Shown here: piece by piece, positions 1 to 36,834 of the stretch
How the letters are laid out: every line of letters begins with the position of its first letter
Position numbering within the stretch: position 1 is the first letter of the stretch
Source: a virus
Strand: one strand, 5' to 3'
Virus record (IMG/VR): IMGVR_UViG_3300020163_000008
Span: 1 to 36,834 of that record
DNA: 36,834 nt
Translations under genes and position numbers: made by a program
The notes under the pieces: generated by a model
The model's database searches: none
What the model was told of the DNA's origin: nothing
What the model saw: only the letters and a program-made list of their open reading frames with translations

Positions 1-51
1 AACGGAAACTTTGCAGCGACAGTTATTTACTGTCGCTGCAAAGTTTCCGTT
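1..51. repeat. Perfect 23-bp fold-back palindrome at the window start
   Basis: Bases 1-23 are the exact reverse complement of bases 29-51, with a 5-base loop (TATTT). In the second copy of this sequence at the right end (36709 onwards), the 29-51 arm is preceded by different bases and there is no inverted arm. The 1-21 arm is therefore probably a snap-back artefact of amplification or assembly and not phage sequence. It could in principle be a real hairpin terminus, but that would need an explanation for the uninterrupted coding frame across the junction. Confidence 0.8.
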
Positions 52-147
52 TGCACGAATATCGAGCAAGTCACCTGCCGAGTTTAGAGAGTTTGCAGGC
101 ATCGAATAGCTTGCAACAACTATATCATTTGCACCGGCTGAAGCAGG
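22..147. repeat. Terminal direct repeat, left copy (126 bp)
   Basis: Bases 22-147 are identical to 36709-36834. This is the signature of a circular or circularly permuted molecule assembled as a linear contig; the unique length is about 36,687 bp. The repeat lies inside a protein gene whose frame continues across the junction, so it is redundancy of the assembly and not a duplicated functional site. Confidence 0.95.
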
Positions 148-306
148 GCTTGTGCCGTTTGAAGAAAATTTAAATATATCGCCGCACAAACCGCTATTGG
201 CTAAACCGGAGCCAAATTGCTGGGTTGATAAACCGCTAAGATTTGCCGCTAGAATATTATATTTTAGCATTTTGGTTAGATAACCGAGTGTAATATCACC
301 TGACAT
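22..306 (-). CDS. Virion surface/structural protein, N-terminal part (gene split by the window ends)
   Basis: This is the 5' part of a gene that continues at the right end of the window (36834 down to 36376). Joined across the 126-bp overlap the protein is 205 residues. The ATG at 304-306 has an AAGGAG ribosome site 8 bases upstream on the minus strand. The N-terminus (MSGDITLGYLTKMLKYNILAA) is followed by a Gly/Ser/Ala/Thr-rich chain of alternating hydrophobic residues, typical of beta-rich phage surface or tail proteins. It lies 12 bp downstream of the adaptor gene in the minus-strand late block. No family was recognised; a structural role rests on composition and position. Confidence 0.7.
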
Positions 307-318
307 TTTGAAAGCTCC

Positions 319-1020
319 TTAAATAATTGTTTCAATAGATAATTCGCCACTTGCGACATTGTCACCCGTGCGTTTGCGTAAAAGATTATATTCCCGTTCA
401 ACTTTTGCTTGGTAAGTTGATTCCATTTTAGAATCTTGCCGATTTTCCCCATAAAGCCGAGCCAGTGCCTCATAATAAAGCAATCTGTCTGCATTATTGG
501 TAAAGTCGTTAGAATCCCCGGGATTTACTAAATCGGAATAATCTTTGATATAATTGACAACCAAAGAATAAGCGAGATTTGGCAAGAAATAGAACTCATA
601 ATTGCCGTTGCGGAAACAGTAAGCATATGGCAAGCCGATTCCGTTTATAGACATACCGTCAAGTTGAGCAGGCGAGATTTTTTTCATTCTATAGCGAAGG
701 CTGCTATAATAAATCACAAATCCGTCTTTTTGCTTTTCATAAAGAAAATTGCTCGGCAATACCGGAGCATTTGGATAATTTGCAACCGAGTTTCCGTAAC
801 CTAAAACATAGGGGTCACTTCTGGCAGAGCCGTCAAGTGCCGCACTATTGTCCATTGTCAAAGTAACCTGTGCCTCATTGAACCAAAAAGATTTTTGTTT
901 CCAGTAATGCAAAGCATCGTTTATTGCGTCCTGAACATCGCCCACCGCAATTGCAGTGTTGCCACCGTCGATTAGTTTTTTGCTAATCTTTGCTTGCAGT
1001 GAGCTAAATGTTACAGTCAT
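319..1020 (-). CDS. Head-tail adaptor (SU10/P22 gp4-like connector)
   Basis: A 233-residue protein with the layout of podovirus portal-bound adaptors. It has an N-terminal helical part with a D-x-Q-x-A-I-x-D-A-L-x-Y-W pattern (about residues 28-40), a central beta part, a P-x-x-F-L element near residue 88, and a C-terminal helical section rich in Arg/Glu (about 180-225). This matches the SU10-type adaptor family as I know it. In that family the protein forms a ring under the portal and joins the tail to the filled head. It follows the capsid and a head protein in the late block and precedes the surface-protein genes. Assignment to the adaptor role is fairly secure; the exact subfamily is not. 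Confidence 0.7.
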   Translation of the reverse strand: MTVTFSSLQAKISKKLIDGGNTAIAVGDVQDAINDALHYWKQKSFWFNEAQVTLTMDNSAALDGSARSDPYVLGYGNSVANYPNAPVLPSNFLYEKQKDGFVIYYSSLRYRMKKISPAQLDGMSINGIGLPYAYCFRNGNYEFYFLPNLAYSLVVNYIKDYSDLVNPGDSNDFTNNADRLLYYEALARLYGENRQDSKMESTYQAKVEREYNLLRKRTGDNVASGELSIETII

Positions 1021-1028
1021 GCTATACC

Positions 1029-1502
1029 TTAAACGATAGAGTTATAGTCATAAGTTCCGAGTGCGTTAAAGCTGATATTGTTGGTTGTGGTAGTGGTAGC
1101 ACCGCCGATCAAAGCAACAATCCAGCCGTTACCCAATGCTTGCCATTGCGAGCCGGCAACCACGGCAGGAGTCAAAAGACCGCCGGCAGCAGCATTTGAG
1201 GACGCAGTCAAGAATCCGTTGGTTACGCTGGTTATAGTGCTGTCCTCATAATAATAACCGAGTGCAGCGGTAACCGAAGTACCCAAAGCGGCAGTTTGAA
1301 ACCATGAGCCGTAAGAAAGTTTGAAGCCTTTACTAAAAGCAAACAAACCGATTAACTGTCCGACTACGGTACCGGAAGGAACGCTAACCTGCCCGATATA
1401 TGAGCGAGCATTACCGCTTCTTTCGATTTTAGTGCGAGCAATAAAATCTTGGTAATCGTCCGTAAAACCGGTTGGAACGATATTAGGATATTGTAAAGCC
1501 AT
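1029..1502 (-). CDS. Probable head decoration/structural protein
   Basis: A 157-residue Gly/Ala/Thr/Ser-rich protein with no charged coiled coils, cysteines or recognisable enzyme motifs. It follows the major capsid gene by 18 bp and has a purine-rich ribosome site (AAAAGGGAAAA) before its ATG. Small beta-rich proteins at this position are often head decoration or cement proteins, or minor head proteins. The sequence resembles in composition the 205-residue protein split by the window ends. Function is inferred from position only. Confidence 0.55.
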   Translation of the reverse strand: MALQYPNIVPTGFTDDYQDFIARTKIERSGNARSYIGQVSVPSGTVVGQLIGLFAFSKGFKLSYGSWFQTAALGTSVTAALGYYYEDSTITSVTNGFLTASSNAAAGGLLTPAVVAGSQWQALGNGWIVALIGGATTTTTNNISFNALGTYDYNSIV

Positions 1503-1520
1503 AAAATTTTCCCTTTTCTA

Positions 1521-2654
1521 TTAAGCGTGAGCGGCTGCATAAGTAGAAAGAACCATTACACCGACATCGTCTTTATTGGTCGGAGATAGTTTTTTCATAC
1601 CGTAAATCAATCGGCATTCCATACCTTTGTAATAATCATAGTCTTTCAACATGCTGAAATATTTTACAGGCACTTCTTTGTCAGTGATACGTCCGCCAAA
1701 CGGTGAAGCATAAGCAAGGGCATCTTTACCGACTAACACCGCACGACGGGTAGTGGTAATTACTGCACTGCTCGAGCTGTTTTGCCCGTAAGCAACACGT
1801 GGAGCCATGTAGATATCGATATTTCCGTATTGTCCAACCGAGTAAAGATTGTTTTTAAAGACGTTTTCGATGCGGTTGTTTTTGTTATTGCCAATCATTT
1901 CAGATAACGCAATGTTGAACCACTGGATTTTACCGGTCGAGTTTTGCTTCAAGTCGGTATATTGTTCAGGCGAGATAAACAACATAAAGCGGTCGTTTTC
2001 AAGCGGAGCAATCGGCTGGTCGGAGCGTTCGTTTTTCTCAATCGCCCAATCCAACAAGTCCAAAGACATAATATCGGAAGAGGTAAGATTTTCGTCGCCT
2101 GTGTAAGAAGTGCTTGGACGAATGATACGGTTGGTAGTCGGTGCAATAATCGGATTGTTACCTTGAACATGAATAATGTTCGAGCTGTTATAGGTAGTTC
2201 CGTTTAGTGTCAAAGTGGTAGGGTTTGAACCTGCAAGCTGGTTGAACATCGAAGCGTCGACAAGTTCAGCCGCACGACGACCGAGAACCACAGCGGTTTC
2301 TTCCGAGAAATTAACCTCGGTGCGTTGCTGCTCGATAGTGTCATCGTTTGGATTTAGAACGGCAAAACGGCTTACGTTAATCGCAAGAGTGGCGTTTTGC
2401 AATGAGAGTGCTTCTTCATTACCGTCGAGAGTTCCACCTTCACCTACGGGAACACCGGTAAGTTTACCGATATACGAGAAGGTAAGCTGGTCACCACGGG
2501 AAACATCTTTGTTCATTAGTTTTTTAGGAAAATGAACTGCACCGGTTTCAAACATTTTTGATAGAGCGGTACGAGCCATAGCTTGAATCCACCCCTTTTT
2601 CTCCCAAACTTTTACCGTTAGGGCATTGTTAGTTAGCATTTGCGAACTTGACAT
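1521..2654 (-). CDS. Major capsid protein (N4gp56/DUF4043-like HK97-fold family)
   Basis: A 377-residue protein with the features of the N4gp56/DUF4043 major capsid family: an N-terminal stretch naming a single long chain (VWEKKGWIQAMA near residue 16), a K-x-x-x-x-G-D-x-L-x-F-x-Y element (about 50-63), and a G-V-P-V-G-E-G-x-x-L-x-G-N-E-E-A-L loop (about 67-83). A C-terminal beta region (about 320-360) includes YYKGMECRLIYGMKKLSP. Members form the icosahedral shell. It sits downstream of portal and scaffold genes, as expected. GGAG lies 5 bases before the ATG. Unusually for this block, it is separated from the upstream gene by a 361-bp non-coding region with its own terminator and promoter candidate. 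Confidence 0.85.
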   Translation of the reverse strand: MSSSQMLTNNALTVKVWEKKGWIQAMARTALSKMFETGAVHFPKKLMNKDVSRGDQLTFSYIGKLTGVPVGEGGTLDGNEEALSLQNATLAINVSRFAVLNPNDDTIEQQRTEVNFSEETAVVLGRRAAELVDASMFNQLAGSNPTTLTLNGTTYNSSNIIHVQGNNPIIAPTTNRIIRPSTSYTGDENLTSSDIMSLDLLDWAIEKNERSDQPIAPLENDRFMLFISPEQYTDLKQNSTGKIQWFNIALSEMIGNNKNNRIENVFKNNLYSVGQYGNIDIYMAPRVAYGQNSSSSAVITTTRRAVLVGKDALAYASPFGGRITDKEVPVKYFSMLKDYDYYKGMECRLIYGMKKLSPTNKDDVGVMVLSTYAAAHA

Positions 2655-2923
2655 AATTACTCCATATTGGAAATTGATTAAAAAAAGACAAAATCAATCA
2701 TCGGAGTTTCTGCTTATTTAGAGGAGCGACCCTGCCTGTCCGTTTACCCGGTGGACGAATCCGCTTTGATGAGCGGCAATTAACGCTTGCATTCGCCTAT
2801 ATTTAAAGCCTGAAGGAAGGCACTATCTTTTTGGCAAGATGTAGCCGAAAGTTATTTTAGACACTTACAAACCTCGCTATGCGGTAATAAAAGAATATAT
2901 TGCTTGGCGTTTTCTTGCAAGCA
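2655..2923 (-). other. Non-coding leader upstream of the major capsid gene
   Basis: About 270 bases between the terminator at 2924-2955 and the capsid start hold no convincing gene on either strand. On the minus strand they contain several potential hairpins: a 7-bp stem (2673-2679 with 2692-2698) just ahead of the capsid ribosome site, a CCGCT/AGCGG stem near 2761-2775, and a GCCT/AGGC stem near 2808-2821. No known riboswitch, tRNA or named RNA motif was recognised. It may be a structured capsid-mRNA leader or simply spacer sequence. Confidence 0.4.
2892..2920 (-). promoter_or_regulatory. Candidate promoter for the capsid transcript
   Basis: On the minus strand TTGCAA (2915-2920) is followed after exactly 17 bases by TATTCT (2892-2897), four of six matches in each sigma70-type element. 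It lies immediately downstream of a minus-strand terminator, which is where a fresh promoter for capsid expression would be needed. Confidence 0.45.
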
Positions 2924-2955
2924 TAAAAAAACCCACCGGGTTTTATGCGGTGGGT
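2924..2955 (-). terminator. Rho-independent terminator before the capsid gene
   Basis: On the minus strand an 8-bp perfect stem (ACCCACCG with CGGTGGGT; plus coordinates 2931-2938 and 2948-2955) closes a 9-base loop and is followed by seven T residues (2924-2930). It sits after the packaging/scaffold genes and before the capsid gene, so it would separate or attenuate the two transcripts. Confidence 0.8.
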
Positions 2956-3015
2956 CAAAACAAGAAGGTCTAATATGCAAAACCTATGTTATCGATTTTT
3001 TACAGCTTTGCAAGA

Positions 3016-3312
3016 TTAAACTGTGTGAGCCGGTTCTAAATCGGTAAGAACGTGCAAAACATTATCTGCAACGCCCGAAATAGCTGTTTCCAAGGTTGCG
3101 GATACTTCGGTCAATTTTGCTTCAATTGCCGTAAAATCAACAACGGGAGCAGGAATTTGCAATTTAGCAATCTCGGCTTCCAAAGCTGCGGTAATTGCGG
3201 CAGGTAATGCGTTGATTGCAGTAACGAGTGCGGATTGATTATTTTCGACTGCTTGAGTAAGTGCGTTAAGCGAAGCAACTGCGGTAAGTACATTATCGGC
3301 TATATCGGTCAT
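3016..3312 (-). CDS. Small helical protein between scaffold and capsid genes
   Basis: A 98-residue acidic, Ala/Leu-rich protein predicted to be almost entirely alpha-helical (heptad-like ALTQAVENN and AALEAEIAKLQ segments). No enzyme motif is visible. An ATG at 3349-3351 is possible, but the ATG at 3310-3312 has a clear GGGAG site 8 bases upstream and was chosen. The position between scaffold and capsid suggests a head-assembly or minor head role. No family was recognised. Confidence 0.65.
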   Translation of the reverse strand: MTDIADNVLTAVASLNALTQAVENNQSALVTAINALPAAITAALEAEIAKLQIPAPVVDFTAIEAKLTEVSATLETAISGVADNVLHVLTDLEPAHTV

Positions 3313-3353
3313 GGTGTTTCTCCCAAAAATTATATTAAAAAGATTTGTCATAA

Positions 3354-4460
3354 TTAGAATCCTATTGATTGTAAATATGCGACATCGGCAGCATCAAGAT
3401 TCATAAGCTGGAACGGGGTCATCTCTGCCGCTTCCTGCAAGGTTATACGTGAACCCGTGCTTTGTCCACCCGAATTGAGAGGGCTTACAAATTTATCTTG
3501 ATTCTTGCTGATTGTTTCAACACTCACAACCTTACGCTCGGTTTCGGTTTGGCGTGGTGCCGGGCGAATTTCTTGCTGCGGATTATAGCCGAATCGGGTT
3601 ATTGCTTCGTCATAAAGCCGTTGTGCGACATTTTCGCCATTAGATGCCGCTTGTGCCGACAATATCAGTTTCTCTTTGATAAAAGCAGTTTCAATTTGTG
3701 AATCAGTCCATTGCGGAGCGATTCTCTTTATTGCGGTGGCAAATTCCTTTTTAGCGTGAGACATTGCCAAATCATAATCGGGCTTTTGCTGTTTAAAGTT
3801 GTTCTCAAAGGTTTCGACTTCACGCATTGCACCTGAAACAACCGCCTCGGCTTCTCTCTCTTTTCTGGCAGACTCAATTTTTGCCATATTTACTTGACGC
3901 TCAAGCCCCGATACTTCGGCATTCCAAAGCACCCAGCTTGCGGCATCTTGCTCTTTGTTCGGCTCGCTGTTGAGAAGATTGTTTAATTGTGCCTCTGCAC
4001 TGTTAAGGTCAATTTGAGGGCTTGCGGCAATTGTCGGTTTTGGTGTTTCGACTTTTGGAATGCTTACGGCAGCTAATTGCTCTTTAAGGCGACGGTTTTC
4101 TTCTTTCTCTGCACGCAACTTTTGACGATAGGCAGCCCATTCGCCCGGGGTTTTAGGTTCTTGTTCTGCCGTCTCGCCTTCAGAGGTTTTTAATCGTTCG
4201 TCGCTTTCTCGTGATAAGCTGCCATTTTCCGATGTAGTTTCGCCGCTGCCTTGTGCGTTGTCGCCAAGTCCTCGCTGTTCTCCGCCATCGCTCTGTGGTG
4301 TTCCGCTTTCACTTTGTGATGCTCTGCGGGCAGCGATTCGCTCTCTTGATTGTTCTTCGTCATAATCTGATTCCTCTTCGGGTTGAATTTCAGGAAGTCC
4401 TAAATCTTCCAAACTAATGTTAGCAGCTTTCGCTTCTTCTTCAAGTGTTTCAAGTAGCAT
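3354..4460 (-). CDS. Putative scaffolding protein
   Basis: A 368-residue, highly charged protein. The N-terminal half (about 1-115) is low-complexity and acidic, rich in E/S/G/D/Q. It is followed by a coiled coil rich in K/R/E (about 116-135, RQKLRAEKEENRRLKEQL) and further helical segments to about 330. The C-terminus is short and hydrophobic. This composition, the length, and the position between portal and capsid genes are typical of podovirus scaffolding proteins, which template procapsid assembly and then exit. There is no recognisable protease motif. The assignment rests on architecture and gene order. Confidence 0.7.
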   Translation of the reverse strand: MLLETLEEEAKAANISLEDLGLPEIQPEEESDYDEEQSRERIAARRASQSESGTPQSDGGEQRGLGDNAQGSGETTSENGSLSRESDERLKTSEGETAEQEPKTPGEWAAYRQKLRAEKEENRRLKEQLAAVSIPKVETPKPTIAASPQIDLNSAEAQLNNLLNSEPNKEQDAASWVLWNAEVSGLERQVNMAKIESARKEREAEAVVSGAMREVETFENNFKQQKPDYDLAMSHAKKEFATAIKRIAPQWTDSQIETAFIKEKLILSAQAASNGENVAQRLYDEAITRFGYNPQQEIRPAPRQTETERKVVSVETISKNQDKFVSPLNSGGQSTGSRITLQEAAEMTPFQLMNLDAADVAYLQSIGF

Positions 4461-4471
4461 GTGGGGGTCTC

Positions 4472-6589
4472 CTAGATTACAATGTTGGGGTTTTTGTCGA
4501 TTTGTGCAGCGTTTTGCACGGCTTCTGCCTTGGCAATCTTTTCAAAAGCATCGGCTTTTTTCTGCATTGCAGAGGCTTGAAGTTCGGGGATTTTTGCCAT
4601 TTCCATATTGGCTTTGGCGGTATATGCGTCTTTTTTGGCGAGTTTCTCGGCAAGATTTGCTTGTGAGGTTTGTAGCTGTAACTGCATACCCATATCTTGC
4701 ATGTATTCTTGCATTTGTGCTTTTTGTGGGTCGGTCGGCGGATTGAAAGCCTGCTGCAAAATTTGCAAATCATCTTGGTCGAGCGGCAAGTATTTTATGC
4801 TGATTCCAAATATCAACTTGGCAAGTTGTGGGTCGGTGTTAAGCACTTTGTCGGCAATTGCAGAAAGCACGGCAACATATTCTTGCTTCTCTTCTTGCGT
4901 TTGCGGAGCTTCGGTAATGTTTACGTCGTACTCAATCCCCATATATTGCGAGCTGATTTTTAGATAGTTCTGCTTGCCGTTTTGTCCGATTATCGGGAAC
5001 ATCTGCCCGTCGTTATTCTCGGCAAAGACTCGCATAAAGTCCAAAAGCAAACGGGCATGCTCAAGCTGATACTTGGTAATAGCGTCCGCATAATTTGCCA
5101 GAGTTGACATAACCTGCTTAATGCGTCGGGACTGTAACAAGGCGGTATCATTTTTATTCTCGCTACTGCCAAGGAAAGATTTATCAATCCCCGTTACTTC
5201 GTGAATATCATTTGCCGTAATCGTGATAATGTCTTCGTATCCGCTTGGTGATTGCGGAACTCGTTTAGGTTGAATCTTGCCGGCAGCCAAAGCCCCGGGC
5301 GTTACCGTAATAACTGCATCGGTTTTTGCCCAAGCCTGCTCAAAAGCCGATATATCATCGACTGCGTCCTCTTCAATGTAAACGCCGCCCTTTGAGTTTG
5401 TCGCAAGAATAAACATAACTTCGGTGAGGGCTTTATTGTAGTAAAGCGTCGGCTCAATCATCGGATTAACCATGCCCGTCCAGATTTTATTTTTGCTGTC
5501 GTAATCGCCTGTTTTAAACTTAATCGTAAAGCCTTGCTGGCAGGGGTTGCGGTATTTTGCGAAAACGTGGTCTTTCGATATAACCGCAGAATAATAAACC
5601 TTGCGACGGAACTCTTTGATTACAAGATTTTTTCCGAATATCTCAATCAGCTTTGCTTTTATCTCCCCGTTAAACGTCAATATGTCGGCTTTAGGTTTGA
5701 ACTCAAACAAATCTTTGTCTTCGGGAGCTTGGGTTGCGGCAATGATTTCGAGCTGCTCAAGAAAGGTTTGATAAATATGCGGCACTTTGATTTTTAAAAG
5801 TGGATTGTCGCAGCGATAAAATTCTTCGTACTCATACCACTGGTAAAAATGCACTTTAACCTTGCCGCTATTTTCCCCAGCCCAATCGAGAGAGTTTTCA
5901 CGGATTTTATTGTAACGTCCGCCACGAGAGTAAAATTTATAATCAGATTCATGCAAATCGCTATCGCTTACCATCTCAAAGTCATCTTCACGGGATTTTT
6001 GAAACAAATCTATTGCCATATCGATTTCATATATCTGCTCATAGGTGACATATCTTGCATCGGTTAAGCCCGTATCCTTAGCGTCGGGATCCCAGCCAAC
6101 ACAAAGAGGGTCGAGCCTGCCCATTATAACTTGTCCATTCGGATTGTTTGTCGATTGCCCGTTAGTATAGGTCATGCTCGTATCAATCGCACCGTAACCG
6201 CAAATCAACATATCGCCGTCTTGCTGTGTCTCGACTTGATCGGCAAAGGCATTTTGTCGGATATACTCGCTAAGTCCGTTTGAGTATTGCGTAAATGCTT
6301 CTTGCATTTTATCGGCGGCAAGGCGTGCCGAGTATTTCGGTTTGCGTCGGTTCTGTGCAAAGAAGCCTTTGACCGAGTTTACATAAGGCTTAATTTTACT
6401 GATTTGTACCATTGAACGACGGGCAACGCCACGATCATCAACCGAGCTTCTGCCAATCCAGTAATCGATAATGTCGCCCGAATAAAAAGCCTGGCACCTC
6501 GAAGTATTCTCGTATTGTTTGGCAAGGCGGTTGCGGATTTCTGCCCGATGCTTCTTGAACTGCCGCACTAAATCAAAATCATTTTTCAT
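4472..6589 (-). CDS. Portal protein (P22-like podovirus portal)
   Basis: A 705-residue protein in the slot after the large terminase. The N-terminus (residues 1-60) has a basic helix with QYENTSRCQAFYSGDIIDYW, similar to the opening of P22-type portals. The central part has aspartate/tryptophan-rich segments (PLCVGWDPDAKDTGLTDARY near residue 161) seen in this family, and the C-terminal third (about 610-700) is a long Ala/Gln/Lys/Met-rich helix like the P22 barrel. The portal is a dodecameric ring at one capsid vertex through which DNA is packaged and ejected. The gene starts 9 bases after the terminase stop. Confidence 0.85.
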   Translation of the reverse strand: MKNDFDLVRQFKKHRAEIRNRLAKQYENTSRCQAFYSGDIIDYWIGRSSVDDRGVARRSMVQISKIKPYVNSVKGFFAQNRRKPKYSARLAADKMQEAFTQYSNGLSEYIRQNAFADQVETQQDGDMLICGYGAIDTSMTYTNGQSTNNPNGQVIMGRLDPLCVGWDPDAKDTGLTDARYVTYEQIYEIDMAIDLFQKSREDDFEMVSDSDLHESDYKFYSRGGRYNKIRENSLDWAGENSGKVKVHFYQWYEYEEFYRCDNPLLKIKVPHIYQTFLEQLEIIAATQAPEDKDLFEFKPKADILTFNGEIKAKLIEIFGKNLVIKEFRRKVYYSAVISKDHVFAKYRNPCQQGFTIKFKTGDYDSKNKIWTGMVNPMIEPTLYYNKALTEVMFILATNSKGGVYIEEDAVDDISAFEQAWAKTDAVITVTPGALAAGKIQPKRVPQSPSGYEDIITITANDIHEVTGIDKSFLGSSENKNDTALLQSRRIKQVMSTLANYADAITKYQLEHARLLLDFMRVFAENNDGQMFPIIGQNGKQNYLKISSQYMGIEYDVNITEAPQTQEEKQEYVAVLSAIADKVLNTDPQLAKLIFGISIKYLPLDQDDLQILQQAFNPPTDPQKAQMQEYMQDMGMQLQLQTSQANLAEKLAKKDAYTAKANMEMAKIPELQASAMQKKADAFEKIAKAEAVQNAAQIDKNPNIVI

Positions 6590-6598
6590 GTTGTTCCC

Positions 6599-8161
6599 CT
6601 AAAAATCTAACCATGATGCAATTTTATTGTCTCGCTTATGAATGTTATCCTTTGCTTTGACTTGCAGGCGTGGGAATATCATATTTAATTCTTGGTCATA
6701 AATGCGAGTAAGTGCATCAAGCATATCATCATATCGCCCACGGGGGAAGGTTGCCATTTCCTTATTTATTAGCTCGCTGACTAAATCATACTGCCGCCCC
6801 TCAATGTCGACATAGAGTAAATCGGTCGGAAAGTACCAGCGACCGTTTTGCAAATCAGGAATAAGCCGACGTATTCTGTCTTCCTTCGACATCTTGCCGC
6901 CAAGCTCGACAAGCGGAAACATATAATTTTCGGTACGCATCTTTTGTTTGATGTAGTGAGTATCAGACATAAGCCCGTATTTTTCATAACCGACTTTAGG
7001 AGATTTGCCTGTTAGTGAATTCCATTTACGATGCAGAGTAAAAAGGCTATCGATTCGCTCGGTCGGATTGAAGCGGTCACGGATAATGTCGAGCAGGTAA
7101 TAATTATTATCACTGTTTAAACCGACGACGACGAAAGCCGTATAGTCTGAGTTTTTCTTTTTCTTACGGTTGGTGTCTTCACCGCCCGAAGCATCGCAGA
7201 GTATTGCAATGTTCATGCCGGCAGGTTTTAAAAATCCACTCTCGTAATAATGATTAACGAACCAGTCCGCCTTGAACTCACCGCCACCAATCGGCACAGG
7301 CTCTTGCAGCATCTGCCCTGCATAAACATAAGGCGACATCTCCGACATCTGGATTTCGTCAAGAATCTCACGGCTCAAACGGGCAGGGAATAGCAAATCG
7401 CCTTCTTCCATATCCCAAGTCAGTGTTTTACCGTGCCGCTCAAGGCTAATGTGAATATGCGTCTTAGTCTCAGCAGGCAATTTTAGATGAACAATATCCT
7501 TGTTGATTCCGAGCAAATGCCCTGCCGGGTCATCTTCATGAAGCCTTTGCATAATCATCAGCAGCTTGCCGATTCGCCTATCGTTGAAGCGATTAAGCAC
7601 GGTCGAGCGTATTTTCTCGTTGGTCGCATCTCGGATTGCGTCGCTGGTCGCATCATCTACTTTCAGAGGGTCATCGATTATTATCCAGTTTGCACCCTTA
7701 CCCATAATCACACCGCCCAAGGAATCAGCATAGAACGAGCCGCCCTCGTTTGTGCCGAAGTCGGTTATGCGGTCAAGCCCTCCGATGGTCACCCCGGGGA
7801 AGCAGCCCTTGTAAAAATCGCTCTGCATAATTGCTTTACAGCCAAGGGCGTTTTGCTCGATGATTGAGTGTCCGCTCGATACGTTCATAATCTTTTCGGT
7901 TGGAGTATTACCAAGCAACCAAGCAGGCAAGGCTTGCGAGCAGGTGTAACTTTTAAGCGAACGGGGAGGCACGTTAATAATCAGCTTGTTAATCTGCCCG
8001 TCGTTCATGGCTTCAAGGTGTTCACAAATACAATCGATGTGCCAATTGTTTTCAAACTTAACGCCTGCATTCATTGGCGTTTCATTAAAGGCAAAGCGGA
8101 CGAACGCCCGTAAACTGGAGCGACAAAGCTCGTGCAAATGGTCGTCCAGTAGCTCGCTCAT
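6599..8161 (-). CDS. terL: Terminase large subunit (packaging ATPase and nuclease)
   Basis: A 520-residue protein with all the motor landmarks. The Walker A-like motif is NVPPRSLKS (63-71) and Walker B is WIIIDD (159-164). The coupling segment MQRLHEDDPAG lies at about 204-214. In the C-terminal RNase H-fold nuclease, acidic residues are visible at D323 (ILCDASGG), D339 (NSDYTAF) and the RYDDMLDAL segment (476-484). It cuts concatemeric DNA and pumps it through the portal. It overlaps the stop of the upstream small gene by 4 bases and lies directly upstream of the portal gene. Confidence 0.93.
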   Translation of the reverse strand: MSELLDDHLHELCRSSLRAFVRFAFNETPMNAGVKFENNWHIDCICEHLEAMNDGQINKLIINVPPRSLKSYTCSQALPAWLLGNTPTEKIMNVSSGHSIIEQNALGCKAIMQSDFYKGCFPGVTIGGLDRITDFGTNEGGSFYADSLGGVIMGKGANWIIIDDPLKVDDATSDAIRDATNEKIRSTVLNRFNDRRIGKLLMIMQRLHEDDPAGHLLGINKDIVHLKLPAETKTHIHISLERHGKTLTWDMEEGDLLFPARLSREILDEIQMSEMSPYVYAGQMLQEPVPIGGGEFKADWFVNHYYESGFLKPAGMNIAILCDASGGEDTNRKKKKNSDYTAFVVVGLNSDNNYYLLDIIRDRFNPTERIDSLFTLHRKWNSLTGKSPKVGYEKYGLMSDTHYIKQKMRTENYMFPLVELGGKMSKEDRIRRLIPDLQNGRWYFPTDLLYVDIEGRQYDLVSELINKEMATFPRGRYDDMLDALTRIYDQELNMIFPRLQVKAKDNIHKRDNKIASWLDF

Positions 8162-8364
8162 TTCTGCCTTGTTATGAAAGTGTTAATCTCTAAAAATCCC
8201 TCGCTCGGCACTTCTTTAACCTTGCCACGCTTTGCAGCATAACCATGACGGGCAAGCCAATCATCGATAAATTGCGTCGCCTCACTTACCAGCTCAATGC
8301 CGCCCTTAAAGATAAACTTGTAATGCAGAGGCGTTTTGTGAACTATCATAAACGGATCAATCAT
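8158..8364 (-). CDS. Small protein in the packaging region
   Basis: A 68-residue protein starting MIDPFMIVHK. The ATG at 8362-8364 is chosen because GGAGG lies 7 bases upstream. It overlaps the previous gene by 8 bases and the terminase start by 4 bases (ATGA-type coupling). The chain has a mixed helical N-terminal half and a basic C-terminus. No family was recognised. Coupling to the terminase genes suggests a packaging or head-related role, but nothing in the sequence demonstrates one. Confidence 0.6.
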   Translation of the reverse strand: MIDPFMIVHKTPLHYKFIFKGGIELVSEATQFIDDWLARHGYAAKRGKVKEVPSEGFLEINTFITRQK

Positions 8365-8722
8365 TGCACAACCTCCGAGCGGCTTCAATCAAATCATGCA
8401 GCGGCACACGCATATTGCAACTGTCGTGCTTCAACTTGGTAACGGTTAGATTTACAGCGTCACCGCTGAAACTATACGAAAGCCCACGCTCTTTATATTT
8501 ATCCAGTTCCTTGCAGACTTCCGCCTTAGGCAACGTCGTAACGATAAACGAGCTTTTCGGGTGCTTTGGCTCTATCCGAGCGGTCGGCTTGGCTATAACC
8601 TTATCAACTGTAGCCTGAATCTTGCCAAGTAGCTTGTTCTTATCCCAGCCGAAATCAACTTTAAGCCCGATTGCCGTAGCGATTCCCCGTAATTCGGTTA
8701 TGGTTTTAGTTTCGAGTGTCAT
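8357..8722 (-). CDS. Protein with SAP/HeH-like N-terminal helix pair
   Basis: A 121-residue protein. Residues 5-35 (ITELRGIATAIGLKVDFGWDKNKLLGKI) look like a SAP/HeH-type helix-extension-helix element of the kind found in DNA-associated phage proteins. The rest is a small alpha/beta region with a positively charged centre. The next gene upstream (8868-9368) has a comparable N-terminal element, so the two may be distantly related. Function is unknown; the packaging-gene neighbourhood makes DNA binding plausible. Confidence 0.6.
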   Translation of the reverse strand: MTLETKTITELRGIATAIGLKVDFGWDKNKLLGKIQATVDKVIAKPTARIEPKHPKSSFIVTTLPKAEVCKELDKYKERGLSYSFSGDAVNLTVTKLKHDSCNMRVPLHDLIEAARRLCND

Positions 8723-8777
8723 CTCTGAAAATATCCCTAAAAATCCAAAATATGATAAACATACTGATAAAGTGCAT
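8706..8777 (-). CDS. Possible 23-residue hydrophobic peptide
   Basis: A very short reading frame (starts MHFISMFIIFW, ends TRN) with an AGAGG site 6 bases before its ATG. It overlaps the start of the 121-residue gene by 17 bases. The first 15 residues would span a membrane. It fills part of an otherwise empty 145-base gap. It may be a leader peptide that couples translation, or chance. Confidence 0.3.
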   Translation of the reverse strand: MHFISMFIIFWIFRDIFRDDTRN

Positions 8778-8867
8778 ATTCAACCTCTGGTTGTTAAATT
8801 AAAGTCTCCGCTCGGTGTTTTTGAGCATTTTTTCACCTAACCGCACCAAAAATACAACTTATGCGTG

Positions 8868-9368
8868 TCATTCTGAATAGCCAATCAAGCGTTCGGAGTC
8901 GGTCAAAACTCTTTCTTGCACGTTTATTTTCGGCAAAATACGGCAAACACTCTCAGCACACTTCACAATAATCTTTAGCGGCTGGTTGTAAGTGCCGCTA
9001 TCCTCGAGCAAGTTTTGTGTTACTTCTTCTTGATTAGTCAAGCGGTTAAAGCGTCTAACGCTCGCACCCGTCGCACGAAATAGCCATGTTTGCGTGTCAT
9101 CATTGAACCAAGCCTGCAAACCTCGCTCTGTTTGTGCAGAAATCGCAATCTTGATTTGCTCTTTAGTATTTACGGGAGCAGGCAAATTATCATCTTTAGG
9201 CTTATCCAACGCAGGCAATACCTCGCTTTTTGGTGCATCGAACAAAACGCAGACTTTCTCAAGCAATGTTTTATGCGATTCATGATTCACATTAGGAAAC
9301 CCAGCTTTGCTGGCAAAAGATTTAAGCTGTGAAAACGTCATCATTTCAAAGGTTTGTCTATTTATCAT
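8868..9368 (-). CDS. SAP-like small protein in the terminase region
   Basis: A 166-residue protein whose N-terminus (MTFSQLKSFASKAGFPNVNHESHKTLLEKV, about residues 10-39) resembles a SAP/HeH-type DNA-binding helix pair. The C-terminal part (about 85-135) is a beta-rich module with paired aromatic and basic residues (WFNDDTQTWLFRATG). The ATG at 9366-9368 has AGGAT 8 bases upstream and overlaps the small-terminase stop by 11 bases; an upstream ATG at 9392 is less well placed. It lies between small and large terminase genes. No named family was recognised. Confidence 0.6.
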   Translation of the reverse strand: MINRQTFEMMTFSQLKSFASKAGFPNVNHESHKTLLEKVCVLFDAPKSEVLPALDKPKDDNLPAPVNTKEQIKIAISAQTERGLQAWFNDDTQTWLFRATGASVRRFNRLTNQEEVTQNLLEDSGTYNQPLKIIVKCAESVCRILPKINVQERVLTDSERLIGYSE

Positions 9369-9792
9369 TTTGATTATCCTGTTGTTTTGCAAAAAATGCG
9401 GTTACTTCTTCTTGATAAGCCTTGAGACGGTCGCCTTCCAGCTTTTTGGGTGCTTGCTGCACTATATGCGTGATAGTGTCCGATACCTTTCCCTCGTTGC
9501 GGTCGGTCATCTTGTCGAGTGCGTTCACGTCGCCAGTCAAAGCCTTCTTAACCCAAGCAATTGCCGCCTGCTGTGCTATCGTCGGCTTGTGTCCCTGCTC
9601 TTTGTATAACCGCATATAAACATCGTCTATATCGCAGTCCATGCTAGCAATCTTGCGGATTTGAGCGTTTATTTGATTGGGCTTCGGTTTGTCATCGCCT
9701 GCCTCGGTATAACGGGGATTAGCCCGCACACCGCCAAATTGCGTGGCTTTTTCAGCTTTTTTTAAGCCCTCTGATTTTTTTTTACCAGCCAT
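9358..9792 (-). CDS. terS: Putative terminase small subunit
   Basis: A 144-residue protein with a basic, disordered N-terminus and a KATQFGGVRANPR segment (about 15-27), like the N-termini of phage small terminases and DUF5681-type proteins. A helical core follows (about 40-95), then an Ala/Gln-rich C-terminal helix. It is the first gene of the late block and precedes the large terminase, the usual place for the DNA-recognition subunit. No strong ribosome site is visible before the ATG, so the start is less certain. An independent HTH could not be demonstrated by eye. Confidence 0.55.
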   Translation of the reverse strand: MAGKKKSEGLKKAEKATQFGGVRANPRYTEAGDDKPKPNQINAQIRKIASMDCDIDDVYMRLYKEQGHKPTIAQQAAIAWVKKALTGDVNALDKMTDRNEGKVSDTITHIVQQAPKKLEGDRLKAYQEEVTAFFAKQQDNQNDK

Positions 9793-9828
9793 GGCACTAT
9801 TAGCCTAATTGTTTGTTTATGTCTTTAT

Positions 9829-9857
9829 ATAGTATCTTATTGATATATTTTAGGCAA
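9829..9857 (-). promoter_or_regulatory. Candidate late promoter (minus strand)
   Basis: On the minus strand TTGCCT (9852-9857) is followed after 17 bases by TACTAT (9829-9834), in the AT-rich divergent gap ahead of the small-terminase gene. Matches to sigma70 elements are four of six each. It would drive the packaging genes. Confidence 0.4.
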
Positions 9858-9928
9858 TGATTTTATGTATATAAAGCAGACGCTTGTCATTTTTCTTTGA
9901 TTTTATTGCATTTTTATGTATTTTACGT

Positions 9929-9957
9929 TTGACAAGTGCAACGTCTTTTGCTATAAA
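9929..9957 (+). promoter_or_regulatory. Strong sigma70-type early promoter
   Basis: TTGACA (9929-9934) is separated by exactly 17 bases from TATAAA (9952-9957). This is the best consensus promoter in the window, 40 bases ahead of the first plus-strand gene. It would transcribe the ArdC gene, the Tas-like gene and the repeat array. A GCAAC half-site (9938-9942) lies in the spacer and resembles half of the operators at 18888-18936, hinting at shared control, but the other half is not conserved. Confidence 0.8.
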
Positions 9958-9996
9958 TAATTACATAAGGCAACAACAACAAAAAGGATTAAGACA

Positions 9997-10209
9997 ATGA
10001 CAAAAGAAGGATTCAGCTATTCGGGTGAAAAACAAATAACAAAAAGAAAATTTATTGCCGGTATAGCAAACAATAATAATTTTAAATTATTTAATAAATT
10101 AACCGGTGAGCTTTTAGGGGAATTTAACACTGCGAAAGAAGCCGATAAAGCAAGTCGTATTGCAACAAAAAAAATGATTTTGTGCCGCTTAGAAGCTAGA
10201 ACGGCATAA
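9997..10209 (+). CDS. Small basic protein, first early gene
   Basis: A 70-residue protein rich in Lys, Asn and Ala, preceded by AAGGA with good spacing. Residues 28-50 (NFKLFNKLTGELLGEFNTAKEAD) suggest a small beta-hairpin followed by a helix, as in modules that carry host-derived motifs. It is the first gene after the strong early promoter. No family was recognised. First-gene position suggests a role very early in infection, possibly host takeover or anti-defence, but this is inference. Confidence 0.65.
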   Translation: MTKEGFSYSGEKQITKRKFIAGIANNNNFKLFNKLTGELLGEFNTAKEADKASRIATKKMILCRLEARTA

Positions 10210-10234
10210 CACACCCAAACAAGAAAGAAACAAT

Positions 10235-10987
10235 ATGCAAAATAAAACCTTATCAGAAATGCTTAACGATGCCCTTAATTGCCCGGGCAAATTATTAGAG
10301 GTTTACAGCTATTTTCATAATTACAGTTTGTCTAATCAGTTATTGGCAAATTTGCAATTACCTAAAGCCGAGCCTATCAATACTTTTAAAGGCTGGCAGA
10401 AGCTCGGGCGTAATGTAAAGAAAGGCGAAAAGGCTATTGAATTGATGATGCCTAAGGTTGTTAGCAAAGAGGACGAAAAAACCGGCGAAAAAGAAACATT
10501 TATTGCGGGATTTTTTACAAAGCGTGCTTGGTTTGGTTTGTCACAAACGGAAGGCGAAGACTATGCAGAGGCTGCACAAATTCCGAACTGGGACAAAGAC
10601 AAAGCCCTTGCGGAACTTGGCATAGAAATATCGGCTTTCGAGCATACAAACGGCAACGTGCAAGGATATGCTAAAGGCTCACGGGTTGCAGTCTCTCCGA
10701 TTGCAGCATTGCCGCACAAAACTTTATTCCATGAGTTGGCTCATGTTGTTTTGGGACACACAAAAGAAGCTTTAATGAGTGACGACGAGAAAACGGAAAA
10801 AAACATAAAAGAAGTCGAAGCCGAAAGCGTCGCATACATACTTTGCAGCCTTTTAAATCTCCCCGGGGTTGAGTATTGCAGGGGTTATATTCAAAATTGG
10901 CTAAATGGTGGCGTATTACCTGAAAAGTCATCGGCGAAAATTTTCGGAGCGGCAAATAAAATCTTAAACGCAGGAAAGGCGGCATAA
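10235..10987 (+). CDS. ArdC-like antirestriction protein with zinc metallopeptidase domain
   Basis: A 250-residue protein with the two-domain layout of ArdC. The N-terminal ssDNA-binding-type domain (about 1-105) shows the typical YSxxNQLL-like helix, F-x-G-W-x-x-L-G and V-K-K-G-E-K-A-I motifs. The C-terminal zincin domain has HELAH (166-170) and a downstream glutamate helix EVEAESVAYI (193-202) as the probable third zinc ligand. ArdC-type proteins protect incoming DNA from restriction. It is co-directional with and close to the Tas-like gene. Family assignment is confident; the target here is unknown. Confidence 0.88.
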   Translation: MQNKTLSEMLNDALNCPGKLLEVYSYFHNYSLSNQLLANLQLPKAEPINTFKGWQKLGRNVKKGEKAIELMMPKVVSKEDEKTGEKETFIAGFFTKRAWFGLSQTEGEDYAEAAQIPNWDKDKALAELGIEISAFEHTNGNVQGYAKGSRVAVSPIAALPHKTLFHELAHVVLGHTKEALMSDDEKTEKNIKEVEAESVAYILCSLLNLPGVEYCRGYIQNWLNGGVLPEKSSAKIFGAANKILNAGKAA

Positions 10988-10988
10988 T

Positions 10989-11081
10989 ATGGGCAAAGAG
11001 ATTTTAACCTATGTAGCGACCACCGCATTTGCTTTTATAGTCTGGTGGGGCTTTGTTTATGCCCTTTTCGCAGCATTTTAA
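10989..11081 (+). CDS. 30-residue single-pass membrane peptide
   Basis: An ATG one base after the ArdC stop codon opens a 30-residue frame with one clear transmembrane helix containing two adjacent tryptophans (MGKEILTYVATTAF, then IVWWGF), ending in Phe. It ends 19 bases before the Tas-like gene. There is no strong separate ribosome site, so it would depend on coupling to ArdC. Function is unknown. It could be a membrane partner of the island or an unrelated small phage peptide. Confidence 0.5.
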   Translation: MGKEILTYVATTAFAFIVWWGFVYALFAAF

Positions 11082-11100
11082 CCAACAGAAAGAATAACCA

Positions 11101-11940
11101 ATGAAAACCAATTTAGAACAAGAAGCAAAGTTTATAGCGATTAAAAAGCTCGATAAAGATTTAATAGACGCTATGGTAGTAACAACAGTCGACGAGGCAA
11201 GATTCTTAGTCTCAAACTATTACACCATGCAAAATGACCGCATTCGATCATACGGACAAGGCAGGGAGCTATTTAAAGCAGGCGAGCCGCATCAGGTTAT
11301 TTCGTTCCTTGCAGGGCAGTCCGAGATATTGGAAGAGCAAATCAAGAAGGCACTTGATCGCTACACCGACAGCCACCCTATAGGCAAATGGCTTAAATCA
11401 GTTGTGGGCATAGGTCCGGTAATTTCGGCAGGGTTGACTTCAAATCTTGACATTACTAAAGCACCGACAGCAGGGCATTTTTGGAGTTACGCAGGTTTAT
11501 GCCCTGAACAGAAACGAGCCAAAGGGCAGAAAATAAACTGGAATCCGGATTTAAAGCGTTTGCTTTGGTTGCTCGGTGAAAGTTTTGTAAAGGTAAGCGG
11601 CAACGATAAAGCTGTTTACGGCAAGCTTTATGCAGAACGCAAAAAATACGAACAAGCGAAAAATGAAGCAGGCGATTATAAAGAGCAAGCACTTGAGAAA
11701 GTTAAAGTTGTGGGCAAAGATACCGAATCTTACAAGTTTTATTCACAAGGCAAGTTGCCGCCTGCACATATTCACAGGCGAGCTTGCAGATTTGCAACCA
11801 AGATTTTATTAAGCCATCTTCAGGAAGTTTGGTATTGGCATGAGTATAAAAAAGCACCGCCTGCACCATATGTAATGGCACATTGCGGACATGCTCATAA
11901 AATCCCGATCCCGAATAAACCTAGCTTTGTTAAAAATTAA
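11101..11940 (+). CDS. Tas-like RNA-guided protein (Nop / IS110 Transposase_20-like domain, no nuclease)
   Basis: A 279-residue protein. An N-terminal helical/coiled-coil part (1-100) leads into VVGIGPVISAGL (101-112), SYAGLCPEQKRAKG (129-142), a basic helix NPDLKRLLWLLGESF (148-162), YGKLYAERKKYE (173-184) and a final helix HRRACRFATKILLSHL (225-240). This order matches the C-terminal Transposase_20 domain of IS110 transposases, which is related to the Nop domain of box C/D snoRNP proteins. The N-terminal DEDD RuvC-like catalytic domain of IS110 is absent and there is no HNH motif. A striking 18-bp periodic array begins at the stop codon. Together they fit the TIGR-Tas systems, with this as a nuclease-less Tas (TasA type). 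The protein would bind guide RNA and target DNA without cutting. The alternative, an isolated IS110 remnant, is less likely because the domain is intact and the array is ordered. Confidence 0.85.
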   Translation: MKTNLEQEAKFIAIKKLDKDLIDAMVVTTVDEARFLVSNYYTMQNDRIRSYGQGRELFKAGEPHQVISFLAGQSEILEEQIKKALDRYTDSHPIGKWLKSVVGIGPVISAGLTSNLDITKAPTAGHFWSYAGLCPEQKRAKGQKINWNPDLKRLLWLLGESFVKVSGNDKAVYGKLYAERKKYEQAKNEAGDYKEQALEKVKVVGKDTESYKFYSQGKLPPAHIHRRACRFATKILLSHLQEVWYWHEYKKAPPAPYVMAHCGHAHKIPIPNKPSFVKN

Positions 11941-12196
11941 GTCATTTACCGATATAGAATCAAGTACGGGAAACGAGTCAATCTAGATGTTAGAATCATT
12001 GTCAACAAACGAGCCATATCCACGAATAGAAATATTAGCAGTTAGCGAGCCGTACCAATGAATAGAACCACTATTCTAAAGCGAGTCAATAGGAGAGATA
12101 GAACCAGCATTTGAGAACGAGCCAGATTAGCGAATAGAAACATTTCGCATTAGCGAACCAAATAGAGCAATAGAATCATAAAACGTCAGTGAACAA
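11936..12196 (+). repeat. TIGR-like array: alternating 9-bp boxes and 9-bp unique spacers, 36-bp unit
   Basis: Thirteen clear boxes recur every 18 bases from 11954 to 12178. Box A (consensus ATAGAAYCA) begins at 11954, 11990, 12026, 12062, 12098, 12134 and 12170. Box B (consensus ARCGAGYCA) begins at 11972, 12008, 12044, 12080, 12116 and 12152. Degenerate B-like boxes flank the array at 11936 (overlapping the Tas stop codon) and 12188. All spacers between boxes are exactly 9 bases and all differ, e.g. AGTACGGGA, TTGTCAACA, TTAGCAGTT, TTTCGCATT. The 9+9+9+9 unit equals the 36-nt tigRNA length reported for TIGR-Tas. There is no coding frame: a TAG recurs inside every A box. The array is probably co-transcribed with the Tas-like gene; the transcribed strand is not proven. 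Confidence 0.9.
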
Positions 12197-12215
12197 CCAA
12201 AGAAGGATTAAGCCG

Positions 12216-12416
12216 ATGACCGATAAAACCAAAATACCCCATGCAATTTTTTATACTTCGCTACTCTGGCTATTGCTGGCAAGCGTAACGCTAAATTACC
12301 TAACCTATCAGGGCTTTATTACGCTGCCGCCTGCCAAGTATGAGGCGGACGTTACACCTCAAGAAAAACTTTTAAGCGTGTTTGATAAGGTTGAAACGAA
12401 AGGCAAATCAAAATGA
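12216..12416 (+). CDS. Small membrane-anchored protein
   Basis: A 66-residue protein with one transmembrane segment (about residues 8-30, FYTSLLWLLLASVTLNYLTY) and a charged C-terminal tail. The ATG at 12216 with AAGGATTAAG upstream was chosen over a GTG at 12189 that lies inside the last degenerate array box. It overlaps the next gene by 4 bases. The leader resembles that of the first early gene at 9997. No family was recognised. Confidence 0.6.
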   Translation: MTDKTKIPHAIFYTSLLWLLLASVTLNYLTYQGFITLPPAKYEADVTPQEKLLSVFDKVETKGKSK

Positions 12417-12628
12417 ACCAAGCAGTAAAAGTATATCCGCACCAGTTTTCACCGATAAATAATCCTTCAACTTTGGTGTTTTTGCGTGACGACAAACAAA
12501 TCATGCGTTTTGGCGTTAAATCAAAAATCGGAATTGATAGGTTAAAAACGGCTTGGCAATCGGGTTTAGGACAAGCCGAGATTACCGATATAATCCAAAC
12601 GCATAAAATCAGAACATATAAAATTTGA
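12413..12628 (+). CDS. Small protein, paralogue of the 15762 gene
   Basis: A 71-residue protein. Its core (about 23-66) has the pattern F-L-R-x-x-x-x-I-M-x-F-x-V-K-S-K, then a helix with A-W-x-x-G-x-x-Q-A and x-I-I-x-T. The 68-residue protein at 15762-15968 shows the same pattern over its length, so the two are duplicates that have diverged. A C-terminal helix-turn-helix-like arrangement (LKTAWQSGLGQAEITDII) is possible, so a DNA-binding role is conceivable but unproven. Start and stop are coupled to the preceding gene by ATGA. Confidence 0.65.
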   Translation: MNQAVKVYPHQFSPINNPSTLVFLRDDKQIMRFGVKSKIGIDRLKTAWQSGLGQAEITDIIQTHKIRTYKI

Positions 12629-12636
12629 GGGGATTT

Positions 12637-12915
12637 ATGAATCGCCATGAAATACGCCTTGCCGCAACCGAGGCTTTAAATAATGCTTTGCAGGAAATAC
12701 CAAAAACAAAACGCTCGTTATTGGTGCGAGCGTTCCAAGAAAACTTTGACGACGAGCTTGACGACGGGGCAGAATATGGGGAATGGATTGATTACGAGCG
12801 GCAACCGTCGGAACGCTTAGTTACTTTTTGCAAAGAACAAGATGTCGACATTCATTACGTCCCGAATGAAATTACGAAAGGATTCCATATTCGGGTTTCA
12901 AAAAGAGAAGATTAG
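12637..12915 (+). CDS. Small acidic hypothetical protein
   Basis: A 92-residue protein with a helical N-terminus (MNRHEIRLAATEALNNAL), an acidic central patch (DDELDDGAEYGEW, about 40-52) and a basic C-terminus. The start at 12637 follows a strong GAGGGGA site; an ATG-like start 12 bases upstream is poorer. No family was recognised. The acidic patch could mimic DNA or bind a basic partner, but this is speculation. Confidence 0.65.
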   Translation: MNRHEIRLAATEALNNALQEIPKTKRSLLVRAFQENFDDELDDGAEYGEWIDYERQPSERLVTFCKEQDVDIHYVPNEITKGFHIRVSKRED

Positions 12916-12943
12916 AACATCAACGCATTGAACGGAGTAAGTT

Positions 12944-13411
12944 ATGAACAATGTAATCGGTATATATTGCTGTGGTTGCAAAGGTGAATCAACTGCGTAT
13001 TTGACCAGCGGCGGCGAAATTTATCCTCACAGGGCGGACTTATCCAATATTCCATTTTGGAAATGCTTTGAGTGCGGCAATTATGTCGGTTGCCACCACA
13101 AGACAAGATATAAAATCCGTCCGCTTGGAGTTATTCCAACTAAAGAAATAAGAGATGCTCGCAAATATATTCACGCCTTAATAGATCCGTTTTGGGGTGA
13201 GAACAGAAAGAAACGAACAATGCTTTACGGGCTAATCTCAAGTAAACTTGGTCGAGAGTTTCATTCGGCTGCAATAAAATCTGTGGAAGAAGCCAGAAAC
13301 ATTTGCACTATTGCCAAAGAAATTATAACGCTTACACCAAAAGAATTTAATGATGCGTACTCGCTTTATATCCATAACCTTAAACAAGCAGAAAGAAAGG
13401 TTTTTAAATGA
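12944..13411 (+). CDS. DUF3268-like zinc-finger protein
   Basis: A 155-residue protein with an N-terminal zinc-binding region: C9, C10 and C12, then C41 and C44 (KCFECGNYVGCHH, 40-52). A P-L-G-V-x-x-x-x-E-I-R-x-A-R-x-x-x-H-x-x-x-D-P-x-W signature (about 60-85) follows. This matches the zinc-finger-containing DUF3268 family of phages and prophages. The family's role is not known to me; a nucleic-acid-binding or regulatory function is likely. It overlaps the next gene by 4 bases. Confidence 0.75.
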   Translation: MNNVIGIYCCGCKGESTAYLTSGGEIYPHRADLSNIPFWKCFECGNYVGCHHKTRYKIRPLGVIPTKEIRDARKYIHALIDPFWGENRKKRTMLYGLISSKLGREFHSAAIKSVEEARNICTIAKEIITLTPKEFNDAYSLYIHNLKQAERKVFK

Positions 13412-13692
13412 CAAAACTAGAATTTGACCAAAAGATATTTGATAAAGCCTATAGTGAGAGTGTTGATTCCGAATCTCTTATAGAACGCTATCTCGAGCTT
13501 GCTCAAGAGCCGCCAAAGCCCGTGATTGAGGGGTGGGTTAATGTTTATCCTGACGGCATAGGAAGAACCTTTGCGTCTATAGTTGACGCAAAAAACACGG
13601 CAAGAACCGACGGAATATCCACCCATCACCTTCGCTATAATTATGGCACGGGCAAAATCGAAGATATAACGGAGGAAGAAGATGACAAATGA
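13408..13692 (+). CDS. Hypothetical acidic protein
   Basis: A 94-residue protein with a helical N-terminal third (LEFDQKIFDKAYSES), a beta-rich middle with GWVNVYPDGIGRTF (42-55) and an acidic C-terminal end (EDITEEEDD). The central part resembles short phage beta modules that carry a W-x-N-x-Y motif. No family was recognised. It overlaps the upstream gene by 4 bases and the downstream one by 11 bases, so it belongs to a tightly coupled string. Confidence 0.6.
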   Translation: MTKLEFDQKIFDKAYSESVDSESLIERYLELAQEPPKPVIEGWVNVYPDGIGRTFASIVDAKNTARTDGISTHHLRYNYGTGKIEDITEEEDDK

Positions 13693-14119
13693 AACAGCGA
13701 TAAAGTTTACCGAGATTTGCAGGTTTAAGAATCCCAGAAAATGCGAAATCACTGGATATATTGAGGAATACGTTACCGTTGAAGACGTTGTGCAGGGTAA
13801 AGCGACGCAAGCGGATTTTGCGTCACCTAGGCGTTTTATGCCCGATTGCACCGACGATGTTTTGGCTTTGGCGATTGAGTGGTGTGAGAAAAATATTGAA
13901 GATTTTATAAGAATCGAATTACTTATTTATTCAAAAAAAGAGCTATCTAAGGATTCTGAATGTGGATTATATTTATGCACTATATTGCAGGAAACGGATT
14001 GCGATAGTGGGTACGGCAAAACAATGGTTTCAGTTCTCGACGGTGAAGTTTTTGTCGATGGAAATAGCCCCTCTCAAGCAATCATGCTAGCGGTTATTAA
14101 AGCAGCGGAGGGGTTATGA
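13682..14119 (+). CDS. Hypothetical early protein
   Basis: A 145-residue acidic protein with an initial beta-rich half (ITGYIEEYVTVEDVV near residue 24) and several cysteines (C13, C20, C56, C68, C93, C98, C106) spread without a clear zinc pattern. No transmembrane or signal segments are visible. The GGAGG site overlaps the end of the previous gene. No family was recognised. It overlaps the next gene by 4 bases (ATGA). Confidence 0.6.
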   Translation: MTNETAIKFTEICRFKNPRKCEITGYIEEYVTVEDVVQGKATQADFASPRRFMPDCTDDVLALAIEWCEKNIEDFIRIELLIYSKKELSKDSECGLYLCTILQETDCDSGYGKTMVSVLDGEVFVDGNSPSQAIMLAVIKAAEGL

Positions 14120-14457
14120 AAACAGCACAAGAAATAATCAAAAGCCTATTGGATTTGCTTTGCAACCCTGATAAATTCGATGTTTCAGAAAGCGTTAATA
14201 TTCTTGATAATGCCAAAGAATATCTCACAACGGGAAGCTGGTTGCCGACAAGTGAAGCACCGAATTCTCAAGACATATTGATTACAGACGGTAATTATGT
14301 GCAAATTGGATTTAGAAAAATGGATAAGTACTTTGTGCGTAATAATGGTGATTATGGCGATAATGAAAGTCCAGGCAATTATAGGTGTGGGTTAGGAAAA
14401 AAATACCCGCCCCCCACCCACTTCCAATATTTACCACAACCGCCAAAGGGAGAATAA
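14116..14457 (+). CDS. DUF551-like small protein
   Basis: A 113-residue protein. The C-terminal two thirds carry W-L-P-T-S-E-A-P near residue 42, D-I-L-I-T-D-G-N-Y-V (about 53-62) and the closing T-H-F-Q-Y-L-P-Q-P-P-K motif. This follows the W-x-x-x-x-x-x-P-x-x-x-x-x-V-L-V ... H-W-x-P-L-P-x-P-P pattern of DUF551 proteins, common in phages and of unknown function. A helical N-terminus precedes it. The start overlaps the previous stop. Confidence 0.7.
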   Translation: MKTAQEIIKSLLDLLCNPDKFDVSESVNILDNAKEYLTTGSWLPTSEAPNSQDILITDGNYVQIGFRKMDKYFVRNNGDYGDNESPGNYRCGLGKKYPPPTHFQYLPQPPKGE

Positions 14458-14459
14458 CA

Positions 14460-14639
14460 ATGAAAATGCACGATATAAGAGAAGTTGAAGGTATATTATT
14501 ATATGAAACTGATAAATCCTTTCTTATTCTTGTTGATGGGGAAGACAAGGTGTGGCTTCCAAAGTCTCTTGTTGAAAACAATGAAGATGGGACATTTTCT
14601 TTACCGGAATGGCTTGCAATAGAGAAGGGGTGGGTATGA
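14460..14639 (+). CDS. Small hypothetical protein
   Basis: A 59-residue protein that looks like a compact beta barrel fragment (ILLYETDKSFLILVDGEDKVWLPKSLV split over about 12-38) followed by a short helix with W50 and W58. This resembles phage beta modules built of four strands. The start is chosen for the GGGAGA site 8 bases upstream. The stop overlaps the next gene's start by 4 bases. No function is visible. Confidence 0.65.
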   Translation: MKMHDIREVEGILLYETDKSFLILVDGEDKVWLPKSLVENNEDGTFSLPEWLAIEKGWV

Positions 14640-14755
14640 AATTTTTATGTAAAATATTCGGGCATAAGTGGTTTTTTATTGCCGAAGGGCATGGATATTA
14701 TACAAGGCTTTGCAAACGCTGCAAACTAACCCAAATAGTAAAGGAAAGAAGATGA
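14636..14755 (+). CDS. Tiny zinc-ribbon protein (DUF1660-like)
   Basis: A 39-residue protein with C5, H10, then C26 and C29 (LCKRC) and an F-G-H-K-W element (8-12). This C-x4-H ... C-x2-C arrangement is that of the DUF1660 'prophage protein' zinc-binding family. It starts by ATGA overlap with the previous gene and ends by ATGA overlap with the next. The next gene has a similar C-x2-C tail and ends with the same VKERR residues. Confidence 0.7.
   Translation: MKFLCKIFGHKWFFIAEGHGYYTRLCKRCKLTQIVKERR
14736..14755 (+). repeat. 20-bp direct repeat, copy 1
   Basis: The 20 bases 14736-14755 recur exactly at 14915-14934. In both places they encode the last codons of one gene, hold the ribosome site (AGGAAAG) and contain the overlapping ATGA that starts the next gene. 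This looks like a duplicated translational-coupling unit. Confidence 0.8.
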
Positions 14756-14934
14756 GCATATTTAGAAATATTGCGAAAATTGCTGAAATTCTAAAAAGAC
14801 TTGAGACTTTAGAAAATAAGGTAAATTGTATTAAAAATAAGCACGATTGGGAAATTGGAGGTGGAAATGTGAAATATATCCGTTGCAAGCACTGTTATGA
14901 AAGGCAACAAGTTTTAGTAAAGGAAAGAAGATGA
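14752..14934 (+). CDS. Small coiled-coil protein with C-terminal zinc-ribbon motif
   Basis: A 60-residue protein. Residues 1-28 form a helical coiled-coil region (IAKIAEILKRLETLENKV) and the tail carries C26, H31 (KHDW) and RCKHC (44-48), then ends LVKERR. The H-x-W plus C-x2-C tail resembles the preceding 39-residue zinc protein, so it may be a fusion of that module to a coiled coil after duplication. Start and end are ATGA-coupled to neighbours. Confidence 0.7.
   Translation: MSIFRNIAKIAEILKRLETLENKVNCIKNKHDWEIGGGNVKYIRCKHCYERQQVLVKERR
14915..14934 (+). repeat. 20-bp direct repeat, copy 2
   Basis: Exact second copy of the repeat at 14736-14755. It again carries a gene's last codons, a ribosome site and the next gene's overlapping start. 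Confidence 0.8.
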
Positions 14935-15266
14935 ATAAAGAAATTATAGTGATTTTAGGCAAGCTCTTGAGCGTTTTTAGGTATACTCTTGAAATAAGGG
15001 AGTTCAAGCAAATTACGGGACTTAAAGGCGACGGAACACTCATTAGTCGCTCGCAACAAATTTCTAACGAGGTCGCAATAAATAATTTAAATGCAATAAT
15101 TTTTCAAATTCAACAAGCACTTGCCGAACTTCAATCCGAGCCAACCGAAGCAGACATTGAGAGGGTGGCAAGCAAATTATCTCATTTGGAAGGCGAATAT
15201 ATTAACGACTACAACCATATAAAAGAAATTGCCAGAGCGGCAATCAAAGCTATGAGGGATTTATAA
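14931..15266 (+). CDS. Helical early protein with shared 'PTEADIERVA / ARAAIKAM' module
   Basis: A 111-residue, mostly helical protein. The C-terminal 45 residues have the pattern P-T-E-A-D-I-E-R-V-A-S-K-L ... E-I-A-R-A-A-I-K-A-M-R-D-L. The same pattern occurs in the 135-residue protein at 22222-22629, and short versions are common in phage accessory proteins of unknown function. It is coupled to both neighbours (ATGA upstream, TAATG downstream). Confidence 0.65.
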   Translation: MNKEIIVILGKLLSVFRYTLEIREFKQITGLKGDGTLISRSQQISNEVAINNLNAIIFQIQQALAELQSEPTEADIERVASKLSHLEGEYINDYNHIKEIARAAIKAMRDL

Positions 15267-15631
15267 TGGAAATAAGTATATATAATCTCGAATATCCAAT
15301 GATGAATCTTGACTCCATAAAGTGGGAAATCGAAGAGGCTCATATTATTTATCGTTTATTGCATAGCTTTGGAGCTTTGAGGGATTGTAAATTTTTCCTT
15401 GATGACGGGCGGATAACCATAACCAAAAGAATACATATGAATTGTAAAGATGAATATGAAAAAGAGCTTTTTAAGAACGCATATCATTTTTATACGCTAA
15501 ATAATTTTGTTAAGATTATAATGAGGTTTAACAAAAATCATAACGAGAAAATTAAAACACTTGGAAACAAAATAAATAAAATATCGGATTCAATGGATAA
15601 AATTCATACCGAATTTAAGAAAGTTACATAA
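15266..15631 (+). CDS. Hypothetical helical protein
   Basis: A 121-residue Lys/Ile/Asn-rich protein. The N-terminal part (1-60) is mixed with conserved-looking W14 and a DDGRITI strand. The C-terminal 40 residues form a charged coiled coil (HNEKIKTLGNKINKISDSMDKI split over 90-112). No family was recognised. It is the last gene before a hairpin terminator and a 130-base gap. Confidence 0.6.
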   Translation: MEISIYNLEYPMMNLDSIKWEIEEAHIIYRLLHSFGALRDCKFFLDDGRITITKRIHMNCKDEYEKELFKNAYHFYTLNNFVKIIMRFNKNHNEKIKTLGNKINKISDSMDKIHTEFKKVT

Positions 15632-15716
15632 CATTCAGCCCAGCCGAGAGGTGGCATAAAACGCCCGGCAGCATAAGGGGTGGCATATTCTAATTCTTTC
15701 ACCGCCCTGATTATGT

Positions 15717-15738
15717 AGCCGCCTTTCGGGGCGGCTTT
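15717..15738 (+). terminator. Probable terminator after the first string of early genes
   Basis: AGCCGCC (15717-15723) pairs perfectly with GGCGGCT (15730-15736) across a 6-base loop, followed by a short T stretch and AT-rich sequence. The T tract is weak, so termination may be partial and let some transcription reach the 15762 gene. Confidence 0.5.
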
Positions 15739-15761
15739 AATCTTAACCGACAAGGAACAAT

Positions 15762-15968
15762 ATGAAAAACCAAACAACCGAAACAGAAAAATCGCCATAT
15801 CGCACTTTTGCCGTAAAAATAAAGTTTTTGCGTGAAGGCGAGAAAATAATGCAATTTACCGTAAAATCAAAACGAGACATGCAAATTCTTAAATTGGCTT
15901 GGGAAAACGGAGCAAATCAAGCAAAAATGGCGGAAATAATAAAAACCGAGTGCATTAAATTTGCTTAA
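15762..15968 (+). CDS. Small protein, paralogue of the 12413 gene
   Basis: A 68-residue basic protein with the same core as the 12413 gene: F-L-R-E-G-E-K-I-M-Q-F-x-V-K-S-K followed by a helix with L-A-W-E-N-G-x-N-Q-A and A-E-I-I-K-T. It stands alone between two hairpin terminators with AAGGA before its ATG. Duplicate genes at both ends of the early block suggest a gene-family expansion. A DNA-binding role is possible but not shown. Confidence 0.65.
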   Translation: MKNQTTETEKSPYRTFAVKIKFLREGEKIMQFTVKSKRDMQILKLAWENGANQAKMAEIIKTECIKFA

Positions 15969-15993
15969 AAACCGACTAACCGACAATTTAAAG

Positions 15994-16025
15994 CCCGAAC
16001 AGCCTTTTGGTTGCTCGGGTTTTTT
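15994..16025 (+). terminator. Strong terminator closing early block 1
   Basis: CCCGAACAGCC (15994-16004) pairs with GGTTGCTCGGG (16009-16019) as an 11-bp stem with one mismatch and a TTTT loop, followed by six T residues. The 178 bases from 16026 to 16203 beyond it contain no convincing gene. Confidence 0.85.
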
Positions 16026-16203
16026 AGTTTTTATACCAGACGTAATCTCGTTCGCCACGGGAGTAAATTATCATAACCTTCGTAAAGCCTGTTTTTTTGT
16101 ATTTATAGAGGCATTTCACTTTTTGGCACGTCACCATCACAAAAATGCGTTTCCATAGCGGTAACGTCAAAAAATCCACTGGCGTTTCGATTATATTACG
16201 CAA

Positions 16204-16494
16204 TTAGTAATCCCCGGCAAAAACAGGACATCTTAACGGTTGCCCCTTACTAGTTTTATTAAAATATCCTTCCGATACCCCGTATTCAGTCATAGCATAA
16301 CGTACTTTTCCATGCTTTTTCTCGAAATCGAAAAGATATTCTCGCATTTCTTGAGGCATAAGCGAAGGCATCGTGTCTCGCATTCTTGCAGCCCTTGCCG
16401 CCCTCTCATAAGGCGAAATATTGCCGATACCGTAATGCTTGCCACAAGAGCAGGTTTTATCATTGGGTTGATAACCAAAACTTAAACTAAACAT
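16204..16494 (-). CDS. Hypothetical protein with N-terminal C-x-C
   Basis: A 96-residue protein, last of the minus-strand replication block. It has TCSCGKHYG (14-22), which could be half of a zinc site with C89, and a helical Arg/Ala-rich middle (YERAARAARMRD). No family was recognised. The start overlaps the preceding gene's end by 8 bases. It may act with the replication proteins it is co-transcribed with. Confidence 0.6.
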   Translation of the reverse strand: MFSLSFGYQPNDKTCSCGKHYGIGNISPYERAARAARMRDTMPSLMPQEMREYLFDFEKKHGKVRYAMTEYGVSEGYFNKTSKGQPLRCPVFAGDY

Positions 16495-16804
16495 ATTTTT
16501 TCCAATCTTGTCCGAGTTTTTTTTCTATAAAACTAATAGCGTTTTGCGTTAAGCCGCCTCCGTAATTTCTCATTATCCGATAATGCTCGAGATAATCAAG
16601 TAACGTGTCATTATCTCGATTAACTATCTCAATTATATCCGCAGGAGTCGGCATTTTTCTTTGCGTCTTTACCCATTCCAAATATGCAGATTTAACCAAC
16701 GGAAAGGGATACTCACCAAGCAAAAGTAAGTGCATTTTAACAACTTCTTTCATTTGTTCAGGGGTTTTTCCGTAAGTATCGAGCGTGCTAAAGCAACTCA
16801 ACAT
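16487..16804 (-). CDS. Replication-associated helical protein (helicase-loader-like)
   Basis: About 105 residues from the ATG at 16802-16804. It contains Y-G-K-T-P-E-Q-M-K-E-V, L-L-L-L-G-E-Y-P-F-P-L-V-K-S-A-Y-L-E-W-V and M-P-T-P-A-D-I-I-E-I-V, a pattern common in a phage protein encoded next to the replication initiator, often considered a helicase loader or organiser. The frame stays open up to 17062, but that stretch is a shadow of the initiator gene's C-terminus. The true start is uncertain: the conserved block begins a few residues before 16804, and no good ribosome site was seen. Confidence 0.55.
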   Translation of the reverse strand: MLSCFSTLDTYGKTPEQMKEVVKMHLLLLGEYPFPLVKSAYLEWVKTQRKMPTPADIIEIVNRDNDTLLDYLEHYRIMRNYGGGLTQNAISFIEKKLGQDWKKYV

Positions 16805-16838
16805 AAATGATCCGATGCTTTGCTTGTGTTCAACATTG

Positions 16839-17543
16839 CTAGATATTGGGGACTCCCATTTCTGCAAGGGCTTCGTTGATAGCTGCCCTTGCCCTGTCGT
16901 GCTTATCGTTTGAATTGCCGCTTGCAAATGAGCGACCTGAATATTCGGTTTCCCAGCATCGTTGATTGAGCCATGTTGTGGCATGCTTAATGTACTGGCT
17001 TTCGGTTCTTGATACTCGGCAGTGTTCTGCATATCGAGTAGCACCTCGGATAATCTCTTCATAGCCTTCTCCTTTTTTCATTAAATTTGTAAAAATCTCT
17101 AAAGTTTTTTTCTTGCTAGCATTTGTCTTTGGATATTCTTTCCAGAAATTTTCAAATTCTGAAAAAACATTTTCTTTAGATTTAGATTTATCTAAATCTT
17201 TCTTTATATCATTATCATTATCATTATCATTATCGGCTTTTTTGGGTTTTTTTGGGTTATTTTTTAACCCAGATAAACCCAGTGGGTTATTTTGGGTTTT
17301 TGGTCTTCCGCCCTTTAAGCCATTGTTTTTATTACGTTCCGCTACTTTTTTATATTTTTCTGCGTCACGAGAGAATTGATTGAAAAAAGGCGTCAATGCC
17401 ATGTTCATTGCAAAGTCTAATTCAGGTAATTTACCTGATGCCTGATATTCATATAATGTTTTTATAAAAATTCCTGCTTGCTCATTATTCATTTTGTCTA
17501 ATATCGACAAACTATCGATATGCAGTATAAAACTTTTACGCAT
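16839..17543 (-). CDS. Phage replication initiation protein (DUF6291-like N-terminus, O-like)
   Basis: A 234-residue protein starting MRKSFILHIDSL (ATG at 17541-17543, AGAGG 5 bases upstream). The N-terminal domain (1-90) matches the DUF6291-type region of phage replication proteins, with K-Y-K-K-V-A-E-R-N-K-N-N-G-x-K-G-G-R-P-K. A low-complexity Asn/Asp/Lys linker (about 91-130) includes alternating D-N repeats. The C-terminal domain (about 131-205) has F-W-K-E-Y-P-K-T-N-A-S-K-K-K and a closing T-T-W-L-N-Q-R-C-W. Such proteins bind an origin and recruit the host helicase. An in-frame extension to 17714 lies above the promoter and was rejected. Confidence 0.75.
   Translation of the reverse strand: MRKSFILHIDSLSILDKMNNEQAGIFIKTLYEYQASGKLPELDFAMNMALTPFFNQFSRDAEKYKKVAERNKNNGLKGGRPKTQNNPLGLSGLKNNPKKPKKADNDNDNDNDIKKDLDKSKSKENVFSEFENFWKEYPKTNASKKKTLEIFTNLMKKGEGYEEIIRGATRYAEHCRVSRTESQYIKHATTWLNQRCWETEYSGRSFASGNSNDKHDRARAAINEALAEMGVPNI
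17178..17300. other. Candidate replication origin inside the initiator gene
   Basis: The linker of the replication gene has unusual base structure. There is a perfect 9-bp inverted repeat (AGATTTAGA at 17178-17186, TCTAAATCT at 17191-17199), a hexanucleotide run (ATCATT)x4 at 17208-17234, and a cluster of GGGTT/AACCC blocks (17243-17300) in both orientations within AT-rich sequence. In lambda-type phages the origin with iterons and an AT-rich part lies inside the initiator gene. The function here is inferred. Confidence 0.5.
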
Positions 17544-17699
17544 AAAAACCTCTTGGTGGCTGCTGATAGTCAAATCTGAAAGATTGGCGAAGGCAATGCG
17601 AAGCCTACGGCAATAAATGACTATGCAGCAACCATAATAAGAGCAAAATAAAATAAAATTGAACGCATTTAATATAATTCCTTTCAGAGAATTACCTCT

Positions 17700-17727
17700 T
17701 TTATACATTGCCAAAATATATTTGCAA
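17700..17727 (-). promoter_or_regulatory. Candidate promoter for the replication genes
   Basis: On the minus strand TTGCAA (17722-17727) is followed after 16 bases by TATAAA (17700-17705). It lies between the terminator at 17750-17777 and the replication initiator gene, leaving an untranslated leader of roughly 150 bases (17544-17693) with no gene of its own. Confidence 0.55.
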
Positions 17728-17749
17728 TAGCCGATTCGAAAAATTGCAC

Positions 17750-17777
17750 AAAAAAACCGCCCCGTTTTGCAGGGCGG
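17750..17777 (-). terminator. Terminator between nuclease and replication genes
   Basis: On the minus strand CCGCCC (17772-17777) pairs with GGGCGG (17757-17762), then continues into seven T residues (plus-strand A run 17750-17756). It ends the transcript of the RHH/nuclease genes. Confidence 0.8.
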
Positions 17778-17824
17778 AAAATCTTAACTCAACCAGCATA
17801 TTTTTTGTCTGGTTCGATCAACTT

Positions 17825-18043
17825 TTAAGAATTGATGATTGATTTTTTTGTTTTAAACATACCGCAAGAAGTATCTTTGCTTGTCACAGGGAAAAAGGAA
17901 TTAGCAGCAAGCCCTTGTGCAGTCGGCACGAGAACAACGGAAGGAGGGCAACCCCTGCAAACTCCGTTTTTTAAGTCTTTAGGCTCAATCGTCCAATGCT
18001 GGCAATTAAAGCATGTCGCAGTTTTTTCTATGGTATCAGTCAT
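17825..18043 (-). CDS. Small cysteine-rich (zinc-binding) protein
   Basis: A 72-residue protein with C11 and C14 (CFNCQHW), C29 and C32 (VCRGCPP), and C60. The pattern C-x2-C-x-x-W ... G-x-C-R-x-x-P-P ... F-P-x-x ... C-G-x-F is a common phage and prophage zinc-binding protein type of unknown role. It is the last gene of the RHH/nuclease transcript, just ahead of a strong terminator. Confidence 0.7.
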   Translation of the reverse strand: MTDTIEKTATCFNCQHWTIEPKDLKNGVCRGCPPSVVLVPTAQGLAANSFFPVTSKDTSCGMFKTKKSIINS

Positions 18044-18052
18044 ATTTTTTTC

Positions 18053-18460
18053 CTAAAATAAGTTTGGTTTATATTGATCGTCACTCGCACCCTCTATTTG
18101 CAAAGGGATATTGTTTTCTTTTGCCGCCTTAGTTAAAAGCGAAAGAATAACTCTGGTTTGATTTACTATTTTGACGCAGTCATCAGGGCAAGTAGCAATC
18201 GCTCGCAAGCCTTGCCATGAAAAATGCCACTTCTTTTGCGGCTCGGTTAATTGCCGCTTAGAGGGCGGCTTACTCCCGTCCTTAACCTCGATAAGGATAT
18301 TTAAGCACCCAACCGACACTAACAAGTCAAAAATACCTTCCCCGGCTGAATGCAGCGAGCTAACCGAGCAACCAAGTCTCCGCAAGCACGTCATTATTTC
18401 AGAGTGGTTTTTGTCGGTGCGTTGAATTATCCAGCCCGAGCCGGTTTTTTTGCCCTGCAT
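18053..18460 (-). CDS. PD-(D/E)XK nuclease (VRR-NUC / resolvase-like)
   Basis: A 135-residue protein with the nuclease core of small phage VRR-NUC-type or Holliday-junction-resolvase-like enzymes: E21 in the first helix, the aspartate in GEGIFDLLVSV (D45), and the catalytic E-x-K in IEVKDG (E58, K60). Q81 and a K-K-W-H helix follow (about 70-85). Such nucleases resolve branched DNA or trim recombination intermediates, fitting a phage with ERF and exonuclease genes nearby. It overlaps the upstream gene by one base. Confidence 0.75.
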   Translation of the reverse strand: MQGKKTGSGWIIQRTDKNHSEIMTCLRRLGCSVSSLHSAGEGIFDLLVSVGCLNILIEVKDGSKPPSKRQLTEPQKKWHFSWQGLRAIATCPDDCVKIVNQTRVILSLLTKAAKENNIPLQIEGASDDQYKPNLF

Positions 18461-18663
18461 CAGTCAATTCCGCTTTTTGCAGCTAAAGAATTTTGAAAAA
18501 TAACCTGATGTTTGGCAATTACCGCCTCGGTGTCCGCAACCAAATCATTTATTTGCTTGCCATTCCAGCCTTGCGTTTTCCCAACAAGTTTTTTTGAAAT
18601 TAAAAGCAAATTACCTAAAGCTTCCGAATATTCTGCGGTTTCTTTGTCATTATTCACTGTCAA
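18460..18663 (-). CDS. Small helical hypothetical protein
   Basis: A 67-residue protein with two predicted helices (ETAEYSEALGNLLLISKKL and NDLVADTEAVIAKHQVIF). No motif was recognised. It overlaps the start of the nuclease gene by one base and the end of the RHH gene by 14 bases, so all three are translated from one message under the 18888-18936 operators. It could be a partner of the nuclease. Confidence 0.6.
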   Translation of the reverse strand: MTVNNDKETAEYSEALGNLLLISKKLVGKTQGWNGKQINDLVADTEAVIAKHQVIFQNSLAAKSGID

Positions 18664-18841
18664 TCTCCGCTTCTGTCATTTTAAAATGCTTACAAAGAAT
18701 ATCCATAATACAATAGTTTCTCGACCTAAACTTATAAGCGTTAGTTTCCTCACGCAACTTATCAATAAGAACTTGAGGAATGCTAATGTTAATCGGTTGA
18801 AATTTAAGGCTTGCTATTGGAACTTTGATTTTTTTACTCAT
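18650..18841 (-). CDS. Ribbon-helix-helix DNA-binding protein (probable autoregulator)
   Basis: A 63-residue basic protein. INISIPQVLIDKLREETNAY (about 18-37) gives a beta strand followed by a helix, then R-S-R-N-Y-C-I-M-D-I-L (about 39-49) forms a second helix. This is the ribbon-helix-helix arrangement of Arc/MetJ-type repressors. Two palindromic sites (GTTGC-N5-GCAAC) lie in the promoter region directly upstream, so it probably represses its own operon and perhaps the divergent recombination operon. No other repressor was seen in the genome. Confidence 0.65.
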   Translation of the reverse strand: MSKKIKVPIASLKFQPINISIPQVLIDKLREETNAYKFRSRNYCIMDILCKHFKMTEAEIDSE

Positions 18842-18887
18842 ACTAAACCCGTGTTGAAAATTATTTTAATAACCGCTGCATTTTTTA

Positions 18888-18902
18888 GTTGCAATGTGCA
18901 AC
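18888..18902. promoter_or_regulatory. Operator palindrome 1 (GTTGC-N5-GCAAC)
   Basis: GTTGC (18888-18892) and GCAAC (18898-18902) form a perfect inverted repeat with a 5-base spacer, next to the -10 element of the minus-strand promoter. An identical pair of half-sites occurs 34 bases away. Confidence 0.7.
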
Positions 18903-18931
18903 GTAATATCATACGACTTGAGTTGCGTCAA
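18903..18931 (-). promoter_or_regulatory. Promoter of the RHH/nuclease operon
   Basis: On the minus strand TTGACG (18926-18931) is followed after 17 bases by TATTAC (18903-18908). The -35 lies inside operator 2 and the -10 abuts operator 1, so a protein bound to both sites would block it. A plus-strand promoter for the 18957 gene probably also lies here, but no single pair of elements stands out. Confidence 0.6.
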
Positions 18932-18936
18932 GCAAC
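18922..18936. promoter_or_regulatory. Operator palindrome 2 (GTTGC-N5-GCAAC)
   Basis: GTTGC (18922-18926) and GCAAC (18932-18936) are an exact inverted repeat with the same 5-base spacing as operator 1. It is nested with a second palindrome, CTTGA/TCAAG (18917-18932). The two operator centres are 34 bp apart, about three helical turns, so dimers could interact across the promoter. Confidence 0.7.
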
Positions 18937-18956
18937 AATCAATAAATGAGGATAAT

Positions 18957-19139
18957 ATGCAAACAACAGATAATAACCCTAAAACAGCCGAATCATTCCA
19001 AGCAAGCGAACGTGTATCCCCTGACGGATTTTTAGCCATTAAAGAGCCTATCTATAATTTTGTTTCAGAGCTTAAGGCTGATATAAAAAATCACGTTCCG
19101 TTTGATGAATTGTTTAACTCCGTGTTTTTGGGCAAATAA
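18957..19139 (+). CDS. Small hypothetical protein, first gene of the recombination operon
   Basis: A 60-residue protein with a hydrophilic N-terminal third (many N/T/S/E) and a helical C-terminal part (YNFVSELKADIKNHVPFDEL, about 33-52). GAGGATA precedes the ATG. It ends one base before the ERF gene and is divergent from the RHH gene. No family was recognised. Confidence 0.65.
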   Translation: MQTTDNNPKTAESFQASERVSPDGFLAIKEPIYNFVSELKADIKNHVPFDELFNSVFLGK

Positions 19140-19140
19140 T

Positions 19141-19947
19141 ATGGCAAAAGCACCCAAACAAGAAATTGCAGTAGCAACCGAACAGTTGCCGCAATCACCA
19201 GTTCAATCAATGCTGAATGCAATCGGCAAGCTGGCAGAAAATCCGAATATCAATGCCGACGTCATTCAAAAGGCTTTTGACATGCAGATGCTTCTTTTGA
19301 ATAAGCAGGCGGAAATTGCCTTTAACAATGACATGCTTGAAGTTAAGCGATCGCTGCCAAAAATCCAAAAGAAAGGCAAAATCTCTTATGAGGACAAGAA
19401 AAGCGGCAAAGAGGTTTCAACCGCATATGCTTTGTTTGAAGATATTGAGGATGTTGTCGCTCCGATTTATACCAAGTTCGGTTTCAAGGTTGCCTATAAC
19501 TATATAACCACGGTAGATGGAAAATCTATCACCGAGATTATTGTTTCTCACTCCGGAGGACACACCGAGAAATACCAGTCAATACCGCTTATGCTTGATA
19601 CTACGGGCAGCAAGAACAATGTGCAGGCGGCTGGCTCAACTATGTCCTATGGCAGGCGTTACGCCCTTGTTTCTGCTTTTAATATCGTTATTTCAGGCAT
19701 GGACAACGACGGGGTTGGGGATAAATCGCCAATATCATCGGGGCAACTGCAAGAATTGAATGATCTTGTTGATGAATATGTTAATTTGTCGGGGATTGAT
19801 AAAGTGAAGCAGATAACCTCAATAACCAATTATTTTAAAGCGGATAGCCTTGCTTGCATTCCCGAAAATAGGTTTGGCGAAGCGGTAAAAATTATGCAGA
19901 AAAAAATTGACTCAATGAAGGGGGCAGGCAATGGCAATATATCATGA
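19141..19947 (+). CDS. ERF-family single-strand annealing protein
   Basis: A 268-residue recombinase of the ERF superfamily. A helical lead-in (about 15-60) is followed by A-F-N-N-D-M-x-x-V-K-R-S-L-P-K-I-Q-K (about 61-80), Y-E-D-K-K-S-G-K (about 83-90) and A-Y-A-L-F-E-D-I-E-D-V-V-A-P. The signature G-S-x-x-S-Y-G-R-R-Y-A-L-V-S-A-F-N-I lies at about 165-182. ERF proteins anneal complementary single strands, as P22 Erf does to circularise the genome. It is paired with the exonuclease gene that overlaps its 3' end by 17 bases. The C-terminal 60 residues are less conserved. Confidence 0.9.
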   Translation: MAKAPKQEIAVATEQLPQSPVQSMLNAIGKLAENPNINADVIQKAFDMQMLLLNKQAEIAFNNDMLEVKRSLPKIQKKGKISYEDKKSGKEVSTAYALFEDIEDVVAPIYTKFGFKVAYNYITTVDGKSITEIIVSHSGGHTEKYQSIPLMLDTTGSKNNVQAAGSTMSYGRRYALVSAFNIVISGMDNDGVGDKSPISSGQLQELNDLVDEYVNLSGIDKVKQITSITNYFKADSLACIPENRFGEAVKIMQKKIDSMKGAGNGNIS

Positions 19948-20608
19948 TGTAGACCAATATTCCGAGGCTTGGGATAATTTGCGAATTGGAGTACCGACAA
20001 GCTCGGCTTTTGAAAAGATAATCACGCCCACGGGCAAGAAATCCAGTCAAGCCGATACCTATCTCTATCACCTTGTTGCAGAGAGAGCAATTCAGCGTAG
20101 AATCTCGACTTATACCTCCCCACAAATGGAGCATGGACACGAAATGGAGGCGGAGGCGGTAAATTATTACGAGCTTTTGCGTGACGTGTCGTCCGCTAAA
20201 ATCGGCTTTGTCACCAATGACAAGAAAACCCTTGGTTGCAGTCCCGATAGGCTTATTGGCGATGACGGTTTGCTTGAAATAAAATGCCCGAACCCTAACA
20301 CGCATATGATGTATTTACTTGAGGGAGGGCTTGAGGAAAAATATAAACCACAATTGCAAGGGCAACTTTATATTACGGGCAGGCAATGGGTTGACATTAT
20401 TTCTTATCACCCGGAATTCCCGGAAGATTTAAAGGTTGCGGTTATTAGAGTATTGCCAGACCTTGATTATCAGAATTTACTTCACGAGTATTTGCACGAT
20501 TTTTTATCAAAGATGACAAATGCGTTCATTAAACTTGGAAGCAAATTGGCTTTAAGTTCAGCAGAGCCAGACGATTTAGAAAAACTTTTACAAGGAGACT
20601 TCCTATGA
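19931..20608 (+). CDS. YqaJ/lambda-type exonuclease
   Basis: A 225-residue protein with the active-site set of YqaJ/lambda exonuclease: an N-terminal S-S-x-F/A helix (about 24-30), E-H-G-H-E-M-E-A-E-A (67-76), C-S-P-D-R-L-I-G (103-110, D106), L-L-E-I-K-C-P (114-120, E116 and K118), and P-Q-L-Q-G-Q-L-Y-I-T-G (about 140-150). It resects double-stranded ends so that the ERF protein can anneal them. The start overlaps the ERF gene by 17 bases, a typical pairing. Confidence 0.9.
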   Translation: MAIYHDVDQYSEAWDNLRIGVPTSSAFEKIITPTGKKSSQADTYLYHLVAERAIQRRISTYTSPQMEHGHEMEAEAVNYYELLRDVSSAKIGFVTNDKKTLGCSPDRLIGDDGLLEIKCPNPNTHMMYLLEGGLEEKYKPQLQGQLYITGRQWVDIISYHPEFPEDLKVAVIRVLPDLDYQNLLHEYLHDFLSKMTNAFIKLGSKLALSSAEPDDLEKLLQGDFL

Positions 20609-20823
20609 CTAAGAAAAAATACGATTATAAGGTAACGGATATTGAGTTATTGCAAAAAATTGCACCGAATGCGGTAATTGTCGAGAAAAAGGCGGTCCGT
20701 AGTGCGGTAACAAAATTGCTTGATTGCGGAATTTCTCCCGAACATTTGGGTATTGAGATAGTTGATCGGCAACTATGTCTTGAACTTGAATATCCAGAGG
20801 TGGACGATGAAAAGGCTGCCTGA
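20605..20823 (+). CDS. Small hypothetical protein
   Basis: A 72-residue protein with a basic N-terminus (MTKKKYDYKV), a helical Ala/Val/Leu-rich middle (VRSAVTKLLDCGI) and an acidic end (PEVDDEKAA). It is ATGA-coupled to the exonuclease and overlaps the next gene by 17 bases. No family was recognised. The recombination neighbourhood suggests an accessory role. Confidence 0.6.
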   Translation: MTKKKYDYKVTDIELLQKIAPNAVIVEKKAVRSAVTKLLDCGISPEHLGIEIVDRQLCLELEYPEVDDEKAA

Positions 20824-21010
20824 TAATATGAAGGTGCAGCATATCAAGGATTCCCTCGAAAAATGCCGCAAGATTGCCGCAGTCCATTTTAAAAACATTG
20901 ATTTTATGAAGGCACAGGCTGAAATCGACACAAGCATTTTATATTTAGAGGATTTAAGGTCGGTACTTGATGAAAAAGCAAAAAACCAAACAAATGCGAG
21001 AGTATCTTGA
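20807..21010 (+). CDS. Small helical hypothetical protein
   Basis: A 67-residue, largely helical protein, basic at the N-terminus and acidic in the middle (DTSILYLEDLRSVLDEKAK, about 42-60). The start at 20807 has AGAGG 6 bases upstream; a second ATG at 20828 is a weaker alternative. It overlaps the DUF968-like gene by 41 bases. No family was recognised. Confidence 0.6.
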   Translation: MKRLPDNMKVQHIKDSLEKCRKIAAVHFKNIDFMKAQAEIDTSILYLEDLRSVLDEKAKNQTNARVS

Positions 21011-21263
21011 AAGGGTGGCTGGCTTGCCGTGTGCAATATGCAGACGGCAGCCCGTGCAGGTTCATCATATAAGGGAGCATACCGGAGTAGGAATGAAAGC
21101 AAGTGATTTTGAGACTATGCCGCTTTGTCTTGAGCATCATTTGGGCAATTCGGGTATTCACGGGCTTGGAAGAAAATCTTTTGAAGCCCGTTACGGGGTG
21201 ACGCAAAGAGAATTAGTCCAGAGAACACAGAAAATTTTAGGATATGTTGATGGACAATTTTAG
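20970..21263 (+). CDS. DUF968/Ref-like HNH-type nuclease
   Basis: A 97-residue protein with C21 and C24 (CAIC), V-H-H-I-R (31-35), G-V-G-M-K-A-S-D (about 39-46), P-L-C-L-E-H-H (51-57) and G-I-H-G-L-G (62-67), then F-E-A-R-Y-G. This is the zinc-supported HNH-like signature of DUF968/Ref-type nucleases that act with recombination proteins. It lies in the ERF/exonuclease operon. The start at 20970 is an ATG preceded by a TTG codon. Confidence 0.8.
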   Translation: MKKQKTKQMREYLERVAGLPCAICRRQPVQVHHIREHTGVGMKASDFETMPLCLEHHLGNSGIHGLGRKSFEARYGVTQRELVQRTQKILGYVDGQF

Positions 21264-21564
21264 CGTTGACCCCGTTTTTGATGAGTTAGGTTACCGTTTC
21301 AATTCGGAAGACGAAAGAAAACCGCCCTTGCATTTACTGGGAGAACTAAGATTGTGGAGTGCGGTTGTCTATCAAGCGTTAGAGGACTTAAAAATAACAA
21401 ACCATCGTTGGGAGCAATGCAGAGTTGATGCTTATCGCTGGATATTTAACGGTGGCGACAATTTTATAGAAGTTTGCGGACTCGCAAGTGTTTCGCCTGT
21501 GCTTGTTCGCAAAACTGCAAAACGGCTGATCATTGAAAGAGTAAACAAAATAGGATTAAAATAA
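21250..21564 (+). CDS. Helical protein with possible DNA-binding C-terminus
   Basis: A 104-residue protein. The central part (about 30-75) is helical with R-W-E-Q-C-R-V-D-A-Y-R-W-I-F, and the C-terminal part (about 75-100) has I-E-V-C-G-L-A-S-V-S-P-V-L-V-R-K-T-A, which looks like a helix-turn-helix. I recall similar proteins in phage late-early regions but no named family. An antitermination-like or regulatory role is a guess. The start at 21250 has AGGAT 7 bases upstream; an ATG at 21244 is too close to it. Confidence 0.6.
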   Translation: MDNFSVDPVFDELGYRFNSEDERKPPLHLLGELRLWSAVVYQALEDLKITNHRWEQCRVDAYRWIFNGGDNFIEVCGLASVSPVLVRKTAKRLIIERVNKIGLK

Positions 21565-22016
21565 TGCAGATAATATTGATACTACTAAGCGGAGTTCTAA
21601 GGCGTTTCGTTGGTTCAAATTCAAGATTTGACGATACCGAGAAGCGTTTTACTTGGGCGGCATTCAATGCAGTTTGCGTGGGATTTATTACAGTAAATGA
21701 ATTGGCGTGTATTGCGACTTTTGTGCTTTGTTTTGCAACGCAAGCAATCGGACACGGTCGCTGGCTGCAAGATAGTTTTTATAATTCCGTGATTATGGGC
21801 TTGATAAATATCGGCAGACGTACCGCAACTTATCTACCTGTTGCATTTATCGATTTAAATGCGTTTTTAGCAGGGCAAGCAATTTGCTGCCTTATGGTGC
21901 TTGCATACTGGATAGGCTATCGCATATCGCAATATTTAGGCAATATTAAGCATATAGACGGTGGCACAGCATACGGTGAATTATTAACCGGTATGATTTG
22001 GGGGGCTGCGATATGA
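21564..22016 (+). CDS. Integral membrane protein
   Basis: A 150-residue protein with about three hydrophobic segments (about residues 1-12, 30-62 and 105-125) separated by Arg-rich loops. No enzyme or transport motif was recognised. It starts by TAATG overlap with the preceding gene and overlaps the next by 4 bases. It could take part in membrane remodelling or lysis control, given the spanin genes downstream, but nothing specific is visible. Confidence 0.65.
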   Translation: MQIILILLSGVLRRFVGSNSRFDDTEKRFTWAAFNAVCVGFITVNELACIATFVLCFATQAIGHGRWLQDSFYNSVIMGLINIGRRTATYLPVAFIDLNAFLAGQAICCLMVLAYWIGYRISQYLGNIKHIDGGTAYGELLTGMIWGAAI

Positions 22017-22225
22017 AATATTTTTTATTTTACAACGCTTATTGCGAATATATCGATGAATATGCCGAGAATATTAAGGAATTTGACCACAAACCAACGC
22101 TTGATGAGGTTGTGTCTTATCTTAGGGATATAGAAGGTAAAGAAGACGAAATATGGATTAAAGCGGTTGCAGAAGATATTATTAACCTCGGCGGTTCAAG
22201 CGATTTCTATTTGGAGGAGTTATGA
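22013..22225 (+). CDS. Small acidic hypothetical protein
   Basis: A 70-residue protein with an acidic, aromatic N-terminus (FLFYNAYCEYIDEYAENIKE, residues 4-23), then a helix T-L-D-E-V-V-S-Y-L-R and an acidic end. GGGGGG lies before the start at 22013, inside the membrane-protein gene. No family was recognised. Confidence 0.6.
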   Translation: MKYFLFYNAYCEYIDEYAENIKEFDHKPTLDEVVSYLRDIEGKEDEIWIKAVAEDIINLGGSSDFYLEEL

Positions 22226-22629
22226 ATAAAAAAATTATAGAGAAAATTACTGAAATATATCAACTAACTATGCACAGCCCCGACGGTGATACGCAAGACG
22301 CAAATGATATAGCTTTTAAATTATTAGAAAATTTGTCTGCGTTGCCAACCGAAGCCGAGATTGAAAGGGTGGCAAGGGCTATTTATGAAGAAACAAAACA
22401 CTGGGGTCATGAATGTATATCAATCGAGCTTGCCGAACCAATAGCAAGGGCGGCAATAAAAGAAATGAATAGATATTGTCCGCAAGAAGAAAGAGCTAAA
22501 TTTGAATCTTGGGCAGAACTAAACGGGCAATCAATCCAATCAATATGTGGAAATGGCTATACTAGTAAAAGGACTAATTGGTGTTGGGCATCATGGAAAG
22601 CCGCAATCAAAGCAGTGAAGGATTTATGA
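22222..22629 (+). CDS. Helical protein sharing the 'PTEAEIERVA / ARAAIKEM' module
   Basis: A 135-residue protein. Residues 42-86 repeat the pattern of the 14931 gene (P-T-E-A-E-I-E-R-V-A-R-A-I ... I-A-R-A-A-I-K-E-M). The C-terminal part (about 95-135) adds F-E-S-W ... C-W-A-S-W-K-A-A-I-K-A, a Trp-rich tail seen in phage accessory proteins. Both proteins start MNK-(E/K)-II. Function is unknown. It is ATGA-coupled to the spanin gene. Confidence 0.65.
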   Translation: MNKKIIEKITEIYQLTMHSPDGDTQDANDIAFKLLENLSALPTEAEIERVARAIYEETKHWGHECISIELAEPIARAAIKEMNRYCPQEERAKFESWAELNGQSIQSICGNGYTSKRTNWCWASWKAAIKAVKDL

Positions 22630-23018
22630 ATATTTTACTCGCACACTGGAAACAAATAGCATCAATGGCAGCAGTGATTGCCGTAATATCTGCAATATGG
22701 TTTCACGGCTACATATCGGGAAGCGATGCGGTTAAAGCCGAGATTGCTGCTAAAGTACAACAAAACCAACAACAAGTAATCGAGAAGGAGAGAAAAGATG
22801 TCGAAACAAGCAATAAAATCGGGTTTAATCTCGATAGCGACCTTGCTATTCTTAACAGCATGTACGAAGCCGATGCCGATACAATGCCCGCAACCGATGC
22901 CCGTGTCGTCGTCACTAACGTCTGCGATAATCGAGAACGAAAAAGATTACAAGGCATTATCAATCAAAAAACCGCAATAATTCACGCATGCGGCAAACAG
23001 TTGGGGGTTGTGGAATGA
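22626..23018 (+). CDS. Rz: Inner-membrane spanin (Rz-like)
   Basis: A 130-residue protein with one N-terminal transmembrane helix (about 10-30, ASMAAVIAVISAIWFHGY) and a long helical periplasmic part rich in K/Q/E (about 36-62). The outer-membrane partner is encoded inside this gene in the +1 frame, as in lambda Rz/Rz1. Spanins fuse inner and outer membranes in the last step of Gram-negative lysis. The start at 22626 forms an ATGA overlap with the previous gene. The pairing with Rz1 makes the call secure despite low sequence identity. Confidence 0.85.
   Translation: MNILLAHWKQIASMAAVIAVISAIWFHGYISGSDAVKAEIAAKVQQNQQQVIEKERKDVETSNKIGFNLDSDLAILNSMYEADADTMPATDARVVVTNVCDNRERKRLQGIINQKTAIIHACGKQLGVVE
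22798..22980 (+). CDS. Rz1: Outer-membrane lipoprotein spanin (Rz1-like), nested in Rz
   Basis: A 60-residue protein fully inside the Rz gene in the +1 frame. It has a basic start, a hydrophobic helix and a lipobox ending L-T-A-C with C22 as the lipidation site. A Pro-rich segment follows (KPMPIQCPQPMPV, 24-36). This is the classic Rz1 layout. GAGAAAAG lies before its ATG within Rz. It indicates a host with an outer membrane. Confidence 0.85.
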   Translation: MSKQAIKSGLISIATLLFLTACTKPMPIQCPQPMPVSSSLTSAIIENEKDYKALSIKKPQ

Positions 23019-23311
23019 AACCTTATTACTTATTACATGAAGCACTCTATCAAGCAAAAGAGCATGATATGGAGTTTGATTTTTATGATTGCGAAATAGG
23101 AGGCAATCGTACTAAGCAGATTTATCGGTCTATTCTATGTTATGATGTCGAGCATTTGGACGCATTAAGCACCTATTTCTATCCTTCCGACCTTTCAATT
23201 TTAGAACCAAGGCAGGGAGATGTAATAGGAATATCCCCTTTTCCCGAATTGCCTTCATTCCGCAACGGTAAGGCTTTCTTGCCCCCTAACTATGAGGTGA
23301 AAAATGATTGA
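23015..23311 (+). CDS. Hypothetical protein downstream of the spanins
   Basis: A 98-residue acidic protein with mixed strands and helices (KPYYLLHEALYQAKEHDMEF split over 2-21; PRQGDVIGISPFPEL near 65). There are no transmembrane segments. It is coupled to the Rz stop by ATGA and overlaps the next gene by 8 bases. No family was recognised. Confidence 0.6.
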   Translation: MKPYYLLHEALYQAKEHDMEFDFYDCEIGGNRTKQIYRSILCYDVEHLDALSTYFYPSDLSILEPRQGDVIGISPFPELPSFRNGKAFLPPNYEVKND

Positions 23312-23471
23312 TAGAATTTATATTGAAGAGAATTTGTATAAAAACCCGATATGCCCAACTTTATATCGCACTGATATTTGGCTGCACCATTGCAGGTTAC
23401 ATCGTGAAAACCGCCATGAACTCATAGCCGAGCAGCTTAAACCCCGTAATGTGCCGATGCTTTGCTTATGA
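23304..23471 (+). CDS. Small Cys/His-containing protein
   Basis: A 55-residue protein starting MIDRIYIEEN with C17, H28, H29, C30, H33 and H38, which could bind a metal. GAGGTG precedes the ATG. Its stop overlaps the next gene's ATG (ATGA), and its start overlaps the upstream gene by 8 bases. This tight coupling on both sides supports it as a real gene. No family was recognised. Confidence 0.6.
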   Translation: MIDRIYIEENLYKNPICPTLYRTDIWLHHCRLHRENRHELIAEQLKPRNVPMLCL

Positions 23472-23770
23472 TTTGCAGACACGAAAGAACTTGTTTATCC
23501 GACTATTGCCACGGAGAAAATGCGGATTCGCTTTTGCCGTTTCTCGACATTTTTGGATTTAAAACTATTCTGGAAGCCGGGCGATTTTTTGCCATCACAC
23601 GCAATAAATATTTTGTAATGTACGGGAAAAAACCTGCAAACATAGATTGTGAATTTAGAAATCGAGCAATTGACGTTAAATATGGCAGAAAAACCAATCC
23701 GCCCGAACGCCCGTTAAGACCCGTGCCAATGTTGGGTTTTTACATGAAGCAACTTATGAAAAATTCATGA
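23468..23770 (+). CDS. Hypothetical protein, last gene of the plus-strand block
   Basis: A 100-residue basic protein with an N-terminal Cys/His cluster (C3, H5, C9, C14, H15), an aromatic-rich middle (FLDIFGFKTILEAGRFFAI, about 25-43) and a Pro/Arg-rich C-terminus. It starts by ATGA coupling. It faces the endolysin gene across a 79-base convergent gap. No family was recognised. Confidence 0.6.
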   Translation: MICRHERTCLSDYCHGENADSLLPFLDIFGFKTILEAGRFFAITRNKYFVMYGKKPANIDCEFRNRAIDVKYGRKTNPPERPLRPVPMLGFYMKQLMKNS

Positions 23771-23774
23771 AAAT

Positions 23775-23796
23775 ATCTTGAAGGATAAAGATTTTT
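23775..23796 (+). terminator. Weak candidate terminator in the convergent gap
   Basis: ATCTT (23775-23779) pairs with AAGAT (23788-23792), followed by T residues. A 5-bp AT-rich stem is weak for termination. Opposing transcripts from the endolysin side would also meet here. Confidence 0.25.
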
Positions 23797-23849
23797 CCGT
23801 GTTGTGCCTGCTGAAACTTATAGTACAAATATTTGCTTCCAAATAAGAA

Positions 23850-24272
23850 TCAATCAATATTGTTGAAAAAGTATTGCCCCTTAATTGTCGCACAGGGAAT
23901 TTTTCCTATCGCCCAATTTGGCGTGCGAGCCACACCCTTAATCGAGTAATAATAGGTTGCCCCGTTAGTTATATCGGGAAGCGTCCCCTCAATTGCCTGT
24001 TGTGCTAAATTTAAAGCAGAATTATATGCTGCATCACTTTCGTCAACCGACATAAGTTTATTTCTATTTGGATCGCTTGGCAGCCAGCAAGAAAATTGTG
24101 CCGCCTTAAGGCAGACCGAGCGAATATCGTGTCCCCACCACTTTGGGCTTGCGGCTCGGTTGCAGATAACATTGATAACGCTTTGCATTCCGATTGATCC
24201 ACCGCCTCGACATTCTCCCCACGCAGTGCGAGCCAAAACTTCTTGGTCGTCCATATCGGATATTGTTATCAT
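23850..24272 (-). CDS. Endolysin: SleB-type cell-wall hydrolase
   Basis: A 140-residue protein of the SleB/Hydrolase_2 family. A-R-T-A-W-G-E-C-R (14-22) carries the catalytic glutamate E20, followed by Q-S-V-I-N-V-I-C-N-R-A (29-39), C-x-x-x-x-Q-F-S-C-W (about 54-64), N-G-A-T-Y-Y-Y (about 102-108) and a closing aromatic strand. These enzymes cut peptidoglycan glycan strands. No signal peptide is visible, so release would need the holin encoded just upstream. It is the last gene of the minus-strand late block, away from the spanins on the opposite strand. Confidence 0.88.
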   Translation of the reverse strand: MITISDMDDQEVLARTAWGECRGGGSIGMQSVINVICNRAASPKWWGHDIRSVCLKAAQFSCWLPSDPNRNKLMSVDESDAAYNSALNLAQQAIEGTLPDITNGATYYYSIKGVARTPNWAIGKIPCATIKGQYFFNNID

Positions 24273-24279
24273 AACGCAC

Positions 24280-24567
24280 CTATTTAAAATAATGATTTAT
24301 CAAAACGCCCATAAGAGAGAAAATAACTGCACCGAATGCACTTGCGGCAATAAACCAAGCGGCAATACTGCCTTTACTATGATTTATAAAGGCATAAATT
24401 TCTTTTATATCCGAGCGGATCCCATTTATGCTTTCAAACACTTTTTCGGTAAGGTTTGATAAGGCAACGGTTATTTCTTCTTTATGAGCTTTGTGCTGCT
24501 CCCGTAATCCGGCAATCTCATTTTGCATAACCGCTATCTTTACATCTCGTTCATCAAGTTGTTGCAT
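24280..24567 (-). CDS. Coiled-coil protein with C-terminal membrane anchor (holin-like)
   Basis: A 95-residue protein. Residues 1-60 are a charged coiled coil (DVKIAVMQNEIAGLREQHKA split over 8-27; then EKVFESINGIRSDIKEIYAF) and residues 68-92 are one hydrophobic transmembrane helix. This layout resembles XhlA-type holin-associated proteins and other phage lysis-cassette proteins. It lies directly upstream of the endolysin and after the two-helix membrane protein. Either this or the 24779 gene could be the holin. Confidence 0.65.
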   Translation of the reverse strand: MQQLDERDVKIAVMQNEIAGLREQHKAHKEEITVALSNLTEKVFESINGIRSDIKEIYAFINHSKGSIAAWFIAASAFGAVIFSLMGVLINHYFK

Positions 24568-24575
24568 AAAAAATC

Positions 24576-24782
24576 CTAAATAATGGATTTAACAACAGCA
24601 ACCACCTCTTTACCTAAATCGGCAATCTCCCCAGCAGTTTCTTCAACAAATTCACCGATTTCGTCAAGAATGGTAGGCTCGGTAGTGTTCTCATCAACCG
24701 CATTCTCAATTTCCTGCTCGATAGTATCGCCGGAATTTCCTAAGGCATTTGACACGCCTGCATTGATTAAATTATCAGTCAT
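24576..24782 (-). CDS. Small acidic protein in the lysis cassette
   Basis: A 68-residue, very acidic protein (many D/E: TIEQEIENAVDENTTEPTI near 20-38) with an amphipathic C-terminal helix. It has no membrane segment. It is coupled to the 24779 gene by ATGA and lies between two holin-like genes. It could be a regulator of hole formation, but nothing specific was recognised. Confidence 0.55.
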   Translation of the reverse strand: MTDNLINAGVSNALGNSGDTIEQEIENAVDENTTEPTILDEIGEFVEETAGEIADLGKEVVAVVKSII

Positions 24783-25066
24783 TGCTTTTCTCCATTATTA
24801 GAATTATCTGGTTCAGTCGTCTCTTTCCATTTTATAGCACCTGCACAGCCACCAAGGAAAAGCGTAAATGAGCTATAAACAATACCGACCGCATTAAATA
24901 AAGTCATTATATCAAAGGGTTTTCCGTCGTGCCAAGCTCGGACAAAACAAAAAACCCCGGTAAATAAAATTAGCAAAAAACTTATTAACATAGCAACTAT
25001 TACTACCCGAACAATTTCAAATGTCCGATTATCTTTGCAGGTGGTAATGTCTTTTAAAAAACTCAT
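24779..25066 (-). CDS. Two-helix membrane protein (holin candidate)
   Basis: A 95-residue protein with two transmembrane helices, about 18-44 (VRVVIVAMLISFLLILFTGV and following) and about 57-80 (NAVGIVYSSFTLFLGGCAGA), joined by a short charged loop and ending in a hydrophilic acidic tail. Two-helix proteins of this size next to an endolysin are typical holins, which form lesions in the inner membrane. It is preceded by the signal-peptide fibre gene. Confidence 0.65.
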   Translation of the reverse strand: MSFLKDITTCKDNRTFEIVRVVIVAMLISFLLILFTGVFCFVRAWHDGKPFDIMTLFNAVGIVYSSFTLFLGGCAGAIKWKETTEPDNSNNGEKQ

Positions 25067-25073
25067 ATTTTAC

Positions 25074-26813
25074 CTATAAACAATGATAAGCAAGGGTTCC
25101 GGTATATGAAGAAAATCCAAAGGTAACTCCGGTTGCTGAAATTGCACTAACTAAAGGAGCGGTAATTGCGGCACTCCCGATAATCATGCAAGTTTGCGGT
25201 GCAGGAAGCGGTTGACCTGCGGCAAAGGTAATCGTGCAAGCAGTTGCAGCCGTAACCCCGGTAATAAGCCCTTTATGAGTTCCCGAGCCGGCAGTAATAA
25301 CGCCGCCTCCGCAAGTACTTATGGTTGGGGTTGTACCGCCATTTTCTAAAGCGATTGTGCCGGAACCAATTCGCAATGCTTCGGTTTGAGTAAGCGTTTG
25401 ATTTGTACCTGCGATCGGTGCGGCATCAATTGACACGGTAGCGGCTTCCGTAATAGTCGAGGCTGCTACAGCCGAATAAGTAGGAGCTTGGAATCTATGT
25501 TCACGCTGCAAAGCAACAGTGCCGGTTGCCCATTGGCGAGTTGCATTTGTATTCCATGAAATCGAAGGAATTTCAGTTGATGCGGTTAATGCAGTATCTG
25601 TCGGAGAATTATAAATTAAATGAGCAGCAGAGCCATTAGCCGGAGAAAATGTTGTGCCGGAACCTGAAGCACTTATGCGAGTACTGCCTGCAATTTGAAT
25701 TGCGACCGCTCCGGCTCCGGTTGAACCTAAAGACAAAGTACCAATCCCTTTAGAGTTAATTGTCAAAGGAGCGGTTGCACCGGTATCAGTTGCAGTTATT
25801 ACGGTTGCCAAGCCTGTTGCAGCTGATTTAATGTTTATGCCGGAAACGCTTGATGCGGTGCTTGTATCAATATTTAAAGCGGGATTTGTTGCACCGTTTT
25901 GACCAACTGAAAATTCGGTTGCCGAAGTTCCGTTAAAAGCAAGTCCGCTTGTGAACCAGTTTTGAGTCACGTTTGAAAAAATATCGCCCGTGTTCATATA
26001 GAGGCAATAATTTGATGAACCGTTTTGAGCATCGCAAAGCAAACCAACATTAAAACCGCCTGCATGAGCAGTAACTGCATAGCCTCGAACACCGGCAGCA
26101 GTTCCGGTATCAGCACCTGCCGTAATTTGCCCTTCCCCTACCAAGCCGGCAGAGCGAGTTGCACCGTTTGTATAGCCATGACCATAAACACCAACGCCCC
26201 ATTGTGTGCCTACGGAAGAATTTGCTTGTCCTTCCGCCATAACGCCAATATTCATAGTTTCACCGGATTGGATTGCCGAAGGAACGTTGGTTGAAATCAC
26301 CATTGCATTTGGAAATATGCTTGAGCTAGAGCTTGTAGTCGGTGCCATGATCATTTGACCCATAGCATTTATTGTCATAGCATCGCTTGTTCCGCTATTT
26401 ACTTCAAAATGAATTGAGTTGTTACCAAGAGTTCCGATACTCAAATCACCGCTTTGGGAGTATAAATAAGTGGCATTTGGCAACGAAAATGAATCTGCTC
26501 CGCTAAAAGTACTGCTATTTATGCCGAAATCACCATAATAAGTTGAACCGGTGCCAAGATTATTAGAAACGATAAAATCCGCACTTGCGGCAGAACCCGA
26601 ATTAGTATTTTGAATTATTGATTGAATATACCCATTTAAATTCCCGGTATATTGCGTCTGCGTACCCGTGTCGGTATAACCCGGAGTTCCTATAGTAAAT
26701 GGAGCAACGCCCTTATTTACGGTAAAAATTTGCCCTGCACCGCCATTAAAAGCTTGTGTGGAAGTTGATAGCAACACCAAAAACGATGCGGCAACAATAA
26801 GTATTTTTTTCAT
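25074..26813 (-). CDS. Fibre/spike-like protein with a Sec signal peptide
   Basis: A 579-residue Gly/Thr/Ser/Ala-rich protein. It begins with a clear Sec-type signal peptide (MKKILIVAASFLVLLSTSTQA, cleavage likely after residue 21, AxA-like site). The rest is a long beta-rich chain with N-S-G-T-S-D-A-M-T-I-N-A-M-G-Q-M (about 138-153, a fibre motif), C-x-Y-M-N (about 268-273) and repeated G-T-x-T-S/T segments. Virion proteins do not normally carry Sec signals. It may be exported for a surface role, such as exclusion or adhesion, or the leader may have been acquired with a host adhesin. It sits inside the virion and lysis block. Confidence 0.7.
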   Translation of the reverse strand: MKKILIVAASFLVLLSTSTQAFNGGAGQIFTVNKGVAPFTIGTPGYTDTGTQTQYTGNLNGYIQSIIQNTNSGSAASADFIVSNNLGTGSTYYGDFGINSSTFSGADSFSLPNATYLYSQSGDLSIGTLGNNSIHFEVNSGTSDAMTINAMGQMIMAPTTSSSSSIFPNAMVISTNVPSAIQSGETMNIGVMAEGQANSSVGTQWGVGVYGHGYTNGATRSAGLVGEGQITAGADTGTAAGVRGYAVTAHAGGFNVGLLCDAQNGSSNYCLYMNTGDIFSNVTQNWFTSGLAFNGTSATEFSVGQNGATNPALNIDTSTASSVSGINIKSAATGLATVITATDTGATAPLTINSKGIGTLSLGSTGAGAVAIQIAGSTRISASGSGTTFSPANGSAAHLIYNSPTDTALTASTEIPSISWNTNATRQWATGTVALQREHRFQAPTYSAVAASTITEAATVSIDAAPIAGTNQTLTQTEALRIGSGTIALENGGTTPTISTCGGGVITAGSGTHKGLITGVTAATACTITFAAGQPLPAPQTCMIIGSAAITAPLVSAISATGVTFGFSSYTGTLAYHCL

Positions 26814-26823
26814 AAAATTATCC

Positions 26824-27201
26824 TTAATCGTTATCGTAAAATCCGGCTATAAGATTCGGGCTAGTTGCACCTGATACTATAGCGTAAAGCATCGGTGCAT
26901 CGCCAAATCCACGGCTTGAATTGCCAAACTCAAGATTAAACAAGCCGTTTCCGGTAAAAGAAACAACATTTTGGGTTAGGTCGTTTATAGGAATAATTGT
27001 CGTGCCTCTATCAAGACTCACGCCAAAAGTAACCGTGCCGCTGCCAAAAGTTCCCTGAACAAATAAAGTCCCAAGCCAATACCCGTTATCTCGCTTTTTA
27101 TTTATTCTACCTAAATAATAATTGCCATTTGCGGTTATAGGTAAGCCCCCGGGATTCGTTGCGGTACTTGGATTTACATCATCACCATATACATGTCTCA
27201 T
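26824..27201 (-). CDS. Small virion-associated protein
   Basis: A 125-residue protein that looks like a single beta-sandwich (GTLFVQGTFGSGTVTFGVSL split over 43-62; VVSFTGNGLFNLEFG near 78). No catalytic motif is visible. It is preceded by GGGAGAAAA before the ATG and lies between the ejection-protein gene and the fibre gene. It is probably a minor virion or fibre-attachment protein, inferred from position. Confidence 0.6.
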   Translation of the reverse strand: MRHVYGDDVNPSTATNPGGLPITANGNYYLGRINKKRDNGYWLGTLFVQGTFGSGTVTFGVSLDRGTTIIPINDLTQNVVSFTGNGLFNLEFGNSSRGFGDAPMLYAIVSGATSPNLIAGFYDND

Positions 27202-27259
27202 AATTTTCTCCCTTTTATTTAAAATATACTATAAGTCTGCTTTTGCTAAGTCGTGCAGG

Positions 27260-29713
27260 TTAAAACGGTATTTTATTTGCAATTTCGTCATCGTGCCGTG
27301 CCTTGCCGGCAGCAAGATTATCTTGTTTGAATTTTTCCCAATCATATCCTTCCGGCAAAGGTTTTCCCATTACTGCACTTTCATGTAACGGGTGGTAAGG
27401 GTCTGCTTTTATATGCTCAAGCATATCATTTACAGGCAGCATAGAATTTTTCTTTTGTTCAGCAATTACGTCTTTTAATATTTTTTCTATGGCAACCTGA
27501 TTTTTCCCCAATTTTCTGCCGGCTATAATTGCGTCAATAGTTGAATTAACTGATTTACTATTTAATTCGTTTTTAAACCAGTCGGGGTTTTCACTTGGTT
27601 TTTGCATTACTTCAGGAGTGCTACCTTGGTAATCTTTTTCTATAAATAGTTTTTCAGGATTCAAACTTCCGCCAAATTGAGATTTTAACGCTCGAAGCTC
27701 ATTATGATATTCCTGCTTGTCTTTTGCCACTTTATTTATCTGCTGCATAAGATTCTCTGGCTCGGCTGGCTTTTGTGCCGATATTTTCCGTGCAATCTCG
27801 CTTTCTTGAAACTTTGGCACATAACCCGGGGCAGTTGTCTCTTTAATTCGGTTTTGTCGTGCGATTTGCTCAAGAATATTCTCACGCTGCGGAAGTTGCT
27901 CAGGAGTGTAAACGCCTTCGGGTGCAGCCGTAATCGGAGTCGGAGTATAGGGAATTTGCTTTGGAATAGGCGTGGCATTTTGTGCCGATTGCCGTGCAAT
28001 CTCGGCTTGGCTATTGTAAAATGCAGGATTCTGCTGTTGCACTGGATAGGGATTAACTTCTGTTATGCCGCCCCGAATAGGCAAGGGCGGATTTGGAGTC
28101 ATCGCCGCTTGTCCTTGCGGAGTTACGGGAGTTGCAGGAATTGGCTTGTTTTCAAGCAATAGAGCTGCCGGTTGTGCAAAAGCTTGCTTCGCAGCACTCC
28201 TTTCTCTAAGCGTTTGCAAAATGTCGGAAGCATTTTTTACCGCAGGACGATCGGCAATAGTATTCATAACATTATTGGCTTTAGCCATTTGTCGTTCGGC
28301 TAATTTTGCCCTTGCCAGAGCCTCAACGCCTCCGCCTGCCGCTGCACCTGCTGCAAGCCCTGCTTCACCGCCCACGGCTGAACCAAATAAAGCTCCGACT
28401 CCGGGTGCAATATGAGTGCCTAAAACTTTAAGGGCTTTGTCATAAATTCCATTTTTAGCCGCATCTTTAATTGCCGCAACCTCGCCATTACTAAGACCGG
28501 TAAGCTTTTTATCGCTTTTTGCCCATTTAATAAATCCGCTTTGGATTGCACGAGTTGGATTGTCTGAATATTGAGCATCATCGATAATTTTTTGAGCCAT
28601 ATCCAATTTTCGTTGAGCCGCATAAACCTGCGTAGCGGTTCTATGAGCCTCGATTGCTTCAGTGCCTCCGGTTAAGTCTTCCGGCTTTGCATTATCCATT
28701 AAGCCACGCAATTTTTGCTGCATAATAGAATATTTGCGACCAATATCATTTACTTTGCCGTTTTGCTCGGTGTTTTCCCAAATTTTATCTGTTAATTTTT
28801 TATCAATCGAAACTGCATCAGATAAAGGAAGTTCTTTGCCATAAGATGCTTCGAATCCTTGTGCAAATTTTTGGGCGTCATCAAGCCCCCAATTTGAACT
28901 TACAATATCAGAAGGCTTAATATCTTTGTGATTATTTATGTCATCAATAAATTTATTATGTGCTGCCGCAGAAAATCCGCCGCCCATTTGATCGGAGGCT
29001 TGATATAAATCTTGCGAATTTTGCTTAATTTTACCAATATCAACCTCTGGAGCTTGAGCCGGCTTAATTCCCGACATAACGCCAAGTCCACCGCCCATTG
29101 CCTCTGCAATTTGTTGCCCTTTTTCATCAAACCCTGCAACTTCAGCGGCTTTTTTTGCTAATTCTGCACTTGAACCGGTTTTAGCGGCTGTGTAAATTGC
29201 ATTACCGATGCCAGCCTCACCGCCAGCCAAATATGGCAATGTTTTCATTCCCACATCGGTCGCTTCACCAAGTCCGGTTTGCGGAACATAATTGGGATCA
29301 ATTGATCCTTGGGTTTTCATTGCTATAGCTTTATTAAGCAACGGACGGACTTGTGTCTGCATAACACCCTGTCCGAACTCGGGGATTCCTTTTAATGCTG
29401 CTATTTTTTGTTCAGGATCAACTTTGTCGCCAAATAAAGCATCTCCTGCGGCAAATTCTAAACCACGAACACCTCTAACAACAGGATTTACCGTGTTCTG
29501 AATAACATCGCTTGCAATTGAACTAGGCGAAGAAGTGGCTAAATATGTCATAGCTTTGGCGGTATTGCCTTTTGCAACATTTGCTATATCTTCAAAAATT
29601 CCAGGCTGAACCGCACCGCTTGCAGCGTCCATTGCCGCAACTTTTTCCGGAGAAAGACCGCCCTCGCCTGCGGCTGCGTCCATTGCTGATATTTGTTCAC
29701 CTGTCAAAGCCAT
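27260..29713 (-). CDS. Large internal virion / DNA-ejection protein
   Basis: An 817-residue protein, the largest in the window. The N-terminus has a tandem M-D-A-A-x-G motif (residues 11-32). The middle carries a Gly/Ala-rich hydrophobic stretch (GVGALFGSAVGGEAG then AAGAAAGGG, near residues 440-460), as in pore-forming ejection proteins. The C-terminal half is Pro/Gln/Lys-rich and disordered, with a helical end. It follows the lysozyme-domain protein (TAATG overlap) in the order of podovirus internal proteins such as P22 gp7/gp20/gp16. No enzyme motif was recognised. Confidence 0.65.
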   Translation of the reverse strand: MALTGEQISAMDAAAGEGGLSPEKVAAMDAASGAVQPGIFEDIANVAKGNTAKAMTYLATSSPSSIASDVIQNTVNPVVRGVRGLEFAAGDALFGDKVDPEQKIAALKGIPEFGQGVMQTQVRPLLNKAIAMKTQGSIDPNYVPQTGLGEATDVGMKTLPYLAGGEAGIGNAIYTAAKTGSSAELAKKAAEVAGFDEKGQQIAEAMGGGLGVMSGIKPAQAPEVDIGKIKQNSQDLYQASDQMGGGFSAAAHNKFIDDINNHKDIKPSDIVSSNWGLDDAQKFAQGFEASYGKELPLSDAVSIDKKLTDKIWENTEQNGKVNDIGRKYSIMQQKLRGLMDNAKPEDLTGGTEAIEAHRTATQVYAAQRKLDMAQKIIDDAQYSDNPTRAIQSGFIKWAKSDKKLTGLSNGEVAAIKDAAKNGIYDKALKVLGTHIAPGVGALFGSAVGGEAGLAAGAAAGGGVEALARAKLAERQMAKANNVMNTIADRPAVKNASDILQTLRERSAAKQAFAQPAALLLENKPIPATPVTPQGQAAMTPNPPLPIRGGITEVNPYPVQQQNPAFYNSQAEIARQSAQNATPIPKQIPYTPTPITAAPEGVYTPEQLPQRENILEQIARQNRIKETTAPGYVPKFQESEIARKISAQKPAEPENLMQQINKVAKDKQEYHNELRALKSQFGGSLNPEKLFIEKDYQGSTPEVMQKPSENPDWFKNELNSKSVNSTIDAIIAGRKLGKNQVAIEKILKDVIAEQKKNSMLPVNDMLEHIKADPYHPLHESAVMGKPLPEGYDWEKFKQDNLAAGKARHDDEIANKIPF

Positions 29714-31428
29714 TATTTATATCCTTTATGAGAGATATATTGCTCAATATCCGAATCAGAAAATCCTTTATCCTTTAATTTCCCACGCACAGCTTCGGGC
29801 TTAGGTAAACCGGCATATTTATCAATTCCGGCTTTTTCAACCATAGAATCAAATTTTTCTGCGGCTACTTTTCCGTCCACACCTGCAAGAACGGCGGAAC
29901 CGATATAAGCGTTACGTTGCTCGTCCAAAACTTGGTTTCGAGTATGGTTTATAGTTTGTGGATCTCCGACAACATCTAATTTTGAAGAACCGGCAACTTT
30001 TTCAATAAATTGATTTGGACGACCGCCCATTTCTTTTATAGTTGATGTAATTTTATCAGTGGCAAGTTGATTTTTAAGGCGGTTGATTTCAATTAACTTC
30101 CCATAACCTGTAGGGTCAACAGTTGCAATTGCCTGCCCATTTACATCGTATTTTTTAGGATTACCCTCATGATCCATGTAATATTGTTTGGCTCCACCAT
30201 CAACAGTTAAATCTTGATAATGCTTTAAATCAGTTAAGAATGAGGGAAGCGTCGTATTCAAAGCCAGGTAATTTTTTTCATAATCAGCTTGGTTTTCACC
30301 TGTTTTTTTAGCTCGTTCCAATTGTGCTTGAATCTGTGGACTGATTTTAGCGACCGCTTCAGCCCCGGCAGGATTCAACAAGGCAAGTGCCGCCGGCATT
30401 GAGATTGCACTTGCACCTGAAGGCGTTTGTTGCGGTGCGGCTATAGCGGCAGCAGGAGCGGACACAACCGGACTTACCGTCGGCTGCGGTGTGGCTTGTG
30501 CTGTCGGCTGCAAAGCTGAAGGGAAGTATGGCATTTTATGTAAATCGGCAAGATAACTGCTTACATGCTTACCATTAGCATCTGCGGTATCGTTTTTATA
30601 AGGGGTTGGGTTTCCGGGAGGAGCAACATTACCTTTTCCCGAAAAGTGCATAACTGCCATTCTATCGGGATCGCCTCCCGTATGAGCGGCTTCATCTTCA
30701 AACAATCTGCTTGCAACATTTTCATAATCGGCAGGATTATTTATGTCCTCACCGGGTTTTGCATACATTTTAAACGTATCAGGCATGATTTGATATTTGC
30801 CTTTTGCCCCTTGAACACTATCAGCTTTATTTGCACCGCCGCCGCTTTCTTGATTCATAATTGCTGCACGAAAAGCAGTTAGATTGTCAACAGGTGGTAA
30901 ATCGCTTTTTATTATTTGCGGTGCAGGCTGCCCTTGATTTGTTATGACGGGAGGATAGCCTGCCGCTTGCAAATTCGCATTCTTAATATTGAAGCCGATT
31001 TGATTTAGTGCGGCAGCAGATACTACGGGAGATAAAAGCCCGGCTTTATGAATCTGCATTAAATTTCCTGCCGCCTGCACATTTTCGGGTGTCGGCAAGG
31101 TTTCTGCGAACATTGACGCTTGAGTCGGTGCATCACCGTTTATAAATTGGTCGTTTGCACCGAGAGAACGCAAATTGGTTGCTTGCGTTGCCGCTTGAGC
31201 CGCCGGCATTTGCCCGGTAATCGAGGCGAGCTTTCTCTGTTGAGCCGCAGGGTCAAGAGCCAGAAACTCCGGGTCGTTCATTAGTTTGGCGGTTTCAGTT
31301 TCTTGATAAAGCCTTCCTTGAGCAGCGGACGACATTTCCATTCTTTGCATCGCATTTAAACCTTCGGGATTATCTCCTTTGATTCCAAGAGAATTGCCGA
31401 TACTGCCCAATATGCTAAATAAACCCAT
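29713..31428 (-). CDS. Internal virion protein with lytic transglycosylase domain
   Basis: A 571-residue protein. The middle domain (about 183-275) is SLT/lysozyme-like: A-I-M-N-Q-E-S-G-G-G (189-198) with catalytic E194, G-K-Y-Q-I-M-P-D-T-F (210-219), and A-V-M-H-F-S-G-K-G-N (258-267). The N-terminus and a Pro/Ala-rich linker (about 300-350) flank it; the C-terminal 200 residues are helical. Such a domain locally degrades peptidoglycan so DNA can enter. It lies between two other ejection-type genes. Confidence 0.78.
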   Translation of the reverse strand: MGLFSILGSIGNSLGIKGDNPEGLNAMQRMEMSSAAQGRLYQETETAKLMNDPEFLALDPAAQQRKLASITGQMPAAQAATQATNLRSLGANDQFINGDAPTQASMFAETLPTPENVQAAGNLMQIHKAGLLSPVVSAAALNQIGFNIKNANLQAAGYPPVITNQGQPAPQIIKSDLPPVDNLTAFRAAIMNQESGGGANKADSVQGAKGKYQIMPDTFKMYAKPGEDINNPADYENVASRLFEDEAAHTGGDPDRMAVMHFSGKGNVAPPGNPTPYKNDTADANGKHVSSYLADLHKMPYFPSALQPTAQATPQPTVSPVVSAPAAAIAAPQQTPSGASAISMPAALALLNPAGAEAVAKISPQIQAQLERAKKTGENQADYEKNYLALNTTLPSFLTDLKHYQDLTVDGGAKQYYMDHEGNPKKYDVNGQAIATVDPTGYGKLIEINRLKNQLATDKITSTIKEMGGRPNQFIEKVAGSSKLDVVGDPQTINHTRNQVLDEQRNAYIGSAVLAGVDGKVAAEKFDSMVEKAGIDKYAGLPKPEAVRGKLKDKGFSDSDIEQYISHKGYK

Positions 31429-31429
31429 T

Positions 31430-32362
31430 TTATGCCTCGCTTCTTCTGAAGTTTACACCAATTTTATTATAATCAACTGCATAGAAACCATCATCTGATT
31501 TAAGCACTGCATCAGGGAAGTCTTCCAACAAATCTTGTGCCATAACTCCGATATATTCTTGATTTGATTCATCGGTTATATATTTAAATTTATAAGTTTT
31601 ATGCCCATTTTCTTCGCCAAAAAATTCAATATCCTTTTTAAGCCGAATATCAGAAGAAATTGCCTGTGCAACTGAAGGTAAATATCCTGTTGAAGATGTG
31701 GCACTTGACGCACCTTGCGATTGCGAGCCTCCGCTTTGCGGTATAGCACCAAGCATTTGTCCGTAAGCCATAAGCGAAGCAATAGGCGATTGCTGATTTT
31801 GATATTTCTGTTGCTGCTCGAGCTGTCCAGCACCCGTTGCCGCATTGGCACTTGCCATTTGCTGCCCGGGGATTGTGGTCATCGCATTTTGCAGAGCATT
31901 ATTATATTGTCCGCTCATATAAGAGCCGATTTGATCGGCTGCGGTATTGGCAATATCGCTTGCACCGACCACGCCACGATTACTACCAAACGTGCCGGCA
32001 TTTGTAAGCATTGTATTCAATTGGCTTAAATTTCCGTTTTGGGCTTTTTCAATCTGATTTATGACATTTTGCTGGTATGGATTATTAAGCTGCATACCGA
32101 TGTTTTTATTCAGATTCTCGGGATTTACGGTAAAATCTTGGTTGCTTAATTGGCTAATGGCATTTGTTGCACCGGGATTTAAAGTCGGCAGCTTAAACAA
32201 ATCAGATGCAGTGGCATTATTCCCCATTTGCCCAGTAACATTGGTTGCATAATCTTTAAAAGCCTTTTGCAATTCGGGAGGGAGAAGAGAAAATCCGCTT
32301 TGTGAACTATTGCCCGATTTACTATCAGAGCCTCCAAGAATATATTTTGCTGTGCTGCTCAT
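31430..32362 (-). CDS. Ejection-type protein with C-terminal S74-like chaperone/peptidase domain
   Basis: A 310-residue Asn/Gln/Ser/Ala-rich protein. The first 230 residues are low-complexity and helical. The end (about 236-310) carries S-D-I-R-L-K-K-D-I (237-245), Y-I-G-V-M-A-Q-D-L-L (270-279), P-D-A-V and Y-A-V-D-Y-N-K-I-G-V, the pattern of the Peptidase_S74/intramolecular chaperone domain that self-cleaves at the Ser of S-D-x-R-x-K. That domain usually trims tail fibres and spikes; here it sits in the first gene of the ejection cluster. It overlaps the GNAT gene by 4 bases. Confidence 0.7.
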   Translation of the reverse strand: MSSTAKYILGGSDSKSGNSSQSGFSLLPPELQKAFKDYATNVTGQMGNNATASDLFKLPTLNPGATNAISQLSNQDFTVNPENLNKNIGMQLNNPYQQNVINQIEKAQNGNLSQLNTMLTNAGTFGSNRGVVGASDIANTAADQIGSYMSGQYNNALQNAMTTIPGQQMASANAATGAGQLEQQQKYQNQQSPIASLMAYGQMLGAIPQSGGSQSQGASSATSSTGYLPSVAQAISSDIRLKKDIEFFGEENGHKTYKFKYITDESNQEYIGVMAQDLLEDFPDAVLKSDDGFYAVDYNKIGVNFRRSEA

Positions 32363-32814
32363 GCTTCCACCCCAAGTTCGTAAATTTTTTCACTGCTTTT
32401 ATAACCAAACCGTTCGTAAACTTTGCCGATTTTCCCGTCACGCTCGGCAATAGAAATTCGTGATGCCTTAACATACATGGCAATCTCACGGATTTTATCA
32501 AAAATCTTTTTTGCCGACCGCAAACCGTGCCGAAATTCCGGCTTTAAATATATATCATGTATAAGAATATTACGTTTTTTCTTATCATGTAAGGGGGTAA
32601 TATAGAACATGCACACATACCCCACCAACACGTCATTCTCGCTTCTTATCGCAAGAAAACGCATACGTCCGCTTTTCTCTGCATCATGGTAAATATCCCA
32701 TGCAGGATCGTAATCCAAACCCTCAAGCGGAATTTGTTGCCAGCTTTCCCGTCCAAGCTCGACAAGCCCGTCTTTAAGCAAAAACAACAATGGTTCAATT
32801 TCTAATTTTATCAT
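32359..32814 (-). CDS. GNAT-family acetyltransferase-like protein
   Basis: A 151-residue protein with the GNAT fold pattern: a beta strand and the V-G-Y-V-C-M-F motif (about 64-70), I-H-D-I-Y-L-K-P-E-F-R-H-G (about 84-96) in the acetyl-CoA-binding area followed by a helix, then Y-E-R-F-G-Y-K (133-139). Such genes occur in podovirus virion operons next to internal proteins; substrates are unknown. It is coupled by ATGA overlaps on both sides. It could modify a virion or host protein. Confidence 0.75.
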   Translation of the reverse strand: MIKLEIEPLLFLLKDGLVELGRESWQQIPLEGLDYDPAWDIYHDAEKSGRMRFLAIRSENDVLVGYVCMFYITPLHDKKKRNILIHDIYLKPEFRHGLRSAKKIFDKIREIAMYVKASRISIAERDGKIGKVYERFGYKSSEKIYELGVEA

Positions 32815-33380
32815 CTAATTCTCCTAGCTCGGATAGTACCGAATGCAGAAAATGTGCTTGTTGTAAAAAATGCCGACGCAATTAAATAAATTGTCGTTTG
32901 TGCCGATATTTTTACTCTGCTTAATCCTGTTGCAATTGAGGGAGTTCCTATAGCACCGACCACCGGTAACGTGCCGCCCCAAGTTTGCTGCACAAAGCCA
33001 CCGCTCGGGGCTGCGGCGTGAGTATTTGCGGTATTGCTTATACTTGCCGTAACCTGCCCATAAGTCGTTGTCGAGCCACCGGTAAAACCAACAATTCCCG
33101 ACACGTCCCAGTCACCTGCCGACAAGGAAATTGAGGTAACGGTTTTTGCTGTTACGGAAACCAAAGAAACGGCAGAACCGCTACCGACAATTGATTCAAC
33201 ATATTCTCCGACATTGCCGGCAGCAGCGTCGGAATTATCAATTACACCTTTGATCGGATAAAACCTATTCGATAAATTATTCCAGTCGTTTACGTCATTG
33301 CCACGCTCACGAGTAATGAAATCAAGCACATTTTTGAGACTAGCATTTTTGTCATCTTGTAAAATTGGGTAACTTTTCAT
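32811..33380 (-). CDS. Beta-rich virion/tail protein
   Basis: A 189-residue protein starting MKSYPILQDD, chosen because its ATG overlaps the previous stop as ATGA; a longer frame runs 48 bases upstream. A helical N-terminal part (10-40) is followed by a beta-rich Gly/Ser/Thr/Val chain with V-T-S-I-S-L-S-A-G-D-W-D-V-S-G (about 76-90). This motif recurs in phage tail and surface proteins. It ends RARRIR. It is a likely tail or fibre-associated virion component. Confidence 0.6.
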   Translation of the reverse strand: MKSYPILQDDKNASLKNVLDFITRERGNDVNDWNNLSNRFYPIKGVIDNSDAAAGNVGEYVESIVGSGSAVSLVSVTAKTVTSISLSAGDWDVSGIVGFTGGSTTTYGQVTASISNTANTHAAAPSGGFVQQTWGGTLPVVGAIGTPSIATGLSRVKISAQTTIYLIASAFFTTSTFSAFGTIRARRIR

Positions 33381-35476
33381 AATGGCGACCCCTCTTTTAC
33401 CCAATCGTGCCATTGTCCGCCTTGCCATTTTTGACCGATTGCACTTCCCGTCAATTTATATTGCCACAACCGAGCCATTGATTGAGTCGGCATAAATTCG
33501 GTCGTCGGCGTTATGGTATAATTTGCATCGGAAACGCTTTGAGGTGATTGAGGAAAACGCTTGCTTATGATTTCAACATTTATATTTCCCGTTTGCACGC
33601 TATCGGGAACAAAGGCGGTAAGCATATAATTTTTACTTGAAATAACACGCCCTGAATTCCTGCTAAAATCGCCGCCACGAACATTTGTTTGCAATGTCCA
33701 CGTCATAGGAGAGCCGTTTGCATCAGTGCCGATTTCATGATTATAAAGCACCGCATTGCTATCAATAAGTCGAGGATACCCGTAAATATTATTTGGATAT
33801 TCTGCACATAAGCGGTCGAAAGTATCCATAGTCCACGTCAAATCGGTACGATTGAAGCGAGCAACGCTGTCGCATTCATTACTTGACTGGCTCGGATAAT
33901 GAAACCAAATCTCATCAAATAACTCATTGAACCAAGCAAAACATTTTGCCGCCTGCCCACGATTTATATTGCCAAACACATAATTGAGAATTGTGCTTTG
34001 AGTTTGGGTATTGGAAGGAATAATACTTACGTTACCGCCAGCCCACATATAAAAATTGTTTTGTCCCATCCAATAAGCCACGCCGGCAACCGCACAGCGT
34101 GCCATAGGTGCGATAATGCCGATATTGTTCTCAAGTAGCTGCAAACTCCAAATTGCATTTGCCACGCCTGCCGTGTAACCTAAATAGCTGAATAAATACG
34201 TTTGATAATCGGTAAATATCAGATTTACGCCGGCAACCGAAACATGAGTTCTAAATTGTCCGGCTTTCACTTCGGTATAATCAAAAACCTGATTGCTTGA
34301 TGAAGATGTCCATTGCGTGATATTACTTTGATCGCTTGCAAAAATTCGATTAGGAATTCCACCGGCTCCAAGCGTGACAAGAATATTATTGGAAACAAAC
34401 GCATAATTTACAGCAGTCGGAGCATTTGCAACTAGAGTCGGAGCGGTATTATTGCTTCCGCCCCAAGAATAAATCCCGGTTTGATTTCCTGCCGTAAGGA
34501 TAACATTTGTGCCAAATCTGCTAATAAACCAGATTCTCGGATACTGGAGGGCAGAAGATGATAGGAGGGCTACCCCATAAAGCCCCACGCCATAAAGCCC
34601 CATACCATACCCCTGCCCAATAGATTCGTCAACCGCACCTGCTGGGATTTCCTTTTGATATAATGTACCTGCACCACCGCCATTTGAAACGCTGGAAGTC
34701 GCCATTCCCTGCGTAACAATAAAAAAACGATTGACATCAATATATCTCATTACAAATTCTTGATTTATATATGTCGCCGCTGAAATTCCGCCAATATCGG
34801 CGGCACCGGATATTTTTACACGAGAGCCATTTGCAAGCCCGTGCGATGTAGCGGTGACGGCAATTAGTCCGCTAAATTTGGTTATTGATGCACCTCCGCC
34901 CGTTCCTGTGGCGGTTGCATTTGTGCTGACTATCGTCGACCAAGTATTAACCCCAACGGTATGCACAACATGAAGAGTGTTTATTTGTCCGGTAGTTATC
35001 CCATTGAAAGCGGTTGCCCCTGATATATTTATAATATCCCCGACACGATAAGCAGATGCGTTTACATCGGCAAAATTTAAAATCGAACTTCCATTTACGG
35101 TAGATATTGCATTGGTTGCCAAAAATGTTGCATCGGTTTGTAAAGAATTCGGGATTGAATTAGTCGTGGTAGAAAGTGGAGTAATATTGGTTAAAACCGA
35201 GCCAAACAAAGAATAAAGTTTCGAATTTGTGCCGATAATACTCAAAATTTGCGTTCCGACAATTGCACCGAATAAAGCCCGTGCTTTTCCTGATATAGTT
35301 GCGGATTGCGAAAACAATGCAGCCGACCAGCCACCGATTTTTTGCGGCATTCCAAACCGAAACCGAATTTTATCCGCAAAAGTATAATGCGTAGTTGCCA
35401 TTGCACTTTTGTCAGTGCTTGGCTGAACGCCTGCCTCAATTGTGATAGGTATGAGTTGACTATCTGAAGTAGTCAT
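33377..35476 (-). CDS. Large tail/head-completion protein (packaged-DNA stabilisation type)
   Basis: A 699-residue protein with an N-terminal I-P-I-T-I-E-A-G-V-Q motif, F-A-D-K-I-R-F-R-F-G-M-P-Q-K-I-G-G-W (about 33-50) and a beta-rich body with W-F-I-S-R-F-G-T, A-R-C-A-V-A-G-V-A-Y-W-M-G-Q-N-N-F-Y-M-W (about 460-479) and D-L-T-W-T-M-D-T-F-D-R-L-C-A-E-Y. This matches the large stabilisation/tail-hub proteins of many uncultured podoviruses that plug the portal after packaging (a role like P22 gp10). The exact family is not certain. Confidence 0.65.
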   Translation of the reverse strand: MTTSDSQLIPITIEAGVQPSTDKSAMATTHYTFADKIRFRFGMPQKIGGWSAALFSQSATISGKARALFGAIVGTQILSIIGTNSKLYSLFGSVLTNITPLSTTTNSIPNSLQTDATFLATNAISTVNGSSILNFADVNASAYRVGDIINISGATAFNGITTGQINTLHVVHTVGVNTWSTIVSTNATATGTGGGASITKFSGLIAVTATSHGLANGSRVKISGAADIGGISAATYINQEFVMRYIDVNRFFIVTQGMATSSVSNGGGAGTLYQKEIPAGAVDESIGQGYGMGLYGVGLYGVALLSSSALQYPRIWFISRFGTNVILTAGNQTGIYSWGGSNNTAPTLVANAPTAVNYAFVSNNILVTLGAGGIPNRIFASDQSNITQWTSSSSNQVFDYTEVKAGQFRTHVSVAGVNLIFTDYQTYLFSYLGYTAGVANAIWSLQLLENNIGIIAPMARCAVAGVAYWMGQNNFYMWAGGNVSIIPSNTQTQSTILNYVFGNINRGQAAKCFAWFNELFDEIWFHYPSQSSNECDSVARFNRTDLTWTMDTFDRLCAEYPNNIYGYPRLIDSNAVLYNHEIGTDANGSPMTWTLQTNVRGGDFSRNSGRVISSKNYMLTAFVPDSVQTGNINVEIISKRFPQSPQSVSDANYTITPTTEFMPTQSMARLWQYKLTGSAIGQKWQGGQWHDWVKEGSPL

Positions 35477-35482
35477 ATAACC

Positions 35483-36121
35483 TCATGTTTTTATAATATA
35501 ATTCAAGAACATCATTGGCTGCAAGTTTTGCGAGTTGCCGGCACCTGAATATTGCACGGCAATACCTGTAGTAGCAGACTGCAAATTGATTTGCGTACCG
35601 TTGGGACCGGGTGAACCAGTAGCAACCGGAGTTGTGCCGCCCCCGATACTGGTTGAGGCAATATTATTATAAGTGTGAGTATGTCCCGGGTCGGTTATTC
35701 CGTGAGTATGGCTTTGCAAGAACTCGCTACCGCCATTAGCACCAAGTGAGCTTGCAATCGTGGTAATTCTGCTTGCAGAGCTTCCACCCATATTATCAAG
35801 CCCGATTGCCGAGCGACCTCGCAAATCAGGAATATTAAAAGTCGTGCTTCCGTCGCCTGCACCGTATGTTGTGCTAATTGCCGAAAACAATGTGGCATAG
35901 GTTGAGCGAGAAATAGCCTGCCCATAACATAAAAACCAGCCCGACGGGGCGGCACTGCCTGCAAAAGGGCTTATCATACCGGAAGGCACGATAGTCAAAC
36001 TATGGATAATGCTATCGATGCTATCCAAATCCATATTCAAATAACCGCCCCATAAATCTTGGTCGGTCGGGTCATTTACATTCGGTTTCTGGAAGCCGTA
36101 ATATGTTGTTTGAGTTGGCAT
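35483..36121 (-). CDS. Tail fibre with phage collar domain
   Basis: A 212-residue protein. A short N-terminal attachment part (about 1-45) is followed by the collar domain with P-S-G-W-F-L-C-Y-G-Q-A-I-S-R-S-T-Y-A-T-L-F (59-79), Y-G-A-G-D-G-S-T-T-F-N-I-P-D-L-R-G-R (86-103) and a Gly/His-rich receptor-end region with H-T-H-G-I-T-D-P-G-H-T-H (138-149). Collar-domain fibres contact the host surface; the His-rich repeats probably bind metal in the trimer. It is the receptor-binding candidate of the phage. Confidence 0.85.
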   Translation of the reverse strand: MPTQTTYYGFQKPNVNDPTDQDLWGGYLNMDLDSIDSIIHSLTIVPSGMISPFAGSAAPSGWFLCYGQAISRSTYATLFSAISTTYGAGDGSTTFNIPDLRGRSAIGLDNMGGSSASRITTIASSLGANGGSEFLQSHTHGITDPGHTHTYNNIASTSIGGGTTPVATGSPGPNGTQINLQSATTGIAVQYSGAGNSQNLQPMMFLNYIIKT

Positions 36122-36122
36122 T

Positions 36123-36374
36123 TTACAATCCTAATCTATGAGTCCATAAAGAAAACAAAGTGTTGGTTGGACGAAGTTTTTGCCCGTCAAGGCTGGATTG
36201 AGACACGTTTGCCAAGTTGCAGCGAGCCTGCCAAACCTGATTTGGATCGGGCAGATACTCGCCTTTTAAATGGCTTATCGTATTCCCGGAATTATCCACC
36301 CGATAATAGCAAGTATCATCGGGATTATAAGACCAATTGGTAAGCCCATCATCATCTTGGCAAACAAAATCCAT
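36123..36374 (-). CDS. Small protein between the surface protein and the collar fibre
   Basis: An 83-residue acidic protein starting MDFVCQDDDG. The ATG lies one base after the stop of the 205-residue gene, so translation is coupled. A longer frame starting at 36473 would overlap that gene by 98 bases and is less likely. It has aromatic residues (W13, Y15, Y22, Y23) and no motif I recognise. Probably a minor fibre-assembly or virion protein. Confidence 0.55.
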   Translation of the reverse strand: MDFVCQDDDGLTNWSYNPDDTCYYRVDNSGNTISHLKGEYLPDPNQVWQARCNLANVSQSSLDGQKLRPTNTLFSLWTHRLGL

Positions 36375-36375
36375 A

Positions 36376-36834
36376 TCAATTGTACCCGGTAACAAAGGCT
36401 TGCCACAAGTTCGCATCGGAAGCAGTGGTTGCACAGTTAATTGTAAAGGCAATAATAATCGGAGACGCTTCATTTAGAGTCAAAGCAGCTGCAAGCCCTG
36501 CACCGCTATGCGTACCACCGATAACCGTTGCAACTTGTTGGTATGATTGCGTGTTTGAATTTGTTACACCGTATTTGCTGACTTGGGTAGCCAAAGCCCA
36601 ACCTACGCCTGAAGCGGCAGAAACACCGGTTGTGGCAATAGTTGTGCCGCCGACAACCGCAGAGCCGACTACGGCACTGGTTGCACCAATAATAATTTTG
36701 ACGGTTTTGTTATTTACTGTCGCTGCAAAGTTTCCGTTTGCACGAATATCGAGCAAGTCACCTGCCGAGTTTAGAGAGTTTGCAGGCATCGAATAGCTTG
36801 CAACAACTATATCATTTGCACCGGCTGAAGCAGG
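36376..36834 (-). CDS. Virion surface/structural protein, C-terminal part (continues at the left end)
   Basis: This is the 3' part of the 205-residue gene that starts at 306 on the minus strand at the left end. The part seen here is Gly/Ala/Thr/Val-rich with no charged coiled coils, and ends FVTGYN. The frame is uninterrupted across the 126-bp terminal repeat. A methionine at 36787-36789 could be mistaken for a start, but the reading frame continues upstream to the ATG with the good ribosome site. Confidence 0.7.
   Translation of the reverse strand, partial: PASAGANDIVVASYSMPANSLNSAGDLLDIRANGNFAATVNNKTVKIIIGATSAVVGSAVVGGTTIATTGVSAASGVGWALATQVSKYGVTNSNTQSYQQVATVIGGTHSGAGLAAALTLNEASPIIIAFTINCATTASDANLWQAFVTGYN
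36709..36834. repeat. Terminal direct repeat, right copy (126 bp)
   Basis: Exact copy of 22-147. Removing one copy and the 21-base fold-back arm closes the genome into a circle of about 36,687 bp. Confidence 0.95.

What the first reader, a model, noticed from the sequence alone, without database searches (positions are those of the whole stretch)
11101..12196. A TIGR-Tas-like RNA-guided system carried by a phage
Seen: a 279-residue protein with an intact IS110 Transposase_20/Nop-like domain and no RuvC or HNH part, immediately followed by a non-coding array of alternating 9-bp boxes and unique 9-bp spacers with a 36-bp unit. Known: TIGR-Tas systems, reported in 2025 in phages and parasitic bacteria, pair a Nop-domain Tas protein with an array processed to 36-nt guide RNAs that target DNA with two spacers. 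The protein is related to box C/D snoRNP proteins and to IS110. Inference: this is a nuclease-less member, so it would bind targets and silence or mark them, not cut them.
Basis: partly seen in the sequence, partly recalled or inferred. Interest (0 to 1): 0.97.

Follow-up and report, generated by a model that had tools for sequence, protein, structure and literature searches.

The report
Nuclease-less TIGR-Tas system in phage
This phage carries a compact RNA-guided DNA-binding system (a TIGR array plus a TasA protein with no cutting domain), a genuine new member of a family published in 2025, whose natural targets and purpose are still unknown.

Summary
ORF 11101-11940 is a solo Nop/Transposase_20 protein with no RuvC or HNH part. 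It is followed by a non-coding array of seven 36-nt units (11936-12196) whose periodicity exceeds all 5000 shuffles. Sequence and fold searches put TasR and TasH first and IS110 behind. The protein falls in a strongly supported TasA-only clade. Relatives from other phages carry the same kind of 36-nt dual-repeat array beside the gene.

So this is TIGR-TasA itself, not merely TIGR-like. TasA, its phage location and 36-nt guides are already in Faure et al. 2025 (PMC12045711): a new member of a known kind.

New details. The array begins inside the tasA stop codon, as in several relatives. In this clade the ninth spacer base is A/G in about 98% of guides, so spacers are probably 8 nt and repeats 10 nt. 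Some guide pairs are kept intact between phages whose tasA genes are only about 75% identical.

I found no convincing target for any guide in own, related-phage, phage-database or Acidobacterial sequence. Function beyond 'RNA-guided binding without cutting' stays inference.

The parts
11101..11940 (+). tasA: solo Nop-domain (Transposase_20) TIGR-associated protein, 279 aa, no nuclease domain
   Evidence: Pfam PF02371 E 3.8e-06; phmmer to TasR 9mty 6.8e-14 and TasH 21kl 5.7e-08; phrog_4285 E 3.3e-46; AF2 model, Foldseek top 10 all Tas
11936..12196 (+). dual-repeat TIGR array, seven 36-nt units plus degenerate last edge; non-coding
   Evidence: lag-36 identity 0.521 vs shuffle maximum 0.389 of 5000; column profile; no ORF of 60 aa inside it on either strand; no Rfam match
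11936..11944 (+). 5' truncated edge repeat containing the tasA stop codon (TAA 11938-11940, then GTCA)
   Evidence: box C within 0-4 nt of the tas stop in window, L014, L037, L007, L015, L018, L020, L025
11945..11971 (+). unit 1: spacer A TTTACCGAT, loop ATAGAATCA, spacer B AGTACGGGA
11972..12007 (+). unit 2: edge AACGAGTCA, A ATCTAGATG, loop TTAGAATCA, B TTGTCAACA
12008..12043 (+). unit 3: edge AACGAGCCA, A TATCCACGA, loop ATAGAAATA (degenerate box C), B TTAGCAGTT
12044..12079 (+). unit 4: edge AGCGAGCCG, A TACCAATGA, loop ATAGAACCA, B CTATTCTAA
12080..12115 (+). unit 5: edge AGCGAGTCA, A ATAGGAGAG, loop ATAGAACCA, B GCATTTGAG
12116..12151 (+). unit 6: edge AACGAGCCA, A GATTAGCGA, loop ATAGAAACA, B TTTCGCATT
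12152..12187 (+). unit 7: edge AGCGAACCA, A AATAGAGCA, loop ATAGAATCA, B TAAAACGTC
12188..12196 (+). degenerate last edge repeat AGTGAACAA

Best explanation
It is a TIGR-TasA system of the dual-repeat type. Mechanism, step by step: (1) tasA and the array are read as one transcript, because the first guide starts within the tasA stop codon and no terminator lies between them (seen in the sequence; transcription itself is inferred). (2) A host RNase, working only when Tas protein is present, cuts the array in the edge repeats into 36-nt tigRNAs (36-nt guides are shown for FpTasA, TaTasR and SpTasH in the paper, the Tas requirement for TasR; inferred here). (3) A TasA dimer holds one tigRNA by its two repeats. 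Spacer A pairs with one strand and spacer B with the other strand of a short DNA site of the form A, 0-2 nt, reverse complement of B (strands and gap are published for TasR; the order is my derivation from its 8-nt 3' overhangs; for TasA all of this is inferred). (4) Having no nuclease, TasA unwinds and bends the site and blocks transcription or replication there (inferred). The likeliest targets are rival mobile elements or host genes; which of these is open.
For: Closest solved sequences: TasR 6.8e-14, TasH 5.7e-08, IS110 members only 0.2-0.4. Foldseek: ten Tas chains at E 4.7e-07 to 1.9e-04, then IS621 at 6e-03. Array layout matches the paper. The edge repeat is nearly that of Salicola CGphi29 TasH (AGCGAGCCA) and of Microcystis phage Mvi-JY20 (TGCGAGCCA). 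The nearest relative, L014/L002 (76% aa), has a 3-unit array in the same place with wholly different spacers. A prophage in Acidobacteriaceae bacterium KBS 96 (55% aa, with an integrase gene) has a 6-unit array. Fifteen phage contigs at 51-57% identity carry window-type repeats, most in clear long arrays. TasA-only clade of 16 rows, support 100/100. No HNH/RuvC match.
Against: No RNA data exist for this phage. Some boxes are degenerate, so a few units may be dead. The structure model is only moderate (pLDDT 71, TM about 0.4-0.5). No target was found: the A+rc(B) geometry is not enriched over three control geometries in 352 kb nor, once sequences fetched because they matched a guide (L030-L036, L060-L062) are set aside, in about 1 Mb. 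Exact IMG/VR hits for two guides look like chance. None of six window guides has an ungapped 18-nt hit in 50,697 phage records, although a positive control was found.
Confidence: 0.93

Rival explanations
1. A domesticated or decaying IS110-family transposase whose flanking repeats are remnants of a bridge RNA or a coincidental tandem repeat.
For: The only Pfam domain is Transposase_20 of IS110; PHROGs labels the family 'transposase'.
Against: No DEDD catalytic domain; fold and sequence searches rank Tas proteins far above IS110. The 36-nt two-repeat arrays recur beside relatives from many phages, which a remnant would not do.
Confidence: 0.02
2. A TIGR-TasA used by the phage on its own genome or its own att/host site, as an RNA-guided DNA-bending aid for integration or for timing its own genes.
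For: The paper proposes that TasA bends DNA and could aid integrases. A relative is a prophage with tasA a few kb from its integrase gene.
Against: No self-match to any window guide with fewer than three mismatches in the expected geometry, no integrase found in the window (not every ORF tested), and no self-target in the relatives beyond chance. KBS 96 guide 1 has no site in its host genome at up to 2 mismatches.
Confidence: 0.1
3. The guides act on RNA rather than DNA, like box C/D snoRNPs, to block or mark transcripts.
For: The Nop domain is shared with box C/D proteins and TasA lacks a DNA-cutting part (paper).
Against: No fibrillarin-like methyltransferase among the ORFs tested. TasR, the best studied member, cleaves DNA and showed no activity on RNA (paper). 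Not tested for TasA.
Confidence: 0.1
4. A relic: the tas gene is intact but the array is degenerating and no longer used.
For: Imperfect boxes in units 3, 4, 6 and the last edge; ninth-base purine only 10 of 14 against about 98% in relatives.
Against: The protein keeps residues conserved in the clade; all spacers are in phase; repeat variation is common in relatives that still have many units.
Confidence: 0.08

Closest known systems
TIGR-TasA with dual-repeat array (FpTIGR of Flavonifractor plautii; Faure et al. 2025, PMC12045711)
   Same: Solo Nop protein, downstream array, two alternating repeats, 36-nt guides, no nuclease
   Different: No terminator found after the array, whose first repeat lies in the tasA stop codon; the FpTIGR repeats and protein themselves were not compared here
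TIGR-TasH of Salicola phage CGphi29 (SpTIGR)
   Same: Nearly the same edge repeat (AGCGAGCCA), 36-nt unit, phage-borne; probably the same 10+8 repeat/spacer split
   Different: TasH carries an N-terminal HNH nuclease; here it is absent
TasA of Microcystis phage Mvi-JY20 (PP438412, annotated hypothetical)
   Same: TasA plus dual-repeat array starting at the stop codon
   Different: 29% aa identity; its array ends in a terminator-like hairpin
TasA of cluster A mycobacteriophages (annotated 'transposase')
   Same: Solo Nop protein with paired spacers between CCA and CG boxes
   Different: Stem-loop type array upstream of the gene, five slots
IS110 / IS621 bridge-RNA recombinases
   Same: Share the Transposase_20/Nop RNA-binding domain
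   Different: Have a DEDD catalytic domain and a single bridge RNA, not an array

Membership tests
TIGR-Tas | Nop-domain protein related to TasR/TasH | tested here: met
TIGR-Tas | Array of two alternating 8-12-nt repeats with short spacers, about 36-nt unit, next to the gene | tested here: met
   relatives
TIGR-Tas | Both repeats end in a shared box C (CCA-like) | tested here: met
   YCA in most repeats, imperfect in a few
TIGR-Tas | Array begins with a 5' truncated edge and ends with a 3' truncated edge followed by a terminator | tested here: inconclusive
   truncated or degenerate edges at both ends; no terminator found
TIGR-Tas | Array processed into 36-nt tigRNAs bound by the protein | not testable with these tools
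   needs small-RNA sequencing and pull-down
TIGR-Tas | tigRNA directs DNA binding with spacers on opposite strands | not testable with these tools
   no natural target identified
TasA subtype | No HNH or RuvC nuclease domain | tested here: met
   alignment A2 shows the N-terminal HNH region of TasH missing
TasA with stem-loop array | Palindromic stem in place of the edge repeat | tested here: not met
   edge repeats are short linear boxes
IS110 transposase | N-terminal DEDD catalytic domain | tested here: not met
   no Pfam match
TasA-TasParB operon | parB-like gene in operon with tasA | tested here: not met
   neighbours are an ArdC-like gene and short ORFs without a ParB match

The most novel reading that the evidence does not exclude
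TasA arrays of this clade are a heritable, shuffled set of non-cutting guides by which phages repress chosen genes of rivals or hosts. Guide pairs kept identical across phages whose tasA genes are only about 75% identical would be held by conserved targets, making this clade the place to find the first natural TIGR targets.
Probability: 0.25. Interest if true: 0.75.

Novelty: new member of a known kind. Interest (0 to 1): 0.42.

Why it matters
TIGR systems are new, and what the nuclease-less TasA form does is an open question stated by its discoverers. This window adds a clear phage-borne example in a well-resolved clade that includes a prophage in a sequenced bacterium (KBS 96). Phages with known hosts (Microcystis, mycobacteriophages) carry related TasA systems. 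That gives tractable material for finding targets and testing binding without cutting.

Tried and rejected
Self-targets in the phage: only matches with three or more mismatches, as many in control geometries. Cross-targets among relatives: 143 units over 352 kb and 411 units over 1 Mb with 8-nt spacers and gaps 0-5, no enrichment once loci fetched by guide matches are set aside. IMG/VR exact scans for units 2 and 5: five loci (two of them the same sequence) and two loci with the same local sequence, none sharing genes with the window; about chance level. Phage database scans for six window guides: none, with a working positive control. KBS 96 guides: guide 1 none in its genome; guide 2 three hits against one control hit in 150 genomes. 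One conserved guide in 257 Acidobacterial genomes: four hits against no control hit, two of them one orthologous locus, about what I estimate for chance. The idea that guide variants differ at synonymous codon positions looked attractive in two cases but was not borne out by eye over the full list of variants; no formal test was made. The -35-like TTGACA in unit 2's predicted target and the start-codon-like look of unit 5's target were not supported by hits. A first genome-contig scan found no relative. One early record look-up was a wrong guess at an accession.

Full report
OBSERVATION. ORF 11101-11940 (+) encodes 279 aa. Its only Pfam match is Transposase_20 (residues 97-159, E 3.8e-06); no HNH, RuvC or DEDD domain is found. 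Directly behind it lies an array with a 36-nt period: lag-36 identity 0.521 against a maximum of 0.389 in 5000 shuffles, and the strongest 36-nt periodicity in the genome. Column by column it alternates an edge repeat A[AG]CGAG[CT]CA and a loop repeat ATAGAA[CT]CA with fourteen different spacers in seven units. The first edge repeat is truncated and contains the tasA stop codon. The array is non-coding, matches no Rfam family and has no terminator-like hairpin behind it.

IDENTITY. phmmer against solved chains gives TasR 9mty (6.8e-14) and TasH 21kl (5.7e-08), with IS110-type enzymes at 0.2-0.4. The AlphaFold2 model built on ten window and locus sequences (pLDDT 71, moderate) returns ten Tas chains first (E 4.7e-07 to 1.9e-04), then IS621. 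PHROGs places it in phrog_4285 'transposase', a label I consider wrong for this family.

RELATIVES. L014 (the same contig as L002; 76% aa) has a three-unit array fused to the tasA stop, sharing no spacer with the window. A profile scan of IMG/VR returned 14 loci, nearly all with 36- or 37-nt arrays near the gene; those marked as carrying the HNH region form one TasH clade. A pattern scan for window-type repeats brought 15 phage contigs with TasA 51-57% identical, most with clear long arrays. A prophage of Acidobacteriaceae bacterium KBS 96, with integrase and methylase genes, has a 55% identical TasA and six units; four other Acidobacterial genomes match strongly and three of them show short arrays. 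Microcystis phage Mvi-JY20 has the same arrangement. In a maximum-likelihood tree the window sits with L014 in a TasA-only clade of 16 rows (100/100); the HNH-bearing TasH form a separate clade.

ANATOMY SHARED BY THE CLADE. In at least eight loci the first box C lies within 0-4 nt of the tas stop codon (TAA|CCA, TAG|CCA, TAA|GTCA and so on), so gene and array look like one transcript. Among 263 distinct guide pairs in relatives, the ninth base of spacer A is G or A in 258 and of spacer B in 256. That fits 10-nt repeats and 8-nt spacers, as the paper gives (16 nt in all) for SpTIGR (context); in the window it is 10 of 14. Guide pairs are inherited as pairs: contigs with tasA only about 75-77% identical at the DNA level still share guides letter for letter (CTCCGTTT/TTCAAAGC in L084 and L137; GCTTTGAT/TATGAATA in L096 and L102), while other units are gained, lost or point-mutated. 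This is either selection on both spacers together or recent exchange of units; I cannot separate the two.

TARGETS. From the published 8-nt 3' overhang I derived the target as A, 0-2 nt, reverse complement of B (my derivation). Tests against the own phage, relatives, IMG/VR for two guides, 50,697 phage records for six window guides (control found), the KBS 96 genome and 150 relatives and 257 Acidobacterial genomes for one conserved guide gave nothing above what I estimate for chance. Chance matches to such short split targets are frequent in large collections, and gapped targets were not covered in the phage database, so this is weak evidence, not proof of absence.

MECHANISM. Shown in the literature: Tas proteins including TasA bind 36-nt guides; TasR and TasH use the two spacers on opposite strands; TasA's function is unknown (PMC12045711). 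Shown here: the gene, the array, their linkage, the missing nuclease and the family. Inferred: processing, DNA binding, and a blocking effect on rivals or host genes. The 0.93 given to the best explanation is for its identity as a TIGR-TasA that binds without cutting; for step 4 as silencing of rivals or host genes I would give about 0.6.

VERDICT. A sound, well-read finding, but a new member of a family already described, including its nuclease-less form in phages. The value lies in the clade around it and the still open question of targets.

Noticed in passing
L005, L006, L072-L079 (HarryOW, Euphoria, Tripl3t, Chanagan, Maroc7, Dexes, Forsytheast, Sumter, Francis47, Froghopper): TasA genes of cluster A mycobacteriophages (annotated 'transposase' or 'hypothetical') have upstream about 335 nt with five stem-loop guide slots (four or five recognised per phage by my search pattern); each slot mostly keeps its stem while spacer pairs come in alleles that are mixed between phages. 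Five of these guides had no ungapped match in the phage collection.
   Followed up: partly
L072-L079 downstream of tasA: The gene right after tasA, or one gene further on, in these mycobacteriophages is annotated Cas4 exonuclease; whether it has to do with guide gain is unknown.
   Followed up: no
window 10235-10987: Gene just upstream of tasA matches the ArdC N-terminal domain with a weak metallopeptidase match: an anti-restriction type neighbour.
   Followed up: no
window 1-60 and the last 200 nt: The first 51 nt form a near-perfect hairpin and share 'TTATTTACTGTCGCTGCAAAGTTTCCGTTTGCACGAAT' with the end region of the record, and L011 runs across the record's ends: likely a complete, circularly permuted genome with a small assembly artefact.
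   Followed up: partly
L018, L021, L025, L110: Near-duplicate guides within one array (e.g. CAGCCAATA/GATACTGGA and CAGCCAACA/GATCATGGA in L018) suggest arrays also grow by copying and drifting of units.
   Followed up: partly
phrog_4285: This PHROGs family, named 'transposase', matches the window's solo-Nop TasA best, and mycobacteriophage relatives are annotated 'transposase'; the label is probably misleading.
   Followed up: partly

What the first reader, a model, noticed from the sequence alone, without database searches (positions are those of the whole stretch)
11936..12196. Strict 9-9-9-9 architecture with two related box types and decayed end boxes
Thirteen boxes fall at exactly 18-bp steps. 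ATAGAAYCA and ARCGAGYCA alternate and share the skeleton A-N-N-G-A-R-Y-C-A, so the unit is a pseudo-dimer, similar to C/D and C'/D' boxes in snoRNAs. B-like boxes at 11936 and 12188 are degenerate, as terminal repeats of guide arrays often are, and the left one overlaps the protein's stop codon. The period excludes coding use, since a TAG lies in every A box.
Basis: seen in the sequence. Interest (0 to 1): 0.85.

Follow-up and report, generated by a model that had tools for sequence, protein, structure and literature searches.

The report
Phage TIGR-TasA dual-spacer guide RNA array
Beside a Nop-domain gene, a virus carries a strip of paired 9-letter guides of the recently described TIGR-Tas type; that kind is known, but its repeats pair with their neighbours copy by copy, which shows what one guide unit is and how such arrays change.

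Summary
Thirteen full boxes, plus a half-box at each end, lie at exact 18-bp steps at 11936-12196, far above chance and closed in all six frames. Edge repeat ARCGAGYCA and loop repeat ATAGAAYCA match arrays at 84 related loci, nearly all with the same step.

New here: bases 6 and 7 of each edge repeat pair with bases 3 and 2 of the NEXT edge repeat, copy by copy (window 14/14; 1,172 units in 74 loci, z about 19-21), not within one repeat. This fixes the unit as mid-edge to mid-edge, the guide strand as +, and explains the 'decayed' ends as half-boxes that keep the half they need. Whole units turn over. TasA is the only protein shared with the nearest relative's 42-kb phage, and no spacer is shared.

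No target was found in the phage or its relatives; IMG/VR hits are at chance level. Verdict: new member of a known kind. What TasA does to a bound target remains open.

The parts
11101..11940 (+). tasA: solo Nop-domain protein, 279 aa, no nuclease domain found
   Evidence: Pfam Transposase_20 3.8e-6; PHROG 4285 3e-46; profile vs PDB: TasR 9mty 1e-44, TasH 21kl 5.7e-25, IS621 5.6e-8; AF2 pLDDT 83.8, all-helical; Foldseek best hits TasR and TasH, 1e-7
11936..12196 (+). [quoted passage not shown]
   Evidence: homologous arrays
11936..11944 (+). 5'-truncated edge repeat (ATTAAGTCA); only its 3' half AAGTCA is repeat-like; overlaps the tasA stop codon
   Evidence: same overlap in L002 at 5312
11972..11980 (+). 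edge repeat 2 (AACGAGTCA)
12008..12016 (+). edge repeat 3 (AACGAGCCA)
12044..12052 (+). edge repeat 4 (AGCGAGCCG)
12080..12088 (+). edge repeat 5 (AGCGAGTCA)
12116..12124 (+). edge repeat 6 (AACGAGCCA)
12152..12160 (+). edge repeat 7 (AGCGAACCA)
12188..12196 (+). 3'-truncated edge repeat (AGTGAACAA); its AGT pairs with edge 7 (U-A and G-C)
11954..11962 (+). loop repeat 1 (ATAGAATCA); the others at 11990, 12026, 12062, 12098, 12134, 12170
11945..11953 (+). spacer A of unit 1 (TTTACCGAT); spacer A of later units every 36 bp
11963..11971 (+). spacer B of unit 1 (AGTACGGGA); spacer B of later units every 36 bp
10235..10987 (+). upstream neighbour: ArdC-like anti-restriction protein (context only)
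   Evidence: PF08401 7.1e-10; phrog_7245 4.2e-14

Best explanation
A TIGR-TasA system of a tailed phage. The array is transcribed on the + strand, probably with tasA. It is cut inside each edge repeat into seven 36-nt tigRNAs, each with two 9-nt spacers between box C/D-like half repeats. In each guide the 3' half of edge n (bases 6 and 7) pairs with the 5' half of edge n+1 (bases 3 and 2), closing the RNA into a pseudo-symmetric figure-eight held by a TasA dimer. The RNP binds double-stranded DNA, spacer A on one strand and spacer B on the other (target read as A followed by the reverse complement of B), and does not cut because TasA has no nuclease. Most likely use: blocking or bending DNA of competing phages or other mobile elements. 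Shown here: protein family and fold, array anatomy, cross-edge pairing, strand, turnover of whole units, exchange of the cassette between phages. Taken from the published relatives: processing, dimer, target rule. Inferred: inter-element conflict (about 50%). The confidence below is for the identity as a TIGR-TasA guide array.
For: Protein. Array. The same kind of dual-repeat array with the 18-bp step is found at 84 related loci among 103 held loci. Cross-edge pairing: window 14/14 Watson-Crick against 8.9 in shuffles, P 0.007; window plus L002 20/20, P 0.0017; 1,172 units in 74 loci, 1126 vs 947.5+-8.6 and 1092 vs 911+-9.7, within-repeat control below expectation; after grouping related arrays and leaving out the window and L002, z 16.9 and 14.8. 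Strand: wobble pairs 73 G.U against 17 A.C. Unit turnover: a unit shared by two arrays with different neighbours keeps its own half-edge in 374/392 cases against 337/392 for the neighbour's half, Fisher 6e-6. Cassette exchange: TasA is the only protein shared between this phage and the 42-kb phage of L002, and the spacers all differ. Published mechanism: PMC12045711.
Against: No target was found for any spacer pair in the phage itself or, above controls, among 1.39 Mb of related phage loci; IMG/VR hits for four tigRNAs are at chance level. No terminator follows the array, unlike the typical published array. The loop repeats of this window lack the 2-7 pair that most relatives keep. Nothing shows expression, processing or DNA binding of this particular system.
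Confidence: 0.88

Rival explanations
1. TIGR-TasA used for the phage's own business: RNA-guided regulation of its own genes, or an aid to its own integrase or recombination.
For: TasA has no nuclease; the TIGR-Tas authors raise regulation and integrase help.
Against: No spacer pair matches the phage's own genome with fewer than 4 mismatches in the A+rcB arrangement, while permuted pairings reach 2-4; no enrichment in the contigs of relatives; spacers are entirely different in the relative with 78% identical TasA.
Confidence: 0.15
2. Counter-defence: guides aimed at host chromosome or host defence genes, in line with the upstream ArdC-like anti-restriction gene.
For: ArdC-like neighbour at 10235-10987; spacer turnover fits varied hosts or plasmid-borne defences.
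Against: Host unknown, so untested; a single neighbour in one genome; the L002 phage shares no neighbour gene.
Confidence: 0.2
3. IS110-family transposase remnant with a bridge-RNA-like repeat array.
For: Pfam and PHROGs call the protein transposase.
Against: No DEDD domain found; TasR and TasH are much closer than IS621 or ISCro4; bridge RNAs are single units, not 7-unit arrays.
Confidence: 0.02
4. Box C/D snoRNA-like RNA-modification guides (RNA target).
For: Shared Nop fold and C/D-like boxes (PMC12045711).
Against: No fibrillarin or L7Ae was noticed among the window genes that were scanned; Tas relatives target DNA and TasR does not cut RNA; naked RNA unstructured.
Confidence: 0.03
5. Chance or coding tandem repeat.
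For: 18 is a multiple of 3.
Against: All six frames closed; information and shuffle tests; conserved in many phages.
Confidence: 0.001

Closest known systems
TIGR-TasA with dual-repeat array (Faure et al. 2025, PMC12045711), e.g. Flavonifractor plautii FpTIGR
   Same: Solo Nop protein; alternating edge and loop repeats of 8-12 nt with 9-nt spacers; truncated edge repeat at both ends; C/D-like box motifs shared by edge and loop; phage location.
   Different: Array starts inside the tasA stop codon and is not followed by its own terminator; edge repeats are polymorphic at two pairs and linked from copy to copy; loop repeat lacks the 2-7 pair.
TIGR-TasR / TasH
   Same: Nop fold (Foldseek 1e-7, profile 1e-44 and 6e-25), dual-spacer guide, pairing between neighbouring edge repeats.
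   Different: No RuvC or HNH domain here; TasR repeats start UG and end CCA, here A-R/T at the start and Y-C-A at the end.
Stem-loop TIGR arrays (Peromyscus gut locus; also seen here upstream of mycobacteriophage TasA)
   Same: TasA, C/D boxes, two spacers of about 9 nt per unit.
   Different: Units closed by long palindromic stems instead of edge repeats.
IS110 / IS621 bridge RNA recombinases
   Same: Nop-like RNA-binding domain (5.6e-8).
   Different: Have a DEDD catalytic domain and a single bridge RNA, move DNA.
Archaeal/eukaryotic box C/D snoRNPs
   Same: Two guides per RNA between C/D-like boxes; Nop fold.
   Different: RNA methylation with fibrillarin and L7Ae, kink-turns, not 36-nt unit arrays.

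Membership tests
TIGR-TasA (dual-repeat) | Effector with a Nop (Tas) domain and no nuclease | tested here: met
TIGR-TasA (dual-repeat) | Adjacent array of two alternating 8-12-nt repeats with about 9-nt spacers | tested here: met
[quoted passage not shown]
   11936 and 12188
TIGR-TasA (dual-repeat) | Rho-independent terminator after the array (typical, not defining) | tested here: not met
   nearest downstream + strand terminator-like site at 15717
TIGR-TasA (dual-repeat) | Base pairing between neighbouring edge repeats of one processed tigRNA (described for TasR) | tested here: met
   (by covariation)
TIGR-TasA (dual-repeat) | Processing to 36-nt tigRNAs bound by Tas | not testable with these tools
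   Needs small-RNA sequencing
TIGR-TasA (dual-repeat) | Tandem-spacer DNA target | tested here: inconclusive
   No target found:
IS110 transposase | N-terminal DEDD/RuvC-like catalytic domain | tested here: not met
CRISPR array | One repeat type of about 25-36 nt with similar-sized spacers | tested here: not met
Box C/D snoRNP | Fibrillarin and L7Ae partners, kink-turns | tested here: inconclusive
   Neither appeared among the window ORFs scanned with PHROGs or Pfam, but not every ORF was scanned; naked RNA fold z +0.87

The most novel reading that the evidence does not exclude
TasA with its array is a nuclease-free, RNA-guided weapon that passes as a cassette between unrelated phages. Its array evolves by swapping whole dual-spacer units at joints inside the edge repeat, each unit carrying its own matching half-repeats. 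This would give the first rule for how TIGR arrays grow and change.
Probability: 0.35. Interest if true: 0.7.

Novelty: new member of a known kind. Interest (0 to 1): 0.42.

Why it matters
The function of nuclease-less TasA, the origin of TIGR spacers and the way the arrays expand are stated open questions in PMC12045711. This locus and its relatives give three handles. The unit of inheritance can be read from the covariation of successive edge repeats. The tasA-array cassette occurs in otherwise unrelated phages with complete replacement of spacers, which speaks against self-regulation. And a data set of 1,172 distinct dual-spacer units in 74 viral loci is now defined for target hunting.

Tried and rejected
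Self-targeting: best A+rcB match in the window has 4 mismatches, permuted pairings reach 2. Targets in related phages: 980 spacer pairs against 1.39 Mb give 0/11/183 hits at 0/1/2 mismatches, against 0/3-11/216-223 for permuted pairs and 0/12/199 for the reversed order. IMG/VR exact scans for tigRNA 1, 5, 3, 7 (gap 0-2): 0, 2, 1, 4 contigs, that is 0, 1, 1, 2 independent sites, taken as chance level. Plasmid collection: no TasA match. Rfam: nothing credible. PADLOC: nothing. Rejected readings: coding repeat, IS110 remnant, CRISPR, kink-turn snoRNA. The apparent hit of a mycobacteriophage spacer pair beside the integrase gene (2 mismatches) has the wrong spacer order for the published geometry and lies in a terminator-like hairpin: rejected.

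Full report
WHAT IS THERE. The window is an IMG/VR virus contig of 36,834 bp with portal, terminase, major head, Erf-like recombination, replication-initiation and spanin genes, i.e. a tailed phage. A contig from another sample (L025) is 100% identical over its 13.7 kb and bridges the two ends of the window over an overlap of about 126 bp, so the genome is probably complete, with repeated ends. At 11936-12196 the sequence shows 13 full 9-nt boxes and a half-box at each end, exactly 18 bp apart. Period-36 information is 36.5 bits against at most 23.6 elsewhere in the window, and the box chain scores 60.7 against at most 8.2 in shuffles. All six frames are closed.

THE PROTEIN. The ORF whose stop codon overlaps the first half-box (11101-11940, 279 aa) matches Pfam Transposase_20 (3.8e-6) and PHROG 4285. 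A profile of 13 relatives finds TasR 9mty at 1e-44, TasH 21kl at 5.7e-25, and IS621/ISCro4 only at 5.6e-8 and 2.7e-7. The AlphaFold model (pLDDT 83.8, pTM 0.80, all-helical) has the TasR and TasH structures as its best PDB matches. No nuclease domain was found. It is therefore a TasA-type solo Nop protein in the nomenclature of PMC12045711.

THE ARRAY IS A TIGR ARRAY. [quoted passage not shown] Here ARCGAGYCA is the edge repeat and ATAGAAYCA the loop repeat, giving seven units. The relative L002 (TasA 78% identical) has three units with the same repeats, the same 18-bp step and the same overlap of the first half-box with the tasA stop codon, but wholly different spacers. A profile scan of IMG/VR found 266 relatives, of which 80 were kept. 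Among 103 held loci, 86 gave a chain with the box model. One of these (L003, minus strand) is weak and was not used, and one is the window itself, which leaves 84 related loci. Nearly all boxes step by 18 bp.

NEIGHBOURING EDGE REPEATS PAIR, COPY BY COPY. Numbering the edge box A1 R2 Y3 G4 A5 R6 Y7 C8 A9, base 7 of edge n pairs with base 2 of edge n+1, and base 6 with base 3. In the window all 14 pairs are Watson-Crick: A-U three times and G-C four times at 7/2; G-C six times and A-U once at 6/3. Shuffling the next edge gives 8.9 on average (P 0.007); with L002 it is 20/20 (P 0.0017). In 1,172 distinct units from 74 loci, 1126 pair at 6/3 (expected 947.5, sd 8.6) and 1092 at 7/2 (expected 911.1, sd 9.7), while the 7/2 test inside one repeat is below expectation. 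Grouping arrays that share any unit and leaving out the window and L002, the z-scores are still 16.9 and 14.8, with 19 of 20 and 20 of 21 informative groups in the same direction. PMC12045711 describes such pairs in the TasR structure and covariation between different arrays; the copy-to-copy linkage inside arrays, and in TasA, is what is added here (I could not read that paper's supplement, so a mention there cannot be excluded). It fixes the unit as mid-edge to mid-edge. Wobbles (73 G.U against 17 A.C; binomial 2e-9, related loci not fully independent) place the RNA on the + strand. It also explains the 'decayed' ends: the first box keeps only its 3' half (AAGTCA) and the last only its 5' half (AGT), which are the halves the first and last guides use.

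EVOLUTION. When a unit is found in two arrays with different neighbours, its own half of the shared edge repeat is the same in 374 of 392 cases, the neighbour's half in 337 of 392 (cases not fully independent). Units therefore appear to be gained, lost and moved whole, with the joint inside the edge repeat. TasA is the only protein shared (tblastn 1e-4, ORFs of 80 aa or more) between this phage and the 41,961-bp phage of L002, so the gene and array appear to travel as a cassette while spacers are replaced.

TARGETS. From the published cut geometry (8-nt 3' overhangs, cut relative to base 5) the target reads A followed by the reverse complement of B (my inference). No such target was found in the window, between the window and the L002 phage, or in 1.39 Mb of related loci above permuted controls. 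Exact scans of IMG/VR for four of the seven guides gave only hits that I take as chance level. The host is unknown and was not searched.

HOW IT MOST LIKELY WORKS. Inferred from relatives: TasA-dependent processing to 36-nt guides, a TasA dimer on one guide, tandem binding of both DNA strands with strong bending and no cleavage. Because spacers turn over completely while the protein and repeats persist, and because no own target was found, a role against other mobile elements is preferred (about 50%), over counter-defence against the host (about 20%; an ArdC-like anti-restriction gene lies just upstream) and over self-regulation or integrase help (about 15%).

LIMITS. The box model was trained on a few relatives, so arrays with different boxes were missed (for example L021, and perhaps L010-L017). 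The related loci are viral metagenome contigs without hosts. No expression data exist. The window's loop repeats do not keep the 2-7 pair seen in 999 of 1,172 units, which is unexplained.

Noticed in passing
L004:2657-2961 (Mycobacterium phage Euphoria), also L119, L120, L121, L122: A TasA relative is found in 74 mycobacteriophage records (annotated transposase or hypothetical protein). In the five read here it has upstream about five stem-loop units of the form stem-CCA-9 nt-CG..CCA-9 nt-CG-stem; stems and boxes are conserved between phages and the 9-nt spacer pairs vary: a stem-type TIGR array in phages with a laboratory host.
   Followed up: partly
window 11954-12178 loop repeats: The loop repeats of this array have T2 fixed and base 7 variable, so the loop pair 2-7 kept in 85% of related units is mostly absent here.
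   Followed up: partly
L057:2345-3991, L064:10793-12278, L076:10793-12352: Very large TIGR arrays of 83-92 boxes (about 41-46 guides) beside TasA in viral contigs.
   Followed up: no
L019:9877-10551: Block duplications of units with slightly changed spacers (e.g. CTTCCGCAA/AAAAGCCTG and CTTCCGCAA/AAGAGCCTG), a trace of array growth by internal duplication.
   Followed up: no
L024:2-837 (Bathyarchaeota MAG): A dual-repeat TIGR array of about 23 units upstream of a Nop protein in an archaeal MAG, with almost the same edge repeat AGCGAGCCA.
   Followed up: no
L010-L017: A set of near-identical viral contigs with a TasA about 50% identical to the window's but no dual-repeat array found by the box model; short palindromes upstream of the gene suggest another array type.
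   Followed up: no
window 10235-10987: ArdC-like anti-restriction protein, possibly with a zincin-like metallopeptidase part, upstream of tasA.
   Followed up: no
window ends (about 1-147 and 36709-36834): The window ends share a repeat of about 126 bp and L025 (another sample) bridges them at 100% identity: the genome is probably complete.
   Followed up: partly
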